Origin: Fibrobacter sp. UWB4
Lineage (GTDB): Bacteria > Fibrobacterota > Fibrobacteria > Fibrobacterales > Fibrobacteraceae
DNA length: 64,000 bases
NCBI RefSeq assembly: GCF_002210345.1
Contig: NZ_MWQI01000004.1
Location: 1-64,000 of the forward strand
Direction of reading: 5' to 3'
Positions 1 to 64,000 of the stretch are shown piece by piece (position 1 is the stretch's first letter; every line of letters starts with the position of its first letter). A program made the position numbers and the translations under genes. The notes under the pieces were generated by a model, which saw only the letters and a list, made by a program, of their open reading frames with translations, was not told where the DNA came from and searched no databases.

Positions 1-315
1 AAGTTGCTGCACCCGTTTGCCCCGCACATCGCCGAAGAAATGTGGAGCATCCTCGGTCACGAAGGCTCGCTCACGAACGTTGCCTGGCCGGAAGCCGACC
101 ACTCCAAGGCTGTGGAAAACACCGTGGAAGTCGTGTTCCAGGTGAACGGCAAGGTCCGCGCGAAGGCCTCTGTCGCGAAGGATATGGACAAGGCTGAACT
201 TGAGAAACTCGCACTTGACAACGATCGTGTCAAGGAGTTTACCAAGGGCATGCAGGTTGTCAAGATAATTGCTGTGCCGGGGAAATTGGTTAACGTCGTT
301 GTCAAGCCTGCGTAA
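1..315 (+). CDS. leuS: Leucyl-tRNA synthetase, C-terminal end (partial)
   Basis: This is the last 104 codons of leucine-tRNA ligase, which charges tRNA-Leu in the cytoplasm. The frame is open from base 1. It shows the anticodon-binding-domain signature [12 protein letters not shown] near the window edge and the usual C-terminal domain ending in VVKPA. The first ~194 bp match the fragment at 19092-19285 with about 8 differences, then the two diverge sharply. The end of this copy therefore looks like a replacement brought in by an insertion or recombination, while displaced ends remain at 407-480 and near 19.4 kb. The gene itself seems intact at its 3' end. Confidence 0.93.
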
Positions 316-406
316 TGAACGCATGAAAGATTGCCCCTGAGCCGAGTGAAGCGACCACGCTTGCGTGGGCATTTCCGAGGCGATTGGGCAAGGGTTCGAA
401 GAGCCC

Positions 407-480
407 AGTTCATGGCAGGTAAGACTGTTGTGAAGTCCATCGTGGTTCCCGGCAAGCTCGTGAACATCGTGGTGAAGTAA
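407..480 (+). pseudogene. Displaced leuS 3'-end remnant
   Basis: These 74 bp match the last 74 bp of the leuS fragment at 19329-19402 with 4 differences. They would encode [14 protein letters not shown]...VVK followed by a stop. They lie about 90 bp after the true leuS stop and have no start codon. This looks like the end of a previous leuS version cut off when a new 3' end was acquired. Confidence 0.75.
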
Positions 481-536
481 GTTGTTGGGAGGGGAAAGCC
501 TTCCCCTCGCTTCAGCCCCGCCCCGCCCTTATAATC

Positions 537-564
537 ACGCCCACTCATTGAGTGGGCGTCTTTT
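537..564 (+). terminator. Intrinsic terminator after the leuS remnant
   Basis: A perfect 10-bp stem (537-546 with 550-559), a 3-nt loop and a following T-run at 561-564. It probably ended the displaced leuS transcript and still serves the present leuS. Confidence 0.8.
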
Positions 565-664
565 GTTATAACCCCCCCCCCCGGTCGGGTCTTTCGCTAC
601 CCTTTCTAACGGGCGCTCAGTCGCCGCGCCCGTAACGCCCGGGCTTTAAAACTTTGAGTAGTGC

Positions 665-1174
665 TTAAACAGGATAAAAGTTGTGATCTGGGTCGAGGAA
701 TACAACATAGAATGTATTGCGGTCGTAGTAATACTCTCTTCCGTTTGCTTTGTAAGGACATTTATCTAAAGAATCAGGAATGAAGAAACCTACTAATCTA
801 AAACGACCTTCAAGTCTGAATCTTGCCCATGAGACATCGCTAGGAACATTCTTTGGGTGTTTTGCTTTTGATTTGCCTGGTATGTTGTCATACACGACCA
901 GTAGAGGCCGTTCTCCTCTGCCTGTTGGTTTTGTCTCCCATGTGAATCTGGATTCGGTTGAAAACCATTTCATTTTATCTAGCAGCATTTCACGATCGGA
1001 ATCAGTAAGATCTTCGAGCGCACAAAATCCAGCGTCTTTTTGATTGACTTCTAAAAATTTCAGATTAAATTTTAATAACGGTGCAATTCCTGCCGTTTCA
1101 ACGATTGTCTCTGGATAGTCGTTGATATACTGAAGCGTTCGTGAGTTTTGATACTTTTGTTTATTCTTCGTCAT
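665..1174 (-). CDS. Small partner protein of RloA-like ATPase, unknown function
   Basis: A 169-aa protein whose ATG overlaps the stop of the upstream ATPase gene by four bases (ATGA, 1171-1174), so the two are translationally coupled. It is basic at the N-terminus and has a compact C-terminal part ending in FYVVFLDPDHNFYPV, preceded by a FRLVGFFIP strand. No TOPRIM acidic motifs of RloB were seen. Two-gene pairs of an OLD/AAA_15 ATPase with a small effector are typical of abortive-infection modules, so an effector or regulator role is inferred from context only. I do not recognise the family. Confidence 0.7.
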   Translation of the reverse strand: MTKNKQKYQNSRTLQYINDYPETIVETAGIAPLLKFNLKFLEVNQKDAGFCALEDLTDSDREMLLDKMKWFSTESRFTWETKPTGRGERPLLVVYDNIPGKSKAKHPKNVPSDVSWARFRLEGRFRLVGFFIPDSLDKCPYKANGREYYYDRNTFYVVFLDPDHNFYPV

Positions 1175-2310
1175 ACTTTAGGAACTCCCCCGACCTTACC
1201 ATTTCTGTATGGAGATGAAACTGGTCTATCATTTCTAAGAATGTCGCCAGGGATTTCGTCTAGTCTGTATCCAAAGCTTTCGTTGTTTTCTTTGTTAACC
1301 AAATATGTACGATATTTACCTAAACGATCCATGATTGCAGTGTCATGTGTAGAGAAAATCATTTGAGCATTATTTAGATTCTTTTCAGAATCATCAAAGA
1401 GATCAATTAACATTGGCAAAAGATTAGGATGTAAATTGATATCAAATTCATCTAGCAGAAGTGTTCCGCCATGATCTAAAACGTCATAATAAAGGGCTAA
1501 ATCATAGAATAGTTTTCTTGTCCCGCTAGATTCGTGCCAAAAGGGGACTGCATAATCTTTTCCATTGAAATTGTGATAAAAGACTGGGTAATATTGAGTC
1601 TCTCCTTTAAGTGACAAGGATCTTGCTATTTTTACATCAACAACGCCTGTATCGGCTCTTTTTAAAATATTTTTCACATTAGCGAATCGTTCGGGATAAT
1701 TTTTTTTGTAGTTTTCGCAAATTAGCGATTTGTCCAAATGGTAATTACTTAAACCAGAATCCGTTACATTTGTTAAAATATTGTCAAAGAATGCAAAAAA
1801 AGGTTCCAGCGAGTCGAACTCGCCTTGCTTTGCCAAATGAATGATAGAAACATTGTTTCTAATTCTTATTTGATTAAGTTCTTCATATTCTTTGTCGACA
1901 GAAACAAGTTTGTCTAATTGTCTTTTGAAAATAAAATGCTCCGTTTCGTCGAAGGACAACTCTTCAGATGTAATTTCATTTTTGTTTAGGCTGACTTCGT
2001 ACAAATAATTTTTTCCATTAATGGTAAAGCGGCAAAAAAGATCTGTAGGGTCGTTATTCCCGAAAAAATTGTCAAAGGGAATTTCTGATTTAGGAGCCGA
2101 ATTGTAGGAATCTGTGCAAAGATATTTTATAAAGGAAAGTGCTCTGAGCACATTTGTTTTGCCAGATGCGTTGGCTCCTTTTATGCCCATAATGTTGGCT
2201 GTTTTTCTTCCTTTTGAAATGCTGTTGGGACAGTTCCCGTTTAATTCAAGGGAAAAGGTGAAGCCTTCTTTAAAAGAAAAGAAATTTCGAGCGCCAAATT
2301 CTAAAAGCAT
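1171..2310 (-). CDS. RloA/AbiL-like AAA ATPase (OLD/AAA_15 type)
   Basis: A 379-aa ABC/SMC-like ATPase. It begins with the usual FGARNFFSF strand and has Walker A GANASGKT at about residues 44-51. Near residue 260 is a signature-like stretch (WHESSGTRKL), then Walker B LLLDEFD with following HPNLLP, and the STHD switch. This layout is that of AAA_15/AAA_21 ATPases of RloA, AbiLi and retron-associated systems, which act with a small effector in phage defence. A GGAG lies just upstream of the start. The gene leads a two-gene minus-strand operon with the 169-aa partner and is AT-rich like the rest of the island. Confidence 0.85.
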   Translation of the reverse strand: MLLEFGARNFFSFKEGFTFSLELNGNCPNSISKGRKTANIMGIKGANASGKTNVLRALSFIKYLCTDSYNSAPKSEIPFDNFFGNNDPTDLFCRFTINGKNYLYEVSLNKNEITSEELSFDETEHFIFKRQLDKLVSVDKEYEELNQIRIRNNVSIIHLAKQGEFDSLEPFFAFFDNILTNVTDSGLSNYHLDKSLICENYKKNYPERFANVKNILKRADTGVVDVKIARSLSLKGETQYYPVFYHNFNGKDYAVPFWHESSGTRKLFYDLALYYDVLDHGGTLLLDEFDINLHPNLLPMLIDLFDDSEKNLNNAQMIFSTHDTAIMDRLGKYRTYLVNKENNESFGYRLDEIPGDILRNDRPVSSPYRNGKVGGVPKV

Positions 2311-2340
2311 GAACTTACTCCGTCAAATTTGTCTAATTTA

Positions 2341-2980
2341 ATGCCAAATATACAATGTTTCGGAATAAAAAACAATGATTTTCGACAATTTTGACGAATA
2401 TTTATTTTTCGAACTGCTTTTTTTGCCCCAAAAAGGGGTTTTGCCGCTACAAAACATAAGTGATGCCACTATTCCTACGATAATCAAGAAGGGCAAAATA
2501 GGCCCCCAATCCCGAGGATGGCAATTTTAGCCAAAATTCAGCATTTTTTGCTGATTATGCCCTTTTTATCCCCTTTTTTAGGCTAAGACATTCTTTGTCA
2601 TGTACTTTTATTTAAATTAAAAGCACATAGGGTTTTTACTCTTGTTCCTGTAATCGAAATCGGCAAAATTTCAAGTTCAATAGGAACAGGGTGAACGCTC
2701 GCGCACATTTGTGCGCGAGCTGTTTGCACTTGTCATTGAACAGGCTTTGCGGAGCCTCGATTACGACATGCAGATGGCTCGCGCTTTTTCTTTTCCCGAA
2801 AATCGCAAAATCTGCTGTCGGCATAAGAGTGAAATCTAGTCGAGGTTTTATTGATTGGGCCGACGTTTGTATTGAAATATCAGGTCGAGGTTTTCTTTGC
2901 CTCGCGTTTAAGCATATTCGTTCAAAAATACAACGGCTCATATTTCCAGAACATTTCTTATTTCACGTAACGGAGTTCCC
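2341..2980. other. Non-coding divergent region with hairpins
   Basis: The 640 bp between the divergent ATPase gene and hsdM contain no convincing gene. They hold several inverted repeats: 2538-2543 with 2549-2554; 2643-2649 with 2683-2689; and a perfect 10-bp stem with a 4-nt loop at 2697-2720. A short direct repeat (GTCGAGGTTTT) occurs near 2838 and 2883. The region presumably carries promoters for both operons. A structured RNA around 2640-2720 is possible but unproven. A reading frame starting at 2691 overlaps hsdM and was not accepted. Confidence 0.45.
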
Positions 2981-5017
2981 ATGGCTAAGCGTTCACCAGA
3001 ACCAGAAACTACCGAAGAAATCGTCTTGAACGATGATCAACTGATTTGCATCCTGATAAACAAGATTGTCAAGGCGACCGAAAAAGAGCGGAACTTGCAA
3101 TACATGATTCAGATGATGTCAGAAGAATATGGCTTTGACATGTCTGACTTGCAAAGGGATTTCCAGATAGCGTTTGAAAACGATGAAGGAAAGAAACGCC
3201 GTGTTAAGATTGACTTGGCCGTTTTTGAGTCGGGTCGTGAACACGATCAGGCGAATTTGATTCGTGCCGTCGTCGTTGCGAAGGATGCTAAAGTAAAATC
3301 GAATGATTCTAAAGCCGGAGTCCATGCTGTATTGGACGATATTCTTTCCTATACGAATTGTGACTTTGGGTGCTGGACGAATGGCGAGGATTTGGCGTTT
3401 GTCTCAAAGACGGAGGACGCTTTCGGTCAAGTCGAAATCGAGGACATTTCTGATTTCCCGGCGGCAGGGCAAACTCTGGAAGATTTGGAAAAAGCGGGTG
3501 ACCACGCGATGCCGCGAAAACCCGCCAACGAATCTTTAGTGAAGGCTTTCAAGCGTTGCCACGATTACATCTATGGTAACGAAGGAATGAAGAAGACTGC
3601 TTTCTGGGAATTGCTGAATTTGATATTCTGCAAACTCTATGATGAAAAGAGACGCTTTACGGATGCTCGTGAAGGGAAATCTTATCGTCGCCAGTTTTGG
3701 GTGGGCGTCAAGGAGCAGAATACCCCTGAAGGGCAAAAGGCTGTCGCGGATAGAATTAAAGGCATTTTCCGCAAATTGAAAGAAGATGGCTTGTATAGCG
3801 ATGTCTTTGATGGAAACGAGTCTATCAACTTGTCTGATCGTGGCTTGGCCTTTGTTGCGGCGGAACTTTCCAAGTATTCTTTTTTGGACGCAACTGTCGA
3901 TGTCAAGGGAACCGCTTACGAAACCATCGTTTCGAATACATTAAAGCAAGAAGCGGGGCAGTTCTTTACTCCAAGAAACATCATCAAGTGCATGGTGGAA
4001 ATGCTTGACCCAGATGAGAACACTCGTGTTCTGGACCCAGCATGCGGCTCTGGTGGATTTATCGTGATGGTGCTGGATCATGTTCGTCACAAGATTGCGA
4101 AAAATATTTGGCCGGAATTAGATGATGTTCGCCTGGAAGCGAAATGCAATTCGGAAAAGGTTGAAGAGAAAGTTCGCGAATATGCGCAGAACATGATTTT
4201 CGGTTTTGACTTTGACCCCGATTTGAAGAAGGCGGCAAGGATGAACATGGTGATGGCTGGCGACGGTCACGCCAATGTGTTCAATATTAATTCTCTTGAC
4301 TATCCGAAAGGCTCAAAACCCGATGTTCCTAAGGTTGCAGAAAAAGTTAACGAAAGTATTGCTGTAAGTAAGGATAAAAAGTTCAAGTTTGAAACGGCTG
4401 ATGATAACGCTCAGGGTAAATTCGATATGATTTTCACAAATCCGCCGTTTGGTTCCAAGGTGGAAGTCGATAAGGAAATCGCCGAACGTTACTATTTAGG
4501 CCGTGAATTGGGGAGTAACGCTCCTGAAGTTCTTTTTATCGAAGCCTGTTATAATTTCTTGAAGCCTGGTGGAAAAATGGCGATTGTCTTGCCGGATGGC
4601 ATTCTTGGCAATCCGAATATGGAAGAAACGCGAATTTGGATTTTGAAACATTTCAAGTTGTTAGCGTCTGTAGATTTGCCGGTGGAGACATTCTTGCCGC
4701 AGGTCGGTGTGCAGGCTTCGCTGTTGTTCTTGCAAAAGAAAACTGCTAAGGAACAATTGATTTCTATCGATGATGAAGATTACGATGTGTTTATGGCAAT
4801 TGTGGAACATGTCGGCAAGGACCGTCGCGGTGTTCCTATTTACAAGAGGGATGATGACGGAGCAGAACTGCTTTTTGACAATGTAAAAAAATGGCTGACT
4901 CGCGACGAACGCGGTCGAGAAGTAGTCCGTGAGCGTAAGGAAAGAATCAAAAAACTTGATGACGACCTTCCTGAAGTTGTAAATGCGTATGCAAAATTTA
5001 AGGAAGCGCATAAATGA
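2981..5017 (+). CDS. hsdM: Type I-like N6-adenine DNA methyltransferase (HsdM)
   Basis: A 678-aa modification subunit. It has the SAM-binding motif LDPACGSGGF near residue 352 and the catalytic NPPFG near residue 487, both standard for gamma-class N6-adenine methylases. It is longer than usual HsdM because of an N-terminal domain (about residues 1-150) shaped like the HSDR_N nuclease fold (KIDLAVFE strand and following helix). The expected ExK is replaced by VVAKDAKV, so this domain is probably catalytically dead. A GGAG lies 5 nt before the ATG. The gene overlaps hsdS by ATGA. No HsdR or helicase follows; the partners are kinase and ATPase genes, so the methyl mark probably tells self from non-self for those proteins. 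Confidence 0.9.
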   Translation: MAKRSPEPETTEEIVLNDDQLICILINKIVKATEKERNLQYMIQMMSEEYGFDMSDLQRDFQIAFENDEGKKRRVKIDLAVFESGREHDQANLIRAVVVAKDAKVKSNDSKAGVHAVLDDILSYTNCDFGCWTNGEDLAFVSKTEDAFGQVEIEDISDFPAAGQTLEDLEKAGDHAMPRKPANESLVKAFKRCHDYIYGNEGMKKTAFWELLNLIFCKLYDEKRRFTDAREGKSYRRQFWVGVKEQNTPEGQKAVADRIKGIFRKLKEDGLYSDVFDGNESINLSDRGLAFVAAELSKYSFLDATVDVKGTAYETIVSNTLKQEAGQFFTPRNIIKCMVEMLDPDENTRVLDPACGSGGFIVMVLDHVRHKIAKNIWPELDDVRLEAKCNSEKVEEKVREYAQNMIFGFDFDPDLKKAARMNMVMAGDGHANVFNINSLDYPKGSKPDVPKVAEKVNESIAVSKDKKFKFETADDNAQGKFDMIFTNPPFGSKVEVDKEIAERYYLGRELGSNAPEVLFIEACYNFLKPGGKMAIVLPDGILGNPNMEETRIWILKHFKLLASVDLPVETFLPQVGVQASLLFLQKKTAKEQLISIDDEDYDVFMAIVEHVGKDRRGVPIYKRDDDGAELLFDNVKKWLTRDERGREVVRERKERIKKLDDDLPEVVNAYAKFKEAHK

Positions 5018-6375
5018 AAATTTCCAAGATAAAAACACGAGTATTCAAATCGAATGGCTTTCGTATTGATGCCTCTTTCCATTTGAGTGATGGTGTTGTT
5101 GTTCGCAGAAAGATTGCTGCTTCGCCATACAAAATTATGAAAGTTGGCGATGCTGCTAACCAAATATTCTACGGCAATAGAGCGAAACGTGTATATGTCC
5201 AAAAACGTGAAAATGGGATTCCGTTTTTGAGTAGTTCTGATATTTTACAGGCCGATCTTGAAAATGTCAAACTAGCGTCAAAGAAATACACTCCGTGTAT
5301 TGAACAGATGCGACTGCAAGAAGGGTGGATTCTGATATCTCGTTCTGGAACTATAGGTAATACGGCCTGGGCTACTAAGCAACATGCTCAGAAGCTAGCT
5401 TCTGAGGATGTTATTAGGATAGATCCTAATAACATCCTCAGGGCGGGTTTTGTCTATGCGTATCTATCGAGTTCTTATGGACATTCCTTGTTGACGCAGG
5501 GAACCTTTGGTGCGGTTATTCAGCATATAGAGCCTGATTTTGTTGCATCTTTGCCTATACCACAGTTTCCTGCAAAGTTTCAAGAAAAAGTAGATAATTT
5601 AATTAAGGAAAGTGCCCGTCTCCGCGAAGAAGCGAATAGATTCTTAAACGAGGCTGTATCTGAATTTGAAAAGTGCTTAAATCCTGAATGTTATAAGAGA
5701 GAATTTTGCACATCTACTGTTTCTACAAAGCAGATCTTGAAAAAATTTAATCGATTAGATTCACATTATCAAATTGCACAAAAGGAATTTGTTAAAAGAC
5801 GTAAAAGAGGTCTGAGATACGAAAAAATAGGCCCGAAGGCTGAAAAAATATTTGTAGGCAATCGGGGAAAAAGACTTTATTCTAAAGAGGGGGTTCCTTT
5901 TTTGTCTTCGTCTGATATGATGTTGTTTAACGCTTTGCGTTACTCCAAAAATATTAGCGTAAATACCCCTTCACTAAAAATGATGCAAGTTCATAAGAAT
6001 GAAATATTAATTTCTCGATCTGGAACCGTTGGAAATAGTGTTTTAATTGGTGATTTGTTAAATAAGAAGGCCGTTTCAGAACATGCATTGCGATTGCTGC
6101 TAGATGAACAAAAGATAAAGCCATCGTATGTTTTTGCTTATTTGAATACTGAAGAAGGTCGAGAATTGTTGCAATCTCTTGCTTATGGTTCGGTAATCGT
6201 TACTTTGGGTGAAGATTTTGTTGCTGATATTGATTTGCCCATTTTAGATGAACAAATTCAAAGAAAAATTATCCAAAAAATTAACGAATATGTTTGGGCT
6301 AGTGATTCTGCAGCTGAAAAAGAATCTTTGGCTATTTCTCTAGTTGAAAAAGAAATTGATGGTTGGAAAGTATAA
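5014..6375 (+). CDS. hsdS: Type I-like specificity subunit (HsdS)
   Basis: A 453-aa protein with two target-recognition domains, each with conserved blocks. The first has FYGNRAKR, PFLSSSD and ILISRSGTIGN (residues ~45-120). The second has FVGNRGKR, PFLSSSD and ILISRSGTVGN (~285-345). A helical spacer rich in E/K/R (about residues 185-215) separates them. This is the usual design for recognising a split DNA target and guiding HsdM. The start overlaps the hsdM stop (ATGA), so the two should be made together. Sequence specificity cannot be read from the gene. Confidence 0.88.
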   Translation: MKISKIKTRVFKSNGFRIDASFHLSDGVVVRRKIAASPYKIMKVGDAANQIFYGNRAKRVYVQKRENGIPFLSSSDILQADLENVKLASKKYTPCIEQMRLQEGWILISRSGTIGNTAWATKQHAQKLASEDVIRIDPNNILRAGFVYAYLSSSYGHSLLTQGTFGAVIQHIEPDFVASLPIPQFPAKFQEKVDNLIKESARLREEANRFLNEAVSEFEKCLNPECYKREFCTSTVSTKQILKKFNRLDSHYQIAQKEFVKRRKRGLRYEKIGPKAEKIFVGNRGKRLYSKEGVPFLSSSDMMLFNALRYSKNISVNTPSLKMMQVHKNEILISRSGTVGNSVLIGDLLNKKAVSEHALRLLLDEQKIKPSYVFAYLNTEEGRELLQSLAYGSVIVTLGEDFVADIDLPILDEQIQRKIIQKINEYVWASDSAAEKESLAISLVEKEIDGWKV

Positions 6376-6398
6376 CTTCTGTTAGAAAAGGTTTTTAT

Positions 6399-9300
6399 AT
6401 GGCTCAAGTAAAATTCCCTGTTCATAGCGATGGTTTTGTCAATGCAGGCGAAAAACGCCTGATTGATTATTTGCAGAACAATCTTCCTGCCGATTACTGG
6501 ATTGTTCCTAACGGAGAATATGCCAATAAAAATCCGCAGGGTCTTGTGGCTAGCAGTGAATACGATTGCATTGTGGTTGCTCCCCATGCCATTTACCATA
6601 TTGAAAATAAGGATTGGGGTGGCAATCTTCAAGGTGATGATTATGCGTGGTTTGTAAATGGGGCCGAACGAAAAAATCCGTTTGTGGCTGCAGAACGCAA
6701 AACACGCATCTTGGCTTCTATGTTAAGGTCTCATAACCATTTGTGGGGCGGGGCCTTCGTACAGACTGCGGTAACGCTGAGTTTTCCGGGTCAGTCAAAA
6801 ACAGGTATTGACCATTACAGCAAATCGTATGACCAGATTTTTTTGCTAGAAAAACCGCTTATTGATTTTATTAAAGATAACGCAAAAGTCCGTAAGGCTC
6901 CAGATGCTATAAAAGCATATCAGAAAGACATTGTCGATTTTTTAACTGGTAGTGCATCGGTTGCACAATATCGTCGAAGAAGAAAAGTCCTTCTGGACTA
7001 TCAAATCATCGAGGTTTTGCAAGAGACAGATTCGTTTACGGAATACTTGTGTAAGGCAAAGTTCTTTGCAGATAGAAAGTATAAAATTAGAGAGTATCCG
7101 CTGGATTACGCGGAAAAGTCCAAACAAGAACTTGATACTATTCGCAGAAAGGCCGAAAATGCCAAGTATGTTCATGAAAAACTTGGTTTCCGCGGAAACA
7201 TTATTCCGTGTGAAAGTATTCTAAGCGAAGACGGTTGTTTTTATTATGAAAAAAGCCTGTACATGGAAGAATCTACATTACGGGCTCATATAAAAAAGAA
7301 GACTTTGACCGACTTGGAAAAAATCCAGATTGTCCTTGATATTGCAAATGCCTTGAAAGAGGCTCATTCTGAAGGAATATTCCATCGTGATGTTTGCCCA
7401 GAGAATATCTATGTAACAAACTCTGGGGCAGCCCTTGCGAATTTCAGACTTTCGTGGTTTACCGAACATCAGACAATGGGTTACACTGTCGCAACCGAAC
7501 TTGTGCCGACGAAAGATTCTCCCTATGTTTCTCCTGAACAAGATGACAATGATGTCTGTGCATCTAGCGACTTGTTCTCTTTAGGAGTAGTCTTTTACGA
7601 ACTGATGACGGGTAAGTTGCCATTTAATGATTCACAGTCTTTCAGGGTGCATGGAGGAAAACTAGATGAATCGCTGATGCCATCCAAGGTGATTTCTCAA
7701 TTGCCTCCTTGGTTCGATGAACTGGTGCGAAAGACTGTTGTTGTTGATGTCAATAATCGTTTTGCCTCCGCTGAGGAAATGATTGAGTTTATCAACATCA
7801 ACTTAAAGCCTGCTGCCCAGGAATCTATTCGCAAAAAACAGGCCGAGTCTCCCATTGCTAATCAAACGCAAAAGAAAATTGAGGATTTGAAACCAGGTGA
7901 TCAGGTAACTCCGGAGATTGTCTTGTATGAACCGCTGGGGAAAGGTGGTTTTGGCCGTGTTTTTAAGGCTAAGCAGACGTTACAGAACAAATTTTACGCC
8001 ATCAAAATTTTTGACAGAGATTCTTCTGCACAAGAAACGATAAATGAATATCAGACACTCAATAAATTGTCTCACGATAATATCGTAAAGTTCATTTACA
8101 ACGGAATAACAACTCAGGGTTTCTTCTATACTTTAATGGAGCTGCTTGAGGGCGACAACTTGAATAAGTTTGTCGAAGGTGATTTGAAGATGACCATGAA
8201 CGAACTATATAAAATGGTTCGTCAAATCCTTTATGCTCTCAAGTACATGCAGGAACAAAATCCGCCGATGTACCATCGTGATGTCAAGCCCAATAATATT
8301 ATTTGGGACAAGTCTTCTCGATATGTGCTGATCGACTTTAATATATCATCCCAAATAGACGATAAGGCTTTTGCAGGAACATATCCTTATCTAGCTCCAG
8401 ACTTGATTCAGGGAAGTTCTGTTATCAACTGGGATTGCTCTGCAGATACTTTTGCTCTTGGAGTATCAATTTATCAGTTAATTGCTCATACATATCCCTG
8501 GCTAGGAAAAAATAATCAGCCTATCGTTGGCGTAGAGCCTGCAGATATTGCGCAATATGCAGAAAGACTTTCTCCAGAATTTGCAGCATTTGTCATGCGT
8601 TCTATCAAGACTGACAAAGCGGAAAGATTTGCGAATGCGGCGGAAATGCTTGCCGCTCTTGAAAAAATTGGGCTGAACGGAATGCTTAAGGAAACGGAAA
8701 AAATAATCCGTTTAGATTCCGATGGCAAAAGAACCGATTATGTAGATTATCTTAATACCCTTTATAGCCAGAGTAGTCATGGCAATAGTGGTGTTGTCGC
8801 CAAATCAAAAACGACTAATAGTTTTGATGATTTGACCTATATCGAGACAAAGTTGGATAAACGCCTCATTGACGATATCACGAACTTGAAATACAAACTG
8901 GTTGTAATTACCGGTAATGCAGGTGATGGTAAGACTGCGTTTATCAAGCAAATAGAAAGCCGTAATGCTCCCGTGCAGGCTAAAACCGTCGGTAATGGCA
9001 GCACGTTCACCATCAATGGCGTGAAGTTTGAAACCAACTATGATGGCTCACAGGATGAAGATACAAAGCTGAACAATGATGTTTTGAATTCTTTCTTTGA
9101 GCCGTTCTTTGATTTGGATGATTATACCAAGGCTTCGGAAGGTCGCATTATTGCTATTAATGAAGGCAGACTTGTAGATTTCCTCAGCCAACAACCAAGA
9201 TTAAAGAAGTTTGAAACAAACATTGAGGAATTCTTCTTCAACGAAGGCCATGTAGAGTTGCTCCCCGGATTAATTGTAATTAATCTCAATTTGAGGTCGA

Positions 9301-10532
9301 TTACAGCAAGAGAAGGTGATTCTCAGAGCTTGTTGGGACAGCAAATTCAAAAGATGGTTGCAAGCGAATTGTGGACAAAATGCGAAGGTTGCCCTGTTGC
9401 AGAAAAATGCTTTATCAAGTATAATGCAGACACTTTCAGGGATAGTAGTGTTGGTCTTGAAGTGACGAACCGTCTGGAATGGTTGCTACGCACAATAGTC
9501 TATAAGCGCGAATTGCATGTGACAATGCGTGATTTACGTTCAATGATTGCTTATATGCTTACACGTGATTATTCGTGTGAACAAGTGAAAAAGCTTATCG
9601 ATATTGTGCAAACGGAAGGATTGCGGAGCTATTATTGGCAATACTATTATTTCAATATTACAGCACCGGCAATAAAGCCGAATGTTGCCTCCTTTGATTT
9701 ACCGACATTGGATTCTAATGACCGTTTAATTCGCATGCTGCGAGAAACGGATATTGCCGAAGTGGCTTGGCCTGCAGTTGACCGCGATTTGTATTATAAG
9801 GAGAAAACTCCGGAAAATTACTTACTGTTTAGTGATAGGAAACAGAACCTTATTGATGACTTTAATGGGGTAGGGATGAAGCCGATTTGGCAAATGGATG
9901 ATGAAAATGAACGTAATGAAATTGAATGCGTACAGAAGGTTTTTGTTCGACATCAATATTTTGAAGGCAACCTCAAATTCAAACGTCGCTTGCCGTATCG
10001 CTACATTACAGATTTTTACGAATCTCTACGTGATGAAAGTGCTGACAAGTTGGCTGAATCTAAACTGAATTTGGCAAAGGCTATTTCCATTAGCGAAGGT
10101 TGCGAAAATGCGGAATTGTCAAAGGCTCATCTTCTTTTGGCCAGCTCGCAGTCGAATGATCCGATATCAAAAAGTTATCGAAGATTCCCGATTGATGAAT
10201 TTGAATTGTTTGTGAATAAAACAGACCATTTGACACAATATGTTGAATATGAAAGTGACAGCTTTATTTTTAGGCATAAAGCTGAGAAACATATTCAATT
10301 GACGGTTTCACTTGACTTGTACGAAATGCTCAAGTTTATCCAGAATGGTTTTAGCCCGTCTGTAAACGACCTGCAAGGGCGATTTATTGAATTGCAGGTG
10401 TTCAAGAATCTGTTGCAGAGTAAGACTTACAAGGAAATTATTGTCACCAAGAATAATCAGAAGTTTACCGTTATTCGTCTTGACGAGAATAAACATATTG
10501 TGTTCGAATCCTTAAAGCAGGAGAATAACTAG
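6399..10532 (+). CDS. NERD nuclease - pseudokinase - Ser/Thr kinase - DptF-like P-loop NTPase
   Basis: A 1377-aa multidomain protein. An N-terminal NERD domain has a D...ENK nuclease-type core (about residues 53-70). The first kinase-like domain has HRDVCPEN near 328, but its DFG is replaced by NFR, so it is probably inactive. The second kinase looks complete: GKGGFG near 513, AIKIF lysine near 534, HRDVKPNN near 626, DFN near 646. A C-terminal P-loop region has GNAGDGKT near 839, INEGRLVDFL near 917 and a CxxC-x5-C cluster near 995. NERD plus kinase is the design of PglW (BREX type 2); the C-terminal part resembles DptF of Dnd restriction. The ATG at 6399 has AAAAGG 7 nt upstream; a longer frame from a TTG at 6363 has none. 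Confidence 0.85.
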   Translation: MAQVKFPVHSDGFVNAGEKRLIDYLQNNLPADYWIVPNGEYANKNPQGLVASSEYDCIVVAPHAIYHIENKDWGGNLQGDDYAWFVNGAERKNPFVAAERKTRILASMLRSHNHLWGGAFVQTAVTLSFPGQSKTGIDHYSKSYDQIFLLEKPLIDFIKDNAKVRKAPDAIKAYQKDIVDFLTGSASVAQYRRRRKVLLDYQIIEVLQETDSFTEYLCKAKFFADRKYKIREYPLDYAEKSKQELDTIRRKAENAKYVHEKLGFRGNIIPCESILSEDGCFYYEKSLYMEESTLRAHIKKKTLTDLEKIQIVLDIANALKEAHSEGIFHRDVCPENIYVTNSGAALANFRLSWFTEHQTMGYTVATELVPTKDSPYVSPEQDDNDVCASSDLFSLGVVFYELMTGKLPFNDSQSFRVHGGKLDESLMPSKVISQLPPWFDELVRKTVVVDVNNRFASAEEMIEFININLKPAAQESIRKKQAESPIANQTQKKIEDLKPGDQVTPEIVLYEPLGKGGFGRVFKAKQTLQNKFYAIKIFDRDSSAQETINEYQTLNKLSHDNIVKFIYNGITTQGFFYTLMELLEGDNLNKFVEGDLKMTMNELYKMVRQILYALKYMQEQNPPMYHRDVKPNNIIWDKSSRYVLIDFNISSQIDDKAFAGTYPYLAPDLIQGSSVINWDCSADTFALGVSIYQLIAHTYPWLGKNNQPIVGVEPADIAQYAERLSPEFAAFVMRSIKTDKAERFANAAEMLAALEKIGLNGMLKETEKIIRLDSDGKRTDYVDYLNTLYSQSSHGNSGVVAKSKTTNSFDDLTYIETKLDKRLIDDITNLKYKLVVITGNAGDGKTAFIKQIESRNAPVQAKTVGNGSTFTINGVKFETNYDGSQDEDTKLNNDVLNSFFEPFFDLDDYTKASEGRIIAINEGRLVDFLSQQPRLKKFETNIEEFFFNEGHVELLPGLIVINLNLRSITAREGDSQSLLGQQIQKMVASELWTKCEGCPVAEKCFIKYNADTFRDSSVGLEVTNRLEWLLRTIVYKRELHVTMRDLRSMIAYMLTRDYSCEQVKKLIDIVQTEGLRSYYWQYYYFNITAPAIKPNVASFDLPTLDSNDRLIRMLRETDIAEVAWPAVDRDLYYKEKTPENYLLFSDRKQNLIDDFNGVGMKPIWQMDDENERNEIECVQKVFVRHQYFEGNLKFKRRLPYRYITDFYESLRDESADKLAESKLNLAKAISISEGCENAELSKAHLLLASSQSNDPISKSYRRFPIDEFELFVNKTDHLTQYVEYESDSFIFRHKAEKHIQLTVSLDLYEMLKFIQNGFSPSVNDLQGRFIELQVFKNLLQSKTYKEIIVTKNNQKFTVIRLDENKHIVFESLKQENN

Positions 10533-10533
10533 T

Positions 10534-12090
10534 ATGATGTTGAAATTGAAAAAAGGTACAGTGATATTCCGTAATCCTCAAATTTTTGCTGTTGATACTA
10601 AGTTGGTTGTTCTAGAGCGTGTTTTGACAAAATTGTTCATGCTTATTTATACAGATGGAGTTTCTCTAACGCTGAAGGTTAAAAAGGAGCATGATGTAAA
10701 AACATTAACTGAATATGTTGAATTGCTGGAAAAAGATGGGTTAGTTTCTAATGCCGAAAAAAATTTTGACGCAGTTGAAGACTGGCTACGTAGCAATCTA
10801 CTTGAAATGGTTTTCCGAGGCAACGTCATTAAGGAAAAAGTTTGTAGTCTTAAACCAATGCATTTGCTGAGTTTTAGAATTCAAAATCTAAAGTATTGCC
10901 GCGACTATAATACATCGGACCAGTTGTATCTTATGTTACGAAGCTGTCCAGAGGTTCTTGCTGGTTTAAAGCAGTATCTTTGTAAAGGGTGGGATGTAAA
11001 TAGTAATTCTCTTGTAAAATCTGCGGATCTTGATGTGGACACCGCAGGAATTCTTTATCTAGTTAAAGAACTGAAGGAAACGAAAACTCTTAATACAAAG
11101 GACACTCCTGAACCATTGCTGAAAAAGCAATCTGATTTATTCAATGATGATGTTCGCCGTCTTCTTGTTTATCAAGAAAAATTGCCAAGATCCGTATTTA
11201 TTGAATACTTCAAGATTCTTTGTGGATTTCATCTCGCTTTATATACGATGAAATTGGTCTATCTATTGCCTCAAATGGTTGACCAGGGAAGAATCGATGT
11301 TGAAGATGATTGGACGATGATTGTTGATGTAACGGATGATTTGAATAGTAGGATTTCAAAATATGCTAAGGATGATTTTGAAAAGAACGAAAATAATTAT
11401 CGTCGGTATATTAGAGCGACATACTCCATAGATGTTGTTCAAAATTGGCTTTCGAGAAATAATACAAAGGTGACTATCGCTCAGGTTCTTCAAAAGATTA
11501 AAGATGGGTTGAGTGAAGAATATTTTAATATCCGATTACAGGATGTGTTGAGCGATTTGCCTGATGTAAGCGAAAAGGAATTTGATAAAAAAGACTATGA
11601 AGAACAATTCAAATATTTTAAGGATTACTCTTCTTTCCAGAAATTTGTTTATTTATTAGAGTCTTCGAATTTAGGTTTTTCTCAATACAAATATCTTAGA
11701 CAGTTTATTGATGCAGCAACAATGAAAAATTCGCCATCAAAATTACTTGCGGATGGCCGTTCCAGAAAATATCCGAGACGTGGAGCCTTAGGTTCAAAAC
11801 TACTGGAAACGCTGGTTCAAATTTTGGTTCTGGAACCTATTGATGGTGGAAATTATCAGTCCAAATCGTTGTCTATTGATGAATTGGCTCAACTGATTCG
11901 TTCTCGGTATGGCTTGATTATCAATGGCGTTGGCGATTCTCGATTCAAGAATGCAGACGTGGAAACATGTTCAGCATTTAAGGAAAATATGGATGCGTTC
12001 AAGAATAAGTTGCGGCAAATCGGTTTCTATACAGATTTGAGCGATGCTTGCTTATTGCAAAAAATTCGTCCCCGTTACAATTTTAACTAA
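10534..12090 (+). CDS. 518-aa defence-operon protein in the DptG position
   Basis: A largely helical, AT-rich 518-aa protein. I see no catalytic motif. It is rich in lysine, aspartate and aromatic residues, with a basic stretch near residue 410 (GRSRKYPRRG). The start follows the kinase/NTPase stop after one base, with AGGAG 10 nt upstream, and the next ATPase gene begins 9 bp after its stop. In Dnd restriction loci a protein of similar size (DptG) sits between DptF and DptH, and the neighbours here resemble DptF and DptH. The DptG-like reading is therefore based on position and size, not on a recognised motif. Confidence 0.8.
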   Translation: MMLKLKKGTVIFRNPQIFAVDTKLVVLERVLTKLFMLIYTDGVSLTLKVKKEHDVKTLTEYVELLEKDGLVSNAEKNFDAVEDWLRSNLLEMVFRGNVIKEKVCSLKPMHLLSFRIQNLKYCRDYNTSDQLYLMLRSCPEVLAGLKQYLCKGWDVNSNSLVKSADLDVDTAGILYLVKELKETKTLNTKDTPEPLLKKQSDLFNDDVRRLLVYQEKLPRSVFIEYFKILCGFHLALYTMKLVYLLPQMVDQGRIDVEDDWTMIVDVTDDLNSRISKYAKDDFEKNENNYRRYIRATYSIDVVQNWLSRNNTKVTIAQVLQKIKDGLSEEYFNIRLQDVLSDLPDVSEKEFDKKDYEEQFKYFKDYSSFQKFVYLLESSNLGFSQYKYLRQFIDAATMKNSPSKLLADGRSRKYPRRGALGSKLLETLVQILVLEPIDGGNYQSKSLSIDELAQLIRSRYGLIINGVGDSRFKNADVETCSAFKENMDAFKNKLRQIGFYTDLSDACLLQKIRPRYNFN

Positions 12091-12099
12091 GGTGTTGTC

Positions 12100-15000
12100 A
12101 TGAGTATTCAGGAATTGTATTACGACAAGTTTCTCAGATTCGTTGTTTCTCGTTATGAGAAGACTATTAAAGAAGTTAAGCCGGGACACCGAATGAAAAT
12201 TACAGGTTTGTCGCTTGACAAACTTCAAAGGATAATTGCTCCGCTGCGAAAAATAAATCCGTCTGTCAAGACGTTTATTCTTTCGGATTCACTTTCGGGT
12301 GATGATTATGTCCATGCTTCGAAATTGATTGAACTCAGAAATGAAAGCCCTGATGCAATTCTTGCCTTGATTCCATCGGATAGTTCAACATCTGCTGAAG
12401 ATTCCTATGGTGCTGCATTTCAGGAATTGTCTGTGTCGGATTTACAGAAAGAGTTCTTTGCCTTTTTGCTTTCCAAAATTCCCCAAGATAAATCGCATCT
12501 CTTCCAGATATTTTATAACGCATTTGCAGAGTTTAAACTATTTGCATCAGATGATTTGAGCAATCTAGTAAACTATTTGCTTTTTGTTGATGCTGAAAAT
12601 TATTCTTTGGAATCGTGGGGCGATGGTCTCCAATTTATGGGGATGATCCCTGATTCGGATTTGGCGAAAAATGAACAGGACTTAAAACGTTATTTCAAGT
12701 TGAATTTTGAGATGTGTACATCTCTGCTCTGTGATTTTTCACTAACAGAGCTCGATCGTGTCAATAAGCTTCCTTTAAGCCCGGATTCCATTCAAAATGA
12801 AGTTATTGATTTCTTGACAAAGGAGAAAGATGTTCGTGACAGCATTGAGCTTTGCAAAAGAATTTATGAGAAATACCCTAAGCTTAATTTCTCTAGATGG
12901 AAAAGCTATCTCACGGTTGCCGTAAACAAGAAAAATGTTAAGGTCTATGCAGACTTGACACCTGGCAAAAAGGATGGTGAAGAATTAATAAAGGATCCCT
13001 CTGGAAATTTAGTGCTAAACATTAAGGATGGAAAGAAAAAAGGGAAAATCTCTTTTACAGTTATTGTTGATCCGGCTCCAGCGCAAAACCCGGATATTAT
13101 GGCGTTTGAAATATGCTTGATAAGGCGTGAAGACTTTACGTTGGTGGATACGCTAAAGAAAGCGAAACTTGGTGCCAATCGAAAAAGTGCCAAACGCAAA
13201 ATGTCCGTTAATATTGAAAACGAAGCATACGAATCCGGTGATTATATGCTTCGTGTCAATGCTATTGACGAAAATGATGTCGTGCTTAATGTGGATAACG
13301 ATTTTAAGGACGAAGAAAAACAAAGTAAATGGGAGGAAGAAAAGGCTGAAAATCCGGAAAAGTCCAAAGAACAATTTCGATTGGATAATCAGGCTGCCTA
13401 TTGTAATGAAACCGTTGTGTTTACAATAAACAATGCCGTATCTTCTGACGAACTTGAAGAGTCTGAAGAAGTTGAAAAAAGAGCGAAGGTCAATACATTT
13501 TTGCAGGGGTTCATCCGTCAACGAGTATCGCTGTTAGTGAGCGATAAAGAAATTGAACTGGATGAATACGATGAACCCAAAAATGGTTGGCAGCATGGTT
13601 CCTTGAATGACATTTTCCAGTTTGATTTGTCGTCTAAATTTGCGTTCCAAATACAGTTGCCAAAGAAACTTATTGCCCTAGAAACATCCTTCTTAAAAAA
13701 TCGAGATACGTTTGGATATATCAATGCTACAGTTGGTGCGAATATAACTGATGTAAATTTGCAAAGTTTACGATTTAGCGCTTTGTCTCAAGATAAAATT
13801 CCAGTCGAATTAAAAAAATTAAGGTCTGAATTGTTTGAGGTTATTTCGCAGTCGGCAAAAGAAGATTCTGGCTTGCTTGAAACATTTGATATTGCAAATA
13901 ACCAAGACTTGATTATAAATTATTTGGCGGAATATAATTCCTGGTTGGCTGATTTGTCGGCTCAGAATCTTTCGGAAAGTGACTCTGTTGCCGTTCAGTT
14001 TATTGATATGGTTAAATTGGAGGTGGAACTTCCTAACGGGACTTACACCGATGTTTGCCTTATTTCGCCTTTGCATCCACTTCGTTTGGGTTGGATGGTA
14101 AATCTATGGGGTTTGTTCCAAAATTGGGAAAACAGTACAAAAGAGTTTGATGCATACCGGAAATCTTGGACAAAAAAACTGGACCAGCTTTTCTATGGCA
14201 AACTGAAAATGGATGTAGCTCCATTAATCTTGGCTGATGAAAAGTTGCAAGACCCGTATCAATATATTGGTGAAATAACATTTGGATGGGGAATTTATTC
14301 TCGCCCCGCAATAAGCAAGGATAAGTCTTTGTCTTCTGATGCAAGGCAAATAAAGGCTTATACATCGTCCTTGCTCAATATCTCCAGCGATAAGATTATT
14401 GACAGCGATGTTAGTGCTGAATTGGTGGAAAAATACATCAACCGATTTGCCAAATCGCATCCTTATGCGAAAAAATTAGTTCTGAACTTGTTCAATGCGG
14501 GTGATGCGATTTCTTTTGTAAATGCCTTGAAGTCAATTGAATTGAAAAACTCTGCATTGACTTATGAAATAAGAATCTTTTCAGAGTCGAATTTGATAAA
14601 ATCTGGAAGTGCTCTTCGAGAACTTATAAATCCGGAATCCAATGTCGCCGAAGGTGCGGAGGCCTTTTCGCAAGCATCGCGTAATCGACTTTTTCCAAAA
14701 ATACGTTTCTCCTTGAATGATACGCAGCAATTTATTCAAGACCCAAACCATTATCAAGCCCATATTTCGTTCTTGATAAATCCGTTCCAGATTCAATCAT
14801 CTTTGGTGCGACCCAATAAATTAGATCGATCTTTCTACTTGAATTCCTTGATTTGCCGTAGCGTAATTGCGTATGAGGAAAATGGTGGCGACTCCACGTG
14901 GTATCGCTATATATCTGAAAAAATCTTGCCGAATCCTGTAGAGGAATTTGCTAACACAGAAGTTGATTTGTTAAAAAACATTCAAAATTTGGTGGGTAAG

Positions 15001-17613
15001 ATAATGTCTAATACCATAGACAGTTCGTTGCCTACGACAACATTAGTTTTGAAGGAATCCGACCGTGTTCTCCTTAATTTGGTTCACGATGTTTCTGATT
15101 GGGTGGTGACATTCGATAAGAACATGGGGCCTGAATTCTTCGACCTTCCGGCGAGTTCGGGTGAAAACCAAAAGATTCCTTATTTGCTGGATTATATTCC
15201 AGGACAAGAATCTGCGGGAACATCGGCTTTCTTGACTTCTAAGCCCACAAGTGAAATTGAGGGGCTAATGAAGCCGATGTTTAGCGAGTATGGAATTGAT
15301 TTGTCTGGTAATGAGCAGTTCTTAGAATTACTTGAAGATGTGAGAACTGTTAGTAGTTCTCTCATTATGCAAGCTGGAACCACAAGAAACAAGGCTTTTG
15401 AAGTTTTAGGGACGACCCTGACAAAGCGGTTCCTGAAGAAGAAAGGTTTGTTAAACGAGGCTTTTATTATCCCTATCGATTTGCATCAAGAACTGTTTGC
15501 GGATCTTGATACGGGCGATCGTGAACGTGCTGACAATTTGCTTGTAAATATTGATGTTGAATCCAAGGAAATTGTATTTACCGTTGTTGAAATAAAGTGC
15601 AGAAAATCTCTGAGTGAAAGCGAAGAAAATGACTTGAAATGTAAAATACAGGCTCAACTTATCAATACTGTGTCTGCTTTGCAACAACGATTTGGTAAAC
15701 CGTTAGATGGTAGTCCAGAGAGATTGGATAGAGAACTCCAGATTTTGGAATTAGTTGATTTGTTGAGTTTCTATATCAAGAGGTCTCAGCGCTATGCACA
15801 ATTAGACCCGATTGTTGCTGAAGAATATTTGGTATTCTTGTCAGAATTGGAAAAGTTGGATTATAACCTAAAGTTCAAGCAAATTGGTGTGATATATAAC
15901 TTTAGCCAACATGAACGCCAAAAGAAATGTTTTGAAGGCGATAGTTGCATTTTTACGATGGGCGAATCCGTCATTAGTGAAATTCTGGGTGATAATGCGA
16001 CATTGAATACGGAACGCCTGAAACAACTTGACAATGATAAGGATTTCTGTAACGCTTTTGAACCAAATCGCAAAGAAAGCATTGTGCGGATTAGAACTTT
16101 GCGAGATGGTGGTGTTTTGCCTGAAGAACGTCAAGAAGAACCTGAATCTGATGATGTTGAAAATGCCGATAGAAAAGATGTGAATGCTAGTACGGCTGTA
16201 ACTGAAGTACCTGCAGATTTCATTCCGAAAGAAACAGAATCGGCGACTTTAGAGGAAGAACCGATTCAACCAGAAACCCCTTCAAAGGAAACTCAGGAAA
16301 AAACTACTTCGGAATCAAAACCTGTTGTTGATAATTCACCTAAGGATGAAAGATCTAGTGATGTGAAAGTTCTGGAGAATGTAGATAGTGTTTTTGTTCC
16401 CCCTGTTTACGATGTTCTTATTGGGAAAACAGATGCTGAAACTCCGCAATATGGCATTATTGGAAAAACTGTAGATAACAAACGATTAATCGGTATTGAT
16501 TTGAACGAATGCAATACTGTCAGTTTGTTCGGTGTTCAAGGGGCTGGGAAGAGTTATACAATTGGAACTGTTGCAGAAATGACTTTGAAACAGTTTAGTA
16601 AAGTGAATAAGTTGCCAGCACCTCTTGCTAGTGTCATTTTCCATTATAGCGAGAGCATGGATTATGCCCCTGAGTTCACATCAATGGTTTATCCAAATGA
16701 TGACGAAAGACAGCTTGCTCGTTTGAAACAAGAATATGGTGCCGAAGCTGGATCTGTAAAAGATGTTTTGCTCCTTACTCCCAATAGTCAAGTTGAAAAG
16801 AGAAAGAGTGAATATCCTGATATTGAAATTGCTCCCATTGGATTTGCTGCCTCGGAATTAAATGTTGCCGATTGGATGTTCCTGCTTGGCGCTATAGGTA
16901 ATGAATCTACGTATGTGAAAGAATTGAAGCAGATAATGAAAGCGTGTCGCTATGATATGACTCTAACAAACATTAGGATGGGTGTTAATCAGAATGCATT
17001 CCTGTCAAATTCTCAAAAGAATTTGGCTTTGCAAAAATTGAAATTTGCAGAAGATTATATTTTGAATGATTGCTCTCTAAAAAAATATATGCGTCCTGGT
17101 CGCTTGATTATTGTGGATTTGCGTGATGAATTTATTGAAAAAAATGAAGCGTTAGGATTGTTTGTTGTGATGCTCAATATTTTTGCAAGTGTTAAAGATA
17201 TTGACGGCAAACAGTTTAACAAGTTCATTGTTTTTGATGAAGCTCATAAATACATGAACGATAAAGATCTTGTCGGTTCTATTACTACCGCAATTCGTGA
17301 AATGAGGCATAAAGGCGTTTCGATTATGATTGCTAGCCAGGATCCGATGAGCTTGCCAAGCGAAATTATTGAACTGAGCTCTATTGTCATAATGCACAAG
17401 TTTAGTTCGCCTGCGTGGGTAAAACATGTTCAAAAAGCTATTACCGCTTTGCAAACTTTGACGCCTATGGCAATGTCTTCGCTTACATCTGGTGAAGCTT
17501 TCTTGTGGGCGAATAAGGCTACGGATAGAATGTTTACGCAAAGACCTGTGAAAATATCGATTCGCCCACGTGTCACCAAGCATGGCGGCGATACGATAAA
17601 TGCGGTAAAGTAA
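12100..17613 (+). CDS. DptH-like giant protein: ExK nuclease-like region and HerA-type ATPase
   Basis: An 1836-residue protein. After a long N-terminal region, residues ~1135-1175 show a nuclease-like pattern: D in RADNLLVNID, then VVEIKCRKS, matching the D...ExK core of PD-(D/E)xK enzymes. An acidic, Glu/Pro/Thr-rich linker follows (~1345-1430). The C-terminal third is a HerA/FtsK-like motor with Walker A GVQGAGKS near 1477, Walker B FIVFDEAHKY near 1708 and IMIASQDP soon after. Size and order match DptH, the HerA-type subunit of phosphorothioation-dependent restriction. It probably translocates on, and may cut, unmodified DNA together with the two preceding gene products. Confidence 0.87.
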   Translation: MSIQELYYDKFLRFVVSRYEKTIKEVKPGHRMKITGLSLDKLQRIIAPLRKINPSVKTFILSDSLSGDDYVHASKLIELRNESPDAILALIPSDSSTSAEDSYGAAFQELSVSDLQKEFFAFLLSKIPQDKSHLFQIFYNAFAEFKLFASDDLSNLVNYLLFVDAENYSLESWGDGLQFMGMIPDSDLAKNEQDLKRYFKLNFEMCTSLLCDFSLTELDRVNKLPLSPDSIQNEVIDFLTKEKDVRDSIELCKRIYEKYPKLNFSRWKSYLTVAVNKKNVKVYADLTPGKKDGEELIKDPSGNLVLNIKDGKKKGKISFTVIVDPAPAQNPDIMAFEICLIRREDFTLVDTLKKAKLGANRKSAKRKMSVNIENEAYESGDYMLRVNAIDENDVVLNVDNDFKDEEKQSKWEEEKAENPEKSKEQFRLDNQAAYCNETVVFTINNAVSSDELEESEEVEKRAKVNTFLQGFIRQRVSLLVSDKEIELDEYDEPKNGWQHGSLNDIFQFDLSSKFAFQIQLPKKLIALETSFLKNRDTFGYINATVGANITDVNLQSLRFSALSQDKIPVELKKLRSELFEVISQSAKEDSGLLETFDIANNQDLIINYLAEYNSWLADLSAQNLSESDSVAVQFIDMVKLEVELPNGTYTDVCLISPLHPLRLGWMVNLWGLFQNWENSTKEFDAYRKSWTKKLDQLFYGKLKMDVAPLILADEKLQDPYQYIGEITFGWGIYSRPAISKDKSLSSDARQIKAYTSSLLNISSDKIIDSDVSAELVEKYINRFAKSHPYAKKLVLNLFNAGDAISFVNALKSIELKNSALTYEIRIFSESNLIKSGSALRELINPESNVAEGAEAFSQASRNRLFPKIRFSLNDTQQFIQDPNHYQAHISFLINPFQIQSSLVRPNKLDRSFYLNSLICRSVIAYEENGGDSTWYRYISEKILPNPVEEFANTEVDLLKNIQNLVGKIMSNTIDSSLPTTTLVLKESDRVLLNLVHDVSDWVVTFDKNMGPEFFDLPASSGENQKIPYLLDYIPGQESAGTSAFLTSKPTSEIEGLMKPMFSEYGIDLSGNEQFLELLEDVRTVSSSLIMQAGTTRNKAFEVLGTTLTKRFLKKKGLLNEAFIIPIDLHQELFADLDTGDRERADNLLVNIDVESKEIVFTVVEIKCRKSLSESEENDLKCKIQAQLINTVSALQQRFGKPLDGSPERLDRELQILELVDLLSFYIKRSQRYAQLDPIVAEEYLVFLSELEKLDYNLKFKQIGVIYNFSQHERQKKCFEGDSCIFTMGESVISEILGDNATLNTERLKQLDNDKDFCNAFEPNRKESIVRIRTLRDGGVLPEERQEEPESDDVENADRKDVNASTAVTEVPADFIPKETESATLEEEPIQPETPSKETQEKTTSESKPVVDNSPKDERSSDVKVLENVDSVFVPPVYDVLIGKTDAETPQYGIIGKTVDNKRLIGIDLNECNTVSLFGVQGAGKSYTIGTVAEMTLKQFSKVNKLPAPLASVIFHYSESMDYAPEFTSMVYPNDDERQLARLKQEYGAEAGSVKDVLLLTPNSQVEKRKSEYPDIEIAPIGFAASELNVADWMFLLGAIGNESTYVKELKQIMKACRYDMTLTNIRMGVNQNAFLSNSQKNLALQKLKFAEDYILNDCSLKKYMRPGRLIIVDLRDEFIEKNEALGLFVVMLNIFASVKDIDGKQFNKFIVFDEAHKYMNDKDLVGSITTAIREMRHKGVSIMIASQDPMSLPSEIIELSSIVIMHKFSSPAWVKHVQKAITALQTLTPMAMSSLTSGEAFLWANKATDRMFTQRPVKISIRPRVTKHGGDTINAVK

Positions 17614-17639
17614 AGAATTTATGAAAAAAGAGAAAGCCT

Positions 17640-18179
17640 ATGTCTAAATCCCTAGAAAAATTTAATGTATCCATCCAAGATTCAAAGAATCTTTTAGATA
17701 TGTTTGACAAACAGAGTAAATCAAATCCTGAAAATGCTGAGGTGTTGAAACGTGCCGGACTTGTTATGGCTTTTACGGCATGGGAAACATACGTGGAGGA
17801 TCGCTTGACGGAGTCCTTGTCGCTGCAGATGAAGTTGATAAAAGGATGCTCGCTAGGAGATTTTTTCCAAAAGAAACTAGATGAAGAATTAAAACGATTC
17901 AATACGCCGACATCCGACAAAACAAAGAAATTATACAAGGATTTCTTGGGAATTGAAGATGTTACGGAAGGCTGGAAATGGAGTAATTATGAACCAGCTA
18001 AATCGCGAGAACAATTGAACAAATGGATTGCCTTGCGTGGTGAGATTGTGCACCATGCAAAAGGTGTTTCGACAAATCCGCAACCTCACATTGTAAAGAA
18101 AGATGATTTGTCCAAATGCATTACCTTTTTAGAAGGACTTGTAAAAACTTTTGATGCATATGTAGAAAAGGTCCTTTGA
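17640..18179 (+). CDS. HEPN-domain protein (RiboL-PSP-HEPN-like)
   Basis: A 179-aa helical protein. It contains an early MAFTAWETYVEDRL helix and, near residue 133, LRGEIVHHAK, which gives the R-x4-H motif of HEPN domains. The overall pattern resembles the RiboL-PSP-HEPN / MAE_28990 group. HEPN proteins often are RNases or partners in toxin-antitoxin and phage-defence systems. It starts 26 bp after the ATPase gene, and its stop lies just before the next start. It is likely part of the same operon and could be the effector arm of the system, but no direct evidence of RNase activity exists here. Confidence 0.75.
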   Translation: MSKSLEKFNVSIQDSKNLLDMFDKQSKSNPENAEVLKRAGLVMAFTAWETYVEDRLTESLSLQMKLIKGCSLGDFFQKKLDEELKRFNTPTSDKTKKLYKDFLGIEDVTEGWKWSNYEPAKSREQLNKWIALRGEIVHHAKGVSTNPQPHIVKKDDLSKCITFLEGLVKTFDAYVEKVL

Positions 18180-18184
18180 TATAT

Positions 18185-18865
18185 ATGGATAAAGAAAAAC
18201 TTATAAAGGCAATCAATCAAAAGGGTCTCCACAATAGCCTAATCTCTATCTATTACAACATAGGAAGAGCATTGCCGTTTCGTGCACAGAGATTTCCTGA
18301 TGGGCGTATTTCTGATTGGTACCGCTCACAGTTTGTAGAAGTTCATGTGGTAAAGCCTGGTGGTAAAGGCGGAAAGTACGGTTACGCCTATGGATTCTAT
18401 TTCAGGAATGGAGAACGTGCGGATGCCACGGAAAATAACCCCGAGCAAAGTTGGTGCAAAATGAGTGATACCGAGCCGCAGGGGATTCCGTGTGCTGCTT
18501 GTGGTTCATGGGTGCTTCTAGACATTCTGGGAGAATCGACGGCGGAGCCGACAAAAATTTATGGTGTAAACGATGTCTTGGAGGTCGGCAAGCATAAGGG
18601 AAAGACTTTGGCCGAAGTTATCCGCTCTGATTGGGGGTGGGTAAAGTGGGCTAAAGAAAATGCGGAGCATATCTTTTTTGATATGGATGAAGTGATGGAG
18701 GAAAGAAATAAGAGCATTAAGCCTCTTCATCCAAACGATGTGTTGACCTATGGAAAATATAAAGGGCAAAGCATTAAAGAAATCGCAGAGATTGATATGA
18801 ACTATCTTAGATGGCTTTCTGCGAATAATGATGATTTTGTCTTTGATTTTAAGGAATTGTCGTAA
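18185..18865 (+). CDS. Protein with two ExoX C-terminal-like repeats
   Basis: A 226-aa protein. The N-terminal half has a CAACG cysteine pair near residue 105. The C-terminal half carries two copies of a motif typical of the exoX-like C-terminal domain: VGKHKGKTLAEVIRSD...WVKWA near 136 and YGKYKGQSIKEIAEID...YLRWL near 189. This module is found at the ends of exonucleases and many phage or defence proteins and is thought to bind nucleic acid. No nuclease domain precedes it. ATG 18185 was chosen; a TTG at 18176 would overlap the HEPN gene. It closes the operon. Confidence 0.7.
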   Translation: MDKEKLIKAINQKGLHNSLISIYYNIGRALPFRAQRFPDGRISDWYRSQFVEVHVVKPGGKGGKYGYAYGFYFRNGERADATENNPEQSWCKMSDTEPQGIPCAACGSWVLLDILGESTAEPTKIYGVNDVLEVGKHKGKTLAEVIRSDWGWVKWAKENAEHIFFDMDEVMEERNKSIKPLHPNDVLTYGKYKGQSIKEIAEIDMNYLRWLSANNDDFVFDFKELS

Positions 18866-19074
18866 TACATTTTGATGTTCGCTTCTGCGTTAGGGATAGT
18901 GACCCCTTGGGGAGGCACTGTGGTGCCGTTTTAGGAGGTGGGCGGCGAGCAAAGCGGAGACGATTGCCCCTAAAATATAGCCCGACCCACGCCAGTGGGC
19001 GGACAGCACTTAACGATTTGTTGTTTAGTGCGCATGGCCACCAAGGTGGGGAACGCCCAAATGCAAAGGGGCGA

Positions 19075-19402
19075 ACCGTGCGAAACCTTCGTCAAGTTGC
19101 TGCACCCGTTTGCCCCGCACATCGCCGAAGAAATGTGGAGCATCCTCGGTCACGAAGGTTCTCTCACGAACGTCGCCTGGCCGGAAGCCGACCACTCCAA
19201 GGCCGTGGAAAACACCGTGGAAGTCGTATTCCAGGTGAACGGCAAGGTCCGCGCGAAGGCATCCGTCGCTAAGGATATGGACAAGGCCGCCCTCGAAAAG
19301 CTCGCCATGGAAAATGACAGAATGAAGGAGTTCATGGCAGGTAAGACTGTTGTGAAGTCCATTGTCGTTCCGGGCAAGCTCGTGAACATCGTGGTGAAGT
19401 GA
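19075..19402 (+). pseudogene. leuS 3' fragment at the distal island border
   Basis: The fragment encodes [19 protein letters not shown] through to the LeuRS C-terminus ending VNIVVK. It matches the start of the window closely (about 8 differences over 194 bp), and its last 74 bp match 407-480. The remaining ~90% of leuS is absent, so it cannot make a synthetase. It is best explained as the original chromosomal leuS end, pushed away from the gene by the island. The exact left edge is uncertain because the comparable upstream part of leuS lies outside the window. Confidence 0.85.
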
Positions 19403-19417
19403 CGCGACCAAGGGTCG

Positions 19418-19460
19418 CGTCATCCTGAGCGGAGCCCGTAAGGGCGAAGTCGAAGGATCT
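19418..19460. repeat. REP-like palindromic repeat, CATCCTGAGC/GAAGGATC type
   Basis: Starts CGTCATCCTGAGC and ends CGAAGGATCT, with a GGAGCCCGTAAGGGC middle. This family recurs at 19470, 25885, 25981, 32271, 46448 and 58578. It lies directly after the leuS fragment. Confidence 0.75.
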
Positions 19461-19469
19461 AGACCTGAA

Positions 19470-19502
19470 CGTCATCCTGACGCCGAAGGCGGAAGGATCC
19501 AG
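19470..19502. repeat. REP-like palindromic repeat, CATCCTGA/GGATCC type
   Basis: Second copy of the family, with the short form CGTCATCCTGACGCCGAAGG followed by CGGAAGGATCC. It is 10 bp from the preceding copy. Confidence 0.7.
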
Positions 19503-19531
19503 TGATTTAAAAAATCCTAAATATTAGAAAA

Positions 19532-19564
19532 AGCTCTGAAGTCCATCTTCAGGGCTTTCTTTTT
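19532..19564 (+). terminator. Intrinsic terminator downstream of the leuS fragment
   Basis: Stem 19532-19541 with 19547-19556 (one G-U pair), 5-nt loop and a T-rich tail. Its place suggests it was the ancestral leuS terminator. Confidence 0.7.
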
Positions 19565-19620
19565 GCTGTTTTTATATATTTTGTAAAACGAAAAATATTG
19601 TCACTTAATGGATTTGCCTT

Positions 19621-20796
19621 ATGGAATGGAATGCTTCGGTCAAGAAAGAAATTGAATCCCGCTTGATGGAAAAGGAAAACTCGCTTGCTGAATACGCCTG
19701 CAAGTCTGCGGCTGCGATTCGCTATCACGAAGCGCAAGAAGATATCCGTCCGAACTTTTCTCGTGATGCAGACCGGATTATCAATTCCTATTGCTATAGC
19801 CGATACATTGACAAGACTCAGGCTTTTTACCTTGTTGAAAATGACCACATTACGCATCGTGTGTTGCACGTGCAGCTGGTCGCGAAAATTGCAAGGACCA
19901 TTGGGCGTTTTTTGAACCTGAACGAAGACTTGATAGAGGCGATTTCGCTAGGGCACGATGTGGGCCATACGCCTTTTGGACACGATGGTGAAAGGATTGT
20001 CTCGGAGTTTTTGCAAGAGAATGGTGAAGGAATTTTTGAACACAATGTTCAAAGCTTTAGGCTGTTCCATGACCTTGAAGCGCACGGCAAAGGGCTGAAC
20101 CTTACCGCACAAGTGCTCGATGGAATCATTTGTCACAACGGCGAAATCCTGAAAAACGAATATGGCTGCAATCGTAGCAAGACTCCAGAAAAACTGCTGG
20201 AAGAATACAGAAACAGCTTGAATGGAACGCTGAAATCGAAAGAGATGGTTCCGATGACATTGGAAGGATGCGTCATGCGAATCTCGGACGTGATTGCGTA
20301 CGTTGGCCGTGATATCGAAGACGCCATCATCTTGAAATTGGTGAAACGCGAAGACATCCCCCAAGAAATCACAAAAATTCTCGGTAACAAAAACAGCGAA
20401 ATTGTAAACACGCTTATTACAGACCTTGTCAACAATAGTCTAGACAAAGAAACGCTCGTCTTTTCGCCGGAAGTTTTCGATGCGCTTAACCAACTGAAAA
20501 ACTGGAACTACAAAAACATCTATTTGAACCCGAAAAAGTCAACCCAGGACGAAAAAATCAGGATGATGTTCCGTACCGTCTTGGAAGAATGCCTTGATGA
20601 ACTCCAGTCTGGCGTGAAAAAGGCAACAGGAATCAATCACTGGTGCGAATCGCTGGGCGAAAAGTACAGAGAAACGACACCCCTCCCGCGCATTGTCGCC
20701 GACTACGTCTCTGGAATGACCGATGACTACCTGATGAGCGCCTATAAGGAAATCGTGCTGCCGAAATCGTTTGGCGTGAGCTTTGGGGAAAAGTAA
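19621..20796 (+). CDS. dgt: dNTP triphosphohydrolase (dGTPase-like, HD domain)
   Basis: A 391-aa cytoplasmic HD-domain enzyme that hydrolyses dNTPs to nucleoside and triphosphate. The metal-binding core is visible: HRVLHVQ near residue 80 and ISLGHDVGHTPFGHDGE near 110-126, followed by EHNVQSFR, a dGTPase hallmark. Length is normal for the Dgt family. It stands alone between two terminators (19532 and 20811), just outside the island, and its base composition resembles the core genes. Exact substrate preference (dGTP or broader) cannot be told from sequence. Confidence 0.88.
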   Translation: MEWNASVKKEIESRLMEKENSLAEYACKSAAAIRYHEAQEDIRPNFSRDADRIINSYCYSRYIDKTQAFYLVENDHITHRVLHVQLVAKIARTIGRFLNLNEDLIEAISLGHDVGHTPFGHDGERIVSEFLQENGEGIFEHNVQSFRLFHDLEAHGKGLNLTAQVLDGIICHNGEILKNEYGCNRSKTPEKLLEEYRNSLNGTLKSKEMVPMTLEGCVMRISDVIAYVGRDIEDAIILKLVKREDIPQEITKILGNKNSEIVNTLITDLVNNSLDKETLVFSPEVFDALNQLKNWNYKNIYLNPKKSTQDEKIRMMFRTVLEECLDELQSGVKKATGINHWCESLGEKYRETTPLPRIVADYVSGMTDDYLMSAYKEIVLPKSFGVSFGEK

Positions 20797-20810
20797 TGTG
20801 CAAAAAAATA

Positions 20811-20835
20811 CCCAGCCGGCTTGGCTGGGTTTTTA
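20811..20835 (+). terminator. Terminator between dgt and the permease gene
   Basis: Stem CCCAGCC (20811-20817) with GGCTGGG (20823-20829), followed by T5 and preceded by an A-run. It can serve both converging genes. Confidence 0.85.
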
Positions 20836-20854
20836 ATTAAAATTTGTTTAATGG

Positions 20855-22174
20855 TTATTTCGCTTCTGCGGCTTTTTCTTCCTTGTCCTTGGGCAATACC
20901 AGGTTCAAAAGGACGGCGAGGATGAATACAACGGCGACGCAGTTTTCAGCGAAAATGGTCTGGATAATCTGCGGGAAGATTTTGAACATCTGCGATGCGG
21001 ATGTGAATCCGAGACCGGTGCTTAAGGACAAGCTAACGATAATCATGTTGCGCTGCGAGAAGCCGCTTTTTGCGATCATGCCGAAGCCTGCGAAGAGGAT
21101 GGAGCCGAACATCATGATGGTGCAGCCTCCGAGAACGGCTTGCGGGATGGTTGTGAGGAGGGTGCCTACGGGCGGGAAGAGACCGCCGAGGAGCATGATG
21201 CCTGCGCTTGTCGCGATGGCGAAGCGGTTCACGACGCCGGAGAGCGAGGCGAGTCCGACGTTCTGGCTGAACGATGTAATCGGGGTGCAGCCGAAAAGCC
21301 CGGAAATGGAACTCACAAAGCCGTCGCAGCTGATGGCTCCGCCCATTTCGGCTTTGTGGATTTGGCGTTTGAGGGCGCCGCTGCAAAGGGCGCTGGAGTC
21401 ACCGACGGTTTCCGTGGCGGACACGAGATAGATGGCGATGACGGAGAGGATGGCGCCCAAGTTAAATTCAGGAGTGAACGGGAGAAGCTTGGGGAGTGCG
21501 AAAAAGCCATTGCTTGAAATGCCCGAGAAATCGACCATGCCCATGAAGAGCGCGAGGATGTAACCGACGATGAGGCCGACGAGTACGGAGAGCGAGCGGA
21601 GGAATCCCTTGGCGAAAACTTGCGTGAGCAAGCAGGTGAGGAGCGTGACGCTTCCGACAATCCAGTTCTGTGCAGAACCAAAGTCAGCGGCGCCTTGACC
21701 GCCCGCGAATGAATTCGCGCCAATGGGCAAAAGCGAAAATCCGATGGAGGTCACGACGGTAGCCGCGACGATGTGCGGGATGAGTTTGAGCCAGTATTTG
21801 GCGCAGAGACCGAGAAGTCCTTCGACGATGCCGCCAACGATGACGGCGCCCATGAGCGTTCCCATGCCTTGCGATGCTCCGATTGAAATGGAGACGGAGA
21901 GGAATGTGAAGCTGATGCCCATGACAATGGGGAGGCGGGAGCCGATTTTCCAGACGGGGTAGAGCTGGATGAGTGTGCCGATGCTTGCGATAATCATGCA
22001 ATTCTGGATGAGCGAGGCGGTGAGGCCTTTTTCAATCCCGACGACGTTTGCAAGGATGATGATCGGCGTAATGTTACTCACGAACATGGCGAGCACATGC
22101 TGCAAACCGAATGGAATTGCCTGTAAAAGCGGAACGCGTCCGTCAAGCTGGTAGATGTTGTCCGAAGTCTTCAT
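20855..22174 (-). CDS. Xanthine/uracil permease, NCS2 family
   Basis: A 439-aa inner-membrane protein with about 12-14 hydrophobic segments. It begins with a FGLQHVLAMFVSNITP-type segment typical of NCS2 transporters and has the conserved SATETVGDSSAL region and FGCTPITSFSQNVG loop. It imports a purine (or uracil) with protons. It lies 91 bp downstream of the xanthine phosphoribosyltransferase gene on the same strand, as in xpt-pbuX operons, so xanthine is the likely substrate. A REP-like element sits between the two genes. Confidence 0.88.
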   Translation of the reverse strand: MKTSDNIYQLDGRVPLLQAIPFGLQHVLAMFVSNITPIIILANVVGIEKGLTASLIQNCMIIASIGTLIQLYPVWKIGSRLPIVMGISFTFLSVSISIGASQGMGTLMGAVIVGGIVEGLLGLCAKYWLKLIPHIVAATVVTSIGFSLLPIGANSFAGGQGAADFGSAQNWIVGSVTLLTCLLTQVFAKGFLRSLSVLVGLIVGYILALFMGMVDFSGISSNGFFALPKLLPFTPEFNLGAILSVIAIYLVSATETVGDSSALCSGALKRQIHKAEMGGAISCDGFVSSISGLFGCTPITSFSQNVGLASLSGVVNRFAIATSAGIMLLGGLFPPVGTLLTTIPQAVLGGCTIMMFGSILFAGFGMIAKSGFSQRNMIIVSLSLSTGLGFTSASQMFKIFPQIIQTIFAENCVAVVFILAVLLNLVLPKDKEEKAAEAK

Positions 22175-22226
22175 GCTTTACCTTAGATGCTGTGTTTCGT
22201 CATTGCGAACTTTGAATGTTTTATTA

Positions 22227-22261
22227 CGTCATTGCGAGTCCCGCAAGGGGCGAAGCAATCT
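22227..22261. repeat. REP-like repeat, CGTCATTGCGAG/GAAGCAATC type
   Basis: Starts CGTCATTGCGAG and ends GCGAAGCAATCT, the same family as 38195-38229. It is located between xpt and the permease gene. A partial copy of the left half is at 22199-22210. Confidence 0.7.
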
Positions 22262-22265
22262 ATGA

Positions 22266-22847
22266 TTATTGTTCGCGGAACTTGATGAATCCGGTTTCGG
22301 GGTCCATGCTATCGACGATGGCGATGGATTCCAGGCGTACGCCTGCAGCGCGGAGCTTTGCGCCACCGGGCTGCATGCCCTTTTCGATGGCGATGCCGAC
22401 ACCGACGAGTTCAGCGCCTGCTTGCTTCACGAGGTCGATGAGCGCCTTGCTGGCTTCACCGTCGGCGAGGAAGTCGTCCACGATGAGGATCTTGTCGGTC
22501 GGCTTGAGGTAGGGGCGTGAAACGAAAATATCGTTGAACTTTTTGTGCGTGAAGGAATATGCCTTGGCGACGTACTTGTCGTCGGTGCTGTTGACGGTCT
22601 GGCCCTTCTTGGCAAAAACTACAGGCACGTCGTTCAGGTAGGCGATGAATGCCGCGATGGCAATGCCGCTTGCCTCGATGGTGAGCACCTTATTGAACTG
22701 GACGTCGGCAAAACGGCGTTTGAACTCTTCGCCGATTTTTTGCATCAGGCGGATGTCAATCTGGTGGTTTAGGAAACTGTCAACTTTAAGGACGTTGCCG
22801 GGTTTGACTACGCCATCGGCAAGGATTTTTTGCTCAAGGAAGTTCAT
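22266..22847 (-). CDS. xpt: Xanthine phosphoribosyltransferase
   Basis: A 193-aa purine salvage enzyme converting xanthine and PRPP to XMP. The PRPP-binding loop ILIVDDFLADGEA is near residue 117. The N-terminus starts MNFLEQKILADG and is followed by PGNVLKVDSFLNHQID, as in Bacillus Xpt, and length matches the family. It is the first gene of an xpt-permease operon read to the left. The upstream 120 bp did not show a convincing purine riboswitch. Confidence 0.9.
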   Translation of the reverse strand: MNFLEQKILADGVVKPGNVLKVDSFLNHQIDIRLMQKIGEEFKRRFADVQFNKVLTIEASGIAIAAFIAYLNDVPVVFAKKGQTVNSTDDKYVAKAYSFTHKKFNDIFVSRPYLKPTDKILIVDDFLADGEASKALIDLVKQAGAELVGVGIAIEKGMQPGGAKLRAAGVRLESIAIVDSMDPETGFIKFREQ

Positions 22848-22973
22848 ATATGAAATCTAGCAAAAGGCAAAATTTTTGCAAAGACCGCGTGTTCAGAAGG
22901 GTATGCCCAAATTTCCTTAGAAATGGTCAAATTCTCTATATATATGTAAAAGATAAGGATTTGCTTAAAATAC

Positions 22974-23057
22974 GGAGATGCCCTCCCCATACGCGGATCA
23001 TGCTCACATAAGTGCTAAAGCACTAAGTGATCAAAGAGCTCGGGGGCGGGCATGACA
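22974..23057. repeat. 84-bp palindromic repeat, copy 1
   Basis: Starts GGAGATGCCCTCCCCATACG and ends GGGCGGGCATGACA. The central half contains TGATCACATAAGTGCT-type inverted arms. A second copy of equal length at 37477-37560 differs at about 6 positions. The ends match the shorter GATGCCCG/CGGGCATGACA elements at 38957 and 39781, so this looks like a longer member of that family. Confidence 0.8.
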
Positions 23058-23120
23058 AGAGTGGTATTTTACTGTTATAGCGGTGCTTTTGCTAGGGTAA
23101 TAGTAAAAAAGTATAAAAGT

Positions 23121-23187
23121 TTAGCCTTGACTAATTAGCCTGGGCTTATTAAATTTAGTCATGTCTAATTAAATTAGACGACGTTAA
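23121..23187. promoter_or_regulatory. Array of TTAG-N6-CTAA sites before dtxR-feoAB
   Basis: Two full matches to TTAG-N6-CTAA (23121-23134 and 23155-23168) and two near matches (23135-23148 and 23174-23187) are packed within 67 bp upstream of the regulator gene. Related sites occur at 26902 and 28305. The form resembles DtxR/IdeR-type operators, and the first gene encodes such a regulator, so metal-dependent autoregulation is inferred. Confidence 0.6.
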
Positions 23188-23204
23188 CGTAAAAGGATCA
23201 TCAT

Positions 23205-23633
23205 ATGGAACACAATCACGTGAAGCTCAGCCAGAGTCTCGAAGACTATCTTGAGATGGTGCACATGCTTCGTTTAGCGAACGGAATTGCCCGTGTCAAG
23301 GACATTGCGGCGGCACTATCCGTCAAGATGCCTTCTGTGGCTAAGGCAATTCTCGAACTCAAGAAACTCGGGCTTGTGACGCAGGAACCTTATAGCGGTG
23401 TGGAACTCACGGAAGAGGGCCGAAAGGCTGCCGCCGATGTGTTGAACCGCCACATTCTCCTCAAGGGGTTTTTGATTCGTCTGGGGGTTTCCGAAGCGAT
23501 TGCGGACAAAGATGCTTGCAGTATGGAACACATTCTTTCGGCTGAAACGCTTGCAACTATTGAAGAATTCATGAAGAAGAATAACGCAAGTGCTGTCGTG
23601 AAGAAGGCTCCCAAAAGTGAAAAAAGGAAATAA
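23205..23633 (+). CDS. DtxR/MntR-family metal-dependent regulator
   Basis: A 142-aa DNA-binding repressor. It has the family's SQSLEDYLEMVHML start, a winged helix-turn-helix (VKDIAAALSVKMPSVAKAI) and the metal-site region with LNRHILLKGFL and DACSMEHILS. There is no C-terminal SH3 domain in this chain, but the next gene, feoA, encodes an SH3-like protein. The start has AAAGGA upstream, and feoA starts 3 bp after its stop. Likely Fe(II)-responsive control of the feo genes and the sites nearby; Mn(II) remains possible. Confidence 0.88.
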   Translation: MEHNHVKLSQSLEDYLEMVHMLRLANGIARVKDIAAALSVKMPSVAKAILELKKLGLVTQEPYSGVELTEEGRKAAADVLNRHILLKGFLIRLGVSEAIADKDACSMEHILSAETLATIEEFMKKNNASAVVKKAPKSEKRK

Positions 23634-23635
23634 CA

Positions 23636-23920
23636 ATGGGTTGTAATTGCGGTTGCGGCGGCAAGTCGCAAACTAAAAAGTGGGATTTGGAACCGAAATT
23701 TTCGGATCTCAAGAAGGGCGACAAGGTTGAAATTGTCGGCTACAATGAGGGCGATGCCCGCTATAAGTCCAAGCTTTTGTCGATGGGACTTGTTCGTGGT
23801 GTGACGCTTGAAGTCTTGCAGATTGCACCTCTCGGGGATCCGATTGAGGTGAGTGTTCTTTCTTACCGTTTGTCGCTTCGCAAGCAAGAAGCGAACGTTC
23901 TTAAATTGAAGAGGGTCTAA
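23636..23920 (+). CDS. feoA: Ferrous iron transport protein A
   Basis: A 94-aa cytoplasmic SH3-like protein that supports FeoB. The core is typical (LKKGDKVEIVGY, LLSMGLVRGVTLEVLQIAPLGDPIEV, YRLSLRKQEA). An unusual N-terminal extension MGCNCGCGGKSQ carries three cysteines (C3, C5, C7), a possible metal or redox site not seen in standard FeoA. Its stop codon touches the feoB start at 23920. Confidence 0.9.
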   Translation: MGCNCGCGGKSQTKKWDLEPKFSDLKKGDKVEIVGYNEGDARYKSKLLSMGLVRGVTLEVLQIAPLGDPIEVSVLSYRLSLRKQEANVLKLKRV

Positions 23921-26826
23921 TGGCTCCGAAGCTTTTTACTATTGCTATTGCCGGTAACCCGAACTGCGGTAAAACGGCTCTTTTTAATGCTCTTACGGGT
24001 GCTCGCCAGCATGTTGGTAACTGGCCGGGCGTGACTGTCGAAAAGAAGGAAGGCTATTTCGAACTCGGTGATCAGCACATCCGCGTGGTGGACTTGCCGG
24101 GTACTTACGCTCTCTTTGCCAATGCCGAAGACGAACGCGCCGCTGTGGACTACTTGCTCACTCGCGAAGCGGACCTCATCATCAATATTATTGATGCCTC
24201 GAACATCGAACGTAACTTGTTCTTGACCTCTCAGCTTGTCGATATGCAAATCCCGATGGTGATTGCTGCAAATATGATCGACATTGCTGAACAGCGTGGT
24301 TTGCACTTGGATTTGGATATCATTGCCGAACGCTTTGGTGTGCCGGTGATTCCTCTTTCTGCCGTGAGCGACAAGAGCATCACGAATTTCATTAGCCAAA
24401 TGGCTCATGTTATCGCTGGCAAGAAGATGACTCCCAAGGCCATTGACTATGGTGAAAATGTCGAAAAGACCGTGAAGTACTTGGAACCACAGGTTGAACC
24501 GGTTGCTAAAATTCTGGGAACGGATGCCCGCTGGGTTTCGCTCATGTACTTGGGCAACGAAAAGAGCTATGCAGACAAGTTTGCAGAAGCGAAGGTCCAG
24601 ATCAACAAGGCCGAAGTGACCAAGATGCTGAACGAAGAAAGCGAATTTGCGATGGCTGACGTGCGCTACAGCTTGGCTCACGATATTGCAAACAAAACGA
24701 TCCTTTCGAACCGTTCCAAGAGAACCTGGTCTGATAAGCTCGACTCCGTGCTTTTGAACCGCTGGGCTTCGCTCCCGATTTTCCTCTTGGTCATGTACCT
24801 GGTCTTCTGGGTTGCAGTGACGATCGGTTCTGCTTTCATTGATTTCTTTGACGTGCTGTTTGGCGCTATCTTTGTGGATGGCCTTGGCTACTTGCTCACG
24901 GATGTGTTCCATGCGCCGGGCTTTGTGTCTGCAATCCTCGCCGATGGTATCGGTGCCGGTATCCAGACGGTCTCGACTTTCATTCCGGTCATCTTCTTCA
25001 TGTTCCTCTGCCTTTCTTTCTTGGAAGACTCTGGTTACATGGCTCGTGCCGCTTTTGTCGCGGACCGCTTTATGCGATTCCTCGGACTCCCGGGCCGTGC
25101 ATTTGTGCCGATGATGGTTGGCTTTGGTTGCGGGGTGCCGGGCATTATGGGTTCTCGTGTGCTCGAATCCAAGCGTGAACGTTTCCTTACGATTTTCCTT
25201 GTACCGTTCATGAGCTGCGGCGCTCGCCTTCCGGTGTATGCGTTGTTTGCGGCTGCATTCTTCGGAACGCAGGCAGGGACAGTCGTGTTTGCCCTCTACC
25301 TTGCGGGCGTTCTCTTTGCGATCGTGTACGGCTTGATTCTTCGCCGCTCCTTGTTCGTGGGTGAGGCTAGCAACTTTGTGATGGAGCTGCCGCCTTATCA
25401 TTTGCCGAAGTTCAAGTCGCTCATGATCCACTCCTGGCTCCGTTTGCGTGACTACGTGATTCGTGCCGGTAAGGTGATTACGATTGCGGTTGCAATTCTC
25501 GGCTTCCTCAACAGCTTTGGCTTTGTGGACAAGCTCTACACTGAAATCAATGGCGAAAAGACCGAAATCGTGAAGAGCGAAGAAGGCTACGCCATGGTGC
25601 AGGACGAAAAGGAAGTTCCGCTCCCCGAAGGTGTCGTGATTGACGAATCTAAGGTCCAGGCGGAAAGTGAATTCACTGCTGGTAACGGCGATTCCGAAAA
25701 CAGCTTGCTTTCTGTGATTGGTAAGGCGATTACCCCGATTTTTGAACCGTTCGGTGTTGAATCCAACAACTGGCCGGCTTCAGTGTCCCTCTTCACGGGT
25801 CTCCTTGCTAAGGAAGCTGTGATCGGTACGATGAACTCGTTGTACTCCATGGCTGGCCCTGGCGATGCTGCTGAAGTCGCATCTCGTCATCCTGAGCAGA
25901 GCGAAGAATCCAGTGAAGTCTCGACTGAAGCCCCGGCGCCTGCTGCAGAACCTGTCGCTGTTGCCGATAGTGCTGACGCTCGTCATCCTGAGCAGAGCGA
26001 AGGATCCAGTGAAGTCGCTGTTGCTGATTCCGCAGTCGCTGATAGCGCAGTTGTCGCAGACAGTGCTGTTGCTGAAGCTCCTGCCGAAGAAAAGCCCCTT
26101 ATCGCAGGCGTGGACGAATGCCTTGCCGAAGAAGAGGATGAAGGCGGTGCTCCGGATATTCTCGGTGCATTCAAGGAAGCCCTTGGCACGGTTCCTGAGA
26201 ACTTGAGTGAAGTCTTCGGCTCTCTCACGGACATTCTCGGAACATCTGGTGAACTCGAAGCGCAGAATGCCGCAGAACTCAAGAAGGTCACGCTTGATAA
26301 GATTCTTGATGCGAAGGCAATTACTTGCGAAGAATACGCTTCTATCGAAACCTTCAGCGAAGAAGAAGGTGCCGACAAGGCCCGCGAGGCTGTGTTTGCA
26401 AAGCTCGCTGCTGCAGGCCTTACGCTGAGCGAAGATGAAATCGGCGCTCTCGAAGAAGGCGACTTGAGCGAAACGGCTGACATCTATGCCAACCTCCGCT
26501 CTTACTTCCACAACCCAGACAAGAACGGAAACCCGGTCGATGGATTTAACTGGCAGGTGTTTGCATTCTTGATCTTTATCTTGCTCTATGTGCCGTGTCT
26601 TGCTGCGATGGGTGTCGTGGTTCGCGAAATCGGCCTTGGACTCGGTGTGCTGATGGCTGTGGTGCAGACAATCCTTGCTTGGGCTGTCGCGGTGCTCCTC
26701 TACCAGGTGCCGGTCGGTGGCAATGTGTTCTGGATTGTAAGCTCGATCATCGTGCTTGTGGCAACATTCGTGTTCCTTAAGCTCTTTGGTATGAGCGCAA
26801 ATAAGAAAGGGCGTTTCGAAGACTAA
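23920..26826 (+). CDS. feoB: Ferrous iron transporter B with a large repeat-bearing insertion
   Basis: A 968-aa inner-membrane Fe(II) transporter, well above the usual 700-780 aa. The G-protein domain has GNPNCGKT near residue 12, DLPGTYALF near 59 and ANMID near 125. The membrane core includes the GCGVPGIMGSR and SCGARLPVY gate segments. The extra length is an acidic, Ala/Ser/Glu-rich segment at about residues 650-855, placed before the last transmembrane helices. It contains two translated REP-like repeats (RHPEQSEESSEV and RHPEQSEGSSEV) and several ADSAV units. It is the last gene of the dtxR-feoA-feoB unit, ended by a hairpin at 26851. Confidence 0.93.
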   Translation: MAPKLFTIAIAGNPNCGKTALFNALTGARQHVGNWPGVTVEKKEGYFELGDQHIRVVDLPGTYALFANAEDERAAVDYLLTREADLIINIIDASNIERNLFLTSQLVDMQIPMVIAANMIDIAEQRGLHLDLDIIAERFGVPVIPLSAVSDKSITNFISQMAHVIAGKKMTPKAIDYGENVEKTVKYLEPQVEPVAKILGTDARWVSLMYLGNEKSYADKFAEAKVQINKAEVTKMLNEESEFAMADVRYSLAHDIANKTILSNRSKRTWSDKLDSVLLNRWASLPIFLLVMYLVFWVAVTIGSAFIDFFDVLFGAIFVDGLGYLLTDVFHAPGFVSAILADGIGAGIQTVSTFIPVIFFMFLCLSFLEDSGYMARAAFVADRFMRFLGLPGRAFVPMMVGFGCGVPGIMGSRVLESKRERFLTIFLVPFMSCGARLPVYALFAAAFFGTQAGTVVFALYLAGVLFAIVYGLILRRSLFVGEASNFVMELPPYHLPKFKSLMIHSWLRLRDYVIRAGKVITIAVAILGFLNSFGFVDKLYTEINGEKTEIVKSEEGYAMVQDEKEVPLPEGVVIDESKVQAESEFTAGNGDSENSLLSVIGKAITPIFEPFGVESNNWPASVSLFTGLLAKEAVIGTMNSLYSMAGPGDAAEVASRHPEQSEESSEVSTEAPAPAAEPVAVADSADARHPEQSEGSSEVAVADSAVADSAVVADSAVAEAPAEEKPLIAGVDECLAEEEDEGGAPDILGAFKEALGTVPENLSEVFGSLTDILGTSGELEAQNAAELKKVTLDKILDAKAITCEEYASIETFSEEEGADKAREAVFAKLAAAGLTLSEDEIGALEEGDLSETADIYANLRSYFHNPDKNGNPVDGFNWQVFAFLIFILLYVPCLAAMGVVVREIGLGLGVLMAVVQTILAWAVAVLLYQVPVGGNVFWIVSSIIVLVATFVFLKLFGMSANKKGRFED
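25885..25920. repeat. REP-like repeat translated inside feoB, copy 1
   Basis: CGTCATCCTGAGCAGAGCGA then AGAATCCAGTGAAGTC. It is the same family as the intergenic repeat at 19418. It is read in frame as RHPEQSEESSEV, about residues 656-667 of FeoB. Confidence 0.85.
25981..26016. repeat. REP-like repeat translated inside feoB, copy 2
   Basis: Differs from copy 1 by one base (AGGATCC instead of AGAATCC) and is read in the same frame, about residues 688-699. The 96-bp spacing suggests local duplication or two insertions. Confidence 0.85.
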
Positions 26827-26850
26827 TTGTATTTGAGTCAAGAATCATTA

Positions 26851-26892
26851 TTAAGGGCTGGTAGGCCCGAAACCTGCCAGCCCTTAATTAAA
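26851..26892 (+). terminator. Terminator after feoB
   Basis: A long stem, 26851-26865 with 26873-26887 (one G-U), with loop CCCGAAA. The T-tract is weak, so termination strength is uncertain. Confidence 0.6.
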
Positions 26893-26901
26893 CGCCTTGA
26901 A

Positions 26902-26915
26902 TTAGACTAAACTAA
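26902..26915. promoter_or_regulatory. TTAG-N6-CTAA site before the 34-aa ORF
   Basis: TTAGACTAAACTAA lies 22 bp before the start of the small ORF and downstream of the feoB terminator. It matches the sites before dtxR and likely puts this transcript under the same metal regulator. Confidence 0.5.
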
Positions 26916-26937
26916 CAAAGATAGGAGAAACTAACAT

Positions 26938-27042
26938 ATGGGCGCTGAAAAAAATGATTCTGAATGGAATGAACTGAAAAATAATTGGCACGCTCTTTGC
27001 TTTAAGAAGAGTAAAAAGGGCGAAAAGCCAAGGATTTTGTAA
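26938..27042 (+). CDS. Small 34-aa ORF in the iron block
   Basis: Encodes 34 residues: a polar N-terminus with two tryptophans (EWNELKNNWHALC), one cysteine and a basic KKSKKGEK tail. The start has AGGAG with suitable spacing and the same leader style (GGAGAAA...CATATG) as the small membrane protein gene at 29778. It has its own TTAG-N6-CTAA site. These points favour a real small protein. Its function is unknown. It ends where the inverted repeat before the porin gene begins. Confidence 0.5.
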   Translation: MGAEKNDSEWNELKNNWHALCFKKSKKGEKPRIL

Positions 27043-27089
27043 CACAAAATGTAAAATACTTGACGGAGTGTTACAAAAGCGAATAAAAT
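27037..27089 (+). promoter_or_regulatory. Porin promoter with overlapping inverted repeat
   Basis: A -35 box TTGACG (27060-27065) and -10 box TAAAAT (27084-27089) are 18 bp apart. A perfect 9-bp inverted repeat, TTGTAACAC (27037-27045) and GTGTTACAA (27068-27076), flanks the -35 box, which suggests binding of a dimeric regulator. Confidence 0.55.
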
Positions 27090-27109
27090 ATCCGTCATGG
27101 GAGTGATTT

Positions 27110-28231
27110 ATGAAGACTCGTTTAACATCCAACCTCTTGTTTGGTCTTACTGCTGCATCTATCCTTGCCGTTCCGGCTATGGCTCAGGAAGCTGAAGCCG
27201 CATCTAAAGGCCCGGAAGTCAAGTTCTCTGGCGAAGTAGAATTTGATGCATACACAGGTGACGTAGTTAATGAAGACAAAAAGAGCCATAACTACGCTTC
27301 TACTTTTGATTTGAACGTTGATGTTAAATTTAATGAAAAGTGGTCTGCATCTGTGCAGCTTGAAGCTGATGGTGAAACGACGGATCCGACCGCTATTTAC
27401 AATGGCGCATTTGTCCAGTACACGCATAGCGATAAGTTTGCCGTGAAGTTTGGCGACCTCACCTTCTCGGAAGGCGCGTTCCTGAACTTCTACGATTATG
27501 ACGATCCGGCTGATAACGCCGCCGGTATGGCAGAACACGATATCCGCGGTTTCGAAATCGACTATGACGGCCTTGTGTTTGGCCTTGGCTTTGGCCGCGG
27601 TGGCAACGACAATCAGGTTTGCGTTGAAGAAGATGGTGAAGAAAAATGTGTAGGCGTTGCATACGACTTGCACCTCGCTTACGAACTTGGCCTTGGCGAA
27701 CAGGTGCTGCGTCCGTTTGTAGATTACAAGTCTTATCAGGAAGCTGAACACAACGAATTGCATGCGGGCCTTGATGCAAACTTGAAAGCAGATGTATTCA
27801 CTTTCCACTTTGTGTATGGCTTGCATATGGATAATCTTGGTGAAGATACTCCGAAAGCAACGCATGCATTCCTGGCTGAACCTGCTGTAGAACTTGGCAA
27901 GGTGAATATTAAGGGATCTGTGTTCTATGCTATTATCGATAAGGACGATCCGACTGATCACGGCGAAGAAATTCCTGAATATTTCTTTGCCTATGGTGAA
28001 CCGAGTGTGAAGATAAACGATGCTATCGCCCTTGGACTTCCGTTGGAATATCATACAAATACGACGGATAAGGACGAAGATGTTTCTGTGTTCAACATAG
28101 GCCTTCGCGCATACTTCACTCCTATTGAAGGTCTTGACGTGACTGGCTTTGCCAAGGTGAATATCCCTGTTGGTGATGATGCTGATGACGCTGGTCTCAA
28201 GTTTGGTCTCGAAACAGTATTCGCATTCTAA
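27110..28231 (+). CDS. Outer-membrane porin-like protein
   Basis: A 373-aa exported protein with a clear signal peptide (MKTRLTSNLLFGLTAASILA...MAQ, cleavage near residue 25). Alternating beta-strands follow, and the chain ends in a terminal FGLETVFAF strand, as expected for an outer-membrane beta-barrel. It is rich in Asp and Glu. Its place after feoB and the 34-aa ORF suggests metal or small-solute uptake, but no specific family was identified. A GGAGTG lies before the ATG; it has its own promoter and a strong terminator. Confidence 0.75.
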   Translation: MKTRLTSNLLFGLTAASILAVPAMAQEAEAASKGPEVKFSGEVEFDAYTGDVVNEDKKSHNYASTFDLNVDVKFNEKWSASVQLEADGETTDPTAIYNGAFVQYTHSDKFAVKFGDLTFSEGAFLNFYDYDDPADNAAGMAEHDIRGFEIDYDGLVFGLGFGRGGNDNQVCVEEDGEEKCVGVAYDLHLAYELGLGEQVLRPFVDYKSYQEAEHNELHAGLDANLKADVFTFHFVYGLHMDNLGEDTPKATHAFLAEPAVELGKVNIKGSVFYAIIDKDDPTDHGEEIPEYFFAYGEPSVKINDAIALGLPLEYHTNTTDKDEDVSVFNIGLRAYFTPIEGLDVTGFAKVNIPVGDDADDAGLKFGLETVFAF

Positions 28232-28255
28232 GATTTTGCCATAGGATGAAAATCC

Positions 28256-28288
28256 CCCGCCTCGATGAATGTCGTGGCGGGACTTTTT
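28256..28288 (+). terminator. Terminator after the porin gene
   Basis: CCCGCC (28256-28261) pairs with GGCGGG (28276-28281), followed by ACTTTTT. Confidence 0.75.
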
Positions 28289-28304
28289 GTATAGATAAAT
28301 TTTA

Positions 28305-28318
28305 TTAGATTAATCTAA
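28305..28318. promoter_or_regulatory. Perfect TTAG-N6-CTAA palindrome
   Basis: TTAGATTAATCTAA is a perfect 14-bp palindrome upstream of the DUF3793-flavodoxin pair and agrees with the sites at 23121, 23155 and 26902. Confidence 0.6.
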
Positions 28319-28409
28319 CATTTAGGATTGTTTTGAGTCTATTTGGAGTTGAGATAGGGAAAGAAAAATTCTAAAATACATCTCAGAGACTATTGCCATA
28401 GAAGCTCGG

Positions 28410-28486
28410 CTAGCATATAGATTTCGTTACCTCATATATGCTAGATAGGTTATCCCGCCGTGGCGAAGGCTAACGGCGGGATTTTT
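28410..28486 (+). promoter_or_regulatory. Structured leader with terminator before DUF3793 gene
   Basis: A perfect 10-bp inverted repeat (28410-28419 with 28435-28444) is followed by a strong GC stem (28454-28460 with 28474-28480) and ATTTTT, only 14 bp before the next start codon. A terminator so close to the start, after a separate stem, suggests transcription attenuation or a short RNA. No known riboswitch class was recognised. Confidence 0.45.
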
Positions 28487-28499
28487 GACTTTATACTAA

Positions 28500-29075
28500 A
28501 TGCTTAGGTTGTTCATGGATAGAAACCTTGATTCTTGCTTGGTTCGACAATGCGCCCCGACACTTGCGGGCCATAAGTTGGGCAATCTCTTTTGTGTCGA
28601 TGTTGCTGATGGTGTTTTGTTTTGCAATATCCTTGCGCGTTGGAATCAGGCCTTGAACCCTAAGGGCGTTGCTGCTCGCGTAATTGCTGAACGCTGTGGG
28701 CGCTATTTCATTTATGTCTACCGGAATAGCGCTTTACAAAATTTGGGATGCTCTTGCGAAGTTCGTAATTTTTTGAAAGGTTTTGGCTACAACTGCTTTG
28801 ACGCGGAATCGCTTTTGAACTTTTTTCAGGTTCGCATGACGCGCTCGGTGTGCTTTCCGCATGAAGTGGGCGTGTTTTTAGGCTACCCACTTGACGACGT
28901 GAAAGATTTTATTACGTATGGCGGAAAAAATTACAAGCTGATTGGCTGCTGGAAGGTCTATAACGACGTGCCGAATTCCATGCACATTTTTGAAGTATAC
29001 AAAAAATGTCAAAAGATTTTACGAGAACGATTTGAATTGGGTGAGACTTTAGAGCAGTTGACTGTTGCAAGTTGA
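28500..29075 (+). CDS. DUF3793 family protein
   Basis: A 191-aa cytoplasmic protein with features of DUF3793: an early CAPTLAGHKLGNLF, a central YVYR segment, and FPHEVGVFLGYPLDDVKDFI. It is cysteine-rich (about nine Cys). Members are often encoded beside flavodoxin and Feo genes in anaerobes, as here, where flavodoxin starts 38 bp later. Function is unknown; a role tied to iron supply is inferred from context. A second ATG at 28515 is also possible as start, since neither has a strong ribosome-binding site. Confidence 0.8.
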   Translation: MLRLFMDRNLDSCLVRQCAPTLAGHKLGNLFCVDVADGVLFCNILARWNQALNPKGVAARVIAERCGRYFIYVYRNSALQNLGCSCEVRNFLKGFGYNCFDAESLLNFFQVRMTRSVCFPHEVGVFLGYPLDDVKDFITYGGKNYKLIGCWKVYNDVPNSMHIFEVYKKCQKILRERFELGETLEQLTVAS

Positions 29076-29113
29076 TAGTAGAGAAAACTAACCGATAACA
29101 AAAGGAACATAAA

Positions 29114-29542
29114 ATGAATAAAATTGCTGTTATTTTCTGGACAGGTACGGGTAACACCGAAGTTATGGCGAATGAAGTGGTTGCTGGCGCAAAGGAAGCT
29201 GGCGCCGATGTGACGCTTTTCAATACGTCTGCTTTTTCTGCCGATAAGGCCCAGGAATTTGACAAGTTTGCTTTGGGCTGCCCGGCAATGGGTGCCGAAG
29301 AACTTGAAGATAGCGAATTCCAGCCGCTTTATGATCAGCTGAAGGCTCAGATTTCGGGCAAGAAGGTCGTGCTTTTCGGTTCGTACGGCTGGGGTGGCGG
29401 CGAATGGATGAATCCGTGGAAAGAAGATGCTGCAAATGCGGGCCTCGTGCTTGCTGATGAGCCGCTCGCGATTGAAGGCGCTCCGGATGATGCTGGCAAG
29501 GAAAAGTGCCGTGAACTCGGCAAAGTTCTTGCTCTGTCGTAA
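29114..29542 (+). CDS. Short-chain flavodoxin
   Basis: A 142-aa FMN-binding electron carrier of the cytoplasm. It has the phosphate-binding loop WTGTGNTEVMA near residue 11 and FGSYGWGGGEWM near 85-95 for the isoalloxazine ring. Flavodoxin replaces ferredoxin when iron is scarce, which suits its position in the iron block and the metal-type palindrome upstream. AAAGGA precedes the ATG. Confidence 0.92.
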   Translation: MNKIAVIFWTGTGNTEVMANEVVAGAKEAGADVTLFNTSAFSADKAQEFDKFALGCPAMGAEELEDSEFQPLYDQLKAQISGKKVVLFGSYGWGGGEWMNPWKEDAANAGLVLADEPLAIEGAPDDAGKEKCRELGKVLALS

Positions 29543-29569
29543 TTGTTGAGTTTCGATGATCCATGAAAT

Positions 29570-29627
29570 GTTAGACTCTCTAACAAAATTAGAGAGTCTA
29601 ACATTGTTAGAAAATCACTAACAATGT
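29570..29627. promoter_or_regulatory. Two adjacent hairpins built from TTAG/CTAA half-sites
   Basis: A perfect 14-bp inverted repeat (29570-29583 with 29589-29602) is followed by a 10-bp one (29601-29610 with 29618-29627). Both contain TTAG...CTAA units with 5- or 7-bp spacers. There is no T-tract, so a simple terminator is unlikely. They may be a dense operator cluster for the next operon or an RNA structure at the flavodoxin 3' end. Confidence 0.5.
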
Positions 29628-29777
29628 TAGCGTCAATCTCGTGAAACTCAACTGCGGTGCGGGGTTGCGAGAGTTATGTATTTAATTTATTTGTAATTTG
29701 CAATTGGAGGGGAGAGTATCTAATTTTTTAAGGCGGGCAAGTTGCTCCGCTGATTTTTCTTTAATAAGGAGAAACAT

Positions 29778-30002
29778 ATGTCTATATTCAAAAACGAAAA
29801 ATTCTGGCTTGTCATTGCTGGTGCTGTGGGTTCCGCAGTTGCAAAGAAAGTGCTCAAGGCCAAGAAAACTCGCGAACTTGCTGTTCAGGGACTTGCTCAT
29901 GGCATGAAGTTCACGGCTGACGCCAAGGCTGCTTTCCAGGACATGAAGGACGAAGCTAGCGACATTTGCAACGACGCTAAGGCAGAAGCAGGGATTAAGT
30001 AG
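29778..30002 (+). CDS. Small membrane protein, DUF6110-like
   Basis: A 74-aa protein. An N-terminal hydrophobic helix (FWLVIAGAVGSAVAKKVL, about residues 10-27) is followed by a charged Ala/Lys/Asp-rich helix, with one cysteine near the end. It starts after a strong AAGGAG and precedes a P1B-type ATPase gene. This architecture and pairing resemble DUF6110 and, by analogy, the mycobacterial PacL membrane scaffolds that support P1B metal exporters. A helper role for the ATPase is inferred. Confidence 0.7.
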   Translation: MSIFKNEKFWLVIAGAVGSAVAKKVLKAKKTRELAVQGLAHGMKFTADAKAAFQDMKDEASDICNDAKAEAGIK

Positions 30003-30169
30003 GCTTTGAGCGATGGGGTCGGAGCTAAAGCTCCTCTCAGTACGCTTCGCTTTGAGGTCGCTACGCTTGGGCTATTCCATTATATTAAGCCCATGGCCCA
30101 AAGTGTGCCGAAGACGAACGAGTCCATACCCCATAGCCTACAGTTTATTTTTGCAGGTTTTTAATCGCT

Positions 30170-32269
30170 ATGAAATTCAAAATCGTTTACGATAAGCCGG
30201 GTCGCCTTCGCTTGCGTGCTGGGGCGTACGCTTTTGAACGTGATTATGAAGCGCGCATTCACAAGGCTTGCTTGAATGAGCCTTGCGTTAAAAGTGTTGT
30301 GGTGCGTAGCGTCAATGGCGGCCTTCTTTTTGAATATTCCGCCAAGGCGGGCGATTTCGAGACGAGCCGTAAGCAGATTCTTGATTTTGTAAGTGCGCTC
30401 AACCCCAAAGAATTGCCTGAATGCGACGGTGAAACGGAATACCAGTTGCAAGCATTGGACGATGGCTTTAAAAACAACCTAGCGATGATGATTGCAAGGC
30501 GCTATTTGTCGCGTTGGTTTTTGCCGCTTCCGATTCGCACGGCGATTACGGTTGCTCGTGGGTTGCGTTATGTGGCTCGCGGAATTTCGACGCTCATGAG
30601 CGGAAGCCTCACCGTCGATGTTTTGGACGGTGCTGCAATTGGCGCTTCGCTGTTGCAACGCAATTACGAATCTGCCGGGACGGTCATGTTTCTTTTGGGC
30701 GTTTCGGGCTTGCTCGAAGATTACACCAAGGCGCGTACGCGTACGGCTTTGACGGGAAGCCTCGCTGTAAAAGTCGATAAAGTCTGGGTCGTGAAAGACG
30801 GTGTGGATGCATTGGTGGATATGAAGGATGTCCAAGTCAATGACCTTGTTCGCATTCGTTCCGGTAGCATGATTCCTGTGGATGGCCGCGTCATGGAAGG
30901 CGAAGCCTTTGTGAACGAATCGACGATGACGGGTGAATCCAAGGCGGTGATGAAGACTGCTGGCAGAATCGTTTTTGCCGGGACTGTTCTTGAAGAAGGT
31001 GCCATTCTCGTGAAGGTGCATGCGGTCAACAGCAATACGAAAATCCAGAAAATCGTGGAACTGATCGACCGTAGCGAAGACTTGAAGGCAAGCGTGCAGA
31101 GCCGTGCGGAACATTTGGCGGATAGCATTGTGCCGTTCAGCTTCCTTGGCTTTGGGCTTACGCTCTTGTTGACGCAGAATATCTCGCGCGCGGTTTCCAT
31201 CTTGATGGTGGATTACTCTTGCGCGATAAAGCTTTCGACTCCGATTTCCGTGATTTCTGCACTGCGTGAAGCGGCGGATATGGATATGACGGTGAAGGGC
31301 GGCAAGTACTTGGAAGAGCTTGCGCTTGCTGATACGATTGTGTTCGACAAGACGGGAACGCTCACGAAGGCAGAACCGCGACTCGAAAAGATTATTCCGT
31401 TCGGCGAGTATTCCGAAAAGCGGATCTTGAAAATCGCGGCATGCATCGAAGAACATTTCCCGCATAGCATGGCTCGTGCGATTGTGAAGGCCGCGCTGGA
31501 ACGCAATATCAACCACGTCGAAGAACATGCCGATGTGCAGTACATCGTGGCGCACGGTATCGCGACTTCGCTCAAGGGCAAGCGTGTGGTCATTGGAAGC
31601 AAGCACTTTGTCATTGAAGATGAAAAGGTCAATGTTTCTGAAGCGAACCAGGCGATTATTGACGAACAGGCGGGTGCTGCGTCCGTGATTTACCTCGGCA
31701 TTGGCGGAGAGTTGGCGGGTGCCATTTGCATTGGCGACCCTCCGCGTGAAGAAGCTGCGGATGCCATTCGCGGACTGCGTGAAAGTGGAATCAAGAATGT
31801 GGTGATGCTGACGGGCGATAGCTTGAATGCTGCAGAACGCGTTGCGGAACATTTGGGAATCGATACATTCTACGCGCAGGTCTTGCCAGAAGACAAGCAC
31901 CATTATATGGAACGCATGAAGGCTGAAGGCAAGCGCGTGATTATGGTGGGTGACGGCATCAACGATGCTCCTGCTCTTGCTACAGCGAATGTCTCTGTCG
32001 CCATGAGCGATGCTTCGGACATTGCCCGCGAAACGGCTGACGTGACGCTCCGCCGCGAGAATCTCGAAGACCTCGTGGAACTGCGCCTCTTGAGTCAGAA
32101 ACTTATGGAACGCATCATGAAGAACTACCGCTTTATCATCACATTCAATACAAGTTTGCTTGTAGGCGGATTCTTCGGCCTGCTTTCTCCGACAACGTCT
32201 GCTTTTTTGCACAACGTATCGACCATGGGCATTTGCGCAAAAAGCATGACGAAACTGAAGGTGGAGTAA
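30170..32269 (+). CDS. P1B-type heavy-metal translocating ATPase
   Basis: A 699-aa metal pump of the inner membrane. An N-terminal HMA-like region lacks CxxC. The actuator loop MTGES is near residue 254, the phosphorylation site DKTGTLTK near 391, and the hinge GDGINDAPAL near 595. The membrane metal-site helix reads DYSCAIKLSTP instead of the CPC of copper pumps, pointing to another metal; Fe(II), Mn(II) or Zn(II) are candidates. It follows the DUF6110-like gene and closes the metal block, so it may export excess iron or manganese. A strong terminator lies at 32391. Confidence 0.9.
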   Translation: MKFKIVYDKPGRLRLRAGAYAFERDYEARIHKACLNEPCVKSVVVRSVNGGLLFEYSAKAGDFETSRKQILDFVSALNPKELPECDGETEYQLQALDDGFKNNLAMMIARRYLSRWFLPLPIRTAITVARGLRYVARGISTLMSGSLTVDVLDGAAIGASLLQRNYESAGTVMFLLGVSGLLEDYTKARTRTALTGSLAVKVDKVWVVKDGVDALVDMKDVQVNDLVRIRSGSMIPVDGRVMEGEAFVNESTMTGESKAVMKTAGRIVFAGTVLEEGAILVKVHAVNSNTKIQKIVELIDRSEDLKASVQSRAEHLADSIVPFSFLGFGLTLLLTQNISRAVSILMVDYSCAIKLSTPISVISALREAADMDMTVKGGKYLEELALADTIVFDKTGTLTKAEPRLEKIIPFGEYSEKRILKIAACIEEHFPHSMARAIVKAALERNINHVEEHADVQYIVAHGIATSLKGKRVVIGSKHFVIEDEKVNVSEANQAIIDEQAGAASVIYLGIGGELAGAICIGDPPREEAADAIRGLRESGIKNVVMLTGDSLNAAERVAEHLGIDTFYAQVLPEDKHHYMERMKAEGKRVIMVGDGINDAPALATANVSVAMSDASDIARETADVTLRRENLEDLVELRLLSQKLMERIMKNYRFIITFNTSLLVGGFFGLLSPTTSAFLHNVSTMGICAKSMTKLKVE

Positions 32270-32270
32270 A

Positions 32271-32298
32271 CGTCATCCTGACGCCGAAGGCGGAAGAC
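32271..32298. repeat. REP-like repeat, CATCCTGA type
   Basis: CGTCATCCTGACGCCGAAGG then CGGAAGAC. This is a truncated copy matching 19470-19502, starting 1 bp after the ATPase stop codon. Confidence 0.65.
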
Positions 32299-32390
32299 AA
32301 CCTCAAAAGGCGAGTGTTGCAGCCTTGCTTGCATGGATATAACCGAGCCTAAGAGGTTGGGGCTTGCCCCATCCAGTTATTTCTTGTTTT

Positions 32391-32423
32391 AAGTATTCCC
32401 TTTGCTTTAGGGAATACTTTTTT
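32391..32423 (+). terminator. Terminator of the P-type ATPase transcript
   Basis: A 10-bp perfect stem (32391-32400 with 32410-32419), a 9-nt loop and a T-run. Confidence 0.85.
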
Positions 32424-32572
32424 GATTTTACTCGGTTATAATTATTGAGGAATGTTGATTCTTGCGTTGTTTGTCGCTTTGTATGTACAAAGATGATGTA
32501 AAGAATCTATATTACTATTTTTTTTTAGTCAAGAAAATGCTTGTTCAGTACGTTGCGTGAAAGGTTAAATAG

Positions 32573-33652
32573 ATGCTTAGTGCAAATGAAAAAGACAAAG
32601 AAGGTTGGATTGCGGATGATAATGCTGCTTTTTTATCATTAAAAACGGCTTTGCATGCCTATTTTGAAACCTATAGAGTTTCGTTTGAAGAATCTCAAAA
32701 TCCAATTAAAATTTCCAAATTGGCCAAACCAGGAAAGTTTGATAGTAATCTATACAAGTCACTCTATTTTACAACAATAACTCAATTTCAAAATTTTTTC
32801 GAATTGATTTTGAAAGATGCTCTTAGAAAAATAGATGAATTATTTGCTGTGAAATGGAATGAAAAGTTTACAGCATCTTTGTACAGGAAAATAAAAAGTA
32901 AAGAACTTTGTTCTGATGTCTTTTGTCAATCAATTGAGTTTTCTGAGGCGTTGAAAAGATTAAAAATTATTCAAAAAGAAAATCCGAAGGATGATGTTAT
33001 CAAAAAAATAGAGTTTCTTTTGGTTAAAGAAAATGATGAAACTCTGGATTTTTTGAATGATTTAAGAAATCGTATATGGCATAGGGGGTTGTATTATCTT
33101 TTTTATCCAAAATTAGATTGTTTTATTTGCGGGAAAATTCTTCCCCTTGTTAAACAGGTAACGGACTTAGATTGGTATTCGGAAAATAAAGAGTGGATTT
33201 ATAAGAATCTTGCATGTGATATTGATCCGATTAATTCTTTAATTAGTGAAATTAGTAAACGTCCTATAAATTACGAAAAAATAGCTCTGTTGAAGGAAAT
33301 GGGGCGTGCTGCTTATCATAATCCAATAATTCAATTAGATGATAATTGTTCTCCTTTAGAAAGGGGGCTCAAAGTAAATTGTAATCGTGAAAAAATGAAG
33401 TATGTGAATGTGAAAGTAGCGGCTGTTCGTAATGAGCTTTTATCAGGAGTTTATATTTGTCCTGTTTGTGGACAGGAAACTTTATTGAAATATGAATTAG
33501 ATGATACATCTTACGATGGACGTGCGTACTATCCTCATTTTATTCCTGAAAAACTTAAATGTGAAACATGTTCTTTTGAAATTAGATCAAATATAGAGGA
33601 CTTAAGCCTTTGTAATATTAACTGCAAAAATTTTTGGAGTGACCATACATAG
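32573..33652 (+). CDS. HEPN-like protein with C-terminal zinc ribbon
   Basis: A 359-aa, very AT-rich gene, unlike its neighbours, so probably transferred. The middle has LNDLRNRIWHRG near residue 165, giving the R-x4-H motif of HEPN domains. The C-terminal part carries a CxxC (CPVC near 295) and a second CxxC (CETC near 330), forming a likely zinc ribbon. The N-terminal part is helical with no recognised motif. HEPN proteins of this sort often belong to phage-defence or toxin systems. It stands alone upstream of a convergent Fic gene. AAAGG lies before the ATG. Confidence 0.7.
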   Translation: MLSANEKDKEGWIADDNAAFLSLKTALHAYFETYRVSFEESQNPIKISKLAKPGKFDSNLYKSLYFTTITQFQNFFELILKDALRKIDELFAVKWNEKFTASLYRKIKSKELCSDVFCQSIEFSEALKRLKIIQKENPKDDVIKKIEFLLVKENDETLDFLNDLRNRIWHRGLYYLFYPKLDCFICGKILPLVKQVTDLDWYSENKEWIYKNLACDIDPINSLISEISKRPINYEKIALLKEMGRAAYHNPIIQLDDNCSPLERGLKVNCNREKMKYVNVKVAAVRNELLSGVYICPVCGQETLLKYELDDTSYDGRAYYPHFIPEKLKCETCSFEIRSNIEDLSLCNINCKNFWSDHT

Positions 33653-33666
33653 TTAAGAGTATTTGG

Positions 33667-34740
33667 TCAAATCGATGGTACGATGAATACGTGCCAAGAG
33701 CCTTCTTCTTTCCCTTTTTCGATGTAATGTTTGTTGAGGAGGTGCTGAACGAGTTTATTGACTGCTGAAATTTGAATACCCAATTTACGCTGTATATCTG
33801 CTAGTGACAATACGGGCTCGCTTTGCATCAATTCCAAAATTTTGCTGTAGTTCGGCGAACGGAACTCAATGCATTCTCCGTCATACCACCAGATGCTTTC
33901 TCCGTGTTTGATGAGAAAACGGACATCTGCGTCGATTTCTTGTGCAACCATGTTGCGGAAATATTTGAGGAACGGAGCGATGGCTTTGATGGATGCGTTT
34001 GCGCCAGAACTAGGTGCTGCCCCCACCGCTAAATCAGCGGCGTGCAGTGCTTCTAGGTATTCTTCTTTTTTTCGGCTACGGACCACGACCATGGGGATGT
34101 CGTGTTTTGCCAAAATGTAATTGACGAGTAGTCGAGCAATTCGACCGTTGCCATCTTCGAACGGATGAATTCTGATGTAGCGATAGTGAAATAGCGCCGC
34201 TAATTCTACAGGCGACAACTTGCCTTCTTTTTCGGCGTTATTGTACCAATCGACTAGATCTGTCATCATCGCGGGTGTTTCTTCTGGGGAGGCGTAGTCG
34301 AACCGGTCTCCATATCGTGTGATGACGCTGTTTGGGCGAGTTTTGTATTGCCCTGCATGAACGACATACCCGACTTGCATTCCTCCAGGAAGTTCGCGAT
34401 GGACGGCATAGTCTTCGCGCAACAGAGTGTGATGTAAGCCTCTTATGAAATTTTGCGTGAGAGGGGTTTCCTTGACGCGAGACTCCGCTACCATCATCTT
34501 GAGCGAAACTTCGCTAGCGACCATCTCCTGCACGCTTCGCACATTCGCTTCGCCGATGACCTTCCCAAAAAGCAGAAGAATTTCCGTCTGTCCGTAAGTG
34601 AGCGTGTTGCCTTCAATGTGGTTGCTGTTGTAGTTGAAATCAACCGAAAAACGGCGGGCAAGACGGGTCTTGTCCTCTTCCGAAATCGGCTGGAGTGCTT
34701 TCCATGCGTTAAGGGCTTTTTCTAGGGTCAGGTATCGCAT
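33667..34740 (-). CDS. Fic-domain protein (AMP transferase family)
   Basis: A 357-aa protein with the complete Fic motif HPFEDGNGRIAR near residue 192, including the catalytic histidine. It also has an N-terminal NHIEGNTLTYGQT segment of the Fic_N type and a C-terminal winged-helix region (LSLADIQRKLGIQISAVNKLVQHLL). The N-terminal S/T-x-x-x-E-G/N pattern (SNHIEGN) is the usual inhibitory helix of class II Fic proteins. It probably AMPylates a protein target; the target is unknown. It is a single gene, convergent with the HEPN-like gene. Confidence 0.88.
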   Translation of the reverse strand: MRYLTLEKALNAWKALQPISEEDKTRLARRFSVDFNYNSNHIEGNTLTYGQTEILLLFGKVIGEANVRSVQEMVASEVSLKMMVAESRVKETPLTQNFIRGLHHTLLREDYAVHRELPGGMQVGYVVHAGQYKTRPNSVITRYGDRFDYASPEETPAMMTDLVDWYNNAEKEGKLSPVELAALFHYRYIRIHPFEDGNGRIARLLVNYILAKHDIPMVVVRSRKKEEYLEALHAADLAVGAAPSSGANASIKAIAPFLKYFRNMVAQEIDADVRFLIKHGESIWWYDGECIEFRSPNYSKILELMQSEPVLSLADIQRKLGIQISAVNKLVQHLLNKHYIEKGKEEGSWHVFIVPSI

Positions 34741-34918
34741 AATTTTAAATATAATTAAAATATTTGCGAAAAGGTAGCTGAATGACTACCTTTTTAGCAA
34801 AATTTATGAAATGTAAAGCTGAAAAAAGTGGTATTTTACCACTTTTGCAAAAAAAATGTTCTTAGCACGAGATGGCGATCCCCGAACTAGTCGGGGATGA
34901 CATCGTTAGCTGACTTGC

Positions 34919-37276
34919 TTATTTGCGTTTCTCTCTCCCATACGGCTTGGTGACGTACACGAGGGCGGTGGTGAGCGTGTAGTCGGCGACGAGGGCGGCG
35001 GCAAGGCCGATGATGGAAAGTAATCCGACGTTGTGCAGTGCGCCCATGGGGCTGAAGATGAACACGAAGAACATCGCGCAGAGAATGAATGTCGTCATGC
35101 CCATCGTCTTTCCGATTTCGCGGTAAGAAAGCAACAGCGCTTTTTTGTAGCTGCCCGTGCGTTCGTAACCGTATTTGATGTGGTTATTCATGTGGATGGT
35201 ATCGTCAACGGCGATGCCCAAAATCATCGGCATTACAATCATTGTTATCATGTCAAGCGGCATCCCCGAATAGCCCATGACGCCACCGATCAAAAGCACG
35301 GGGGCCACGTTTGGAATCATGCCGATGAGGCCCGCCTTGATGCTCCCGAATGCGAGAATCATCATGATAGCGATGATGACAAATGAACCTCCGAACGAAC
35401 GTAACAGTCCATTGACGAGCTTGCCGTTCATTTCGGCATAGTTTACGACTTCACCGACGATTGAAGTTTTGGCGTCCGGGAAGATTTGGGCGGCGTACGA
35501 TTTGGCGGAATCGAGATCCTCGACGATTTTCTTGGCGTCGTACCCGGAGAGTTCTATGTGGATAAATGTTGTTTTATAGTCTTCGTCCATGCGTTCAAAG
35601 AGCGCGTCGGCATCTGAAATTTCGTAGAGGAACAGCAGCTGCGTGAGCATGTCCTGCGCATCGGGAATTTTGTAGTATTCCGTGCTGTCAGCGTTAAGTG
35701 TGCGGTTCATTTCTTTTACGAGTCGCGTGACGGATTGAACGCGGGGCTTGTCGCCTGAAATTTTTGTGAGCTGGAGCGTACCGAGCTTTTGTTCTAGCGT
35801 TTCGATGCGCTTCATGTTGACGGGATTTTTCAGCGCGTCGCTTTCGTTGAATTCAACCATCACGTTGAAATCGTAAAGGCTTCCGAGCTTGCCGCTGAGC
35901 ATGTCCATAAGCCTTGTGACGAACGGAATTTTTTCGCCCATCGTTTTTGTGTAGTCCATGTTTACATCGATGTTCATCACGCCTGGAATTTGCGCTAGCA
36001 TTATGGCGGCAGAAATGGTGGCGATGATGCCGCTATGCCTGCAAACTTTGCGTCCGAAAAATTCAAAGAGAATGTCTGCCTTGGTTGCGCCAGCGGCTTT
36101 TACTTCTGTCGGGTCGGGCTTTGCGTTTTTGCCGAAGCTCATAAGAATCGGAATTAAGATGATGACGTACAGGTAAACCATGAAGACGATGCCTGCCGAA
36201 ATGCCGCCAATCCAGCGAATCGGGCGGATGCCTGCGAACAGGAACGAAATCAGCGAGGCAACGGTGGTGATGACAGTAAAGAGGATCGGCCAGCCAGTTT
36301 CTTCGACGGCGTTTATCACAGATTCGCGGCGGTTGCCCGTGCGCCTAAAGTGCATGCGGAACGAATTGATGTAATGGATGGAATAGCCGACCGAAAGTGC
36401 CATGCCTAAAAGTATAGGAAGCGCGACCATGCTTTCGTCGCCGACGATACCGAGCCAAGCGTTTACGCCGAGTACGGATGCGATGCCTCCGACGGTTGCA
36501 ATGGCAGGGACGATGACTCCGCGCAAAGAGCGTACGAATAAAATAAGGCATGCAAGCATGACGGCGAAGCCGAAGATAATGCGCATAGCGCATTCACGCG
36601 AGATGACTTCGTTTTCTTCCATTTCGGTGTAGCTCATGCCGGTCGGCAAGAACTGGAATTTATCGCTTTGGAATTCTTCGGAGAGGATGACGTTGCGAGC
36701 GAATGGAGCAATGCTGTCTTTACCGAAATCAACGCCGCCTTCGTACGATTTTAACGAGAGAATAACCCATGTTTCTTTGGCGTCGTCAGAGACGATGTTG
36801 TTTACCAGCGATTCACGGCTCATGATGAGCGATTTCTTGGCGGCGAGTTGTGCTGAATCTGTCGGGATGCCGCTTTCGAACGGGTCAATGACTTCAAAGC
36901 CCTCATCGTTCGCGATAGGGATGGATAAGTTGTGCGTGAGCGAAACGACGCGGTCGGCGTAAGGGACTTCGTTTTCGAGGCGCTTGGAAAGTCGGTCAAT
37001 GGCGCTTAAAACTTCGGGTGCAAAAACATCGTTAGCACGGACCATCACCATATAGCCGTCATCGCTGCCGAAAACGTCATTGAAGTGCGCTTGGTCGATT
37101 TTGACTTTGTCCCAGTCGTCGAACCATTCTTCTTCGCTGGCTGTCATTTGCAGTTGTGGAAGTCCGAGGCATGCGGCGAGAGTCACGAGAATTGTTACAA
37201 GTAAAATCAGCCAACGGAATTTGATTTGAAAACGCCCCAGACGGGCGAAAACTTTATTAACGCGAGAAACTTGCAT
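34919..37276 (-). CDS. RND-superfamily exporter, MMPL/patched type
   Basis: A 785-aa inner-membrane protein with the duplicated RND plan: one N-terminal helix, a large periplasmic loop, five helices, then the same again. The conserved GMALSVGYSIHYINSF and GIAVDDTIHMNNH segments carry the membrane acidic and histidine positions typical of hopanoid/lipid-type MMPL exporters. Start 37276 was chosen because GGGGAGG lies 4 nt upstream; the frame extends 27 codons further without a signal. The cargo is likely a lipid or other hydrophobic compound. It is a single gene. Confidence 0.87.
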   Translation of the reverse strand: MQVSRVNKVFARLGRFQIKFRWLILLVTILVTLAACLGLPQLQMTASEEEWFDDWDKVKIDQAHFNDVFGSDDGYMVMVRANDVFAPEVLSAIDRLSKRLENEVPYADRVVSLTHNLSIPIANDEGFEVIDPFESGIPTDSAQLAAKKSLIMSRESLVNNIVSDDAKETWVILSLKSYEGGVDFGKDSIAPFARNVILSEEFQSDKFQFLPTGMSYTEMEENEVISRECAMRIIFGFAVMLACLILFVRSLRGVIVPAIATVGGIASVLGVNAWLGIVGDESMVALPILLGMALSVGYSIHYINSFRMHFRRTGNRRESVINAVEETGWPILFTVITTVASLISFLFAGIRPIRWIGGISAGIVFMVYLYVIILIPILMSFGKNAKPDPTEVKAAGATKADILFEFFGRKVCRHSGIIATISAAIMLAQIPGVMNIDVNMDYTKTMGEKIPFVTRLMDMLSGKLGSLYDFNVMVEFNESDALKNPVNMKRIETLEQKLGTLQLTKISGDKPRVQSVTRLVKEMNRTLNADSTEYYKIPDAQDMLTQLLFLYEISDADALFERMDEDYKTTFIHIELSGYDAKKIVEDLDSAKSYAAQIFPDAKTSIVGEVVNYAEMNGKLVNGLLRSFGGSFVIIAIMMILAFGSIKAGLIGMIPNVAPVLLIGGVMGYSGMPLDMITMIVMPMILGIAVDDTIHMNNHIKYGYERTGSYKKALLLSYREIGKTMGMTTFILCAMFFVFIFSPMGALHNVGLLSIIGLAAALVADYTLTTALVYVTKPYGREKRK

Positions 37277-37476
37277 GTTTCCTCCCCAAAATTTTGCGCG
37301 AAAATAATATAACGAGTTGAGTTTTTCTACTCCATTCGGACGCGGAAAAAACTGCAATGCTTATATATCTGTGCTAAAAGTTAAGCAAGGCTAAATTACG
37401 TCTAAATGGAGTAGATTTTTATAAAGAAATTTCTCTATTTTCGCTCAAAAAAGCATCCGCAATCGGAACAGTGTAA

Positions 37477-37560
37477 GGAGATGCCCTCCCCATACGCGGA
37501 TCATGATCACATAAGTGCTGAAGCACTAAGTGATCAAAGGGCTCTGAGGCGGGTATGACA
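37477..37560. repeat. 84-bp palindromic repeat, copy 2
   Basis: Same length as the element at 22974-23057, with about 6 differences. It sits directly upstream of the ECF S-component gene, within its likely promoter or leader. Confidence 0.8.
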
Positions 37561-37588
37561 ATTTCGAAAGCGTAACAGGATCTTGAAA

Positions 37589-38194
37589 ATGAGAACTACT
37601 GGTAAAAAATCTTCGAATACGCTGGTGCGTGACCTCGTGAACGTGGGCATTTTTGGTGCACTTTACCTTGTTCTTTCTGGACTTGGAGCGAGTATCGGTT
37701 TTATTCCTGCGTTTATTGTGGTTTCCACATGCGTAGTGAGCTTGGTGACGAGCGTCCCGCTATTCCTTTTCTTTTCGAAAGTCGAAAGACCTTTACTTTG
37801 CTGTGTGCTACTTTGTACGCTTTTCGGAATTGTCATGATAATCTCTGGTCACGGAATTTCTTTTGGTTTGCTTTGCGTGGTGTATGGCGTTTTGGCGGGC
37901 CTTTGCTTAAAGCTGTTCCATAAAAATTTTGTCGGTTGCCTGCTTGCTAATGTGATGATAAGTTTTGTACCTTCTTCGATGATGATTCCGCTTTGGTCTT
38001 CGACCGAAGAATATTTGGCATATTGCAGTTCTATTTGTGATAAGGCTTATATTGCTCATTTGGCGGAGCTTTCTAGCAGCTATTGGCCTTTGATTGGTCT
38101 TTTTGGATTTGGTGCCGCAGGTGGTGTGGTGGGTGGCTTTATTGCTCGTCGCATGATGAAAAAGCATTTTGAACGCATCGGACTTGCAAAATAG
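37589..38194 (+). CDS. ECF transporter S component, MptD/TIGR02185-like
   Basis: A 201-aa integral membrane protein with six hydrophobic segments. It matches the general pattern of the MptD-type substrate-binding S components (RDLVNVGIFGALYLV near the N-terminus, FGFGAAGGVVGGFIARRMMKKHF at the end). It binds the substrate of an ECF vitamin-type importer; the substrate is unknown. The start at ATG 37589 has AGGA 8 nt upstream; a TTG two codons earlier is less likely. It begins an operon with EcfT and a fused EcfA. Confidence 0.82.
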   Translation: MRTTGKKSSNTLVRDLVNVGIFGALYLVLSGLGASIGFIPAFIVVSTCVVSLVTSVPLFLFFSKVERPLLCCVLLCTLFGIVMIISGHGISFGLLCVVYGVLAGLCLKLFHKNFVGCLLANVMISFVPSSMMIPLWSSTEEYLAYCSSICDKAYIAHLAELSSSYWPLIGLFGFGAAGGVVGGFIARRMMKKHFERIGLAK

Positions 38195-38945
38195 CGTCAT
38201 TGCGAGGAACGAAGTGACGAAGCAATCTAGGAATCTTGCGTTTGCATTAGACCCGCGCACAAAACTGTTTTTAGCTGTGGTGGCAAATGGGATGATTTTT
38301 TCCGCTCCGCTAGTTTATAGTTTATTAATGGTTGTTGTTGCATCTATTTTACTTTTGCTTGAGGGAAAGTGGAAATTTGTTTGCACTTTCTTTTTTGTTT
38401 ATTTGACTGCTGGCTTTTTCTTTGATTTTGTGAAAAATTTGGATATTGGTACCTCGGGTACGATAATTCTTGCGTCGTTGTTTTTGATGTACCGTATTAT
38501 GCCGGCCTGCGCTGTGCTTTATTATGTGATAACAACTACCAAGGTCAATGAATTTTTGGCATGCATGTCGCGAATGCATGTTTCGAACAAGGTGACGATA
38601 CCCTTGATTGTGATGATTCGATTTTTCCCGACGGTGTATGATGAATCCCGTGCGATTGGCAATGCCATGAGAATGCGCGGAATTCGCTTGTTCAGTTTGC
38701 GGACGCTGAAAAATCCGGTGGCGTTTCTTGAATATCGACTAGTTCCACTTTTGGTTTCTATTACGAAAATTGGTGATGAACTTTCGATTGCCGCAGTAAC
38801 GCGTGGACTCTCGACAGAAACAAAACGCACCTGCGTTGCAAAAATTGGGTTCCGCTGGGCGGATGCTGTTGTAATTGCATATTGCATTGCTGTTGTTTTG
38901 TTTTATGTCATTCCCGGTTTAACCGGGAATCTCCCTTCCGTATAG
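38169..38945 (+). CDS. ecfT: ECF transporter T component
   Basis: A 258-aa membrane scaffold of the ECF importer. It has the usual FALDPRTKLFLAV start of the conserved domain and the MRMRGIRLF (Ala/Arg-Gly coupling helix) segment that contacts the ATPases. Both ends carry repeat DNA: the first ~25 codons include a REP-like element read as SVIARNEVTKQS, and the last codons read a second repeat as VIPGLTGNLPSV. No ATG exists before the conserved domain. The listed TTG start overlaps the S gene, so the true start is uncertain. Confidence 0.82.
   Translation: MNASDLQNSVIARNEVTKQSRNLAFALDPRTKLFLAVVANGMIFSAPLVYSLLMVVVASILLLLEGKWKFVCTFFFVYLTAGFFFDFVKNLDIGTSGTIILASLFLMYRIMPACAVLYYVITTTKVNEFLACMSRMHVSNKVTIPLIVMIRFFPTVYDESRAIGNAMRMRGIRLFSLRTLKNPVAFLEYRLVPLLVSITKIGDELSIAAVTRGLSTETKRTCVAKIGFRWADAVVIAYCIAVVLFYVIPGLTGNLPSV
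38195..38229. repeat. REP-like repeat at the S/T gene junction
   Basis: Starts CGTCATTGCGAG and ends GAAGCAATCTA, the same family as 22227-22261. It begins at the base after the S-gene stop and is translated in the ecfT frame. Confidence 0.8.
38906..38937. repeat. REP-like repeat encoding the EcfT C-terminus
   Basis: A perfect stem, ATTCCCGG (38910-38917) with CCGGGAAT (38923-38930). It is the same family as 39832-39864, and supplies the last residues of EcfT and the area of its stop codon. Confidence 0.8.
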
Positions 38946-38956
38946 CATTGAAAAGA

Positions 38957-39008
38957 AGATGCCCGCTTACTTCGACATTGCTCAGCACAGGCTCTAGCGG
39001 GCATGACA
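38957..39008. repeat. REP-like repeat, GATGCCCG/CGGGCATGACA type
   Basis: Outer arms ATGCCCGCT and AGCGGGCAT flank a spacer containing TTCGACATTGCTCAGCACAG. It lies between ecfT and the ATPase gene and shares its ends with 22974 and 39781. Confidence 0.75.
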
Positions 39009-39018
39009 AGGTGGAAAA

Positions 39019-40521
39019 ATGAACATCTCCCTAAAAAATATTTCCTTTTCTTACTCTGATTCCCTTGACGATGCGATTCTCAAAAACTTGAATCTGGAAA
39101 TTCGTTCGGGCGAGTGTGTTGTGCTGGCGGGGGAGTCGGGCTGCGGGAAGACGACGATTTCAAAACTCATTAACGGTTTGATTCCGCATTACCATTCGGG
39201 AACGATGGATGGCGATGTATTGCTCGGTGGCAAGAATACCTCCGATATGACGCTTGCTGAAATTTCAAGAGTCGTGGGTTCTGTTTTCCAAAATCCGCGT
39301 TCGCAGTTTTTCAACATTGATACGGATTGCGAACTTGCTTTTGGCTGCGAAAATTTGGGAATCGATCCCGAAGAAATCAAGCAGCGTGTGGAGAATGTTG
39401 TTCAGGAATTTCATTTAGAGCATTTGCTTGGCCGTAGCATTTTTAACCTTTCGGGCGGTGAAAAACAGAAAATCGCGTGTGCGTCTGTTTCGGCAACGGG
39501 CCCTGAAATTTTTGTGCTGGATGAACCTTCTGCAAATCTGGATCTCAAGACGATTGTGGATTTGAAGGAAATTGTTTCGCGATGGAAAAAGGCGGGGAAG
39601 ACGGTCGTTATTGTGGAACATCGCCTTTATTATTTGCGTGATGTCGCCGATAGAATTTGCTATGTGAAGGACGGACAAATTGCGTACGAATGGACTCCGG
39701 CAGAACTTGAAGCAAAAGGCGCTGCATACGCATCGAGCCTTGGACTCCGATGCATGAATCTAGGGATGTTGAGTGAAAATGGAGATGCCCGTTTTCACGG
39801 GCATGACAAGCTTGTGATGGATGTTCAAAATTGTCATTCCCGGCTCGACCGGGAATCTCCTTCTTCGACCGAATCTATAACATTCGCCAATCTCACTTTC
39901 TCTTACCATCGCAAGCATCCAATTCTCGATATTGACCGTCTTGAACTCCCGTGTGGGCAAATTACGGCGCTGATTGGTCATAACGGTGCTGGCAAATCGA
40001 CGCTTGCGCAAGTATTGTGCGGATTGCAGGGCTCCTGGCGTCAAAAACGTGCGGCTCGCAAGCGTGGCACATACTTGATTATGCAAGATGTGAACCACCA
40101 GCTTTTTACCGAAAGTGTTCTGGACGAGGTTTTGCTGGGCATGAAACCGCAAAATGAAAAACTTGCTCTTGAAATTCTTGATGGACTCAATCTTCAGCAA
40201 TATGCGGACAATCATCCGATGGCACTTTCGGGCGGGCAAAAACAGCGTGTCGCTGTAGCGAGCGGAATTTCGAGCGGGTGCGATGTCGTTGTGTTTGATG
40301 AACCCACAAGCGGTCTTGACTATCGGCAAATGCTTGCTGTTTCTGCAACGCTTAAAAATCTTGCCACCAGCGGAAAAACGCTACTCGTGATTACGCATGA
40401 CCCTGAATTTATTTTAAACAGTTGCCAATCCGTGATTCGTTTGGAACACGGAAAAATCGTGGAACAGTATCCGCTGTTAGGGAACGAAAAGCAGTTTATC
40501 AAGACGATGACGGAGTTGTAA
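39019..40521 (+). CDS. ecfA: Fused double ATPase of the ECF transporter
   Basis: A 500-aa protein with two ABC ATPase domains that power the ECF importer. Domain 1 (~1-235) has GESGCGKTT near 35, LSGGEKQK near 145 and a Walker B FVLDEPS. Domain 2 (~290-500) has GHNGAGKST, LSGGQKQR and VVFDEPTSGLD. Between them (residues ~250-285) two palindromic repeats are translated as GDARFHGHDK and CHSRLDRESPSS, so the interdomain linker is built from repeat DNA. It follows ecfT in the operon. Confidence 0.92.
   Translation: MNISLKNISFSYSDSLDDAILKNLNLEIRSGECVVLAGESGCGKTTISKLINGLIPHYHSGTMDGDVLLGGKNTSDMTLAEISRVVGSVFQNPRSQFFNIDTDCELAFGCENLGIDPEEIKQRVENVVQEFHLEHLLGRSIFNLSGGEKQKIACASVSATGPEIFVLDEPSANLDLKTIVDLKEIVSRWKKAGKTVVIVEHRLYYLRDVADRICYVKDGQIAYEWTPAELEAKGAAYASSLGLRCMNLGMLSENGDARFHGHDKLVMDVQNCHSRLDRESPSSTESITFANLTFSYHRKHPILDIDRLELPCGQITALIGHNGAGKSTLAQVLCGLQGSWRQKRAARKRGTYLIMQDVNHQLFTESVLDEVLLGMKPQNEKLALEILDGLNLQQYADNHPMALSGGQKQRVAVASGISSGCDVVVFDEPTSGLDYRQMLAVSATLKNLATSGKTLLVITHDPEFILNSCQSVIRLEHGKIVEQYPLLGNEKQFIKTMTEL
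39781..39810. repeat. Repeat in ecfA linker, ATGCCCG type
   Basis: Stem ATGCCCG (39785-39791) with CGGGCAT (39798-39804). It is translated in frame about residues 255-264. Confidence 0.85.
39832..39864. repeat. Repeat in ecfA linker, ATTCCCGG type
   Basis: Stem ATTCCCGG (39836-39843) with CCGGGAAT (39849-39856), in frame at about residues 272-282. It nearly matches the copy ending ecfT. Confidence 0.85.
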
Positions 40522-40571
40522 TCGTATCAGATGCCGAAAATTATGTATAATTCCTAAAAAAGGAATTGTGC

Positions 40572-41189
40572 ATGAAACAAGTTTTTGACATTGCCGAATT
40601 GAAATGGACTCGCGAGCCTGCAACTTACAAAGTTGGCAAGGATGAAATTTGCGTCATGACCGAGCCTCACACGGATCTTTGGCAAAGGACATATTACCAT
40701 TTTCGCAATGACAATGCGTCGGTTCTTCAGATTGAAACGGATGAAAAATTTTTCTCATTTGTCGTGAAGACGGATTTTTCCGAAAGCCATCATCGCTTTG
40801 ATCAATGCGGAATCGCTATGTATCTTGATTCTGAAAATTGGTTGAAAGCATCTGTTGAATACGAAAATGAAAAATTCCAGCATCTTGGTTCGGTTGTTAC
40901 CAATCACGGCTATTCCGATTGGGCTACGACCGCCATTAGTGCTGAAGTTAAAACAATGTGGTTCCGCTTTAGCCGTCGAGAAAGTGACTATTGCATAGAA
41001 TGTTCGCAAGATGGAAAAAACTTCACGCAAATGCGCATTTGCCATATGTGGGAAGGTGCTGGTAAAATCCGCTTTGGTATTTACGCTTGCAGCCCTGAGG
41101 ATTCCTCGTTCATGGCAAAATTTTCAGACTTTGCATTGACAGAATGTCTGTGGAAGGCTCACGACGGGCAACAACCGGATTGTCCTTAA
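40572..41189 (+). CDS. DUF1349 family protein
   Basis: A 205-aa cytoplasmic protein with the DUF1349 (concanavalin A-like) pattern: FVVKTDFSESHHRFDQCGIAMYLDSENWLKASVEYEN and later VTNHGYSDWAT. Its members have a jelly-roll fold and unclear function, some annotated as regulation of enolase 1. The ATG at 40572 has AAGGA 7 nt upstream. It is convergent with the AraC-type gene and probably independent of the ECF operon. Confidence 0.83.
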   Translation: MKQVFDIAELKWTREPATYKVGKDEICVMTEPHTDLWQRTYYHFRNDNASVLQIETDEKFFSFVVKTDFSESHHRFDQCGIAMYLDSENWLKASVEYENEKFQHLGSVVTNHGYSDWATTAISAEVKTMWFRFSRRESDYCIECSQDGKNFTQMRICHMWEGAGKIRFGIYACSPEDSSFMAKFSDFALTECLWKAHDGQQPDCP

Positions 41190-41202
41190 TTTTAGAAACA
41201 GC

Positions 41203-42099
41203 TTATTCTTTTTTCTCGCGGAAGGCTTTGGGCGTCATTCCTGTCATACGTTTGAAAAATTTCCCGAAGAAGCCAACGTCACTAAAGTTCAGTTCGTTGG
41301 AAATTTCTTGAATGTCCTTTTGCGATGATTGCAAAAGAACTTTCGCGTCTAGGGCTATATATTCGTCAATCCATTGCTTTGCGCCTTTGCCGCTCATTTC
41401 TTCAACGACTGTAGAAAGATATTTTGGGGTGACGAAAAGTTCGTCGGCGTAATGTTTGACGCTGTGATGCTCGCGGTGTTCTTCTTCGACTTTTTGCAAG
41501 AAAGCGTTGAATAAAGCTTTCTTGCGGTTGGATCCTTGCGGTTCGTAGTTCTTTTGCTTTACAAAGTCCATGCATTCAAAGACGATGGAAATGACTAGGC
41601 TTTTGATAATTTGGTAGTGGTATGGATTATTTTTTGTAACTTTGATTTTTTCTTGCAGATGCCTGAAAGATTTTTTTATTTGATCGAAATCTTCTCCGTC
41701 CCTTTGCTGGATGGGCGCTTGCTTTGCGGCCTGAAAAAGTTGCAAACTGTCTTTGACTTGTGACATTAAATCGTTCATCGTGTCTATAGAACATGCGATA
41801 CATAACGGTTTTATATCATCGCTTGTTTGAATGACATGAATGATTTGCCCGGGGAATGTAACAAAAATACAGCCTTTTTCAAGCTCGTATGTTGTTGTAT
41901 TCACTTCGATTGTGCTGTGGCCTTTTTCAATCAAAAATAATGCGATACCTTGTAGGTGAAAATAGCCGGATGTATCAAACCCTTCAATGTTTTCAAAAAA
42001 GACAATTTTCCCTGGAACAGTGTTGGACTGCTTTAAAAAATCTAATAGGGAAAGGTCTGCTTTTTTTATGTTGTTTACATTTGTGGGTTTTCTTTTCAT
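41203..42099 (-). CDS. AraC-family transcription regulator
   Basis: A 298-aa regulator. An N-terminal cupin-like sensing part includes HLQGIALFLIEKGH, and the C-terminal double helix-turn-helix runs from VKHYADELFVTPKYLSTVVEEMSG to FSDVGFFGKFFKRMTGMTPKAFREK. It is divergent from the RND efflux operon, so it may control it. The ATG at 42099 was chosen; the frame runs 20 codons further to a TTG, which cannot be excluded. Confidence 0.85.
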   Translation of the reverse strand: MKRKPTNVNNIKKADLSLLDFLKQSNTVPGKIVFFENIEGFDTSGYFHLQGIALFLIEKGHSTIEVNTTTYELEKGCIFVTFPGQIIHVIQTSDDIKPLCIACSIDTMNDLMSQVKDSLQLFQAAKQAPIQQRDGEDFDQIKKSFRHLQEKIKVTKNNPYHYQIIKSLVISIVFECMDFVKQKNYEPQGSNRKKALFNAFLQKVEEEHREHHSVKHYADELFVTPKYLSTVVEEMSGKGAKQWIDEYIALDAKVLLQSSQKDIQEISNELNFSDVGFFGKFFKRMTGMTPKAFREKKE

Positions 42100-42253
42100 A
42101 AAAACTAAAAACGATGATTTGAAATTTCTCCTTGTAAAAATTACCTCAAATTTGACCAAACAGGCGCGTTAAAGTAAAATAAATGGTAAAAATTTCTGTT
42201 TTTGGCGAAATTTTAACCTAAAAATTGGCGAGCCTAAATCATATTTTTAAAGT

Positions 42254-43312
42254 ATGAATACAAAATTGTACATACTTCCCTTTTTGATTTTGTCTCTTGT
42301 TGCTTGCGAAAGTGACTTCAATTTTCGCAACGATAAGAAAATCGCTCAGAAAAAAACGCCGATAGTTAAAGTCGAGACTATTGTCGCTAAAAATTCGAAT
42401 GTCGGCAGCTCGTTGCGTTACGCGGGTTCTATAGCCGAAGTCGCGACAACGATGGTGAGCTTTTCTTCGCCGGGGACGGTGAAGTCTGTGCGTGTGACCG
42501 AAGGCAAAAAGGTGAACAAGGGTGCGCTTGTGGCGACCTTGGATGATACATCTGCAAAGAGTGCCTTGGAGATTGCCTCTGCTTTGAAAAATCAGGCGGA
42601 AGATGCGCGCGCCCGTATGGAAAAGTTGCACGAGAACAAGACCATCTCTGAAATCCAGTGGATGGATGTCGAAAGTAAGTATAGGCAGGCGATTGCGGCT
42701 GAAAAGCTTGCGCAAAAGGCGCTGGATGATTGCAAACTTTACGCCCCTGCAACGGGAATTGTGGCGGGCAAATCGCTTGAAGTCGGGCAGAATGTGGTGC
42801 CGAGCGCTCCTGCGTTTCGCATCGTGAATATCGCGACGGTTAAGGCGGTCGTTGCCGTTCCTGAAAAAGATGTGGCTTCGCTTAATGTGGGCGATAAGGT
42901 TGAAGTTCGCGTCGGTGCGCTTGGCGATAAAGCTTTTGAAGGGAAGATTACAAATAAGGGGATTTCTGCAAACCCGCTTTCGCGTTCTTACCAAATCGAA
43001 GCTGAGCTGAAAAATAAGAGCGGCGAACTTTTGCCGGGAATGCTTTTGGAAATGACCATTGATAGCAAAAATTCTGTGACGGGTGTTGAACTCCCTGCAT
43101 CCGCTGTACTTTTGGATGAATACAATCGCTCTTTTGTTTGGGTTGTCCGTGGTGGAAAAACGACAAGAAAAAATGTTGAAACCTCTCTAGGAAATGGTTC
43201 GCAGCTTTTGGTGCAAGGAATTGACGATGGTGATTCCGTTGTGGTAAAGGGTATGTCTAAGGTGGGCGAGGGTGACCGCGTCCAGACGGCTAATCAGACT
43301 GTTGTTCAATAG
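42254..43312 (+). CDS. RND efflux periplasmic adaptor (membrane-fusion lipoprotein)
   Basis: A 352-aa membrane-fusion protein linking the inner-membrane pump and TolC-like channel. It has a lipoprotein signal with lipobox SLVAC near residue 16. The barrel/lipoyl part (AEVATTMVSFSSPGTVKSV), a coiled hairpin rich in Ala/Glu/Lys (~95-155) and LYAPATGIVAGKSLEVGQNV follow in normal order. It is the first gene of an adaptor-pump-channel operon. Confidence 0.9.
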   Translation: MNTKLYILPFLILSLVACESDFNFRNDKKIAQKKTPIVKVETIVAKNSNVGSSLRYAGSIAEVATTMVSFSSPGTVKSVRVTEGKKVNKGALVATLDDTSAKSALEIASALKNQAEDARARMEKLHENKTISEIQWMDVESKYRQAIAAEKLAQKALDDCKLYAPATGIVAGKSLEVGQNVVPSAPAFRIVNIATVKAVVAVPEKDVASLNVGDKVEVRVGALGDKAFEGKITNKGISANPLSRSYQIEAELKNKSGELLPGMLLEMTIDSKNSVTGVELPASAVLLDEYNRSFVWVVRGGKTTRKNVETSLGNGSQLLVQGIDDGDSVVVKGMSKVGEGDRVQTANQTVVQ

Positions 43313-43321
43313 GGGGATTCT

Positions 43322-46300
43322 ATGAAAAAGAAACGTTCCTTTGTTGAAATAGCCATGCGCTATCGCGGCATTGTGTTTATGCTTTGCTGCTTTTTGGTGC
43401 TGTTTGGCATTTATGGCCTTTCCGCCAACCGAAAAAATGAGTTCCCTGAATTTACGGTGCGTCAGGGCGTTGTGATTGCAGTTTATCCAGGTGCCACTGT
43501 AAAAGAAGTTGAAGACCGTGTTACGAAACCGCTTGAAGACTACATCTTTACTTACGGCGATGTCAAAAAGAGTAAAACGACTTCTATGACTCGCGATGGC
43601 ATGGTGATTGTTCAGGTGGCGCTCGAAGATTACGTGTATGACAAAGATGGGTTTTGGAGTCGCTTTAAGCATGGTGTTTCGCAGTTCAAGTCGAGTTTGC
43701 CTGCTGGAGTCCTTGCGATTATTGTGATGGATGATTTTGGCGATGCTTCGTCGATGCTCTTGGCGATAGAAAGCAAGAATAAAACTTATCGTGAATTGGG
43801 TGAATATCTGGATGGGCTTGCGGATAACTTAAGACCGCTTGAAAGTGTCGGCCGCATTACGCGTTTTGGCGAACAGAAAGACCAGATTTCTATTTATCTG
43901 GACAACGATAAACTTTCCCAGTACGGGTTGGGTTACAAGTCGGTGGCGGCGTTCCTTTCGGGGCAAGGCCTTGTGAATATTGCGGGAACTTTGAGGGACG
44001 GCGAATACAATCATCCGATTTATGTGGAAAGTGGCGTGAATTCCTTAGAAAGTGTCCGCGAAACGATTGTCTTTAGTGCGCCTGATGGAAGTGTGGTTCG
44101 CTTGAAAGATGTAGCCCGTGTAGAACGCGAATATCCTGATCGTACGGCCTACATCGAGGTGAACGGCAACAAGTGCGTGATGCTTAGCGTCGAAATGAAA
44201 AAAGGCCATGACATTGTGAAAATGGGCAAGGAAATCAAGCATGTGCTTTCGGAATTTGAAAGCAGCTTGCCTGAAGAAGTCAAGATGTTCCGCATTACGG
44301 ACCAGACGGAAGTTGTTGGCAAAAGCATCGAAGACTTTTTGAGAGAAATCTTGGTTGCCGTATTGGCGGTTATTATTGTGGTCGTTCTGCTGCAGCCCTT
44401 CAAGGTGGCGCTGATTGCTGCCTCGACTATTCCCATATCCATCTTCATTTCGCTGGGACTTTTCTTTGGCCTCGGCTACGAAATCAATGGTGTGACGCTT
44501 GCAGCCTTGATGGTGTCGCTGGGGATGATTGTGGATAATTCCATCGTGATATTGGATGATTATCAGGAACGAATTTATGGGCCTGGTTCTCGTTGGAGAG
44601 CGGCGGAACATAGCGCTGTGCATTTCTTGAAATCGATTTTTTCGGCAACGCTTGCCATAAGCATTACCTTCTTCCCGTTCTTGGTGACGATGAATGGAAT
44701 GTTTAGTGATTTTGTGACGACATTCCCGTGGGCGGTAACGATTGTCCTTACGATTTCTTTGCTCGTGGCGATATTTATTGTTCCCTATTTGCAATTTGCT
44801 TTTGTAAAGCCGAAAACGAAAAAGAAGAGCAAGTATTCTTTTGAGAGTATCTCGAACTTTATCTATGAACGCGTTTTGAGAACTTGTTTCAGGTTTCCCA
44901 AATTGACCATTCTCGTGGCGATTATTTGTGTGGTTTTGGGAGCTGTTATGATTCTTTCTCGCCCAATAAAGCTCATGCCGATTGCAGAACGCAACCAGTT
45001 CTCAGTAGAATTCTATTTGCCGAACGGGACTTCGATTAATCAGACTTCTGCCGTGGCAGATAGCGTGAAGCGTATCTTGGAAAAGGATCCAAGAGTCACC
45101 TACATTACGACATTCAAGGGAATGTCTTCGCCGCGTTTCCACATGACTTATGCGCCACAATTTGCGGGTGAAAATTTTGCGCAGTTCATTGTAAATACCG
45201 AAAGTGAACAAGCTACTGATGAAATTATCAAGGAGTATTCGGAAAAGTATGTGGACCATTTTGCAAATGTATTTGTGCGCTTTAAACAGCTCAGCTTTAG
45301 CGATGCCGCTTCGCCAATAGAAATTAGAATTTCTGATGGAACGGATGAAAGTCGTAAAGTTGCAAGCGAAAAGGTGAAAAATTATTTGCGGAGTCTCCCG
45401 GGAGTTTATCTTGTTCGCAGTTCTTATGGAGAACCCTTGAGCGGCATTAAGGTTTCGCTTGATGAGAACGCTTCAAAGCTTGGGGTGAATCAGTTCTCTC
45501 TCGAAGCGCTGCTAGCTTCTCGCTACAATGCGGGGTTCCCGATTGCCACTCTTTGGGAAGGCAATAAAAATGTGCCTGTTGTGCTTAAAGGAACTCATGC
45601 CGATTCTGCTAGTTTCTCGGATCTTGAAAATGAAAAGATTGCAACTTATGGTGGACTATCCAATGCACCGCTCCGCCAGATTGCAAAGTTCTCGCCTGTG
45701 TTTAACGAGGGCGCGCGCGATAGAAGAAACGGCCTCCCGACGGTGACGATTTCTGCCGAAGTTTCGTCTGGCGTCAGTGCGAATGACCTTGCTTTAAAGC
45801 ATTTTGAATCGCTGAAAAAGTTGACTGCTAGCGAAGGTGTTAAATTGGAGCTTGGCGGCGAAGCTGCCTCTGTTATCGAAACGCTCCCTGGACTCCTTAA
45901 AGGTCTCGTCGTTGCGGTTGCCATGATGTTCCTTATTATGGTGTGGCACTTCCGTAGAATTCGTACGGCTCTTATGCTCTTCTCGTTATTGTCGCTTTCC
46001 ACTTTCGGCACGGGCGTTGCTATGTGGATTATGGATTTGGACTTTACAATTACGGGTGTTCTTGGTATGGTGAGTCTGCTTGGAATTATGGTGCGTAACG
46101 GAATTATCATGATTGACTATGCTGAGGAATTGAAGCGTGATGAGCATTTGGATTCTAAAAATGCCATCTACAATTCGGCACTTAGGCGTATGCGCCCGAT
46201 ATTCCTGACTTCGGCGGCGGCCTCTGCGGGCGTTTTGCCGATGATGCTGAGTGGTGATGGCCTTTGGGTGCCTATGGCAATCATTATTTTCTGGGGGACG

Positions 46301-46390
46301 CTTGTAACGATGTGCTTGATTTTGACGGTGCTGCCCGTTGCTTATTGGGGCGTAAGTTGTATGAAGTTCAGACGCAGGAAAGTGGGTTAG
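43322..46390 (+). CDS. RND multidrug/metabolite efflux pump, inner-membrane subunit
   Basis: A 1022-aa proton-driven pump of the AcrB/HAE family with 12 transmembrane helices and two large periplasmic loops. SLGMIVDNSIVILDDYQER near residue 400 carries the proton-relay Asp. GMVSLLGIMVRNGIIMIDY near 920 is the matching region of the second half. Length is normal. It starts 9 bp after the adaptor gene and is followed by a TolC-like gene. Substrates are unknown. Confidence 0.93.
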   Translation: MKKKRSFVEIAMRYRGIVFMLCCFLVLFGIYGLSANRKNEFPEFTVRQGVVIAVYPGATVKEVEDRVTKPLEDYIFTYGDVKKSKTTSMTRDGMVIVQVALEDYVYDKDGFWSRFKHGVSQFKSSLPAGVLAIIVMDDFGDASSMLLAIESKNKTYRELGEYLDGLADNLRPLESVGRITRFGEQKDQISIYLDNDKLSQYGLGYKSVAAFLSGQGLVNIAGTLRDGEYNHPIYVESGVNSLESVRETIVFSAPDGSVVRLKDVARVEREYPDRTAYIEVNGNKCVMLSVEMKKGHDIVKMGKEIKHVLSEFESSLPEEVKMFRITDQTEVVGKSIEDFLREILVAVLAVIIVVVLLQPFKVALIAASTIPISIFISLGLFFGLGYEINGVTLAALMVSLGMIVDNSIVILDDYQERIYGPGSRWRAAEHSAVHFLKSIFSATLAISITFFPFLVTMNGMFSDFVTTFPWAVTIVLTISLLVAIFIVPYLQFAFVKPKTKKKSKYSFESISNFIYERVLRTCFRFPKLTILVAIICVVLGAVMILSRPIKLMPIAERNQFSVEFYLPNGTSINQTSAVADSVKRILEKDPRVTYITTFKGMSSPRFHMTYAPQFAGENFAQFIVNTESEQATDEIIKEYSEKYVDHFANVFVRFKQLSFSDAASPIEIRISDGTDESRKVASEKVKNYLRSLPGVYLVRSSYGEPLSGIKVSLDENASKLGVNQFSLEALLASRYNAGFPIATLWEGNKNVPVVLKGTHADSASFSDLENEKIATYGGLSNAPLRQIAKFSPVFNEGARDRRNGLPTVTISAEVSSGVSANDLALKHFESLKKLTASEGVKLELGGEAASVIETLPGLLKGLVVAVAMMFLIMVWHFRRIRTALMLFSLLSLSTFGTGVAMWIMDLDFTITGVLGMVSLLGIMVRNGIIMIDYAEELKRDEHLDSKNAIYNSALRRMRPIFLTSAAASAGVLPMMLSGDGLWVPMAIIIFWGTLVTMCLILTVLPVAYWGVSCMKFRRRKVG

Positions 46391-46421
46391 TAGGAAGTAG
46401 GCTGTAGACAGTAGGAAGTAG
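46390..46421. repeat. Short tandem-like repeat GTAGGAAGTAG
   Basis: The 11-mer GTAGGAAGTAG occurs at 46390-46400 and 46411-46421 with a 21-bp period and an imperfect continuation. It starts at the stop codon of the pump gene. Confidence 0.55.
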
Positions 46422-46447
46422 ACGGTGGGAAGAATACGCTCTTTTTA

Positions 46448-46482
46448 CGTCATTCTGAGGACCGAAGGGACGAAGAATCCAG
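46448..46482. repeat. REP-like repeat, CATTCTGAGG/GAATCC type
   Basis: CGTCATTCTGAGGACCGAAG followed by GGACGAAGAATCC, a member of the family seen at 19418, located just before the TolC-like gene. Confidence 0.65.
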
Positions 46483-46494
46483 GGAGTTTATAAA

Positions 46495-47856
46495 ATGAAT
46501 AAATTGAATAACATAATGGTTGCTCTTGTTTTTGGCTTGGCTGCCTCGTTTGCGGCGGATGTGTATACGCTTGATGATTGTTTGCGTATTGCCCGCGAAA
46601 ATAATGCGACTTTGAAGAGTGCGAAAGTGAATCGTCAAATGGCCGAAGAAACTGAAGGAAGTGCCTTCCCGGCGTATTTCCCGAAAGTGTTTGCCGGTGG
46701 TTTTGCCTTTATCTCAAATGATTTCTTGGTAAAGCAAAAAATGGACTTGTCCAAAGAAATGGAAGGTTTCGGACAGCAAGTTGCACCAGCCATGATGCAG
46801 GCGGGAATTGACCCGTCCATGTTGGCGGGGCTTCCGACAACGTTTAATATGGGAATGGTCGATAAAGGAATTATTGGACATTTGACTTTGATTCAGCCGA
46901 TTTTTGTGGGCGGGCAAATTTACAACGGCAACCAGCTTGCCAAAATTGGAACTCGTGCTGCGAAGTTGCAAGAGACTCTTGCTGAAACGGAAATCCGCAA
47001 GAATACGGAAACTTATTACTGGCTCATTGTTTCGCTTAAGGAAAAGTTGAAAACGCTTGCCGAAGCCGAAAAACAGGTGGATGCAATTTATAGCGATGTT
47101 CAAGTTGCTGTGGATGCTGGAGTCGCTGTGAAAAACGATTTGCTCCGTGTAGAACTTGAAAAGAAAAAACTGCAAAGCAATCGTTTAAAACTTGAAAACG
47201 GAATCTCGGTTGCAAAGTTGATGTTGGCTCGGCAAATGAATCGCGACAATGCTGACTTTGACCTTGCCGATGCTGATCTTTCACAAGTTACGCCGCCTGA
47301 ATCTTATGCAATTTCTGCTGATGACGCCGTTGAACGCCGTGCCGAAAGCAAGTTGCTTGCCATCAGTCGCGAAGCTGCTGAAAAGGAACGCTCAATGGAG
47401 CGCGGCAAGGTGCTGCCTACGGTTGCTGTGGGCGCGAGCCTTTTGTATCAAAACTTGCTTGATGACGATGCTGTAAATGGTGTGCTTTTTGCATCGCTTA
47501 CAGTGCCGATTTCGGATTGGTGGAGCAATAGTTATTCTACCGCCAAGCTTGATTTGAAGGCGAAAAAGGCGGCGATTGATGAAGTCGAAAACAAGAACTT
47601 GATCAAGGTGGATATTGACGCCAAATGGAATACGCTGAATGAATCTTTTAAGCAAATTGAAATCAGCCGTGATGCCATTGCCCAAGCCGAAGAAAACCTC
47701 CGCATTCAACGTGAATATTACAATGCGGGCACGGCGACGCTCAGCAATCTGCTTGAAGCTGAAACTTTGCGGCAGCAGGCTGCGGACTCCTACACCGAAG
47801 CCGTTACGGGGTATTACACCGCTGTCTGTGCGTACTTGACGGCGACAGGCCGGTAA
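46495..47856 (+). CDS. TolC-family outer-membrane channel protein
   Basis: A 453-aa exported protein with a signal peptide (MNKLNNIMVALVFGLAASFAA) and the TolC repeat design of long amphipathic helices: YTLDDCLRIARENNATLKSAK near the N-terminus and REYYNAGTATLSNLLEAETLRQQAADSY near the end. It forms the outer-membrane exit duct for the upstream adaptor and RND pump. A 104-bp gap containing repeats separates it from the pump gene. Confidence 0.9.
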   Translation: MNKLNNIMVALVFGLAASFAADVYTLDDCLRIARENNATLKSAKVNRQMAEETEGSAFPAYFPKVFAGGFAFISNDFLVKQKMDLSKEMEGFGQQVAPAMMQAGIDPSMLAGLPTTFNMGMVDKGIIGHLTLIQPIFVGGQIYNGNQLAKIGTRAAKLQETLAETEIRKNTETYYWLIVSLKEKLKTLAEAEKQVDAIYSDVQVAVDAGVAVKNDLLRVELEKKKLQSNRLKLENGISVAKLMLARQMNRDNADFDLADADLSQVTPPESYAISADDAVERRAESKLLAISREAAEKERSMERGKVLPTVAVGASLLYQNLLDDDAVNGVLFASLTVPISDWWSNSYSTAKLDLKAKKAAIDEVENKNLIKVDIDAKWNTLNESFKQIEISRDAIAQAEENLRIQREYYNAGTATLSNLLEAETLRQQAADSYTEAVTGYYTAVCAYLTATGR

Positions 47857-47954
47857 GCAGAACGGTTGCGGAAAAATGAAAACGGATGCCGAGTTTTCGA
47901 CATCCGATTTAGCGTGAATGCGTAATGTTTTTTTTGTTACGCCGCCCAATAATT

Positions 47955-49610
47955 TTATTTCTTGAAATACACCGTATTCACAAGGTGTCCTTGAATCTTT
48001 CTACGTACAACATAGTGCCCTTGCGGAAGTCCTTGCGTGGTGACGCCCAAATAATGACCGTTCATGTCAAAAATCCCAACGGTGGTTGCGGTCCCGGCTA
48101 TGCGTGGCATGGTTGCGATACTGGTGGTACTTGTGTCAGGCTTGGTTATTGCTATGTACTTGTCCCAACCTGGCATGTCTTCGAGAGTAATGATACGCTC
48201 GTCATTCATGTTGCTTTTCCATACACCATCTTTTGTTTGGCCGGGCCAAGTTCCGCTCCAAGTGCTGTACCACGGCATCCACCAACTCCATACGGCTTCG
48301 TCGGTATGCATGTTGTTCACATCGGGAATGGGGCCGTTTTCGCTGAGAGCTATAATTTTCGTGCTTTTCGATGCGCCTTTGAATTTGTCGAAGGCGCTTG
48401 CATTACTGGAATGGTCGTTTGCGCTGTTGTAGATGTCAATGGAGAGTACATCGTAGTATTCGCTGCCTGGATCCCAAGAGGTTACGGTACTTCCTTCAGG
48501 GTTATAGACCCAAATCATGTTTTTTACCCCCTTGACTTTGACCATGCGATCATAGACGAGTCGATAAAGGGCTGCAAACTGTTCACCGGAATTGATGCTC
48601 CACCAGAACCACTTTCCACCCGCTTCATGCAAAGGACGGAAGATTCCCGCTACACCATCTTTCTGCAATTCAAGGAAATAATCGGCGATGTGGTCAATGT
48701 CTGCGATGATTCCTTTGTAAGCTGCGCTTTCGGTATTCCATTCGGTGGTGCCTGGCTTGAAACCTGTAGAGAAATCGAAATCAGTGTATTCGCCACCGTT
48801 TGCCGCACTCTGGATATAGAAGGCGTCTTTTTTATCCAGCGGGTCTTTCCAGTGCCAAGTGAATGCTGGGATGCCTCCCGCTTTCCAGAGGCCTTTCGCG
48901 ATTGAAATAGCTTTGTCCGTGTATTCCTTGTTCCAGCTTTCGTTTGCTTTCGGACCGCTTGCAAACAAGAAATCTAAACCGACAAGAGCCGGGTACTTTC
49001 CCGTACGAGTGAATGTGTATTTTACATCGTCGTGCGTCTTAAAATCGGCTCCCATGGTGTAACCGCTCATGTCGCCGGTCATCATACCGCTAATCGTCTT
49101 TTTGCCAAAGTTCTCGCGCAAAAAGCTGTAGAGCTTGACTGCACTTTCGGTGGCGTTCGGGGTAACTGGCGTTGCGGAGATTTTGAAAGGAGACGACTGG
49201 TAAGGTTCGACTTCAATATAGTCCACACTAATCCAGCCCCAGTATTTCTCAATAGAGATTGTGTTTGTCCCAGCTTTAAGTGTTGCTACAGTCGTGACAT
49301 CCGCCCATGAAGTGGTGGCGTTAAAGTCGATGGTGCCTGCTGTTGCGCCGTTTACTTTCAAGTAGTTTGCTTTGAAATCTCCGGCCTTGTAATGGATGGT
49401 CACTTGGTACTTGCCCGCACTCTCTGCGGTGACACCATTAAAAGAAATATTTCCTTCTTGCAAGTCGGCATAACCCGTTCCCGAAACTCCGGATGCGTTG
49501 ACATTTTTTGCTCCTCCGGAAAGAGTCGCTGCTTCAGCTTCGTACTTAGTTGCAAATGCCATACTCGAAAGAGCAAGAATCAAAAAAAGGAAGTTTTTTC
49601 TTTTAATCAT
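47955..49610 (-). CDS. Secreted GH26 beta-mannanase with CBM
   Basis: A 551-aa exported hydrolase acting on plant mannan. It has a signal peptide (to about residue 20), then a carbohydrate-binding domain of the CBM35/CBM6 kind (YEAEAATLSG...VDYIEVEP, ~22-137), then a GH26 catalytic domain. The acid/base lies in RPLHEAGGKWFWW (E near 327) and the nucleophile in LSENGP (E near 421). The C-terminal ~60 residues (IATMPRIAG...FDMNGHYLG...LPQGHYVV) resemble the sorting tail found on many Fibrobacter secreted enzymes. GGAGG precedes the ATG. It fits a fibre-degrading life style. Confidence 0.9.
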   Translation of the reverse strand: MIKRKNFLFLILALSSMAFATKYEAEAATLSGGAKNVNASGVSGTGYADLQEGNISFNGVTAESAGKYQVTIHYKAGDFKANYLKVNGATAGTIDFNATTSWADVTTVATLKAGTNTISIEKYWGWISVDYIEVEPYQSSPFKISATPVTPNATESAVKLYSFLRENFGKKTISGMMTGDMSGYTMGADFKTHDDVKYTFTRTGKYPALVGLDFLFASGPKANESWNKEYTDKAISIAKGLWKAGGIPAFTWHWKDPLDKKDAFYIQSAANGGEYTDFDFSTGFKPGTTEWNTESAAYKGIIADIDHIADYFLELQKDGVAGIFRPLHEAGGKWFWWSINSGEQFAALYRLVYDRMVKVKGVKNMIWVYNPEGSTVTSWDPGSEYYDVLSIDIYNSANDHSSNASAFDKFKGASKSTKIIALSENGPIPDVNNMHTDEAVWSWWMPWYSTWSGTWPGQTKDGVWKSNMNDERIITLEDMPGWDKYIAITKPDTSTTSIATMPRIAGTATTVGIFDMNGHYLGVTTQGLPQGHYVVRRKIQGHLVNTVYFKK

Positions 49611-49776
49611 AGGGGTTCCTCCATTTCACGAAATTATATTCCCCAAGTATATTTATCAATTATTTTTTTTGAATGGTGTGGACAAAAATGTCCACGAATT
49701 GTATATTTTTTTTACGAGACGCCAGGAAATGAAACGATTTTTCAAATAGGGTCATTTTATATCCGGCGAGAGCTTT

Positions 49777-50625
49777 ATGTTTGCAAAAAACAAAATCAAC
49801 ATTTACGACTATTCGGACTACCGCAAGTTCTTGCAGGAGTTCTATGAACTCGAGAAATCACTGGATTCCTCGTTCAGTTATCGAGTGTTTGCTGCGGCGG
49901 TTGGCATGGACGCAAGCCTGCTTTTGAAAATATTGCAGGGTAAACGCCACATTTCTCCGAAATGCATAGATGTTTTCGTTAATTTTTTCCATTTCAAGGA
50001 TGCCAAGGCGGAATACTTCCGCGAAATGATTGCTTACGGCAAGGCGAAAAACGATGAGGATGTGCGTAGCCATTTTGAAACGCTTCAAAAAATGCGACCT
50101 GCAGCTTGCCGAGAACTCGACGAAGCCCGGTACCGCTATTTTCAGCAATGGTATTATCCGATGATCCGCTCGGCGCTCGATGTATTCAATTATCGCGGTA
50201 CACAAGATGCTGCCGCCCTTGGGGAATGCTGCATTCCAAAGCTTTCCGCTTCGCAAGTAGAAAACGCTGTCGATGCTTTGTTGCAGCTCGGACTTGCTCG
50301 CGCCAACAAGGATGGTCGTGTGGTTCCGACCGACGCTCATCTTAAGACTATGGAACACTGGCTGAGTGCCTGTATCAGCGATTACCAAAGCAGCATTGCG
50401 GAACTGGCCGGCAAATCCATCCAGAATACTCCCAAAGAAAAACGCGACATCAGCACGCTCACGATGGCTCTTGATTCGCAACAAATTGATAAAATTCGTG
50501 AAATCCTCGCCAAAACGAGAAAAGCCATCGTAAACGTAGTCAATGCGATGCCTCCGCAAATTTGCGATAGCGTTTATCAGTTAAACTTTCAGTTGTTTCC
50601 GATGATGAAAAAGGAAGAACAATGA
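49777..50625 (+). CDS. TIGR02147-family regulator-like protein
   Basis: A 282-aa protein with the TIGR02147 pattern: IYDYSDYRKFLQEFYE at the start, FAAAVGMDASLLLKILQGKRHIS, and a C-terminal RDISTLTMALD followed by IREILAKTRKAIV. The early part looks like a helix-turn-helix, so DNA binding is likely. This family is strongly expanded in Fibrobacter. The next gene, a lipoprotein, overlaps its stop by ATGA, so the pair is co-translated. Function is unknown. Confidence 0.88.
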   Translation: MFAKNKINIYDYSDYRKFLQEFYELEKSLDSSFSYRVFAAAVGMDASLLLKILQGKRHISPKCIDVFVNFFHFKDAKAEYFREMIAYGKAKNDEDVRSHFETLQKMRPAACRELDEARYRYFQQWYYPMIRSALDVFNYRGTQDAAALGECCIPKLSASQVENAVDALLQLGLARANKDGRVVPTDAHLKTMEHWLSACISDYQSSIAELAGKSIQNTPKEKRDISTLTMALDSQQIDKIREILAKTRKAIVNVVNAMPPQICDSVYQLNFQLFPMMKKEEQ

Positions 50626-51785
50626 AAAAAGGTATGAAAACTTCGTTTTGTGCTTCGTTTTGCGCCTTGCTTTGCCTGTCGCTGTTTTTAGGTTGTTCAG
50701 AAAGTGACACCGCAGGTGCCACAAGTGAAACGACAAATGGAATTGCCTTCAAAGTCGTTGACAGTTTAAACAAGCCGTTCGCTTGCGCACAAATGAAGGT
50801 GTATTCAAAAGATGCCTTCTCGGTCATTGATAGCGCCCTTTCGGATTCAAGCGGACGAGTTTCTTTTAATGACAAACTCGGCATCTGCACAGACCAAGGC
50901 TGTTTTGTAGAAGCCCTTGCGGGCGAAGATTCCGCATTCATGAGTTGGTCGCCGGTCGATTTTGCAGATACCTCGGTTCAGAAAATTGCATTGTTGCCTT
51001 CGGCTTCGCTCATTGTACGTACTGGCGTTTCGACCCAAGAAATCGAAGGCCTGTTAGAAAATGTTCAACTGGAATCGACCCCCTATTTTGCAAACCGCTT
51101 CGGTAGCGAGTATGTGTTTGCGCATGTGCCGGCAGGGTCCTTTACTATTGTTGCTGGAGATTCGACCGTCGCAGAAGTGGCGCTTGCGCCAAACGAATCC
51201 GCAGATACGCTCGTTCCTGTTCCAGGAAAGTCTGTTGAGTATGTTTTCGAAGACTTTGACGATGGAGATAGTTTGAATAACCTCGCCAAAACTTATCCTA
51301 ACTACGGATGGTATTTTAATGCTGTTGGCAAAGCGAATTTTGCAATACCTGATAGTGCTGAAAGCTTCTCATCCGTATTAAAAGAAGATAACGATCATGG
51401 AAAGTATCTCGCTGTTAAATTCGCAATAGATACAGGCTTCGTTTTGCTCGGAACTCATCTAGGACTTGATACAGGATTTTTCGACCTGAGCAATCTCACG
51501 GCGATTCGCCTTACGGTAAGAGGCGACTGTGAATTGAATATCGCTTTGGAACATTACCGTGAAGTTGGAGAAAATACCTTTAAAAAATCGTTATGGAAGG
51601 TCAAAGCGGCTGAAAACTGGAATGAAATCATTCTGCACCCCGGCAAGGAAGTTCTTGAAGAAAGCTCCTATCAAGTGGAATGGAAGGAGATTTCCCACGA
51701 AATCGGTCTGTTTAGCATTTTTATGAGAAGCGGAACTTATCTAGAAGTTGACAAAATTGTATTTGAAGGAATTGATTTCAAATAA
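50622..51785 (+). CDS. Putative lipoprotein paired with TIGR02147 gene
   Basis: A 387-aa lipoprotein with a Cys-rich signal and lipobox LFLGC near residue 26. The N-terminal part has beta-sandwich features (GIAFKVVDSLNKPFACAQMKVYSKD). The C-terminal ~190 residues resemble a carbohydrate-binding-like jelly roll (FEDFDDGDSLNNLAKTYPNYGWYF at the start and VEWKEISHEIGLFSIFMRS near the end). It starts within the stop codon of the TIGR02147 gene, a pairing common in Fibrobacter. It may act in surface attachment, but this is inferred. Confidence 0.78.
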   Translation: MKKGMKTSFCASFCALLCLSLFLGCSESDTAGATSETTNGIAFKVVDSLNKPFACAQMKVYSKDAFSVIDSALSDSSGRVSFNDKLGICTDQGCFVEALAGEDSAFMSWSPVDFADTSVQKIALLPSASLIVRTGVSTQEIEGLLENVQLESTPYFANRFGSEYVFAHVPAGSFTIVAGDSTVAEVALAPNESADTLVPVPGKSVEYVFEDFDDGDSLNNLAKTYPNYGWYFNAVGKANFAIPDSAESFSSVLKEDNDHGKYLAVKFAIDTGFVLLGTHLGLDTGFFDLSNLTAIRLTVRGDCELNIALEHYREVGENTFKKSLWKVKAAENWNEIILHPGKEVLEESSYQVEWKEISHEIGLFSIFMRSGTYLEVDKIVFEGIDFK

Positions 51786-51830
51786 GCGATTATTGCGATT
51801 GGTTATGCTATAGCGGCATCGGCATCAAAG

Positions 51831-51859
51831 CCCCCTCGTTTTTCCGAGGGAGCCTTTTT
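51831..51859 (+). terminator. Terminator after the lipoprotein gene
   Basis: CCCTCG (51833-51838) pairs with CGAGGG (51845-51850), followed by AGCC and T5. Confidence 0.8.
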
Positions 51860-51873
51860 GACTATACGTCCGT

Positions 51874-52275
51874 TTATTTCACGAAAGCGGCGAGAAGTTT
51901 ATGCGCCTCGTCGCCTTCGGCAAATCGGATTTCACCTAGTGTATGGTATTCAAATCTCGAAAACTGCTGCAAGTGCAGTGCCACAAATTCGTGATCCTGC
52001 GAGTAGCAAAGGTTCAGGCGGAAGTTTCCGTTGTCGCTTGTTTTGGGGCACCCCTCTCTTTGGATTGTTGCATCCAGAGATTCCAAAGACGCTTCGACAA
52101 TCGCCTGGATTTTTTTTCCTTCCGTAGGGCTAAACTCCAGGCAAGTTCCCACTACGGGCGAATTCGTCCTGGTGTAGGTGACGTTGGTCTTGAATCCGAA
52201 AAACTTCTTTTCGGTCTTGATATAGGGCTTATTGAAGAGGGCGTTAGCCATCTCCATCTGGGAAATGTTTTCCAT
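51874..52275 (-). CDS. Hypothetical protein, 133 aa
   Basis: A small protein without a recognised family. It begins MENISQMEMANALF, has two central cysteines and a charged C-terminus (EIRFAEGDEAHKLLAAFVK). The ATG at 52275 is preceded by a purine-rich AGAGAAAG. An upstream extension of 19 codons would add an apparent lipobox (LTGCATS) but starts poorly, so a lipoprotein form cannot be ruled out. It is likely real because codon use and length of the open frame are regular. Confidence 0.55.
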   Translation of the reverse strand: MENISQMEMANALFNKPYIKTEKKFFGFKTNVTYTRTNSPVVGTCLEFSPTEGKKIQAIVEASLESLDATIQREGCPKTSDNGNFRLNLCYSQDHEFVALHLQQFSRFEYHTLGEIRFAEGDEAHKLLAAFVK

Positions 52276-52365
52276 GTTCTTTCTCTTTTTTAAAATGAAT
52301 GATGTCGCGCACCCGGTAAGAGCCGCGGCCATTTACTAGTGTTTAAGGCTTGGAGAAAGAACTTG

Positions 52366-52791
52366 CTAACAGAGCATTCGCTCTAGCGTGTAAACGTAAT
52401 ATTCTTTAGGTTTTTGATAAACTAGCGGTAAAGGGAAACCGCAATGGATGCAAATAGTTGACCGCGCGATTTTAGTCGCAAACGGTGCAGCCTGTTTGAA
52501 CGTTGCCGAACTGCGCCCGCCATAGCCTTGAAGGCTACCGCTTCGCGATGTCCGCAATGAAACCTGCCGGCCCGACCTGCGCGTAAGCAGTATAGCATCC
52601 GCTGTTGATTCGCGTGACAGGTATAACGGATTATCGGCAAAATCGTGAGCAGTGAAAACTTTCTCACTTTCTGCAACCTGACCAAGTTCAGCGCCGTAAT
52701 CGTAAACAAAAGAACCCTCGACAATAGCAGAAAGAATCGCGAATAACGCGACTGCAATCATCGAAAGAATGTTTTGTTTAATACGCTTCAT
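52366..52791 (-). CDS. Small exported or membrane-anchored hypothetical protein
   Basis: A 141-aa frame with an N-terminal hydrophobic segment (MKRIKQNILSMIAVALFAILSAIV), then an acidic and later basic region, and CIHCGFPLPL near the end. It is not a recognised family. It follows the DUF4405 gene by 20 bp on the same strand, so it may be the last gene of that transcript. Moderate confidence that it is a gene. Confidence 0.45.
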   Translation of the reverse strand: MKRIKQNILSMIAVALFAILSAIVEGSFVYDYGAELGQVAESEKVFTAHDFADNPLYLSRESTADAILLTRRSGRQVSLRTSRSGSLQGYGGRSSATFKQAAPFATKIARSTICIHCGFPLPLVYQKPKEYYVYTLERMLC

Positions 52792-52811
52792 TGTACTAAT
52801 AATGTACAAAT

Positions 52812-53477
52812 CTACGCCTTCATGAGTTTCGCCACATAATGCACCGCAACGGCGAGCAGCACGACGATGGCGATGTAGTCTGCGAAAAAGAGGGCGTAGC
52901 CGCGTTCCGCATCAAAGAAAAAGAAGGGCTGTTGCAGGAACATGTATTTCCAAAGCCCGCGAATGGCGATGGCGTAAATTCCGTAACCCGCCACGAGAAC
53001 GGCAACCATGCGAGTTGCAACAAGTGCAGCCTTTGACTTGAATACGCCCGCAATTCCCAAGCGGTTTGCAATCAAGCTTACATGCAGCCCGATGTGGAGC
53101 GACATGAACACGTAATACCAGTGGCTGGCGAGCAGGTGCGCCGTGCGGGCGAAACTTGCACCCGATTCAATTCTGAGCCAGGCAAACACGTGGTTCGAAA
53201 GCATAACGCCGCTCACCATCAAGAAAAATGCGCACAAAAGGATCCCGCAATTCACGACCGCCTGCAAAATGCGGAATGCATTGTAGCGTCCCTTGAACAG
53301 CGAAAGGAAGAATCGCCGGTTCAGCGAGATGTGCACCGCCCACAGAACAAGCAGCACCACGCCTAGAATCTCGTGAACGGCAGTCGATTCAAAGAAGTAA
53401 TTCCCACCCATCAGCACGAGCGTCGCGACCGTCATCGCGATATCAAGCGGCATACGGATTTTGGCGGAAATTGGCAT
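52812..53477 (-). CDS. DUF4405 membrane protein (cytochrome b-like)
   Basis: A 221-aa protein with about five or six membrane helices. It carries histidines at positions expected of the DUF4405 group: VHEILGVVLLVLWAVHISLNRRF near residue 34 and HLLASHWYYVFMSLHIGLHV near 109. These histidine pairs could bind heme, as in cytochrome b561-type proteins. It lies 15 bp after the SUMF1-flavodoxin gene in the same direction, which suggests it passes electrons to or from exported flavoproteins of this cluster. Confidence 0.75.
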   Translation of the reverse strand: MPISAKIRMPLDIAMTVATLVLMGGNYFFESTAVHEILGVVLLVLWAVHISLNRRFFLSLFKGRYNAFRILQAVVNCGILLCAFFLMVSGVMLSNHVFAWLRIESGASFARTAHLLASHWYYVFMSLHIGLHVSLIANRLGIAGVFKSKAALVATRMVAVLVAGYGIYAIAIRGLWKYMFLQQPFFFFDAERGYALFFADYIAIVVLLAVAVHYVAKLMKA

Positions 53478-53492
53478 ATCAGGGAATATACA

Positions 53493-54929
53493 TTATTTCG
53501 TCTTCACGCCGTTTTTCTCGAGCCACTTGGCCACATCTTTCGAGAGACTCGAACCGCCGGAGTAATGCACCGAAAGGCCTTCGCCGATTTTTGCGTTGGG
53601 CGCGAGTTTCGCAATCGCGGTGATGCTCTGGCCAAAGCGCCCGCCACCGTGGGAGCAGAACGGCAGAATCCGCTTGCCCGTAAAGTCGTAACTTTCGAGC
53701 AAAGTCGCAATAGGCATCGGGATACTCGCCCACCAGTTGGGGTAACCGATGATAATCGTTTCGTAACCGGCCCACTTCTTTGCGTCTGGCTTTTTCTTGA
53801 GCGCAGGGCGCGCCTGTTTGTGCTGGTCGTTCTGCGCCTGCTTCAAGACGGTATTGTAGTCGTCGGAATAGGGCTTCACGAGTTCAAGTTCCACCATGTC
53901 GAAACCGGTCTGCTTCTTGATTTCGCGGGCGACACCGCGGGTATTCCCGCTCCAGGAATAGAAAACAATCAGCGCACGGGAAGCCCCTTTCGGGTTCAAC
54001 GCCGCTTGCGCCTTTTCGCCCTTAAAGCCCGCCGCTTCCTGGGTCACAAATGTCCCCTTGACGCCTGCACCCGCATTCATGGCGAGCCTGAGCCCCACAT
54101 TGTAACTCTTGCTGGATTGCTGCATGGCCCCGCGATAGGCGCTGCGGAGGTTTTTGCCGAAATCGTTCCAGCCGCCACCGCGATGCACGCGCCTCGTGCC
54201 CGAAGGCTTGCCCGCCGGATCGACCGTCACGCTTGTCGAGCCCGCAGAAACACCGTAATCGCCGTAAAAGTCAAAGCACCATTCGCCAACGTTCCCGTAA
54301 ATGTCGTAAAGCCCGAAGGGATTGGGCTTGAATTTGCCCACGGGGAGCGTGTTCCCGCGGTAAACGCCGGGGCGTGTTTCCAGAACCTCGTCGTTGAAAT
54401 AGTTCTGCTCGATTTGATACGGATAATGCCCGTAAAAATTCACGTCGTCGGCACCGGGAGCCTTCTTTGTGTAGAACGGCGTGGTCGTGCCGCCTCGGGC
54501 CGCGTATTCCCATTCCGCTTCGGTGGGGAGCCTGTAGCCGTTCGCCTCGCGATTCCAGCTGACCGCATCGCCTTCGATAGCGTAAACGGGAGTGCGTCCG
54601 TCGCGTTCGCTTAACTTGTTGCAAAAACGAGCCGCATCGAGCCATGTGATGTTTTCGACGGGCAAGTCGTCACCCTTAAAACTGGAGGGATTTTCGCCCG
54701 TCACTTCGCGGTAAAGCTTTTGCGTCACCTCGTATTTACCCAGATAAAAATCGGAGACCTTCACCTTATGCAGCGTCTCGTCGTTGACGCGCCAGTCCTC
54801 GTTTGCGGGGCTTCCCATGTTGAAAGTCCCGCCCTTGATAAGCACGAAGCCATCGGGCGCAGGTGCCGCCGCAAGCGACACCGCCGAGAACCACAAAATT
54901 GCACAAGATAAAAGTTTAGCGAACTTCAT
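53493..54929 (-). CDS. Exported SUMF1-like (FGE-sulfatase domain) / flavodoxin fusion
   Basis: A 478-aa exported fusion. After a signal peptide (~22 residues) comes a SUMF1/FGE-type domain (GGTFNMGSP, YEVTQKLYREVTG, LPTEAEWEYAARGG, ending NVGLRLAMN near 295). Then follows a flavodoxin-like domain (~320-478) with YSWSGNTRGVA, GYPNWWASIPMP and FCSHGGGRFG. The FGE domain lacks an obvious catalytic Cys pair, so it may only bind. The pairing with a periplasmic flavodoxin is unusual. The gene is in a probable operon with the CMD-cupin gene upstream and DUF4405 downstream. Confidence 0.85.
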   Translation of the reverse strand: MKFAKLLSCAILWFSAVSLAAAPAPDGFVLIKGGTFNMGSPANEDWRVNDETLHKVKVSDFYLGKYEVTQKLYREVTGENPSSFKGDDLPVENITWLDAARFCNKLSERDGRTPVYAIEGDAVSWNREANGYRLPTEAEWEYAARGGTTTPFYTKKAPGADDVNFYGHYPYQIEQNYFNDEVLETRPGVYRGNTLPVGKFKPNPFGLYDIYGNVGEWCFDFYGDYGVSAGSTSVTVDPAGKPSGTRRVHRGGGWNDFGKNLRSAYRGAMQQSSKSYNVGLRLAMNAGAGVKGTFVTQEAAGFKGEKAQAALNPKGASRALIVFYSWSGNTRGVAREIKKQTGFDMVELELVKPYSDDYNTVLKQAQNDQHKQARPALKKKPDAKKWAGYETIIIGYPNWWASIPMPIATLLESYDFTGKRILPFCSHGGGRFGQSITAIAKLAPNAKIGEGLSVHYSGGSSLSKDVAKWLEKNGVKTK

Positions 54930-55022
54930 AAATTTTCTCCATTATACACCATTTTTATTGCGGATAAAAAGTCGCAGGCTGTATGAATTCTCCTTTGGAG
55001 AATGACTCATGTGAAAATTATT

Positions 55023-56318
55023 TTATTTCAACTTCCCGTAGTCTTCGTCGCTCACGGACTCGAGCCATTCATTGCTCGTTCCTTCACCGGGAACTTCAAT
55101 CGCCAAATGCTGGAACCAGGAATTTGGAGCCGCCCCGTGCCAATGCTTGACGCCAGCCGGAATGTTCACCACGTCGCCGGGCTTCAGTTCCACCGCCGGC
55201 TTACCCCATTCCTGGTAGTAGCCGCGGCCCGCCGTCGCGATGAGAATCTGGCCACCGCCCTTCTTTGCATGATGGATATGCCAGTTGTTGCGGCATGCCG
55301 GTTCAAAAGTCACGTTCCCGACACCCACCTGTTCCTTGCTGATCATGTCGAGATAACTCTTGCCCACGAAATACTTGGCGTGGGCGTCGTTCGGCTTGCC
55401 CACCGGGAACACACTCCAGTCCTTGCCTGGCACACTTCGACCTTGCTCAGCGACCTTTGCGTCCGACGCGTTTACTGCACCAGCCGCGTTCAATGTCCCA
55501 GATAAGGTTGGTGAGCCTGTCGAACCAGCCGAAGGGCCTTGCTGGCTTCCAGCTTCCGCCACCGCTTCCTTGAGCAGTCGCAACGCGTTCAGCGTGCGCG
55601 GGTAACCGCAATACGGCAAGCAGTTGTAAATCGCCTGTTCCACGTATTCGGCCGTGCGAATCTTGAGGTTCGCGCCGATATGCGCCTTGAGCTGCGGCTC
55701 CGTTCCCAGGTTCACGAGAATCGCCATCGTCAAGAGTTCGCGAGTATTCAGGTCGAGTCCCTTGCGGGTGTAGTAATCGCCAAAGCAGTTGCTCGCCAAG
55801 AAGTAATTGATAGTCGGCATACCGCTCTTGCCGTTCTTCGCCATGTCGCGGAAAGTCTGGCCGAACAGCGTCCCCTGCGCGTCGGCACCCGCCTGCAAGC
55901 GGGACTGCGCTGTCACCGTCGCACGGTTTTCATCTACCTTCACGTTCTTCGCCTTGAACACGCCGCGGGCAATTTCAACCGCATCCACCGTCCGCGGGAT
56001 CCCGGTGTAGGGAGCGCACTGGTAAATCGCCTCGAGAATTTCTTCGGGAGCAAGCCCCTGCGCAAGCGCCGTCGCCACTTCTTCTTGCAAAAGAGCGCCC
56101 GACTGCTGCGTCACAAGCGACACCAGGCGAATCAACTCCACCTCGCGCTTTTCCACAAGCGGAGTCGCCGCCGGAACCTCGTTCTGCGTGAAGTTGTCCA
56201 TCACGGCACGCAGTTCCTTGTCCTGCGAAAGCGCCTTCGCCCCGTCTTGCGGACAGCAGTCACATGCGGCAAGCACCGCACCCATACCAAGCATCGTCAT
56301 AATCGTCCCTAGTTTCAT
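55023..56318 (-). CDS. Lipoprotein with two CMD domains and a cupin
   Basis: A 431-aa lipoprotein (lipobox LAAC near residue 19). Two carboxymuconolactone-decarboxylase-like domains (~50-130 and ~155-255), each with a YQCAPYTGIPRT or YNCLPYCGYPRT helix, are followed by a cupin (~310-420) with HIHHAKKGGGQILI and HWHGAAPNSWF metal-binding histidines. Such CMD-cupin proteins occur with flavodoxins in envelope redox clusters; the reaction is unknown. The interdomain linker (~258-300) holds REP-like repeat DNA. It is preceded by a LysR-type palindrome at 56398. Confidence 0.85.
   Translation of the reverse strand: MKLGTIMTMLGMGAVLAACDCCPQDGAKALSQDKELRAVMDNFTQNEVPAATPLVEKREVELIRLVSLVTQQSGALLQEEVATALAQGLAPEEILEAIYQCAPYTGIPRTVDAVEIARGVFKAKNVKVDENRATVTAQSRLQAGADAQGTLFGQTFRDMAKNGKSGMPTINYFLASNCFGDYYTRKGLDLNTRELLTMAILVNLGTEPQLKAHIGANLKIRTAEYVEQAIYNCLPYCGYPRTLNALRLLKEAVAEAGSQQGPSAGSTGSPTLSGTLNAAGAVNASDAKVAEQGRSVPGKDWSVFPVGKPNDAHAKYFVGKSYLDMISKEQVGVGNVTFEPACRNNWHIHHAKKGGGQILIATAGRGYYQEWGKPAVELKPGDVVNIPAGVKHWHGAAPNSWFQHLAIEVPGEGTSNEWLESVSDEDYGKLK
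55433..55455. repeat. REP-like sequence in the CMD-cupin linker, copy 1
   Basis: On the minus strand it reads GGTCGCTGAGCAAGGTCGAA, a form of the common GTCGCTGAGC/GTCGAAG repeat motif. It is translated near residues 288-295. Confidence 0.55.
55506..55536. repeat. REP-like sequence in the CMD-cupin linker, copy 2
   Basis: On the minus strand it contains GGTTCGACAGGCTCACCAAC, a widespread dispersed-repeat motif. It is translated near residues 261-271. Confidence 0.6.
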
Positions 56319-56397
56319 GGTTTGTTCCTTTGTCTAATTACATCTTTAATATAAATAATTGCACAAGCCCCGCAAAATACCAAGTTTTCATGCTCAG

Positions 56398-56414
56398 TAT
56401 GCGCGAAACGCATA
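56398..56414. promoter_or_regulatory. LysR-type palindrome before CMD-cupin operon
   Basis: TATGCG-CGAAA-CGCATA, a perfect interrupted palindrome 79 bp upstream of the start. An ATTATTTATATTA-like stretch on the minus strand between site and gene is shared with two other sites. Confidence 0.7.
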
Positions 56415-56511
56415 GTGAAGCCTGCCAAGGGGATTGATTCCCCTAAAAAGAAAAGACTGCCAAGAGTTTCCTGGCAATCTTTCTAAAACATTCCGCCCAT
56501 AAGGCACAAGC

Positions 56512-57072
56512 CTACTTCACCCACTTGTCGACTTCTTTCTGGGCCTTGTCGCGTTCGTTCTGGGCCACGTGTCCGTAGATGGCAAGGCCGGGGGTCACAT
56601 TCGCGCCGGTCACCTTCTTGAGGCGCGCAACACCCGAAAGGCCGCTACCTTCGTGGGTCACGAACGGATGAATCGTCTTGCCCTTCAAATTATACTTCTC
56701 GAAGAAAGTGAACATGGGCATGGGCATTTCGCCCCACCACACCGGATAACCGACGTAAATTTCGTCGAATTCTTCGGGGTTCACGTTCACCGGCTTGATG
56801 GCCGGGCGCGCGTCCTGCGCAAGTTCCTTCTTGGCCACGTTGATGCAGTCATCGTATTTCTTGGGGTATTCCTTCGCGGGTTCCACGTGCAAAAGCGTGC
56901 CGCCCGTCTTTTTCGCAATCATCTCGGCAATGATTTCAGTATTGCCCTTAGTGATTGTTCCGACTTCATAATTTTCGTCGGCACGGGAATAGTATGCGAC
57001 GAGGATTTTCTTTTCTGCTGCCATAGAGACTCCTAGAAGAAGTGATAAAAGAATCAAGGTGATTTTTTTCAT
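56512..57072 (-). CDS. Exported flavodoxin
   Basis: A 186-aa flavodoxin with a signal peptide (MKKITLILLSLLLGVSMAA) placing it in the periplasm. The FMN loop is at YYSRADENYEVGTITKGNTE (the SRxxxNYxxGxxxxGNT form of flavodoxin_4) and a second flavin contact at GYPVWWGEMPMPMF. Start 57072 was chosen because it begins the signal peptide; 32 more codons upstream lack sense. It is controlled by its own LysR-type palindrome at 57169 and likely works with the CMD-cupin and DUF4405 proteins. Confidence 0.88.
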   Translation of the reverse strand: MKKITLILLSLLLGVSMAAEKKILVAYYSRADENYEVGTITKGNTEIIAEMIAKKTGGTLLHVEPAKEYPKKYDDCINVAKKELAQDARPAIKPVNVNPEEFDEIYVGYPVWWGEMPMPMFTFFEKYNLKGKTIHPFVTHEGSGLSGVARLKKVTGANVTPGLAIYGHVAQNERDKAQKEVDKWVK

Positions 57073-57168
57073 GGAATCCGCCTTTTCTGTTAAAAATTTC
57101 CTTGAACCGGTTGCCTTTAATATAAATAATTTCAGGACGGTCGCGTAATGCGTAATTTTTATGCCCAC

Positions 57169-57185
57169 TATGCGCGTAGTGCATA
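57169..57185. promoter_or_regulatory. LysR-type palindrome before exported flavodoxin
   Basis: TATGCG-CGTAG-TGCATA, matching the 56398 site with the same 5-bp spacer and the same flanking C-A-C/G upstream triplet. Confidence 0.7.
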
Positions 57186-57691
57186 GTAGAAGCGGCCACC
57201 TGCACTTGAAAGAAAATCCATTATTGGACTAAATTCGGCAAAAATCAGCAAGTATTGTTCGTTTCTGTCCGCAAACAAACTTGAAATTGCGGGTCTTTTC
57301 TGCTCATTGCAAATATGCATCCTTGCAATGTCATATTATGACAATTTGTAAAAAAATGAGAAATTTAGGCTTCCCCCCCCGCATCGTCAGTTTGCGCTTT
57401 TCAACTATTCTTCGGAAGGAATCGTCATACCGCTGACTTTTTCCTTGATTGAAATCAACAAAATTCCAGAAATCTATTCATTTTTTCTGATTTTTTCAGC
57501 GTCAAAACGCTTGCGAACCCGCATAAAATAAGGTATATTCAGAAAGCGGGTCTTATAGGGGATCTTTATGAGCTGAGGAAAAACAAAAACATTTTTGTCT
57601 TACGAAACGTGAAAATTCTTCTCATTAAGGATGCGTCGTTATACTCGACAAATTGAGATAAAAACAAATTATATTCGATATAAGGACTTTC
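57186..57691. other. Non-coding region before the 57692 lipoprotein
   Basis: About 500 bp with no acceptable gene. It contains AT-rich tracts, a C8 run near 57375, and the left copy of the GGGTCTTATAGGGG direct repeat at 57548. A promoter for the lipoprotein is likely near 57640-57680, but no clear boxes were assigned. Confidence 0.4.
57548..57573. repeat. Direct repeat flanking the lipoprotein gene, left copy
   Basis: GGGTCTTATAGGGG then ATCTTTATGAGC. It matches the right copy at 58261-58286 with one difference. The 713-bp spacing encloses one AT-rich gene. Confidence 0.75.
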
Positions 57692-58240
57692 ATGATGCGC
57701 GTTTTGATTTACAGTATTAGTTTACTTTCTCTGTTTTTGCAGGGTTGTGGCTTTGGTGAAAAAAGAGATGAACCTCAAATTGAATCTATAAGTAATGCTC
57801 GTGGAGAATGTTATCACTATGAAATGTGCCTTTATAAAGATGTAAGATATCATTGCATTATGGATACCGCTGTAGTAGATGACATTGCTCACTTTATTGA
57901 AAAAGTAGAACATAATATAAAAGATTGTCGCAATTGTTTCATGGATACAACGGTGGTAAATGAATTACTTCGGGAAGCGGAAAAACAAGGATATAATACA
58001 GAATCTGATACAAGTAATCTATATAAAATCTTTTCTATTGAAGGATTTTACGATCTCAGAAAAACAAAGCATGCCAAACATTCTTGTTGTTACGCAGCGA
58101 ATAAAAGTAATGGTTGTGACACATTGAAAGTAACGACAATTATCAAAGACAAAAAAAATGTTCCTCATGGAAGTTTATATGAAATTATAAAGGATTCCTC
58201 TGGATGGAAAATTCTCAAGATGGATCTTTGGGTACATTGA
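57692..58240 (+). CDS. Putative lipoprotein, AT-rich
   Basis: A 182-aa lipoprotein with signal and lipobox LFLQGC near residue 19. The mature part has many cysteines (about nine) and aspartates. No family was recognised. It is much more AT-rich than its neighbours and lies between two copies of a 26-bp direct repeat, which suggests a transferred cassette. ATG 57692 follows AAGGAC; the next codon is also ATG (57695). Confidence 0.7.
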   Translation: MMRVLIYSISLLSLFLQGCGFGEKRDEPQIESISNARGECYHYEMCLYKDVRYHCIMDTAVVDDIAHFIEKVEHNIKDCRNCFMDTTVVNELLREAEKQGYNTESDTSNLYKIFSIEGFYDLRKTKHAKHSCCYAANKSNGCDTLKVTTIIKDKKNVPHGSLYEIIKDSSGWKILKMDLWVH

Positions 58241-58260
58241 CTTCGCTAATTCAACATTTG

Positions 58261-58286
58261 GGGTCTTATAGGGGCTCTTTATGAGC
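58261..58286. repeat. Direct repeat flanking the lipoprotein gene, right copy
   Basis: GGGTCTTATAGGGG then CTCTTTATGAGC. It starts 21 bp after the lipoprotein stop. Confidence 0.75.
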
Positions 58287-58577
58287 AGGGATAAAACCAG
58301 GACAAAAAAAACTGTTACAATTCCTGGAAATTGCCGATAATACGCAACTGACCAGAACTCTCGGCGGAAACTCGCAGGGACTAACAGTCACAAGAGTTTC
58401 CTCCTGTAGAAACGGTTTTTGCCCCAAAAAAGTCTTGACCGCAAAGCACTTGTGAACCAGATCCGTTCTTGTGTTTTTTGACCGAGATGTGAGTTTCTCG
58501 AGTGAACAGTCGAACGAAGTGAGTCCCTGTGAACGAGAGATATTCACATCGAGGGAGAGATTTGTTAAAAAACAGGT

Positions 58578-58608
58578 CTGGATCCTTCGGCTTCGCCTTA
58601 GGATGACA
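58578..58608. repeat. REP-like repeat in reverse orientation
   Basis: CTGGATCCTTCGGCTTCGCC then TTAGGATGACA, the reverse complement form of the CATCCT/GGATCCAG family at 19418. Confidence 0.65.
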
Positions 58609-58811
58609 CGGGAACGGGGTTTTTAAGGGGCGGAGCCCCTTAGGTGAGGGGGTGATGGAAGACTTGGCCTGGACCCTATCGCTCCGCTCCAGGGTGACAA
58701 CAGGCCAAGGCTGCAATCAGGGGGAGGCTTCCCCCGCCTATGCTTTCAAAGCATATCTTTTATGCGAAATAAGTATTTTGATTTATGGCGGGATTTGGTT
58801 ATTTTTAGGGC

Positions 58812-59750
58812 ATGAGGTGGTTCAGTTTCTTGTTCGTTTTCCTGTTCATGGCGTGTTCGAGCGATGCTGCGTCGCAGGCTATGCCGAAAGTTTCGAACAA
58901 AGGAGATTCAAGCGTGCAGAATAGCAAAGGGGCGGCCCCAACGGTCAAGTTGAATTCGGGTTTTGATATGCCGGTTCTCGGGCTTGGCACCTGGACTTTG
59001 CGCGGCAAGGTGGCTGAAGATGCGGTCTATGTCGCCATCAAGAACGGGTATCGATTGATTGATACGGCAAAATATTACGACAACGAAGAAGCCGTAGGCA
59101 AGGGAATCCGCCGGGCGATTGACGACGGGCTCGTGAAGCGCGGAGATTTGTTCGTGACGTCGAAACTGGTGCCGTGGAGCAACTCCTTGGACGAAGACAT
59201 CGACGACTCACTCGAAAAGCTGGGGCTCGAATATATTGATTTGATGCTGTTGCACCAGCACGGGAGCGACGCCGAGGACAAGGCGGTTTACAAGGCTATG
59301 GAACGTGCTGTGAAGGCAAAGAAGATCCGTTCCATCGGCATTTCGAACTACTACACCGAAAAGACGGCGAAGCGCTTTTTTGCCGATTTCGAAATCAAGC
59401 CTGCCGTGGTGCAAAACGAGAACCATGTGTTTTACCAGAACACGGAATTCAAGGATTACGCAAAACGCTACGGCGCTGTGGTGGAATCTTATTACCCGCT
59501 AGGCGGGCGCGGCCACACCGAAAACGTCTTGGGGAACAAGGTTGTCGCAAAGATAGCGAAGGCTCACGGGAAATCGACCGCACAGGTGGTGTTGCGCTGG
59601 CATGTGCAATCGGGCTACATTGCCATTCCAGGCTCCAAGAACCCTGACCACATCGCAGAAAACATATCAATTTTCGATTTCGAGTTGACAGACGACGAAA
59701 TGAAGCAAATTGCCGCCCTTGATACGGGACACCGCTACGAAAACTGGTGA
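58812..59750 (+). CDS. Aldo-keto reductase lipoprotein
   Basis: A 312-aa NAD(P)H-type aldo-keto reductase with a lipoprotein-like signal (lipobox FMACS near residue 14), unusual because most family members are cytoplasmic. The catalytic tetrad is present: Asp in YRLIDTAKYYDN, Tyr in the same segment, Lys in VTSKL and His in LLHQHG. The cofactor end AIPGSKNPDHIAEN is normal. It lies near the envelope redox cluster but no LysR-type palindrome was found just upstream. Confidence 0.87.
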   Translation: MRWFSFLFVFLFMACSSDAASQAMPKVSNKGDSSVQNSKGAAPTVKLNSGFDMPVLGLGTWTLRGKVAEDAVYVAIKNGYRLIDTAKYYDNEEAVGKGIRRAIDDGLVKRGDLFVTSKLVPWSNSLDEDIDDSLEKLGLEYIDLMLLHQHGSDAEDKAVYKAMERAVKAKKIRSIGISNYYTEKTAKRFFADFEIKPAVVQNENHVFYQNTEFKDYAKRYGAVVESYYPLGGRGHTENVLGNKVVAKIAKAHGKSTAQVVLRWHVQSGYIAIPGSKNPDHIAENISIFDFELTDDEMKQIAALDTGHRYENW

Positions 59751-59908
59751 AAATCGTCAAAATTTTAGTCAAATTGGATAAAAAAGTGCATTTTTTATCC
59801 AATACAGTGTATTTGTTGAATAAAAAAATGTTTTGGGGCTAATTTTTGTATATTATCCCTTAAAAGGCACTGGCAGCGGATTTCCGCCAGCAAGCCACGT
59901 TCGACTAG

Positions 59909-59977
59909 AAAAGTCGGCTATTTGGTATATCCCCAATGGAAATTGGGCTTTTAATATATCCAAAGGCCGACTTTTTT
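59909..59977 (+). ncRNA. Long stacked hairpin upstream of the RhuM gene
   Basis: Three nested helices form one rod: 59909-59918 with 59966-59975, about 59921-59930 with 59955-59964 (one bulge), and 59932-59937 with 59942-59947, loop GGAA. A T-run begins in the 3' arm at 59972. A second hairpin, CTGGC/GCCAG, lies just upstream (about 59870-59891). It ends 16 bp before the start codon. It could be an attenuator, a terminator or a small RNA. Confidence 0.5.
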
Positions 59978-59992
59978 GTTTATGGAGTAAAA

Positions 59993-61003
59993 ATGAGCAA
60001 AAGGGATAAAATTGAGATTCCCGACCAAATCGGGAACGAAAACAGGGGCGAAATCGTGCTTTACCAGCCGGAAGGCGAAGTCCGGCTGGAAGTGCGTGTA
60101 GAAAACGAGACCGTGTGGCTCACGCAGGCGCAAATGGCGGAACTGTTTGACGTTCAACGACAGGCTATTACAAAGCACATAAGGAATATTTTCGACTCGC
60201 ACGAACTGGAAGAACCATCAACTAGTTCCATTTTGGAACTAGTTCAAAAAGAAGGTCGTCGGGTGGTAAAGCGTTCCGTAACGCTTTACAATCTCGATAT
60301 GATTATTTCTGTGGGCTTTCGAGTCAATACGCAACGCGGCATCAAGTTTCGCCGCTGGGCAAACCAGGTTCTCAAGGAATACATGCTCAAGGGTTACGCC
60401 ATAAACCAGCGAAAAATATCGACCGATTTGCAGATTGTGGACCGTCTGCACGAACAGCGGCAACTCATCGAAGGCCAGGGCGCAGAAATTGCGGAATTAA
60501 GGGACGCCACGGAAAAACATCTCGGCGAACAGGACTCCCGACTTTCTGCAGTCGAACAACGTATAGACTTCTTCGTGAATGCGGCACAAACTCCAACGGG
60601 AGGGATTCTTGCGACCGGAACGCGGTTTGACGGATTTGTGCTGATTTCTGATCTTGTGAAGAGGGCGAAAAAGTCCGTGGTATTTATTGACCCATATGCC
60701 ACCATCGAGGTGCTGAAATTTGCTGCTATGCGAGCAAAAGGCGTTTCGGCAAAAATCTACTCCTCACGAATTACATCTGAATTCAAGGCTGCGGCAGACT
60801 TGCACAAGAAGCAATATCCTGAACTAGAATTGAAGACCATGCGCACGATTCACGACCGTTTTCTTCTGGTCGACGACACTGTATATCACTTTGGAGCTTC
60901 GTTTAAAGATATGGGTAACGAAATGACTGCTTTCAGTGTGCTAGATTTCGTGACACCCGCCGAAGTCATTGCGAAAGTGGAGCAAAATACAAAAGGAAAA
61001 TAG
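59993..61003 (+). CDS. RhuM-family protein with PLD-like C-terminal domain
   Basis: A 336-aa protein. The N-terminal half is RhuM-like (YQPEGEVRLEVRVENETVWLTQAQMAELF, then RSVTLYNLDMIISVGFRV, FRRWANQVLKEYMLKGY), a family with a probable DNA-binding helix-turn-helix. A coiled stretch (~150-195) leads to a phospholipase-D-like segment (SVVFIDPYATIEVLKFA, IHDRFLLVDDTVYHFGASFKDMG). Only one HxR/K-type motif is present. RhuM genes are common in islands and near defence genes. GGAG lies before ATG 59993; the frame extends into the hairpin at 59936. Confidence 0.85.
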   Translation: MSKRDKIEIPDQIGNENRGEIVLYQPEGEVRLEVRVENETVWLTQAQMAELFDVQRQAITKHIRNIFDSHELEEPSTSSILELVQKEGRRVVKRSVTLYNLDMIISVGFRVNTQRGIKFRRWANQVLKEYMLKGYAINQRKISTDLQIVDRLHEQRQLIEGQGAEIAELRDATEKHLGEQDSRLSAVEQRIDFFVNAAQTPTGGILATGTRFDGFVLISDLVKRAKKSVVFIDPYATIEVLKFAAMRAKGVSAKIYSSRITSEFKAAADLHKKQYPELELKTMRTIHDRFLLVDDTVYHFGASFKDMGNEMTAFSVLDFVTPAEVIAKVEQNTKGK

Positions 61004-61029
61004 TGCATTTTAATTCAAAATAGCCCCAC

Positions 61030-61046
61030 TATTCGCTTGACGCATA
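61030..61046. promoter_or_regulatory. LysR-type palindrome before the lysR gene
   Basis: TATTCG-CTTGA-CGCATA (ends at 61046), the fourth match to the palindrome, 37 bp before the regulator's start. This indicates autoregulation. Confidence 0.65.
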
Positions 61047-61083
61047 GCGGATTTATTATATTCTCCCCCAAAAGGGGCTTTTT

Positions 61084-61890
61084 ATGTTTGTCGAGACCTA
61101 CATTTTGCGATTGCTGGCCGGATTCCTGGAATACGGGACGCTTTCTGCCGTTGCGGACAAGCTTTACACTTCGCAGCCGGCGGTGAGCCGCGCGTTCAAG
61201 AAGCTGGAAGACGAAATCGGCGCTCCGCTCTTCGAGCGCAAAAAGAACCGCATCGAGCTGAACGAGAAGGGTCGCACGGTTGCCGAATATGCGAAGCGCA
61301 TCATGGATTTGCAAAGCGAGATGATGGAAAAGGTGAGCCCGCAGGGAGCGGGTACGCGCACGTTCTCCATTGCGTCGGTCGCCATTCTCCCGGCAGTGCG
61401 GATGATGCAGGAACTGCAGGAGAAATACCCCGGCGCGCAAGTCACTTACGAGATTATCGACAACGAGGCGGGCGTGCTGAAGGCTTTGAACGAGGGCACT
61501 GCGGATATCGGCATCACGCTCAAGGCCCCCCGTGCAAAGAAGTACCGTGCCGAAAAATACATGCAGGAGCGGCTTTCGATTGCGCTCCCGAAAAAGCACC
61601 CGCTCGCCAAGCGCAAGTCCATCCGGCTTAGGGAACTCAAGGGCGAAACCATCATCCAGCGCAGCAACGTGGGGTTCTGGGAGCAGGTCAAGCGCAAGAA
61701 GATTCCCGACGCCACCTTCATCAAGCACGACAGCACGAAGGGCATTTCAAAGCTAATCGAACAATCTTCGCTGTTGACGTTCGTTTCGGATCATCAGTTC
61801 GATTACGAAATTCCCAAGGACCGCAAGATTGTGCCGCTCGCCGACCGCGAAATGAACGTGGAATTTTTCAAAGTGAAGTTAATGAAATAG
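61084..61890 (+). CDS. LysR-family transcription regulator of the envelope redox genes
   Basis: A 268-aa regulator. The N-terminal winged helix-turn-helix reads FLEYGTLSAVADKLYTSQPAVSRAFKKLEDEIGAPLFER, and an effector-binding domain follows (FSIASVAILPAVRMMQEL onward). It is somewhat shorter than the usual 290-300 aa. It lies next to the convergent exported ABM-like gene. Copies of the TATKCG-N5-YGCATA palindrome occur before itself, the ABM gene, the exported flavodoxin and the CMD-cupin operon, so these are its likely targets. Confidence 0.9.
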   Translation: MFVETYILRLLAGFLEYGTLSAVADKLYTSQPAVSRAFKKLEDEIGAPLFERKKNRIELNEKGRTVAEYAKRIMDLQSEMMEKVSPQGAGTRTFSIASVAILPAVRMMQELQEKYPGAQVTYEIIDNEAGVLKALNEGTADIGITLKAPRAKKYRAEKYMQERLSIALPKKHPLAKRKSIRLRELKGETIIQRSNVGFWEQVKRKKIPDATFIKHDSTKGISKLIEQSSLLTFVSDHQFDYEIPKDRKIVPLADREMNVEFFKVKLMK

Positions 61891-61915
61891 CGCGCGGGCA
61901 TTACATGGTCGCGAC

Positions 61916-62317
61916 TTATTTCCTGATGAACTTTTCGTCGGTCTTGGGCATGGTGTTGTCGGGCGTGTAACGCTCGACCGTCATTTTCAAGTCGTACTTG
62001 TCGCGGAGTTTCGCAATTGTCTTCATCATGGGCGAAGCGTGGTGCACGTCGATGGCCGCCTGGCTTTCCCACGCGTCAATCAGCAAGATGGTCTCGGGAT
62101 CGTCCAGCGACTGGAAGTATTCGTAGCGGATGTTGCCCTTCTCGGCACGGATTTTCGCCACCGTCCCGCTAGAAACCATCTCTTCGGCGAACTTCTTTGC
62201 CGCCCCGTTCTTACCCGTATAGCGCAGGTTTACCGTAATGTTGCTCATGGCACTCTCCGCAAACACGCCCGCAGCGAGCGCAAGGATTGAAAATAGTGTT
62301 AAAAACTTGAGTTTCAT
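61916..62317 (-). CDS. Exported ABM-domain (putative quinol monooxygenase-like) protein
   Basis: A 133-aa protein with a signal peptide (MKLKFLTLFSILALAAGVFA). The mature part has the antibiotic-biosynthesis-monooxygenase fold pattern: NITVNLRYTGKNGAAKKFAEEM, GNIRYEYFQSLDDPETILLIDAWESQAAIDVHHASPMM. Such small proteins act on quinones or reactive metabolites. Start 62317 has GGAG upstream. A LysR-type palindrome lies at 62395. Confidence 0.85.
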   Translation of the reverse strand: MKLKFLTLFSILALAAGVFAESAMSNITVNLRYTGKNGAAKKFAEEMVSSGTVAKIRAEKGNIRYEYFQSLDDPETILLIDAWESQAAIDVHHASPMMKTIAKLRDKYDLKMTVERYTPDNTMPKTDEKFIRK

Positions 62318-62394
62318 TTTGTCACTCCGAAATGCTTTGCACATAATATAAATAATATCGGAGCATGCGCAAAATGCTTAATTTTCATGCTCAG

Positions 62395-62411
62395 TATGCG
62401 CGGGACGCATA
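62395..62411. promoter_or_regulatory. LysR-type palindrome before the ABM-like gene
   Basis: TATGCG-CGGGA-CGCATA, preceded by CATGCTCAG exactly as at 56398. The TAATATAAATAAT element is also shared downstream (minus-strand sense). Confidence 0.7.
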
Positions 62412-62553
62412 GTGGGAGCAAGCGCTTTTATGGTTTGCTGTCGGAAAAATCTTCTTCAGATAAAACAATAACCAATCTGATTGAATATGGCATTCCCAGA
62501 CGCCTTTGAAATTTCCCGTCAATTCATGGTTACGATGATAAGCTCATAGACCA

Positions 62554-62760
62554 TTACTTGCAATCCTCAAGGAGTTCCTTAGCAGAGGAATACCTTTTCG
62601 CCCTGGGGTTCCTAGCAAGGCCTTTCGCCTCTTCAATAGCGGCCAACGTGGAATCCGAGAACTCGCGTTGAGGCGGAACGATATCGAAAGGGATGCAGCG
62701 CTGATTAATCGCCTGCTTCAAGAAAAGTCTAATAGCCGTAGTGATATCCAGTCCGAGTGA
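62554..62760 (-). pseudogene. RelB/DinJ-type antitoxin fragment
   Basis: Reads SLGLDITTAIRLFLKQAINQ, then CIPFDIVPPQREFSDSTLAAIEEAKGLA, ending in SSAKELLEDCK and a stop. This is the main part of a DinJ/RelB antitoxin. The N-terminal ~25 residues are missing and the frame runs upstream into a stop, so it is a remnant. No toxin gene follows. A short frame, 62718-62861, with a good GGAGG overlaps it in another frame and may be what is left of the upstream junction. Confidence 0.7.
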
Positions 62761-62945
62761 TTCAAATTATACAAATCTAATTCATTTTCAACGCAAATGC
62801 AATACATTTGGCTACTAATTTGCGGATTTGGGACCGATTTAAGCCATTTATCTTCACTCATCTTTCCTCCCTCCACCTACATGCATAAAAAGGCGGGGTT
62901 TCAATTGTTATACACTGTGTGCGAAAAGTCGTTGGCTCTGTCGGG

Positions 62946-63230
62946 CTAAACTGTACACTTGTGCCCGGCTAGCAAAAAATCCTCAATCCGTAAGCCCTTC
63001 CAAAACTGTTTTTCGGCTGCATGACCGATGTTTTTACGCTGAAATGACCGTTCGGCGGTCCGCAGCGTTTCCGTAGCCGTACAGAATGACTGGACAGAGC
63101 CAAAGAGTCTTTCTTTGGGGATTATCAAGAAATACTTGACGAGTTCGGCGTCCAGCTGCGTACCGGCAACATCCTTGATAATCTGGAGTGCGTCTTCGTG
63201 TATCTTGGGCGCCTTATACGAGCGACGCAT
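62946..63230 (-). pseudogene. HD-GYP-domain C-terminal remnant
   Basis: A 94-codon frame whose first third (DALQIIKDVAGTQLDAELVKYFLII) looks like the end of an HD-GYP phosphodiesterase domain, where the chain normally ends soon after. The rest is unrelated and basic. The catalytic HD and GYP parts are absent, so it is probably debris from a response-regulator gene. Confidence 0.45.
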
Positions 63231-63401
63231 GGTGATTGCCTAATGAACCCAAACGAATACAATATGTTCTATACAACAATACGTCAAAGTCTTTTCGCGA
63301 TACGACTATTTCTTGGAAGTTGGTGTATCGCGACGAATATGACCGTGGCGATACACTTGACATGACAACGAAATTTAAATAATTTGATAAAAAAGTCGTT
63401 T

Positions 63402-64000
63402 ATGAAATGTCTGTCGCTTCCTGTTTCCGTAATCCTTTTGCTTGCAGGTCTAGCTTTTGCCCATGAAAGCAACCACCGGGGCAACCGCAGTATTTGCGGA
63501 ATGACTTCAGTCTGGTTCTATGATAACGACGAAGAAGCTCAGAAAAAGATGGCTCAATCCCAGAAGCGTGAAGATAGCTTTGTCAAGTATGCGAAAAAGT
63601 TCTACCCAAGAGCAAAGACTAGGCTGAATACTGTGCAAGACGCATCGCAGAACGCACCAGTTTTTGGCTCTATCGTCAAGAAAAAGATTCTTGACAAGGA
63701 CATCGAAGATGTTTTTCCAGAATATTCCGAGTCGTTTGCGAAATGGTGTAATGATAAAAAACAGGAATATAAAGCGAATGTCGCCAAGGCATCGTTAGAG
63801 ACGCAGGAAACTTTTGAAGATTATAACGAAATTTCTACAGGATTCGGTTCACAATGTTTTCTGCTGCATATGGTGATTGAAGTTAAACAGAAATATGATG
63901 TCGAAACGAAAAAATGGATTGCTCCATCACCTGAAGAAAAACGCAAGACATTTTTTAAGTTCCTTTATCGGGGAGCATCTGCGGAAATCGATTCTGCGAA
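63402..64000 (+). CDS. Putative exported protein (partial, runs off the window)
   Basis: An open frame of 199 codons to the window end without a stop. It begins with a signal peptide (MKCLSLPVSVILLLAGLAFA) and continues with a charged, Lys/Glu-rich chain containing four cysteines in the mature part seen. No family was recognised. Upstream (63295-63303 with 63325-63333) is a perfect 9-bp inverted repeat, TCGCGATAC/GTATCGCGA, with a third related half-site near 63347, possibly an operator. The ATG at 63402 lacks a strong ribosome-binding site. Confidence 0.7.
   Translation, partial: MKCLSLPVSVILLLAGLAFAHESNHRGNRSICGMTSVWFYDNDEEAQKKMAQSQKREDSFVKYAKKFYPRAKTRLNTVQDASQNAPVFGSIVKKKILDKDIEDVFPEYSESFAKWCNDKKQEYKANVAKASLETQETFEDYNEISTGFGSQCFLLHMVIEVKQKYDVETKKWIAPSPEEKRKTFFKFLYRGASAEIDSA

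Follow-up and report, generated by a model that had tools for sequence, protein, structure and literature searches.

We analysed a window of 64 kb (the whole stretch of DNA of 64,000 nucleotides) from a Fibrobacter genome of 3.58 Mb. It contains a gene for a 74-aa membrane protein followed by a gene for a 699-aa P-type ATPase, and all genes of the iron island around this pair lie upstream of it on the same strand (Table 1). A sequence-only reading had described a tiny one-helix membrane protein preceding a P1B ATPase with SCA, and both open reading frames were recovered with exactly the boundaries it gave.

Table 1. Positions of the gene pair, its putative operators and the iron-related genes before it in the window.
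Feature	Position	Strand	Remarks
DtxR-family iron-dependent repressor	23205-23633	+	Two TTAG-N6-CTAA upstream, at 23121 and 23155
FeoA	23636-23920	+	Family search
FeoB	23920-26826	+	Family search
Outer-membrane beta-barrel protein	27110-28231	+	Sub-threshold family matches only; TTAG-N6-CTAA upstream, at 26902
DUF3793 protein	28500-29075	+	Family search; TTAG-N6-CTAA upstream, at 28305
Flavodoxin	29114-29542	+	Family searches
Putative operator array before the pair	29571-29630	.	TTAG-N5-7-CTAA at 29571, 29589 and 29607; CTAAC-N3-GTTAG at 29598 and 29618
74-aa FezA/PacL-like membrane protein	29778-30002	+	ATG start, from the list of open reading frames; TM helix about 7-27, cytoplasmic helix 30-70
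Intergenic insert between the two genes	30003-30169	+	Present in some close relatives; foldable
699-aa P1B6-type ATPase (FezB-like)	30170-32269	+	ATG start; N-terminal alpha/beta domain with PGRLRLR, TM4 DYSCA, C-terminal LHN

The 74-aa protein has a single N-terminal hydrophobic stretch (about residues 8-26), and the two helices given in Table 1 come from an AlphaFold2 model of modest confidence (mean pLDDT 68). The insert between the two genes (167 nt) is 94-96% conserved in three relatives and was not found in the nearest relative, L048. It folds better than shuffled sequences (z -2.6), and no Rfam element reached its gathering score in the 64-kb window.

Some other features of the window were recorded. 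FeoB carries two RHPEQSE peptide stretches (25885 and 25981), resembling an in-frame insertion of an interspersed DNA repeat. Downstream of the module, the minus strand encodes a Fic/DOC-family protein that includes a winged-helix domain (33667-34740). Positions 1-300 and 19094-19393 are 84% alike and positions 407-478 and 19329-19400 are 96% alike; these stretches, about 19 kb apart, are seemingly two copies of a tRNA-synthetase gene end.

Distribution and pairing of the two genes

The small gene was present in 10 of the 41 genomes searched, its own included, and all ten belong to one genus. Within the genus it was carried by 10 of 25 members (own included), and outside the genus by 0 of 16 genomes. 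The ATPase gene (at least 74% identity) occurred in the same 10 of 41 genomes, adjacent to the small gene on the same contig. One of the small-gene rows (G005) was flagged for a TAA within the reading window. Second, partial ATPase copies, 75-79% identical, were seen in G001 (L034, G001:C62) and in G005 (L035, G005:C12), each being either a paralogue or assembly contamination.

Wider relatives were collected by scanning for the TM4 region across 84,980 species, one genome per species, using a pattern that required SC followed by A, V or G, and the best 80 loci were taken. The named close relatives of the locus among these 80 are Fibrobacter succinogenes and Fibrobacter sp. assemblies, and the nearest ATPase, that of L048, is 97% identical. 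A profile was then built from 61 small proteins of the best 80 loci. By this profile search, the gene immediately before the pump is a small gene in 74 of the 80. In the remaining six (L055, L061, L063, L095, L105 and L123), the contig starts 12-314 bases before the pump or inside it, and at L095 the small gene itself seems to be truncated by the contig edge. The end of the small gene was located from 11 bases inside to 358 bases before the pump start in 73 of the best 80 loci. At L049, where the pump frame is interrupted, the gap between the end of the small gene and the frame with the pump N-terminus is about 20 bases. Because the genes were jointly present in the same genomes and together at so many of the best loci, their pairing is more than chance; it is near-obligate.

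Plasmids were searched with tblastn. The 74-aa protein gave no match there, while the pump matched 4460 records, of which 8 were examined. In Azospirillum and Arcobacter plasmid relatives, several small genes, the last annotated YtxH, are found directly before such a pump. This arrangement resembles the six-gene fez clusters of Rhodopseudomonas palustris.

Subfamily and origin of the pump and its partner

The ATPase matched the heavy-metal P-type ATPase family TIGR01525 over the cut-off (E 1e-144), and the other marks of a P1B core, DKTGT and GDGIND, are present as well. CopA and ZntA were among the best structure matches of its model (mean pLDDT 80), which shares their fold and has an N-terminal beta-beta-alpha-beta-beta-alpha domain carrying PGRLRLR. 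We take the long helices of the model to be the eight membrane-spanning ones that a P1B pump should have.

Passages of PMC9374683 describe a conserved HN motif in TM6 as a P1B6 feature. HN was found near the C-terminus in 73 of the 76 assessable pumps of the best 80 loci, and the three misses are one disrupted, one cut and one over-extended frame. An N-terminal RxR motif of the form [GCQN]RhR occurred in 73 of 75 pumps of the same loci. Among 41 chosen aligned pumps, R12, R14, R16, D348, Y349, S350, C351, N660, H681 and N682 were invariant, and both the HN in TM6 and the non-CPC TM4 (S350-C351-A352) were kept in all 41; in the window's pump the transport helix reads DYSCAIKLSTP. Judged by this signature, the pump is classed as a P1B6-type ATPase. 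The metal motif had been called unusual in the sequence-only reading. We ruled this out, since SCA is the norm of the subfamily and was carried by 80 of the 80 best relatives, in a scan that had demanded SC and then A, V or G. In a quick tree, a 75-row SC-type set, which takes in pumps of Azospirillum, Arcobacter, Vibrio, Cereibacter and Deinococcus, was set apart from 4 CPC rows (SH-aLRT 99, with a long-branch warning). CtpC, with CPC, is called 'P1B6-like' in a passage of the literature.

The quick maximum-likelihood tree of 82 pumps recovered the 23 Fibrobacter rows, window included, as a single clade (100). A 35-row set (98) unites them with 12 Ruminococcus/Oscillospiraceae-type rows, with no resolved inner branch order, and this set itself branches among Bacillota; the tree program warned of long branches and of uneven composition among the outer rows. 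The window's pump shares 63% identity with a Ruminococcus pump over 695 aa, and among the matches listed for the 16 phylum genomes from other genera none exceeded 34% identity at E ≤ 1e-60. The tree placement, this identity and the lack of a close match in those 16 genomes suggest that the pump was transferred into Fibrobacter from Clostridia, with Ruminococcus-like donors. One of the 12 rows comes from an Alistipes assembly (L087), whose pair with a Ruminococcus-type pump reflects either transfer or mis-binning.

The best Pfam match of the 74-aa protein was DUF1490 (PacL, PF07371; E 2.4e-4; 21.5 bits, where the cut-off is 28.4), and DUF6110 (PF19605) had no match anywhere in the genome at E ≤ 10. 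Membership of either family by Pfam threshold was thus ruled out. Among 38 chosen relatives at E ≤ 0.01, 19 match DUF6110 and 17 match DUF1490. The five nearest Bacillota small proteins scanned (four Ruminococcus-type, one Lachnospiraceae) gave no DUF6110 match, only sub-threshold DUF1490 or other matches. The small-protein profile also picked a Deinococcus DUF6110 protein (E 9e-10) and, in Rhodococcus, a true DUF1490 protein (E 1.5e-4), each adjoining its pump. It did not find YtxH-type partners, although a profile comparison with one such partner gave a probability of 61% (E 8e-5). Over 73 residues the window protein and the R. bromii small protein share 68% identity, and all 38 chosen small proteins keep G15 and D62. 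The search for a solved structure returned nothing useful for the small protein (one match, E 0.047, to an uncharacterized protein). On these matches, the subgroup is placed between PacL and DUF6110 and passes neither cut-off.

The pair had also been called PacL-like. Distant kinship stands, through the sub-threshold DUF1490 match and the Rhodococcus protein, and the layout is of the PacL type, namely a TM helix and then a cytoplasmic region in a gene encoded with a P1B pump. The likeness does not extend to the Asp/His metal-binding tail of PacL1, which is absent from a sequence ending ...DAKAEAGIK, or to the partner, which has SCA and not CPC. From the kinship one may propose a PacL-like platform in the plasma membrane, where the small protein would cluster and stabilise the pump and excess Fe(II) would be expelled from the cell. 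A weak profile comparison with one DUF1490 protein (probability 36%, E 4e-4) argues in the same direction, as do the TM helix and cytoplasmic helix of the model and the TM segment G-A-V-G, which is the same in the Rhodococcus DUF1490 protein. According to a passage of PMC13043812, GXXG is needed for PacL2 clustering. However, GXXG is not kept in the wider family, where only its first Gly is conserved, and the missing tail and the SCA partner also speak against such a platform.

Iron neighbourhood and putative operators

We counted the neighbours of the pair at other loci. Among the Fibrobacter loci of at least 9 kb (n = 20), FeoB was found at 11, DtxR and FeoA at 10 each, DUF3793 and flavodoxin at 9 each, ZIP at 4 and Fur at 3. 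In one Fibrobacter clade any Feo genes at the locus are upstream of the pair, and in the other clade they are downstream of it. A Feo, DtxR, Fur, ZIP, DUF3793 or flavodoxin gene was carried by 16 of 44 non-Fibrobacter loci of at least 9 kb, compared with 0 of 34 control stretches drawn from three genomes only (Fisher p 3e-5); FeoA or FeoB was present at 5 of the 44 and a ZIP neighbour at 7, and 28 had none of the sought neighbours. Some seeds of the neighbour profiles came from six of the tested loci, and the only match of L078 is such a seed, so that the count without L078 is 15 of 43. A few of the DtxR matches outside Fibrobacter are weak (E about 1e-9 to 1e-11). A PF00210 search of the genome for ferritin gave two matches, both rubrerythrins, and no ferritin.

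From the iron island, iron is the likely metal of the pump, and the suggestion of iron in the sequence-only reading is backed both by this neighbourhood and by the palindromes described below. Two other metals were considered. A zinc (or cadmium) exporter, comparable to the mycobacterial CtpC for zinc, would agree with the ZIP genes on the same loci (4 of the 20 Fibrobacter loci and 7 of the 44 others, as above) and with the three of those 20 Fibrobacter loci whose ZIP gene adjoins a Fur-family gene. However, ZIP proteins can carry iron too, the window's own island holds Feo, DtxR and flavodoxin genes, and the pump is without CPC, which makes zinc unlikely. DtxR-family repressors include the manganese-responsive MntR, and this would favour a manganese exporter, which the sequence-only reading had allowed; but the DtxR gene is joined directly to feoAB here, and we regard manganese as very improbable. 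Among the neighbours, which were searched with other genes in view, no Mn gene came to notice, and no observation spoke for this metal.

The palindromic pattern TTAG-N5-7-CTAA, which was framed after the upstream regions had been read, has 7 sites in the 64-kb window, a number reached by 0 of 100 shuffles. All seven lie before island genes: two before dtxR-feoAB, one before the barrel protein, one before DUF3793-flavodoxin and three before the pair. The palindromes are thus common to feoAB and the pair, with a spacer of N6 at the feoAB sites and of N5 or N7 at the sites of the pair. Two CTAAC-N3-GTTAG palindromes, 20 bp apart, also precede the pair. The count of TTAG/CTAA half-sites alone in the window's upstream region was unconvincing (8 against a shuffle maximum of 9), whereas the paired sites were convincing.

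The exact tandem array is unique to this locus in the 3.58-Mb genome. Elsewhere in the genome CTAACAATGTTAG was found once only, with a mismatch, and its backwards control gave 2 matches against 5 forward. For the period-20 AACNNNGTT at one mismatch, the backwards control (18) exceeded the forward count (11), and only the sole exact match, at this locus, was used. A match of TTAGNCNNGNCTAA at C2:54089 was set aside as it lies inside a coding frame, and the genome-wide count of TTAGNCNNGNCTAA was dropped as evidence (4 forward, 4 backwards).

Sites of the CTAAC-N3-GTT type were found in 22 of 24 Fibrobacter upstream regions, with 65 seen against 0.4 expected from shuffles. These regions come from the window and from 23 of the 28 Fibrobacter loci fetched, five incomplete or broken ones being omitted; they are related and so not independent. 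The site was missing from two Fibrobacter loci, L069 and L072. The classical DtxR box TTAGG-N5-CCTAA was looked for and none was found. Because the spacing differs, this classical box is absent and the genome holds two Fur-family genes, we only infer that feoAB and the pair have a shared regulator, perhaps a DtxR-type repressor. A further cluster of TTAG/CTAA palindromes was observed at L153 (G000:C4:123519), just before a gene read as an AraC-type regulator and behind a predicted secreted protein; it is maybe another iron-regulated promoter.

The palindromes also bear on the efflux platform. Their likeness to those of feoAB suggests joint expression at low iron, which would be opposite to what a detoxification pump requires. 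Such a platform is possible but doubtful.

Proposed iron storage and comparison with known systems

P1B pumps move metal out of the cytosol. We consider that the pair is most likely an iron-storage module of the FezAB (ferrosome) type, with a probability of about 0.6, and that the iron efflux platform is less likely. In the proposed mechanism, the ATPase would move Fe(II) out of the cytosol, spending ATP, and the one-helix partner would bind and cluster the pump and shape a membrane patch that is loaded with iron. The loaded patch would then become an internal iron store. The pair would be switched on with Feo uptake under iron scarcity, and iron arriving later would be banked, in a genome whose ferritin search yielded rubrerythrins only. 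Being probably co-expressed with Feo at low iron, the pair is better explained as such an iron bank than as a detoxification pump. The sequence-only reading had proposed an exporter. The pump class does imply transport out of the cytosol, yet detoxification across the envelope would be less likely, as the likely regulation and the known relatives point instead to an internal store. FezB was reportedly described by Grant in 2022 as a P1B-6 ATPase spread across diverse bacteria and archaea.

A broader proposal is offered tentatively, at somewhat less than even odds. PacL scaffolds of mycobacterial effluxosomes and FezA-type proteins of anaerobe ferrosomes may form one continuous family whose shared task is to gather a P1B6-type pump in patches of membrane. 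In anaerobes, among them Fibrobacter, such a patch would become an iron-storing organelle, and rumen Fibrobacter would have acquired the two-gene kit from Ruminococcus-like bacteria and brought it under the control of a dedicated array of iron operators. If this is true, a major fibre-degrading gut genus joins the bacteria that bank iron in organelles, by horizontal gain of just two genes. Mycobacterial PacL metal-efflux platforms and ferrosomes, published separately, would likewise be tied through an intermediate subfamily. Our literature search found no relevant paper linking PacL and ferrosomes (the one co-mention, in a breast-cancer review, was judged unrelated), but the founding ferrosome papers lay outside it, so the link has possibly been published. 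The word 'ferrosome' is absent from the 2022 and 2026 PacL papers, and 'FezB' from the 2022 one. In passages of papers that mention ferrosomes together with Fibrobacter, Fibrobacter taxa appear only in lists of magnetotactic phyla or of genome accessions.

Compared with the PacL1-CtpC effluxosome of Mycobacterium tuberculosis (DUF1490), the Fibrobacter pair is alike in having a TM helix and a cytoplasmic region beside a P1B pump with HN in TM6. It differs in that the small protein is without the C-terminal metal-binding motif, the pump has SCA where CtpC has CPC, the context is iron and not zinc, and the host is not an actinobacterium.

DUF6110 proteins are typically encoded with P1B6 pumps, according to passages of PMC9374683. 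The Fibrobacter pair shares with these the small TM protein encoded with a P1B6 pump, and the small proteins are related by profile, although the Fibrobacter protein has no DUF6110 match.

According to passages of PMC12574912, C. difficile needs both FezA and FezB to form ferrosomes, and Fur represses them; fezAB corresponds to CD630_05910-05920 in a passage of PMC11651100; R. palustris CGA009 is described in part of PMC12016538 as forming ferrosomes from six fez genes. No FezC-like gene adjoins the Fibrobacter pair. The only DUF4405 protein found, tried as FezC, lies 21 kb away, and we claim no link. This DUF4405 membrane protein adjoins a fusion of sulfatase-modifying-factor and flavodoxin domains with what we read as a signal-like N-terminus, and the two (52812-54929 together, minus strand) are possibly an extracytosolic electron-transfer pair. 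The likeness to FezA-FezB is one of anatomy and context, set beside descriptions of the C. difficile proteins rather than their sequences: a P1B6 pump and a small membrane protein form a pair in an anaerobe, in an iron context. The putative operator in Fibrobacter is DtxR-like, whereas C. difficile fezAB is under Fur.
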